Assembly: GCA_020216805.1 (NCBI GenBank)
Contig: JAIWNN010000089.1
Location: 1 to 10,000 of the forward strand
Origin: Desulfarculus sp.
GTDB lineage: Bacteria; Desulfobacterota; Desulfarculia; Desulfarculales; Desulfarculaceae
Length of the DNA: 10,000 bases
Direction: 5' to 3'
In this document: in pieces, positions 1-10,000 of the stretch
Layout: each line of letters starts with the position of its first letter
How positions within the stretch are numbered: position 1 is the first letter of the stretch
Made by a program: the position numbers and the translations under genes
Notes under the pieces: model-generated
Databases searched by the model: none
Seen by the model: the letters and a program-made list of their open reading frames with translations, nothing else
What the model was told of the DNA's origin: nothing

Positions 1-1
1 C

Positions 2-928
2 GTGCCCGAGATGGTCCGCCACGCGGCGGACTGGCTGGCAGGGCAGTCGCTCCTGGACCCCAACACCTTCCTGGGCGCGGTGCTGTTGGCCCTGCTCATT
101 CTGGCCGTGGCGGCGGTGGTCTCGCGCATCTTGACCCGGGTCATCAACCGCTCCAACCTGTTGGCCGCCCGCTTGGGCCGCCGGGTGGTGGACCAGACCA
201 TCCTCACCTACGCCCTGCGCATCAAGACCGTCCTGGTCTACCTGGCGGCCGGGGCCTTCTACGCCAGCCTGATCCCGGCCCTGCGCGCCCTGCTGGGCAC
301 GGTGGTGGCCGGGGCCGGCATCACCGCCGTGGTCATCGGCTTGGCGGCCAAGTCCACCCTGGGCAACCTCATCTCCGGCCTGGCCCTGACCTTCTACCGC
401 CCCATCCGCATCGGCGACAAGGTCAACCTCGAGGGCGAAAACGGCGTCATCGAGGACATCACCCTGCGCCACACCATCGTGCGCACCTGGGAGAACAAGC
501 GTCTGGTCATCCCCAACGAGAAGCTGGACCAGATGAGTCTGGTCAACTATTCGCTGGTGGACCCCAAGGTCCTGCTGGCGGTGACCATGGGGGTCAGCTA
601 CGACACCGACCTGGACCTGGCTCGGCGGCTGATCCTGGAGGAGGCGGCCAAGAACCCGCACCTGATGCCGGCCGACCAGGCCCCGGCTCCGCCCAAGGTG
701 CTGGTCACGGCCTGGGCCGATTCAGCCATCGAGCTGCGGGTGCTGGGCTGGGTGCCGGATTGGGACAACTATTGGTCGGCCAAGTACCACCTGCTGGAGG
801 CGGTCAAGAAGCGCTTCGACGCCGAGGGGGTGGAGATCCCCTTCCCCTACCGCACCGTGGTTTTCAAGAAGGATCTGCCGAGCGCGGCCTCATCCCGAGC
901 CGGCGGAGGCCCGGGCCCAGCCTCCTGA
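2..928 (+). CDS. MscS-family mechanosensitive ion channel (5' end at window edge)
   Basis: This is a small-conductance mechanosensitive channel of the inner membrane, which opens under membrane tension and releases solutes during osmotic downshock. The 308 residues match the usual MscS core length (E. coli MscS has 286). Hydrophobic segments lie at about 22-47, 75-95 and 96-127. The third is the Gly/Ala-rich pore helix (AGAGITAVVIGLAAKSTLGN) and runs straight into the beta domain (FYRPIRIGDKV, 131-141). The family signature follows at 160-175 (VRTWENKRLVIPNEKL). The alpha/beta C-terminal cage domain ends in the typical IPFPYRTV at 279-286, followed by a short Ala/Gly/Pro tail. The start is uncertain: GTG at position 2 and ATG at 11 both fit, and the frame may continue upstream of the window, so no ribosome binding site can be judged. 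It is convergent with the next gene, 32 bases away. The family call is secure; gating properties and ion preference cannot be read from sequence. Confidence 0.93.
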   Translation: MPEMVRHAADWLAGQSLLDPNTFLGAVLLALLILAVAAVVSRILTRVINRSNLLAARLGRRVVDQTILTYALRIKTVLVYLAAGAFYASLIPALRALLGTVVAGAGITAVVIGLAAKSTLGNLISGLALTFYRPIRIGDKVNLEGENGVIEDITLRHTIVRTWENKRLVIPNEKLDQMSLVNYSLVDPKVLLAVTMGVSYDTDLDLARRLILEEAAKNPHLMPADQAPAPPKVLVTAWADSAIELRVLGWVPDWDNYWSAKYHLLEAVKKRFDAEGVEIPFPYRTVVFKKDLPSAASSRAGGGPGPAS

Positions 929-960
929 CGCGAAACCTCCCGCTGTCGCGGTGACGCGTC

Positions 961-2199
961 CTAGTCCTGCTCCCAGAGACCGGCGTAGAGCAAGGCCATG
1001 ACCTGGGCGTCCTTGACCACCGTCTCCAGTTCCACCCACTCCTCGGGCTGGTGCAGGGAGGGGTTGGTCTTGGACCAGACCGCCGCCGGCAAACCCCGCT
1101 GACGGAAAAAGGCGGCCACGGTGCCGCCGCCGATCCCCCCCGGTCGGGCCTCGACGCCGTGCACCCGCCGGATCGCGGCCTGCAGGGCCCGCACCACCGG
1201 GGCGTCGCTGGGGGTGGCCGGCGGGGATTGCAGGCGCTGGACCTCGCTGATCGCCACCGTGGCGCCCTCCTGGCTGGCGATGGCCTCGAAGCTCTGGCGC
1301 AGGGCGGCGGCCACCTCGTCCAGGGGGATCTCGGGCAGCAGGCGGCAGTCCAGGTAAAAGACCGCGCGGCCGGGGATGGTGTTGACGTTGGCCACCCCCT
1401 CCTCGATCCGGGTGGGCTCCATGGTGGAGTGGGGCAGGCCGAAGCGCTGGTCGGTCTGGGGGAAGCCGGCCAGCACCTCCCGGGTGGCGGTCATCATCCG
1501 GGCGGCGGCCATCAAGGCGTTGACCCCCTGATGGGGCGAGGCCCCGTGGGTCTGGCGGCCGTTGACCTCCACCTTTAACCAATAGATGCTCTTCTCGGTC
1601 ACCTCGATCAGGCCGCCGCTCTGGTCGCCGCCGTCGGGCACCACGATCAGATCGGCGGGGCTGAAGGCGTCGGGCCTGGTTTTCAGCACGTGCTCCAGGC
1701 CGTGGCCCGAGCCGGTCTCCTCGTCGGCCACCAGCACCATCCCGGCCGGTCCCGGAGGAGTGATCCCCAGCTCTTTCATGGCCTTGAGGGCGAAGTAGGA
1801 GCTGACCAGGCCATGGTGGTTGTCTTCCACCCCCCGGCCGTAGAGTCGGCCGTCGCGCACCCTTAGGCTCCAGGGGTCGCCGCCCCAGGCCGACAGGTCA
1901 CCGGGCGGCACCACGTCCAGGTGGCTCAAGACCCAGGTGGTGGGGCCGTCGCCGCCGGGCAGCCAGGCCAAAAGGTTGGGCCGCAGGCCGGACTCCACCC
2001 GAGGGTCGGGGGCGTCCACCCGCTCCATGGTCAGGCCCAGGGCCTCCAGATGGGGCAGCAGGGCCTGGAGCTTGGCCAGCTCGCCCTGGCCGCCGTTGGC
2101 CGGGCCCAGGGCTGGCACGGCGGTGACGATCCGCATCAACTCCACCATCTCCGGAGCCAGCTCCGCCACCTTGTTCAGCAACTGCCGAGCCTTGCCCAT
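961..2199 (-). CDS. M20-family zinc metallo-hydrolase (ArgE/DapE/CPG2-like peptidase or deacylase)
   Basis: This is a cytoplasmic di-zinc amidohydrolase of the M20 family (412 residues, normal length), which cleaves N-acyl amino acids or small peptides. The catalytic set is complete. The first ligand motif is SHLDVVP with H93 and catalytic D95. The bridging aspartate is D126 in GRGVEDN. The general base and metal ligand are E160 and E161 in ADEETGSG. D189 lies in VVPDGG, and the C-terminal histidine is H383 in SLHQPEEW. The inserted dimerisation domain spans about 207-315 and carries H218 in GRQTHGASPH, the usual substrate-contacting histidine position. GGIGGGTVAAF (354-364) is the usual loop before the last ligand. 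The ATG at 2199 is supported by a GGAGG ribosome binding site 5 bases upstream. The gene stands alone, divergent from the giant ORF. The substrate is not predictable: no arg or dap genes are adjacent, so ArgE, DapE and carboxypeptidase assignments would all be guesses. Confidence 0.9.
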   Translation of the reverse strand: MGKARQLLNKVAELAPEMVELMRIVTAVPALGPANGGQGELAKLQALLPHLEALGLTMERVDAPDPRVESGLRPNLLAWLPGGDGPTTWVLSHLDVVPPGDLSAWGGDPWSLRVRDGRLYGRGVEDNHHGLVSSYFALKAMKELGITPPGPAGMVLVADEETGSGHGLEHVLKTRPDAFSPADLIVVPDGGDQSGGLIEVTEKSIYWLKVEVNGRQTHGASPHQGVNALMAAARMMTATREVLAGFPQTDQRFGLPHSTMEPTRIEEGVANVNTIPGRAVFYLDCRLLPEIPLDEVAAALRQSFEAIASQEGATVAISEVQRLQSPPATPSDAPVVRALQAAIRRVHGVEARPGGIGGGTVAAFFRQRGLPAAVWSKTNPSLHQPEEWVELETVVKDAQVMALLYAGLWEQD

Positions 2200-2204
2200 G
2201 ATCG

Positions 2205-2209
2205 CCTCC
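2205..2209 (-). promoter_or_regulatory. Ribosome binding site of the M20 hydrolase
   Basis: The minus strand reads GGAGG followed by CGATC and then ATG. This is a consensus Shine-Dalgarno core at 5-base spacing, and it fixes the start of the hydrolase at 2199 rather than at an internal ATG. Confidence 0.75.
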
Positions 2210-2235
2210 GGTAGGGTTGTGATCGTCCGGGGCCA

Positions 2236-2264
2236 AGCCTAGCCGGGGAGCGCGGGGGCGTCAA
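2236..2264 (-). promoter_or_regulatory. Candidate sigma70-type promoter for the M20 hydrolase
   Basis: On the minus strand TTGACG (2264-2259) is separated by exactly 17 bases from TAGGCT (2241-2236). The -35 box matches consensus at 5 of 6 positions, and the -10 box at only 3 of 6. A start near 2229 would leave a leader of about 30 bases containing the GGAGG site. The spacing and placement are good but the -10 is poor, so this remains a candidate. Confidence 0.35.
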
Positions 2265-2270
2265 CCCGCA

Positions 2271-2300
2271 TTGACATCTGTGGACTATGACGGGTAAATT
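2271..2300 (+). promoter_or_regulatory. Candidate sigma70-type promoter for the giant ORF
   Basis: A perfect -35 hexamer TTGACA (2271-2276) is followed after 18 bases by TAAATT (2295-2300), which matches the -10 consensus at 4 of 6 positions. It sits in the only AT-rich patch of the window, upstream of the 2366 start, and implies a leader of roughly 60 bases. The -10 box is overlapped by an inverted repeat, so the promoter may be controlled by a repressor. It lies immediately beside the leftward promoter candidate. Confidence 0.5.
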
Positions 2301-2311
2301 AACAATTTTAC
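2294..2311 (+). repeat. Imperfect inverted repeat over the -10 region (possible operator)
   Basis: The sequence GTAAATTaacAATTTTAC is an inverted repeat with a 3-base centre and one extra T in the right arm. It covers the candidate -10 box of the rightward promoter. AT-rich dyads at this position are typical repressor operators, but no regulator is encoded in the window and a chance origin in an AT-rich patch cannot be excluded. Confidence 0.35.
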
Positions 2312-2329
2312 GAATCAGTCTCTCGAATC

Positions 2330-2361
2330 GGGCCGGCGCGGGGCCGGCCCCCGGACGGGGG
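2330..2361 (+). promoter_or_regulatory. Two mutually exclusive GC hairpins in the leader of the giant ORF
   Basis: The first stem pairs GGGCCGG (2330-2336) with CCGGCCC (2344-2350) around a 7-base loop. The second pairs CCCCC (2348-2352) with GGGGG (2357-2361) around a 4-base loop. They share 2348-2350, so they cannot form together. The second stem buries the G-rich stretch just upstream of the ATG at 2366, the only candidate Shine-Dalgarno. This could give translational control, but stems of this kind arise easily in GC-rich DNA. Confidence 0.3.
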
Positions 2362-2365
2362 TGGG

Positions 2366-5300
2366 ATGCAAGGCGCCAGGACAGGTCTGCCCCCCGAGGT
2401 GCGGCGTTTCTCGGGGTTGTACCGCTTCATCGCCCCGGAGCGCTTTCCCGAGCTGGGAATCGATCCCGAGGATGTCCCCCTGGGAACCTTCCCGGCCGAG
2501 GACCACCCCCCTTTTTTGCCCGACCGCTTCGGGGGCAACGCCTACGGTCTGGGGTTGTTTGAGCAGACCATCCTGCCCGACGATGAATCGCGTCTGCTGG
2601 ACCGCCTGGATTTCACCGAGCCGGCCCAGGTGGCCGCCCACCATCGCCAGCTCAACGACATCTTCAAGCGCCTGGGGCTTCTTATTCGCTTCACCAGCCT
2701 GGGTCGCCCCTTCTACCTGATCCCCCGACAGTTCGTGGCCCACTTCCTGGTGGAGGTGCGCTCCAAGGCTGACCTGATCGCCGATTTCCTGGCCGAGCTC
2801 ATGGCCCGCAAGCTGCGCGAGACCCTGCGCGTGGCTCTGGTCTGCGCCGACAGCGAGCTGTTATTGCCCGAGATCCAAGGCCGGATGCCCTACCTGGAGT
2901 TTGTGGTCCTGGACAGCCTGCCGGCCTTGACCGCCAGCCGTCGCTCCCCCTTCGCGGCGGTGGTGATGGTGGGCGATCCCCGCAACTTCGCCCTGCGCCA
3001 GTTACGGCGCGAGGGTCTGGAGCCGCCCCGGGACCGCGAGCGGCGTGAGGCCTACGGCTACTTTATGGCCAGCCGGTTCTACGACCTGCTGGAGGAGGAC
3101 GGCGAGCTTTTGGCCCTGGCCGACCGCCCCCTGGGCTCCAGCCGCGAGACCCTCTCGGTAAGCTTCCGGGGTCAGGACGAGTTCAAGCGCTTCCTGCTCT
3201 TCAGCCACGTCTACCGCACCCGGCGGCGCTACAAGAGCGGCGAGGGCCTGACCATGCAGGTCAACCGCTTCGACTTCAACGCCTTTCTCTCCGGGTTGGG
3301 GGTCTATCACGAGACGGTGGAGGGCTTGTTGGGCGGACGCAGCCTGCCCCGGGTGGACCCGCGGGAGATCGACGCGCTGGACTATCAGGACCTGCCCCTG
3401 CCTCGAGGTTCGGCCCCCCGCCTGCTGGCGGCCTGGAAGCGCTGGTTCGGCCCCTTTTTCCATGAGCAGAGGCTGACCACGGTCCTGCCCGAGGTCCAGC
3501 GCCGGGAGTGGCAGGAACGCTACCTCATCGACGGCGAGTTCCCGCCCACCCAGGTGGTGCTCCACGGTCGCCGCCGTCGGCCGCCCCTGACCCTGACCCG
3601 GCTGGAATCCCAGGCCGGGCGCCGCCACCTGGTGGGGTGCGAGCGACTCTTGCTGGCCGACTACAAGGACTCCCTGGACTACGTGCTCAAGGTGCTGGGA
3701 GTTCTGGACCAGGTGCGCCAGGGCAGTTTCGAGCAGGTGCCGGGGCTGGAGCTGAGCCGTCTGCGCAAGCCCTTCGAGAGCTCCCACCGCCATCCCCAGA
3801 CCCAGGACGTGCTGGCGCTGTTGGAGTTGGCTCCCCGGCTCAAGCGCCTGGGCGAGCGCCTCAACCCAGGCGGGCTGATGGGACCTCGCACCCCGGTGCT
3901 GGACAACCTGGAGAAGCTATCGCTGCTGGGGCTGGAGGAGGGCCCTTTAAGCCAGATCTATCTGATCGTCCTGGGGCATTCCACCATGACCCGGGTCACC
4001 TTCGGCAAGCTGCCCGAGACCACCCTGCGCCCGCTGACCGACATCAGCCGCTACCAGAGCCTGGAGGAGGCGGTGGCCGTCATCCGCCTCTACCGACTGC
4101 TCTCGGTGGCCGAGGCCGCCGCCGCCAGCGAGACCGGCCTGAGCCCGGAGCAGGTGGAGGAGATGTTCAGTCTCTATGACAGCTCCATCCGGGTGGTGAC
4201 CGACCAGGATCTGGACTGGAACGACATTCTGGACGATCAGATCAGCCGGCTGGGTGGGGTGCAGGCCATGGCCGCGCGCAAGATGCTCAAGCTTTTCGAC
4301 CTGTTCGAGTTCCTGGAGCGCTGGCGCAATCTGATGGGGGCCGGCCCCCGCACCAAGGAGGCCCTGGCCGACTACGACTCCCAGAAGCTGGCCCGCATCC
4401 AGATGGTCATCGAGTTGGTGCAGCAGGTCGGGCGTTTCGTGGGGCGTTTTTACGCCGGCGACTCCTCGGCCCGCCCTTATTTCTTCCGCGCCCTTTTGAA
4501 CAGCGAGTTGCACGGCACCGGGCGGCTGCTGCATCACCTGGGCACCGCCGCCGGCTTCACCCTGCTCTGGATCTGCGTCCACACCAGCGAACGGCGGCTG
4601 ATCAACATGAACCGACTACAGGAGGTCCCGCCCCGACTCCTGGAAGAGCGCCTGGGCAAGCTGCGCAAGGCGCTGACCGACCTGGCCCCGGAGCTGCTGT
4701 CTCCGGAGTGGTTGGCCGGCCTGCGCGAGGAGATCTCTCGGCGGGGCGAAGCCTACGTGCGCGACTCGGGTCTCTACCTGACCCTGGACCAGGCCACCGG
4801 CGCCCTGACCCCGCGCTTCGTGGACGTGGCCCACGAGCTGGCCCAACTCAAGCGCGAGCTGACCCTGACCCTGGGCCAGCCCCTGGGCCAGGTGCCGGAG
4901 GGGCGTCTGGCGGCCATGGACCGTCGGGCCCACGAGGTGGGACGCTTCCTGCGCGCCCAGGCCAGTGAACGCCAGTCTTCGACTCCGGGAGTGGTCGGCC
5001 AGGCCTTGGACCAGGAGCACCGGGGCCTGACCCGCCAGTTGGAGCACTACCTGCTGGAGCAGCTTTTCCACCTGGGAGATTTCGCCGAGCACCTGCGCCG
5101 CCTGGTGGAGCATTGCCCCCACCTGATGGACCGGCTCTTGCCCCAGCCCACCAACCACCCCCAGACCGCCCGGCGTCTGGCCGCCGCCGCCAAGCTCACC
5201 GCCCTTTATAGCCGCCGCCTGGACCAGTTCCAGGACATGAAGCTCAGCCACGAGCAGGCGCGGGTGGAATTCGGCCAGGCCGCCACCGGCATTGTGGGGG

Positions 5301-7006
5301 TCTCGCCCCTGCAGTTCCAAAGCCTCACCGCCAGCCTCAGCCAACTGCTGGCCAGCCAGCCTCGCCTGGAGCTGCTTATGATGCTGGCGGTGTTGCTCTA
5401 CGACCCCAACCAGACCCGACCCCTGGGTCATCCCGATCTGGCCTCGCCGCTCATCCATCGGCTGGAGCTGACCCGCGCCCTGCACCAGGACCTGGATTTC
5501 CTTTTGCGCCACTACGACCGCCCGCGCCAGGCCATCATCGGCGAGGTGAGCCTGCTCTCCCTGGAGCCGCTGTTGAGCGTCCAGGACCCGCCCCTGGTGG
5601 AGGCCCTGTTCCTGCTCGCCGTCGTGGCTACCGCCGCCCGGGAGGAGGGCCTGCTCACCGAGGACTTCCTGGAGCGTCTGTTCGCGCTCCAGAACCAGTT
5701 GCGCAACCTGACCCGCGGTGGTCACAACGCCCGCTGGGCCCAGGAGCGCCTGGTGGAGGACAACGCCCGGCGCCATTTGGCCTGCGAGCACTATCTGGAG
5801 ATCCAGCGCGGCGAGGCCCCCACCGCCAGCCTGCGCCAACTCCTGGAATCCACCCGCCTGCCCAGCGTGGAGCCCGAACGCGGCAACCTGCTGGAGCAGG
5901 GGCGGCTCGGCACCGGCCTGGACCGGCTGTTGCGCCTGCGGGGCCTGACCCACGTCAGCGCCCTGGACCTGACCCTGTTGCGGGCCGACGTGCCGGTGCC
6001 CTTCATCTACCGTCTCAAGGGCCTGCGTTCCATGGGCATCACCCATTTCGAGCGCGATCTCTACGAGGGGCTGCGCCTCTACCGCGGCCTGCTCTCCCTG
6101 CCCAACCAATACCAGGGGTTTCTCCTGCGCTCCCTGGCCGACACCCGCCGCGAGGTGCGTCTGGCCAGCTTCGCCCAGGCCGCCGAGCGTCTGAACAACA
6201 ACAACCAGGTCCGCCTGCTGCTGCTGGGCCTGGCCGCCGCCGCCAAGCTGGAGTTCGGGGCGGCCGGCAATGTCCTGACCGTGGACTTCCGCCCCCTGGC
6301 CCAGGTGATGGAGACCAAGTTCGAGCTGGTCAACGAGGCCCTGAGCCAGGTGGAGCCCTCGGCCCTGCTCAACAGCCCTCGGGGCCTGGCCCGACTGCTG
6401 GACAGCCGCCAGGGGTTGACCCTGCACCCTGACCCCCTGGCCAACAGCGTCAGCGTGGACATGGCCGACCTGGCCCGCATCGACCGCAAGATCGAGGCCG
6501 TACGCCGGGCCTCCACCCCGGCCAAGCTCAAGCGGATCTACCACCAGGAGCTCAAGCGCCTGAAGCTGACCACCTACAGCACCCTGGACTACCAGCGGCG
6601 GCTGGAGGCGGCTTTCAACGAGAACCTGAACCGCTTGGGCGAGAAAATGATGGAGGAGGTGCGCCAGGAACTGGCCCAGGAGGATCGCCTGGACCACCTG
6701 GAGGCCATCTTCCAGGCCGCATGGGAGGAGGGTTTGGAGCTGCCCCTGTCCCAGGACCGGCAGCAGAGTCTGCGCGACCTGTTCGAGATGAACCTGGAGC
6801 GGCTGCGCACCCAGTTCCTGACCCAGGTGGCCGGGCGCCTGGCCCAGGTGGAGGACTTCGCCGCCCTGGACCGCCTTTGGTCCGAGGTGCGGCCCGCCCT
6901 GGCCGCCCAGCGCCGCTGGCTGGGCAAGGACTTCGACCTGCAACTGGCGGCCCGCTTCGACCAGCGGGCCCAGGAGCTGCGCTCCCAGGCCCGCCCCGCG
7001 GTCTGA
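2366..7006 (+). CDS. Giant unassigned protein, 1546 residues, predicted cytoplasmic and mostly helical
   Basis: I do not recognise this protein. The ATG at 2366 is the first possible start after an in-frame stop at 2300-2302; only a loose G-rich stretch precedes it. No signal peptide or convincing membrane span is visible, and only five cysteines occur (160, 425, 737, 917, 1140). Residues 1-150 are mixed and hydrophobic. About 152-290 reads like a worn methyltransferase Rossmann fold: strands at 155-160, 178-183, 197-202 and 246-251, a helix before the last strand, but no glycine-rich SAM loop. Residues 350-950 are mainly amphipathic helices rich in Leu, Arg and Glu. About 998-1115 resembles the HD region of GlnD-like proteins in helix pattern, but the HD pair is replaced by Y1012-D1013. 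The C-terminus (1411-1546) carries roughly 57-residue repeats. The gene has no operon partner. Uniform GC-rich coding over 4.6 kb with no stop argues for a functional gene; scaffold, regulatory or degenerate-enzyme roles are all possible. Confidence 0.88.
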   Translation: MQGARTGLPPEVRRFSGLYRFIAPERFPELGIDPEDVPLGTFPAEDHPPFLPDRFGGNAYGLGLFEQTILPDDESRLLDRLDFTEPAQVAAHHRQLNDIFKRLGLLIRFTSLGRPFYLIPRQFVAHFLVEVRSKADLIADFLAELMARKLRETLRVALVCADSELLLPEIQGRMPYLEFVVLDSLPALTASRRSPFAAVVMVGDPRNFALRQLRREGLEPPRDRERREAYGYFMASRFYDLLEEDGELLALADRPLGSSRETLSVSFRGQDEFKRFLLFSHVYRTRRRYKSGEGLTMQVNRFDFNAFLSGLGVYHETVEGLLGGRSLPRVDPREIDALDYQDLPLPRGSAPRLLAAWKRWFGPFFHEQRLTTVLPEVQRREWQERYLIDGEFPPTQVVLHGRRRRPPLTLTRLESQAGRRHLVGCERLLLADYKDSLDYVLKVLGVLDQVRQGSFEQVPGLELSRLRKPFESSHRHPQTQDVLALLELAPRLKRLGERLNPGGLMGPRTPVLDNLEKLSLLGLEEGPLSQIYLIVLGHSTMTRVTFGKLPETTLRPLTDISRYQSLEEAVAVIRLYRLLSVAEAAAASETGLSPEQVEEMFSLYDSSIRVVTDQDLDWNDILDDQISRLGGVQAMAARKMLKLFDLFEFLERWRNLMGAGPRTKEALADYDSQKLARIQMVIELVQQVGRFVGRFYAGDSSARPYFFRALLNSELHGTGRLLHHLGTAAGFTLLWICVHTSERRLINMNRLQEVPPRLLEERLGKLRKALTDLAPELLSPEWLAGLREEISRRGEAYVRDSGLYLTLDQATGALTPRFVDVAHELAQLKRELTLTLGQPLGQVPEGRLAAMDRRAHEVGRFLRAQASERQSSTPGVVGQALDQEHRGLTRQLEHYLLEQLFHLGDFAEHLRRLVEHCPHLMDRLLPQPTNHPQTARRLAAAAKLTALYSRRLDQFQDMKLSHEQARVEFGQAATGIVGVSPLQFQSLTASLSQLLASQPRLELLMMLAVLLYDPNQTRPLGHPDLASPLIHRLELTRALHQDLDFLLRHYDRPRQAIIGEVSLLSLEPLLSVQDPPLVEALFLLAVVATAAREEGLLTEDFLERLFALQNQLRNLTRGGHNARWAQERLVEDNARRHLACEHYLEIQRGEAPTASLRQLLESTRLPSVEPERGNLLEQGRLGTGLDRLLRLRGLTHVSALDLTLLRADVPVPFIYRLKGLRSMGITHFERDLYEGLRLYRGLLSLPNQYQGFLLRSLADTRREVRLASFAQAAERLNNNNQVRLLLLGLAAAAKLEFGAAGNVLTVDFRPLAQVMETKFELVNEALSQVEPSALLNSPRGLARLLDSRQGLTLHPDPLANSVSVDMADLARIDRKIEAVRRASTPAKLKRIYHQELKRLKLTTYSTLDYQRRLEAAFNENLNRLGEKMMEEVRQELAQEDRLDHLEAIFQAAWEEGLELPLSQDRQQSLRDLFEMNLERLRTQFLTQVAGRLAQVEDFAALDRLWSEVRPALAAQRRWLGKDFDLQLAARFDQRAQELRSQARPAV
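6596..7003 (+). repeat. About 57-residue protein repeats at the C-terminus of the giant protein
   Basis: Residues 1411-1454 and 1467-1510 align at an offset of about 56: LEAAFNENLNRL matches LRDLFEMNLERL, and RQELAQEDRLDHLEAIF matches AGRLAQVEDFAALDRLW. A third, truncated copy begins with LAARFDQRAQEL about 58 residues later and runs to the C-terminus. The equivalent phenylalanines are F1417, F1473 and F1531. The pattern suggests helical-hairpin units. DNA identity between the copies is not obvious, so the duplication is old. Confidence 0.5.
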
Positions 7007-7050
7007 CCTCCGCCCCGACCGGGACGACGCCGGACCGGCCGAGCCGATGG

Positions 7051-7656
7051 CTATTTCTCCGCGTAAACCTCCCAGTGCAGCAGGTCGGCCAAGGCCCGCT
7101 TGGGCACCCGCTGGCGGCCGTCCTGGTCGCGCCAATAGCGAATGGCCTCCCGGCCGGCCTGGCCGGGTTCCAGATCCACCACCGCCGGATCCTCGGCCGC
7201 CGCTCCCAGGGCCAGCACCGAGTCGATCTCCAGACCCTCGGGCAGGTCGATGATCTTGGCCAGGCGGGGCAGGTTGATGGACTTGAGCCAGCAGGAGGCC
7301 AGGCCCTTTTCCACCGCCAGCAGCATGGCCGCCATCAGGGCCGCGCCCACGTCGTAGGCCCAGCCCACCGGGGCCTTGTATTCGGGTCGGGCCAGGACGA
7401 TCAGGTAGGCGGTGGGGCGCTGGCCCGGGCCGGGGGTGCCCACCGGATGGGTGTAGGCCGCCCATTTCAGGCAGTCGAAAACCTGCTGACAGCGCTCCGG
7501 CTGGCTCACCACCACGTATTCCAGGGGTTGCAGGTTGGCGGCCGAGGGGGCCAGACGCGCCGCCGCCACCAGCTCGGTCAGGGTCTGGCGGGAAATGGGT
7601 TCTTGCCCGAATGCCCGCACCGAACGTCGCTTGCCGATCGCCTCGTTCACATGCAC
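7051..7656 (-). CDS. Nitroreductase-family FMN oxidoreductase
   Basis: This is a 201-residue soluble flavoprotein of the nitroreductase fold, normally a homodimer using FMN and NAD(P)H to reduce nitro compounds, quinones or similar acceptors. The N-terminal KRRSVR (9-14) is the FMN-phosphate motif. APSAANLQP (36-44) is the second FMN contact. The helix at 101-118 (YDVGAALMAAMLLAVEKG) followed by LASCWL and a later LALGAAAED (148-156) is the classic C-terminal half. The start is GTG at 7656, supported by AAGGGAG 6 bases upstream. That site lies in the 16-base gap after the fusion gene's stop, so the two are almost certainly co-transcribed, with this gene last. It is convergent with the giant ORF, 44 bases away. 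The physiological substrate is unknown. Its neighbours (isoprenoid and prenyl transfer) make a quinone-type acceptor conceivable, but this is only inference. Confidence 0.9.
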   Translation of the reverse strand: MHVNEAIGKRRSVRAFGQEPISRQTLTELVAAARLAPSAANLQPLEYVVVSQPERCQQVFDCLKWAAYTHPVGTPGPGQRPTAYLIVLARPEYKAPVGWAYDVGAALMAAMLLAVEKGLASCWLKSINLPRLAKIIDLPEGLEIDSVLALGAAAEDPAVVDLEPGQAGREAIRYWRDQDGRQRVPKRALADLLHWEVYAEK

Positions 7657-7672
7657 CGCGCGTCTCCCTTTT

Positions 7673-9421
7673 TTAGAAAAAGTGCGACCAGGCCAGGGCC
7701 GTCAGCCCGGCCAGCCAGAAATTCAGATCCACCAGACCCTCGGAGATGGCCCCAGGCATCAGCCAAGGCCGGGTCAGGAGCACCTGCATCGCCTCCAGGC
7801 CGGCCACCGGCGCCAAGAGCGCCCAAGCCAGGCTGGAGATCGGGGTCAGCAGCGGGGCCAGGATCAGGATCGCGGCCAGGCCCAGGGTCAGATTCAGCAA
7901 CAACCGCCGGGTCTTGGTCTCGCCCAGGAAGAGCGGGATGGTCTCCTTGCCCACGATCAGGTCGCCCTGCACGTCCAGGATGTCGAACAGGGCGCAGCGG
8001 ACGAAGAGCAGCACCAGGGTGAAGGCGAAGGCCAGGGGCGTGGCCCAGGGGTCGAACCGCCCCTCGGCCAGGGCCGGCAACAGGGCCACCATGAAGGCCC
8101 AGGCCAGGGCGGCGGAGAGGGTCTTGGAGCCGGGGATGTCCTTCAGGCGCTCGAAGCCGATGCGCCGCTCCAGGCGGGCCGGGATCACCGGCACCGAATA
8201 GAGCAGGCCCAGCACGCTCATCACCAACACCAGGCCAAAGGGCCAGGGCCCCAGGCGGGCGCAGAGCAACAGCGCGGCCAGGGCCGCGAGCACCCCGGAT
8301 CCGATCAGGAAGAACCGGTGCTTGGCCAGGAACTGGGCCCGGTCGGGCTCGTTGTACTGACCGGCCTCCTTGTCCAGGAAATGATTGAGGATGTGCATGG
8401 CGAAGATGTAGAGGGAGGCCACCCCCAGCAAATCGAACCGGGGTTCCAGGCCCTGGAGCAGGCAGGAGGCCAGGGTCATCCCGGCCGCGCCCAGGCCCAC
8501 CAGGATCTGGCTGCGCACCAGGAAGCGAAAGACCCGGCGCAGCCAGAAGTTCAGCCCTCCCTCGCCCTGGCCGCGGATGGTGTCGATCTCCCGCACCACC
8601 TTTTTGATCATCCAGTTGGGGGTGCTGGCCCCGGCGGTGACCGCCACCGCGCCCAGCCGGGCCAGGGCGGCCCGGTCCAGGTCGGCCTCGCTTTCCACCA
8701 GGAAGGCCGGCTTGCCGCCCTGGGCGGCCAGTTGGGCCAGGCGCTTGGTGTTGCCGCTCTCCAGGCCGCCCACCACCACCACCCCGTCCACTTCCTCCGC
8801 CAGGCGCAGCACCTCGTCCTGGCGGCTGTGGGTGGCCTCGCAGATGGTGTCGTGCACGTCCACCAGGGCGTAGCGGGCCTGCAAGGCGGCCACCACCCGG
8901 GCGAAGAGGTCCTGGCTCTGGGTGGTCTGGGCCACCACCACCACCTGACCCGCCTGCTCCGGCAAATCGGCCACCTCTTCCGGTCGGCTGACCACCACCC
9001 CCTGGCCGGCGGCGTGGCCCATCAGCCCCACCACCTCCGGGTGGTCGGCGTCGCCCACGATGACCACCATCGCTCCCCGCCGGGCGGCCTTGCCGATGAT
9101 GGCCTGCACCTTCACCACCCGGGGGCAGGTGCCGTCCACCACCTTGGCGAAGCCGGCGGCCTCGAGACGGGCCTTGGCCTGGGGCGGCACCCCGTGGGCG
9201 CGGATGATCACCGTGCCGCCGGTCCGCGAACCGGCGGGCGGAATCTCGCGCAGCACCTCGACCCCCTTGGTGCGCAGCAGCTCCAGGACCTGGGGGTTGT
9301 GGATCAGGGGGCCGTAGGTGCACAGCTCGGCCGGGTGCTCATGGGCCTCGGCCAAAGCCAGCTCCATGGCCCGGCGCACCCCCATGCAGAATCCCGCGGT
9401 GCGGGCCAGACGCACCCTCAT
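7673..9421 (-). CDS. ispH: IspH-UbiA fusion: HMBPP reductase joined to a membrane prenyltransferase
   Basis: A single 582-residue chain carries two complete domains. Residues 1-284 are IspH, the [4Fe-4S] enzyme that reduces HMBPP to IPP and DMAPP in the last MEP-pathway step. The cluster cysteines C12 (GFCMGV), C99 (DGTCP) and C194 (DTICEATHSRQ) are present. So are substrate residues H41, H76, H127, E129, T166/T167, S222 and N224 (ESGN) and S266 (TAGASTP). Residues 296-582 are a UbiA-superfamily prenyltransferase with about eight or nine membrane helices. The first Mg-diphosphate motif is N346-HFL-D350 with YNEPDR at 356-361, and the second is D480, D483 and D487 (FDILDVQGD), followed by GKETIPLFLG. 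The linker is only about a dozen residues. ATG at 9421 has GGAGG 4 bases upstream and overlaps the preceding dus stop (ATGA), which suggests translational coupling. The prenyl acceptor is unknown: the usual RPxPSG after motif 1 is absent, so UbiA, MenA or heme O synthase labels are not justified. Confidence 0.93.
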   Translation of the reverse strand: MRVRLARTAGFCMGVRRAMELALAEAHEHPAELCTYGPLIHNPQVLELLRTKGVEVLREIPPAGSRTGGTVIIRAHGVPPQAKARLEAAGFAKVVDGTCPRVVKVQAIIGKAARRGAMVVIVGDADHPEVVGLMGHAAGQGVVVSRPEEVADLPEQAGQVVVVAQTTQSQDLFARVVAALQARYALVDVHDTICEATHSRQDEVLRLAEEVDGVVVVGGLESGNTKRLAQLAAQGGKPAFLVESEADLDRAALARLGAVAVTAGASTPNWMIKKVVREIDTIRGQGEGGLNFWLRRVFRFLVRSQILVGLGAAGMTLASCLLQGLEPRFDLLGVASLYIFAMHILNHFLDKEAGQYNEPDRAQFLAKHRFFLIGSGVLAALAALLLCARLGPWPFGLVLVMSVLGLLYSVPVIPARLERRIGFERLKDIPGSKTLSAALAWAFMVALLPALAEGRFDPWATPLAFAFTLVLLFVRCALFDILDVQGDLIVGKETIPLFLGETKTRRLLLNLTLGLAAILILAPLLTPISSLAWALLAPVAGLEAMQVLLTRPWLMPGAISEGLVDLNFWLAGLTALAWSHFF

Positions 9422-9430
9422 GCCGCCTCC
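9418..9430 (-). promoter_or_regulatory. ATGA stop-start overlap with an internal ribosome binding site
   Basis: The end of dus contains GGAGG (9430-9426), then CGGC, then ATGA. The ATG (9421-9419) starts the fusion and the overlapping TGA (9420-9418) ends dus. This layout marks an operon with likely coupled translation and confirms the fusion's start. Confidence 0.8.
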
Positions 9431-10000
9431 CGCTCCAGACGCTCGAAAAGCTCGTCGGCCAGGGCCATCAGCCGCTCCAGATCGGCGGCCATGCCCACCG
9501 CCCGGCGTAAGGAGGGCGCGCCGACTCGACCCTTGGCGTGGTTCATCAGGCATTGGCGGAAGAAATGCACCGCGTGGCGCGGCCCGCCCAGTTCCAGGGC
9601 GATCATGGCGTGCTGCTTGTAGGCTGCCAGGCGCTCGCCGGCCGGGGGCCCGCCCGGCTCCCGTCCGGCCCAGAGGTCGGCCGCCCGGCCAAAGACCCAG
9701 GGGTCGGCCAGGGCCCCGCGGCCGATCATCACCGCGTCGCAGCCGGTGGCCGCCAGCATGGCGTTGGCGCTTTCGGCGTCCTTGGCGTCGCCGTTGCCGA
9801 TCACCGGCAGCGGGCACCAGGACTTCAGCCGGGCGATGGCCCCCCAGTCGGCCCGGCCGGAATAGCCTTGGCGCACGGTGCGGGCGTGCAGGCAGATCGC
9901 CGCCGCCCCGGCCCCGACCAAGCCAGGCACCACCTCCTCGGTGGTGTCGGAGTCGTAGCCCAGGCGCAGCTTGACCGTCACCGGCCGGCCGGCGTTGGCC
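9418..10000 (-). CDS. tRNA-dihydrouridine synthase, DusB-like (partial, N-terminus outside window)
   Basis: This is the C-terminal 193 residues of an FMN-dependent tRNA-dihydrouridine synthase, which reduces uridines in the tRNA D-loop. The frame is open to the window edge, and the residues just before the GTG at 9981 (ANAGRP) continue the family pattern PVTVKLRLG, so that GTG is internal. Visible motifs are VTVKLRLGYD, with the conserved substrate/flavin-contacting lysine, LHARTVRQGYSG (the family HgRT...ysG segment), PVIGNGD and MIGRGALADPW, which form the FMN-phosphate end of the TIM barrel. The remainder is the helical tRNA-binding domain. The catalytic cysteine lies beyond the window. 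The gene heads the visible part of a leftward operon. The wording of the motifs favours DusB over DusA or DusC, but the subfamily cannot be confirmed from this half. Confidence 0.93.
   Translation of the reverse strand, partial: ANAGRPVTVKLRLGYDSDTTEEVVPGLVGAGAAAICLHARTVRQGYSGRADWGAIARLKSWCPLPVIGNGDAKDAESANAMLAATGCDAVMIGRGALADPWVFGRAADLWAGREPGGPPAGERLAAYKQHAMIALELGGPRHAVHFFRQCLMNHAKGRVGAPSLRRAVGMAADLERLMALADELFERLEREAA

What the first reader, a model, noticed from the sequence alone, without database searches (positions are those of the whole stretch)
7673..9421. Single-chain fusion of IspH (last MEP enzyme) with a UbiA-type membrane prenyltransferase
Seen: one uninterrupted 582-codon frame with every IspH cluster and substrate residue, followed after about a dozen residues by a UbiA domain with both aspartate motifs. 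Known: IspH is normally a soluble stand-alone enzyme, and UbiA enzymes use longer polyprenyl diphosphates made by separate synthases. Inference: the fusion tethers IspH to the membrane and may couple precursor supply to a specific prenylation, or may use DMAPP/IPP directly as donor, skipping a long-chain synthase. I cannot tell how widespread the architecture is.
Basis: partly seen in the sequence, partly recalled or inferred. Interest (0 to 1): 0.72.

Follow-up and report, generated by a model that had tools for sequence, protein, structure and literature searches.

The report
IspH fused to UbiA-derived membrane domain
A key enzyme of isoprenoid synthesis is fused to a membrane prenyltransferase-like domain, an architecture already published, but in several related lineages that membrane part has lost its catalytic residues and still stays attached, which suggests that holding the enzyme at the membrane matters more than the transferase reaction.

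Summary
The fusion is real. It lies on the minus strand, 9421..7673 (582 aa): a complete IspH (residues 1-283) joined to a UbiA-type membrane domain. It is no artefact: 103 of 104 homologues carry both domains. The architecture is not new: Rao et al. 2015 (PMC4746011) described 47 such hybrids in sulfate reducers, function unknown. A separate MqnP-like UbiA makes a quinone role unlikely. What I add, not found in the papers searched: in f32 (Thermodesulfobacterium; 11 of 11 genomes), f36 (Desulfomonilia-like; 7 of 7 tested), f41 (2 of 2 fused) and 4 of 14 f4 genomes, IspH keeps a 261-320 aa domain descended from UbiA without motif 1 acids, often with motif 2 damaged too, while checked IspH residues show no substitution. 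On the IspH tree this needs 8 changes, and the eroded domains still show purifying selection. Membrane tethering of IspH is thus the likely common denominator. Catalysis by the window's own copy stays open.

The parts
7673..9421 (-). IspH-UbiA fusion gene, ATG 9421, TAA 7675-7673, 582 aa
8573..9421 (-). IspH (LytB) domain, residues 1-283; cluster cysteines and checked substrate residues present
8558..8581 (-). short linker, residues 281-288
   Evidence: helix H269-280 ends, H289-303 begins in the AlphaFold2 model, pLDDT about 88-91 there
7676..8557 (-). UbiA-type membrane domain, residues 289-582
8339..8386 (-). degenerate first Asp motif NHFLDKEAGQYNEPDR (residues 346-361)
7961..7984 (-). intact second Asp motif DILDVQGD (residues 480-487)
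9418..10000 (-). dusB-like tRNA dihydrouridine synthase (start beyond the window); its TGA overlaps the fusion's ATG as ATGA, so the two are probably translationally coupled
7051..7656 (-). nitroreductase-family gene starting 16 bases after the fusion's stop, likely the same transcript (inference)

Best explanation
The gene encodes the cell's IspH, which reduces HMBPP to IPP and DMAPP (established for the family), permanently anchored on the inner face of the membrane by a C-terminal domain derived from a UbiA prenyltransferase. Shown: the fusion, its wide conservation, the intact IspH residues, the half-eroded first UbiA motif here, and its complete loss in other lineages that keep the membrane domain. 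Inferred: the selected function shared by the whole family is membrane docking, probably handing C5 diphosphates to membrane-associated prenyl-chain synthesis or keeping IspH near a membrane-linked electron donor. In this copy a diphosphate/Mg site may survive (N346, D350, K433, D483, D487), so transferase activity is possible but would be a second function, not the reason for the fusion.
For: UbiA-derived domains stay fused to IspH when motif 1 is lost: 29 of 120 fused domains (a set chosen partly for divergence) have no acid at 350 or 354, and 18 of these also lack one acid of DxxxD at 483/487. Homology of the eroded domains to the UbiA domain: hhalign probability 100 (f4), 99.5 (f41), 99.5 (L086/L119 of f32), 96.1 with E 3.6e-9 (f36); the other nine of f32 give 62.9 directly and 97.4 to L086/L119; five reversed-sequence controls against the UbiA profile give 0.2-8.3. 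The 11 IspH positions show no substitution in 120 fused and 45 standalone proteins, gaps aside. Eroded domains look to be under purifying selection: dN/dS 0.09-0.23 in 8 of the 9 eroded pairs where it could be computed (11 tested), against 0.10-0.44 in 5 comparison pairs. 101 of 107 f36 relatives and 15 of 15 f32 relatives carry LYTB but no UbiA in the precomputed Pfam; in f36 30% of C-terminal columns are at least 95% conserved. Erosion needs 8 changes on the IspH tree (6 forced by starred branches), and one eroded clade is rejected, p-AU 4e-59. In two f36 genomes the gene follows an isoprenoid gene row with FPP synthase; dxs and tlyA were confirmed by profile in one of them, L180. 20 of 20 fused genomes tested have at least one further UbiA-family gene.
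Against: Most fused domains keep part of the site: 86 of 120 have at least one motif 1 acid plus both motif 2 acids. S432 and K433 are invariant in 105 of 105, which looks like a working active site in the main lineages. The eroded domains keep specific polar residues (f36 GLKxxERDxIxG; f32 QTDGFLP), so they may have a new binding function rather than being plain anchors. In f36 the motif 1 stretch does not align at all (gaps, counted as no acid), and f36 and f32 domains show no direct similarity to each other (probability 0.2). The domain was lost outright in at least three places on the tree (G007; two f41 genomes; f81), and in G060 the UbiA part holds two stops, so it is dispensable there. 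dS exceeds 1 in 8 of the 9 computed eroded pairs, so dN/dS is rough. Nothing here shows membrane location or activity directly.
Confidence: 0.5

Rival explanations
1. True bifunctional enzyme: the UbiA domain transfers a prenyl chain to an unknown acceptor, and the fusion couples C5 supply to that step (the reading of Rao et al. 2015 and of the first reader).
For: Motif 2 intact in the window and in most relatives (D483 in 103 and D487 in 105 of 105). N346 and D350 kept; E. coli MenA, an annotated prenyltransferase, reads N-D-Y-G-D-A-V-K-G in motif 1, so Gly at the third place is tolerated there. Invariant S432-K433 and H343. Rao et al. (passages read) favour it.
Against: Motif 1 is absent in several lineages that keep the fusion, and the two remaining positions swap (D350/G354 in Desulfarculales, often G350/D354 in Desulfobacterales). 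No conserved acceptor-pathway neighbour among the 30 most frequent neighbour clusters of 80 named loci.
Confidence: 0.33
2. The UbiA domain uses DMAPP (or IPP) made by its own IspH directly as prenyl donor.
For: A UbiA homologue has been solved with DMAPP and Mg2+ (4tq4; title) and is among the fold matches.
Against: Only fold-level similarity (14% identity); the genome has two polyprenyl diphosphate synthase matches, so longer donors are probably available; no acceptor known.
Confidence: 0.08
3. The fused domain is the cell's quinone prenyltransferase.
For: UbiA family; sulfate reducers make menaquinone (Rao et al., passages read).
Against: A separate UbiA in the same genome is MqnP-like (TIGR01475 268.4 bits over a cut-off of 180.8; MqnP models hit below their cut-offs) beside a menaquinone decarboxylase, TIGR03701. 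G007, a 99% complete relative, has a standalone IspH and one UbiA only.
Confidence: 0.04
4. Sequencing or assembly artefact joining two genes.
For: The window comes from a 55% complete draft genome.
Against: The same fusion in 103 of 104 homologues, in 79 of 80 named loci, in the Desulfocarbo indianensis and Dethiosulfatarculus sandiegensis strain records and in single-contig genomes such as G014.
Confidence: 0.01

Closest known systems
IspH-UbiA hybrids of sulfate-reducing bacteria (Rao et al. 2015, Chem Sci, PMC4746011; abstract and passages read)
   Same: Identical architecture, IspH N-terminal and UbiA (PT_UbiA_5) C-terminal, same kind of bacteria, separate quinone UbiA/MenA in the genome; membrane location already proposed there.
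   Different: The paper reports two DXXXD repeats and infers transferase activity. Here motif 1 is DxxxG, and whole lineages with eroded UbiA domains are found, most of which Pfam does not call.
Standalone IspH (LytB), e.g. E. coli 3ke8, 3szu
   Different: E. coli IspH lacks the membrane domain.
UbiA superfamily: Aeropyrum pernix UbiA (4od4/4od5), Archaeoglobus UbiA (4tq3/4tq4)
   Different: 12-14% identity, first motif degenerate, fused to IspH.
MenA (E. coli)
   Same: Motif 1 with Gly in place of the third Asp.
   Different: MenA keeps the first Asp (N-D); the window has N-H.
IspH-ribosomal protein S1 fusions (NF000907; Rao et al.)
   Same: Another lineage-wide C-terminal fusion on IspH.
   Different: S1 repeats, not a membrane domain; the window scores 277.9 bits against a cut-off of 624, matching only the IspH part.

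Membership tests
IspH (LytB) | Curated profile above cut-off | tested here: met
   PF02401 291 bits (cut-off 24.5), TIGR00216 269.2 (cut-off 187.85)
IspH (LytB) | Three cluster cysteines and HMBPP-site residues | tested here: met
   C12, C99, C194, H41, H76, H127, E129, T167, S222, N224, S266 present; no substitution in 120 fused and 45 standalone proteins apart from gaps. Roles recalled; E126 and T167 of E. coli are named in PDB titles
IspH (LytB) | HMBPP reductase activity | not testable with these tools
   needs an assay
UbiA superfamily (by descent) | Profile and membrane helical fold | tested here: met
UbiA prenyltransferase (catalytic) | Second Asp motif DxxxD | tested here: met
   D483-V-Q-G-D487; Asp in 103 and 105 of 105
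UbiA prenyltransferase (catalytic) | First Asp motif NDxxDxxxD complete | tested here: not met
   NHFLDKEAG in the window; position 347 never Asp in 105. E. coli MenA itself deviates at the third Asp, so this alone does not prove inactivity
UbiA prenyltransferase (catalytic) | Prenyl transfer to an acceptor | not testable with these tools
   needs an assay; acceptor unknown
IspH-UbiA hybrid of Rao et al. 2015 | IspH N-terminal, UbiA C-terminal in one chain, sulfate-reducer lineage | tested here: met
   nearest relative L004 is titled Desulfarculus sp., 96% identical in the IspH part
IspH-UbiA hybrid of Rao et al. 2015 | Two DXXXD repeats (reported by the paper, not its definition) | tested here: not met
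   first repeat reads D350-K-E-A-G354
Futalosine-pathway quinone transferase MqnP | MqnP-type profile | tested here: not met
   No MqnP model among the 14 NCBIfam hits of the fusion; the separate UbiA of the genome hits three MqnP models below their cut-offs and TIGR01475 above it

The most novel reading that the evidence does not exclude
In a large part of Thermodesulfobacteriota IspH is an obligately membrane-anchored enzyme, and its anchor is a UbiA prenyltransferase that has been turned repeatedly and independently into a pseudo-transferase. The transferase site was dispensable; the membrane attachment, possibly with a retained diphosphate- or lipid-binding pocket, is what selection kept. 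This would make membrane docking of the last MEP step a real feature of isoprenoid metabolism in these anaerobes.
Probability: 0.45. Interest if true: 0.6.

Novelty: new member of a known kind. Interest (0 to 1): 0.45.

Why it matters
IspH is usually treated as a soluble enzyme. A lineage-wide membrane fusion, kept even after the transferase site decays, would mean that the last step of the MEP pathway works at the membrane in these anaerobes. It also tempers the simplest 'Rosetta stone' reading, that the two halves act in one pathway: domain catalogues do not call UbiA in most eroded members found (101 of 107 and 15 of 15), so the fusion has looked like a pair of active enzymes. The contrast between relatives gives a natural experiment: IspH with an active-looking, half-eroded, fully eroded or absent membrane partner.

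Tried and rejected
Artefact: rejected. Quinone transferase: made unlikely by the separate MqnP-like gene. Long-chain synthase missing: no, two polyprenyl synthase matches in each of 7 genomes. Functional hint from neighbours: in 80 named loci the recurring neighbours are dus (18 loci, 17 within 300 bases), ParA, ParB, DUF3842, M48 peptidase, PlsY, glycosyltransferase 2, YacP-NYN and Smr; nothing points to an acceptor. A TlyA-like gene is near in a few (4 loci, judged by sequence start only). My first idea that loss of D347 alone marks inactivity was dropped: the window genome's MqnP-like protein and A. pernix UbiA also lack an Asp there. My first motif score, which called the G350 forms 'eroded', was replaced by the count, because many of them carry Asp at 354. 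Long IspH frames are not by themselves fusions: G101 (614) and G007 (608) are standalone with a long upstream frame. Apparent standalone UbiA domains in the A2 search (G149, G307) sit at contig ends (G307 checked). The Zixiibacteriota and Scalindua copies were not followed into their phyla. The solved-structure search with the UbiA alignment found only 6m31, weakly (E 0.0011). 'Not in print' rests in an open-access library. Of Rao et al. I read the abstract and term passages, of PMC12605070 one passage, a reference; of the papers listed I otherwise saw only the listings.

Rows dropped before counts: the genome-contig scan kept the best 80 of 145 relatives. L048 (IspH cut by the contig) and L130 have no IspH row. 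The tree used 112 of 166 IspH sequences (165 loci plus the window): about every third named locus plus four chosen ones, rows under 250 residues and L099 left out. The genome listings show only the best rows (150 counted; one search is cut likewise).

Full report

Motif 2 (DILDVQGD) is intact. Motif 1 reads NHFLDKEAG instead of NDxxDxxxD. In 105 aligned proteins position 346 is Asn in 103, position 347 is His 58, Gln 28, Arg 14 and never Asp, position 350 is Asp in 98, position 354 is Gly in 87 and Asp in 7; position 483 is Asp in 103 and 487 in 105. In controls, E. coli UbiA reads NDYADRKFD, E. coli MenA NDYGDAVKG, the genome's own MqnP-like protein NRIADRRYD and A. pernix UbiA NNIADLDID. So the first Asp is not universal and a Gly at the third place is known, but the window has only one of three.

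Already published. Rao et al. 2015 (PMC4746011; abstract and passages) found 47 IspH-UbiA fusions in sulfate reducers, called the UbiA function unknown, noted two DXXXD repeats and a separate UbiA/MenA, and suggested membrane localisation with local IPP/DMAPP supply. They did not obtain full-length active fusion protein. The only other paper of the library that holds the term 'IspH-UbiA' has it in its reference list.

Spread. 104 homologues of the UbiA part were found; 103 carry both Pfam domains. In genome contigs 145 loci encode a relative, 80 were kept, and 79 of these carry IspH sequence in the same frame. They include Candidatus Scalindua (L067) and a Zixiibacteriota bin (L026). In 395 genomes of the phylum, 169 match the UbiA profile, 152 of them at E below 1e-15. 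Of the 150 of these whose rows are shown, 147 lie in open frames of 440 aa or more, two (G149, G307) are cut by contig ends and one (G060) holds two stops in the UbiA part. G336 and G406, not shown there, nine further f32 and seven f36 genomes were shown to be fused. That gives about 165 of 395; only up to six candidates per genome were scored, so some are missed. Reading the 152 against the IspH listing, 146 have exactly one IspH match, four have two (G170, G267, G300, G380) and two have none (G149, G307). The fusion is therefore usually the only IspH. In the own genome, 55% complete, it is the only one found.

Not the quinone enzyme. The genome's other UbiA lies beside a menaquinone decarboxylase and scores as MqnP/UbiA-like. 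20 of 20 fused genomes tested have at least one further UbiA gene. Relative G007 has a standalone IspH and one UbiA. Two polyprenyl synthase matches occur in each of the 7 genomes searched.

Eroded relatives. Following genomes with long IspH frames but weak UbiA scores, I found a C-terminal membrane domain of 261-275 aa in 11 of 11 f32 and 7 of 7 tested f36 genomes, 285 aa in 2 of 4 f41 genomes (the other two have standalone IspH), and 299-320 aa in 14 f4 genomes of the window's own class (a fifteenth f4 locus, L099, is cut by its contig). The f32 query protein is named Thermodesulfobacterium hydrogeniphilum; named f36 relatives include Desulfomonilia and Syntrophaceae bins. Profile comparison supports descent from the UbiA domain: f4 100, f41 99.5, f32 intermediates 99.5, f36 96.1, the other f32 62.9 directly and 97.4 through the intermediates; five reversed controls 0.2-8.3; f36 against f32 directly 0.2. 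Pfam calls no UbiA above cut-off in 8 of 8 tested. Among 120 fused domains, a set chosen partly for divergence and so not a frequency estimate, 29 have no acid at motif 1 positions 350/354 (f32 11 of 11, f36 7 of 7, f41 2 of 2, f4 4 of 14, named loci 5 of 79), and 18 of these also lack one of the two motif 2 acids; 86 keep at least one and both. In f36 the motif 1 stretch is a gap in the alignment and counts as no acid. The 11 IspH positions show no substitution in the 120 fused and 45 standalone proteins, gaps aside.

Still under selection. In 11 eroded pairs, dN/dS of the membrane domain could be computed in 9: eight lie at 0.09-0.23, one at 0.46 with dS 0.02. IspH halves of the eroded pairs, where defined, lie at 0.06-0.14. 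Five comparison pairs from less eroded members gave 0.10-0.44 for the membrane domain (dS above 1 in 8 of the 9, so rough). In 107 f36 homologues 30% of membrane-domain columns are at least 95% conserved, including a motif 2 remnant GLKxxERDxIxG; in 15 f32 homologues 10% at 93%, including QTDGFLP and RPLGQ. The domain is thus not mere junk and may bind something.

History. On an IspH tree of 112 rows, fused versus standalone needs 4 changes, and eroded versus other fused 8 (6 forced by starred branches). Holding all standalone proteins together is rejected (p-AU 6e-6), and holding all eroded together is rejected (p-AU 4e-59). The tree is a quick one and unrooted; the simplest reading, that the fusion is old, was lost at least three times (G007, f41, f81) and eroded several times, is inference. 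In two f36 genomes the gene follows an isoprenoid row: L180 has FPP synthase, dxs and tlyA by profile; in L179 FPP synthase by profile, the others by position and sequence start only.

Reading. The common denominator of the fused members examined is an intact IspH plus a membrane domain; an intact transferase site is not. I therefore prefer membrane docking of IspH as the selected function (0.5), with a true bifunctional transferase as the main rival for the intact lineages (0.33). The window's copy lies between the two: motif 2 whole, motif 1 half gone.

Noticed in passing
window 2366-7006 (+): A 1546-aa open frame without any Pfam or NCBIfam match. A relative (1539 aa in L013, also without a Pfam match) recurs in 8 of the 80 named loci, in 6 of them downstream of the fusion on the other strand, so it is probably a real, uncharacterised large protein.
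   Followed up: partly
window 4616-7465 (-): A 949-aa open frame antisense to the 1546-aa gene; looks like a high-GC shadow frame.
   Followed up: no
L004-L083; example L035 4395-4835: A DUF3842 gene lies upstream of the fusion in 21 loci; 12 members of the cluster lie within 300 bases. Function unknown.
   Followed up: partly
L175-L177 (f32): In three Thermodesulfobacterium-like genomes the eroded fusion follows a gene row that in L175 matches KDO-8-phosphate synthase, KdsC and RadC.
   Followed up: partly
G060:C37:3880-4731: The UbiA part of this fusion holds two stop codons while IspH lies in its own 341-aa frame: a domain being lost, or a draft error. Left as it is.
   Followed up: no
L037: The IspH part is split over two frames in this draft contig; left as it is, possibly an assembly error.
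   Followed up: no
P0120: A Thermodesulfobacterium-like eroded IspH fusion is labelled as from a Pacearchaeota archaeon; likely a mis-binned contig.
   Followed up: no
Desulfobacterales loci within L017-L083: The motif 1 aspartate changes place: D350/G354 in Desulfarculales (9 of 9), N-x-x-x-G-x-x-x-D in 25 of 35 Desulfobacterales rows (one of these with Ser instead of Gly). A possible site shift worth a structural look.
   Followed up: partly
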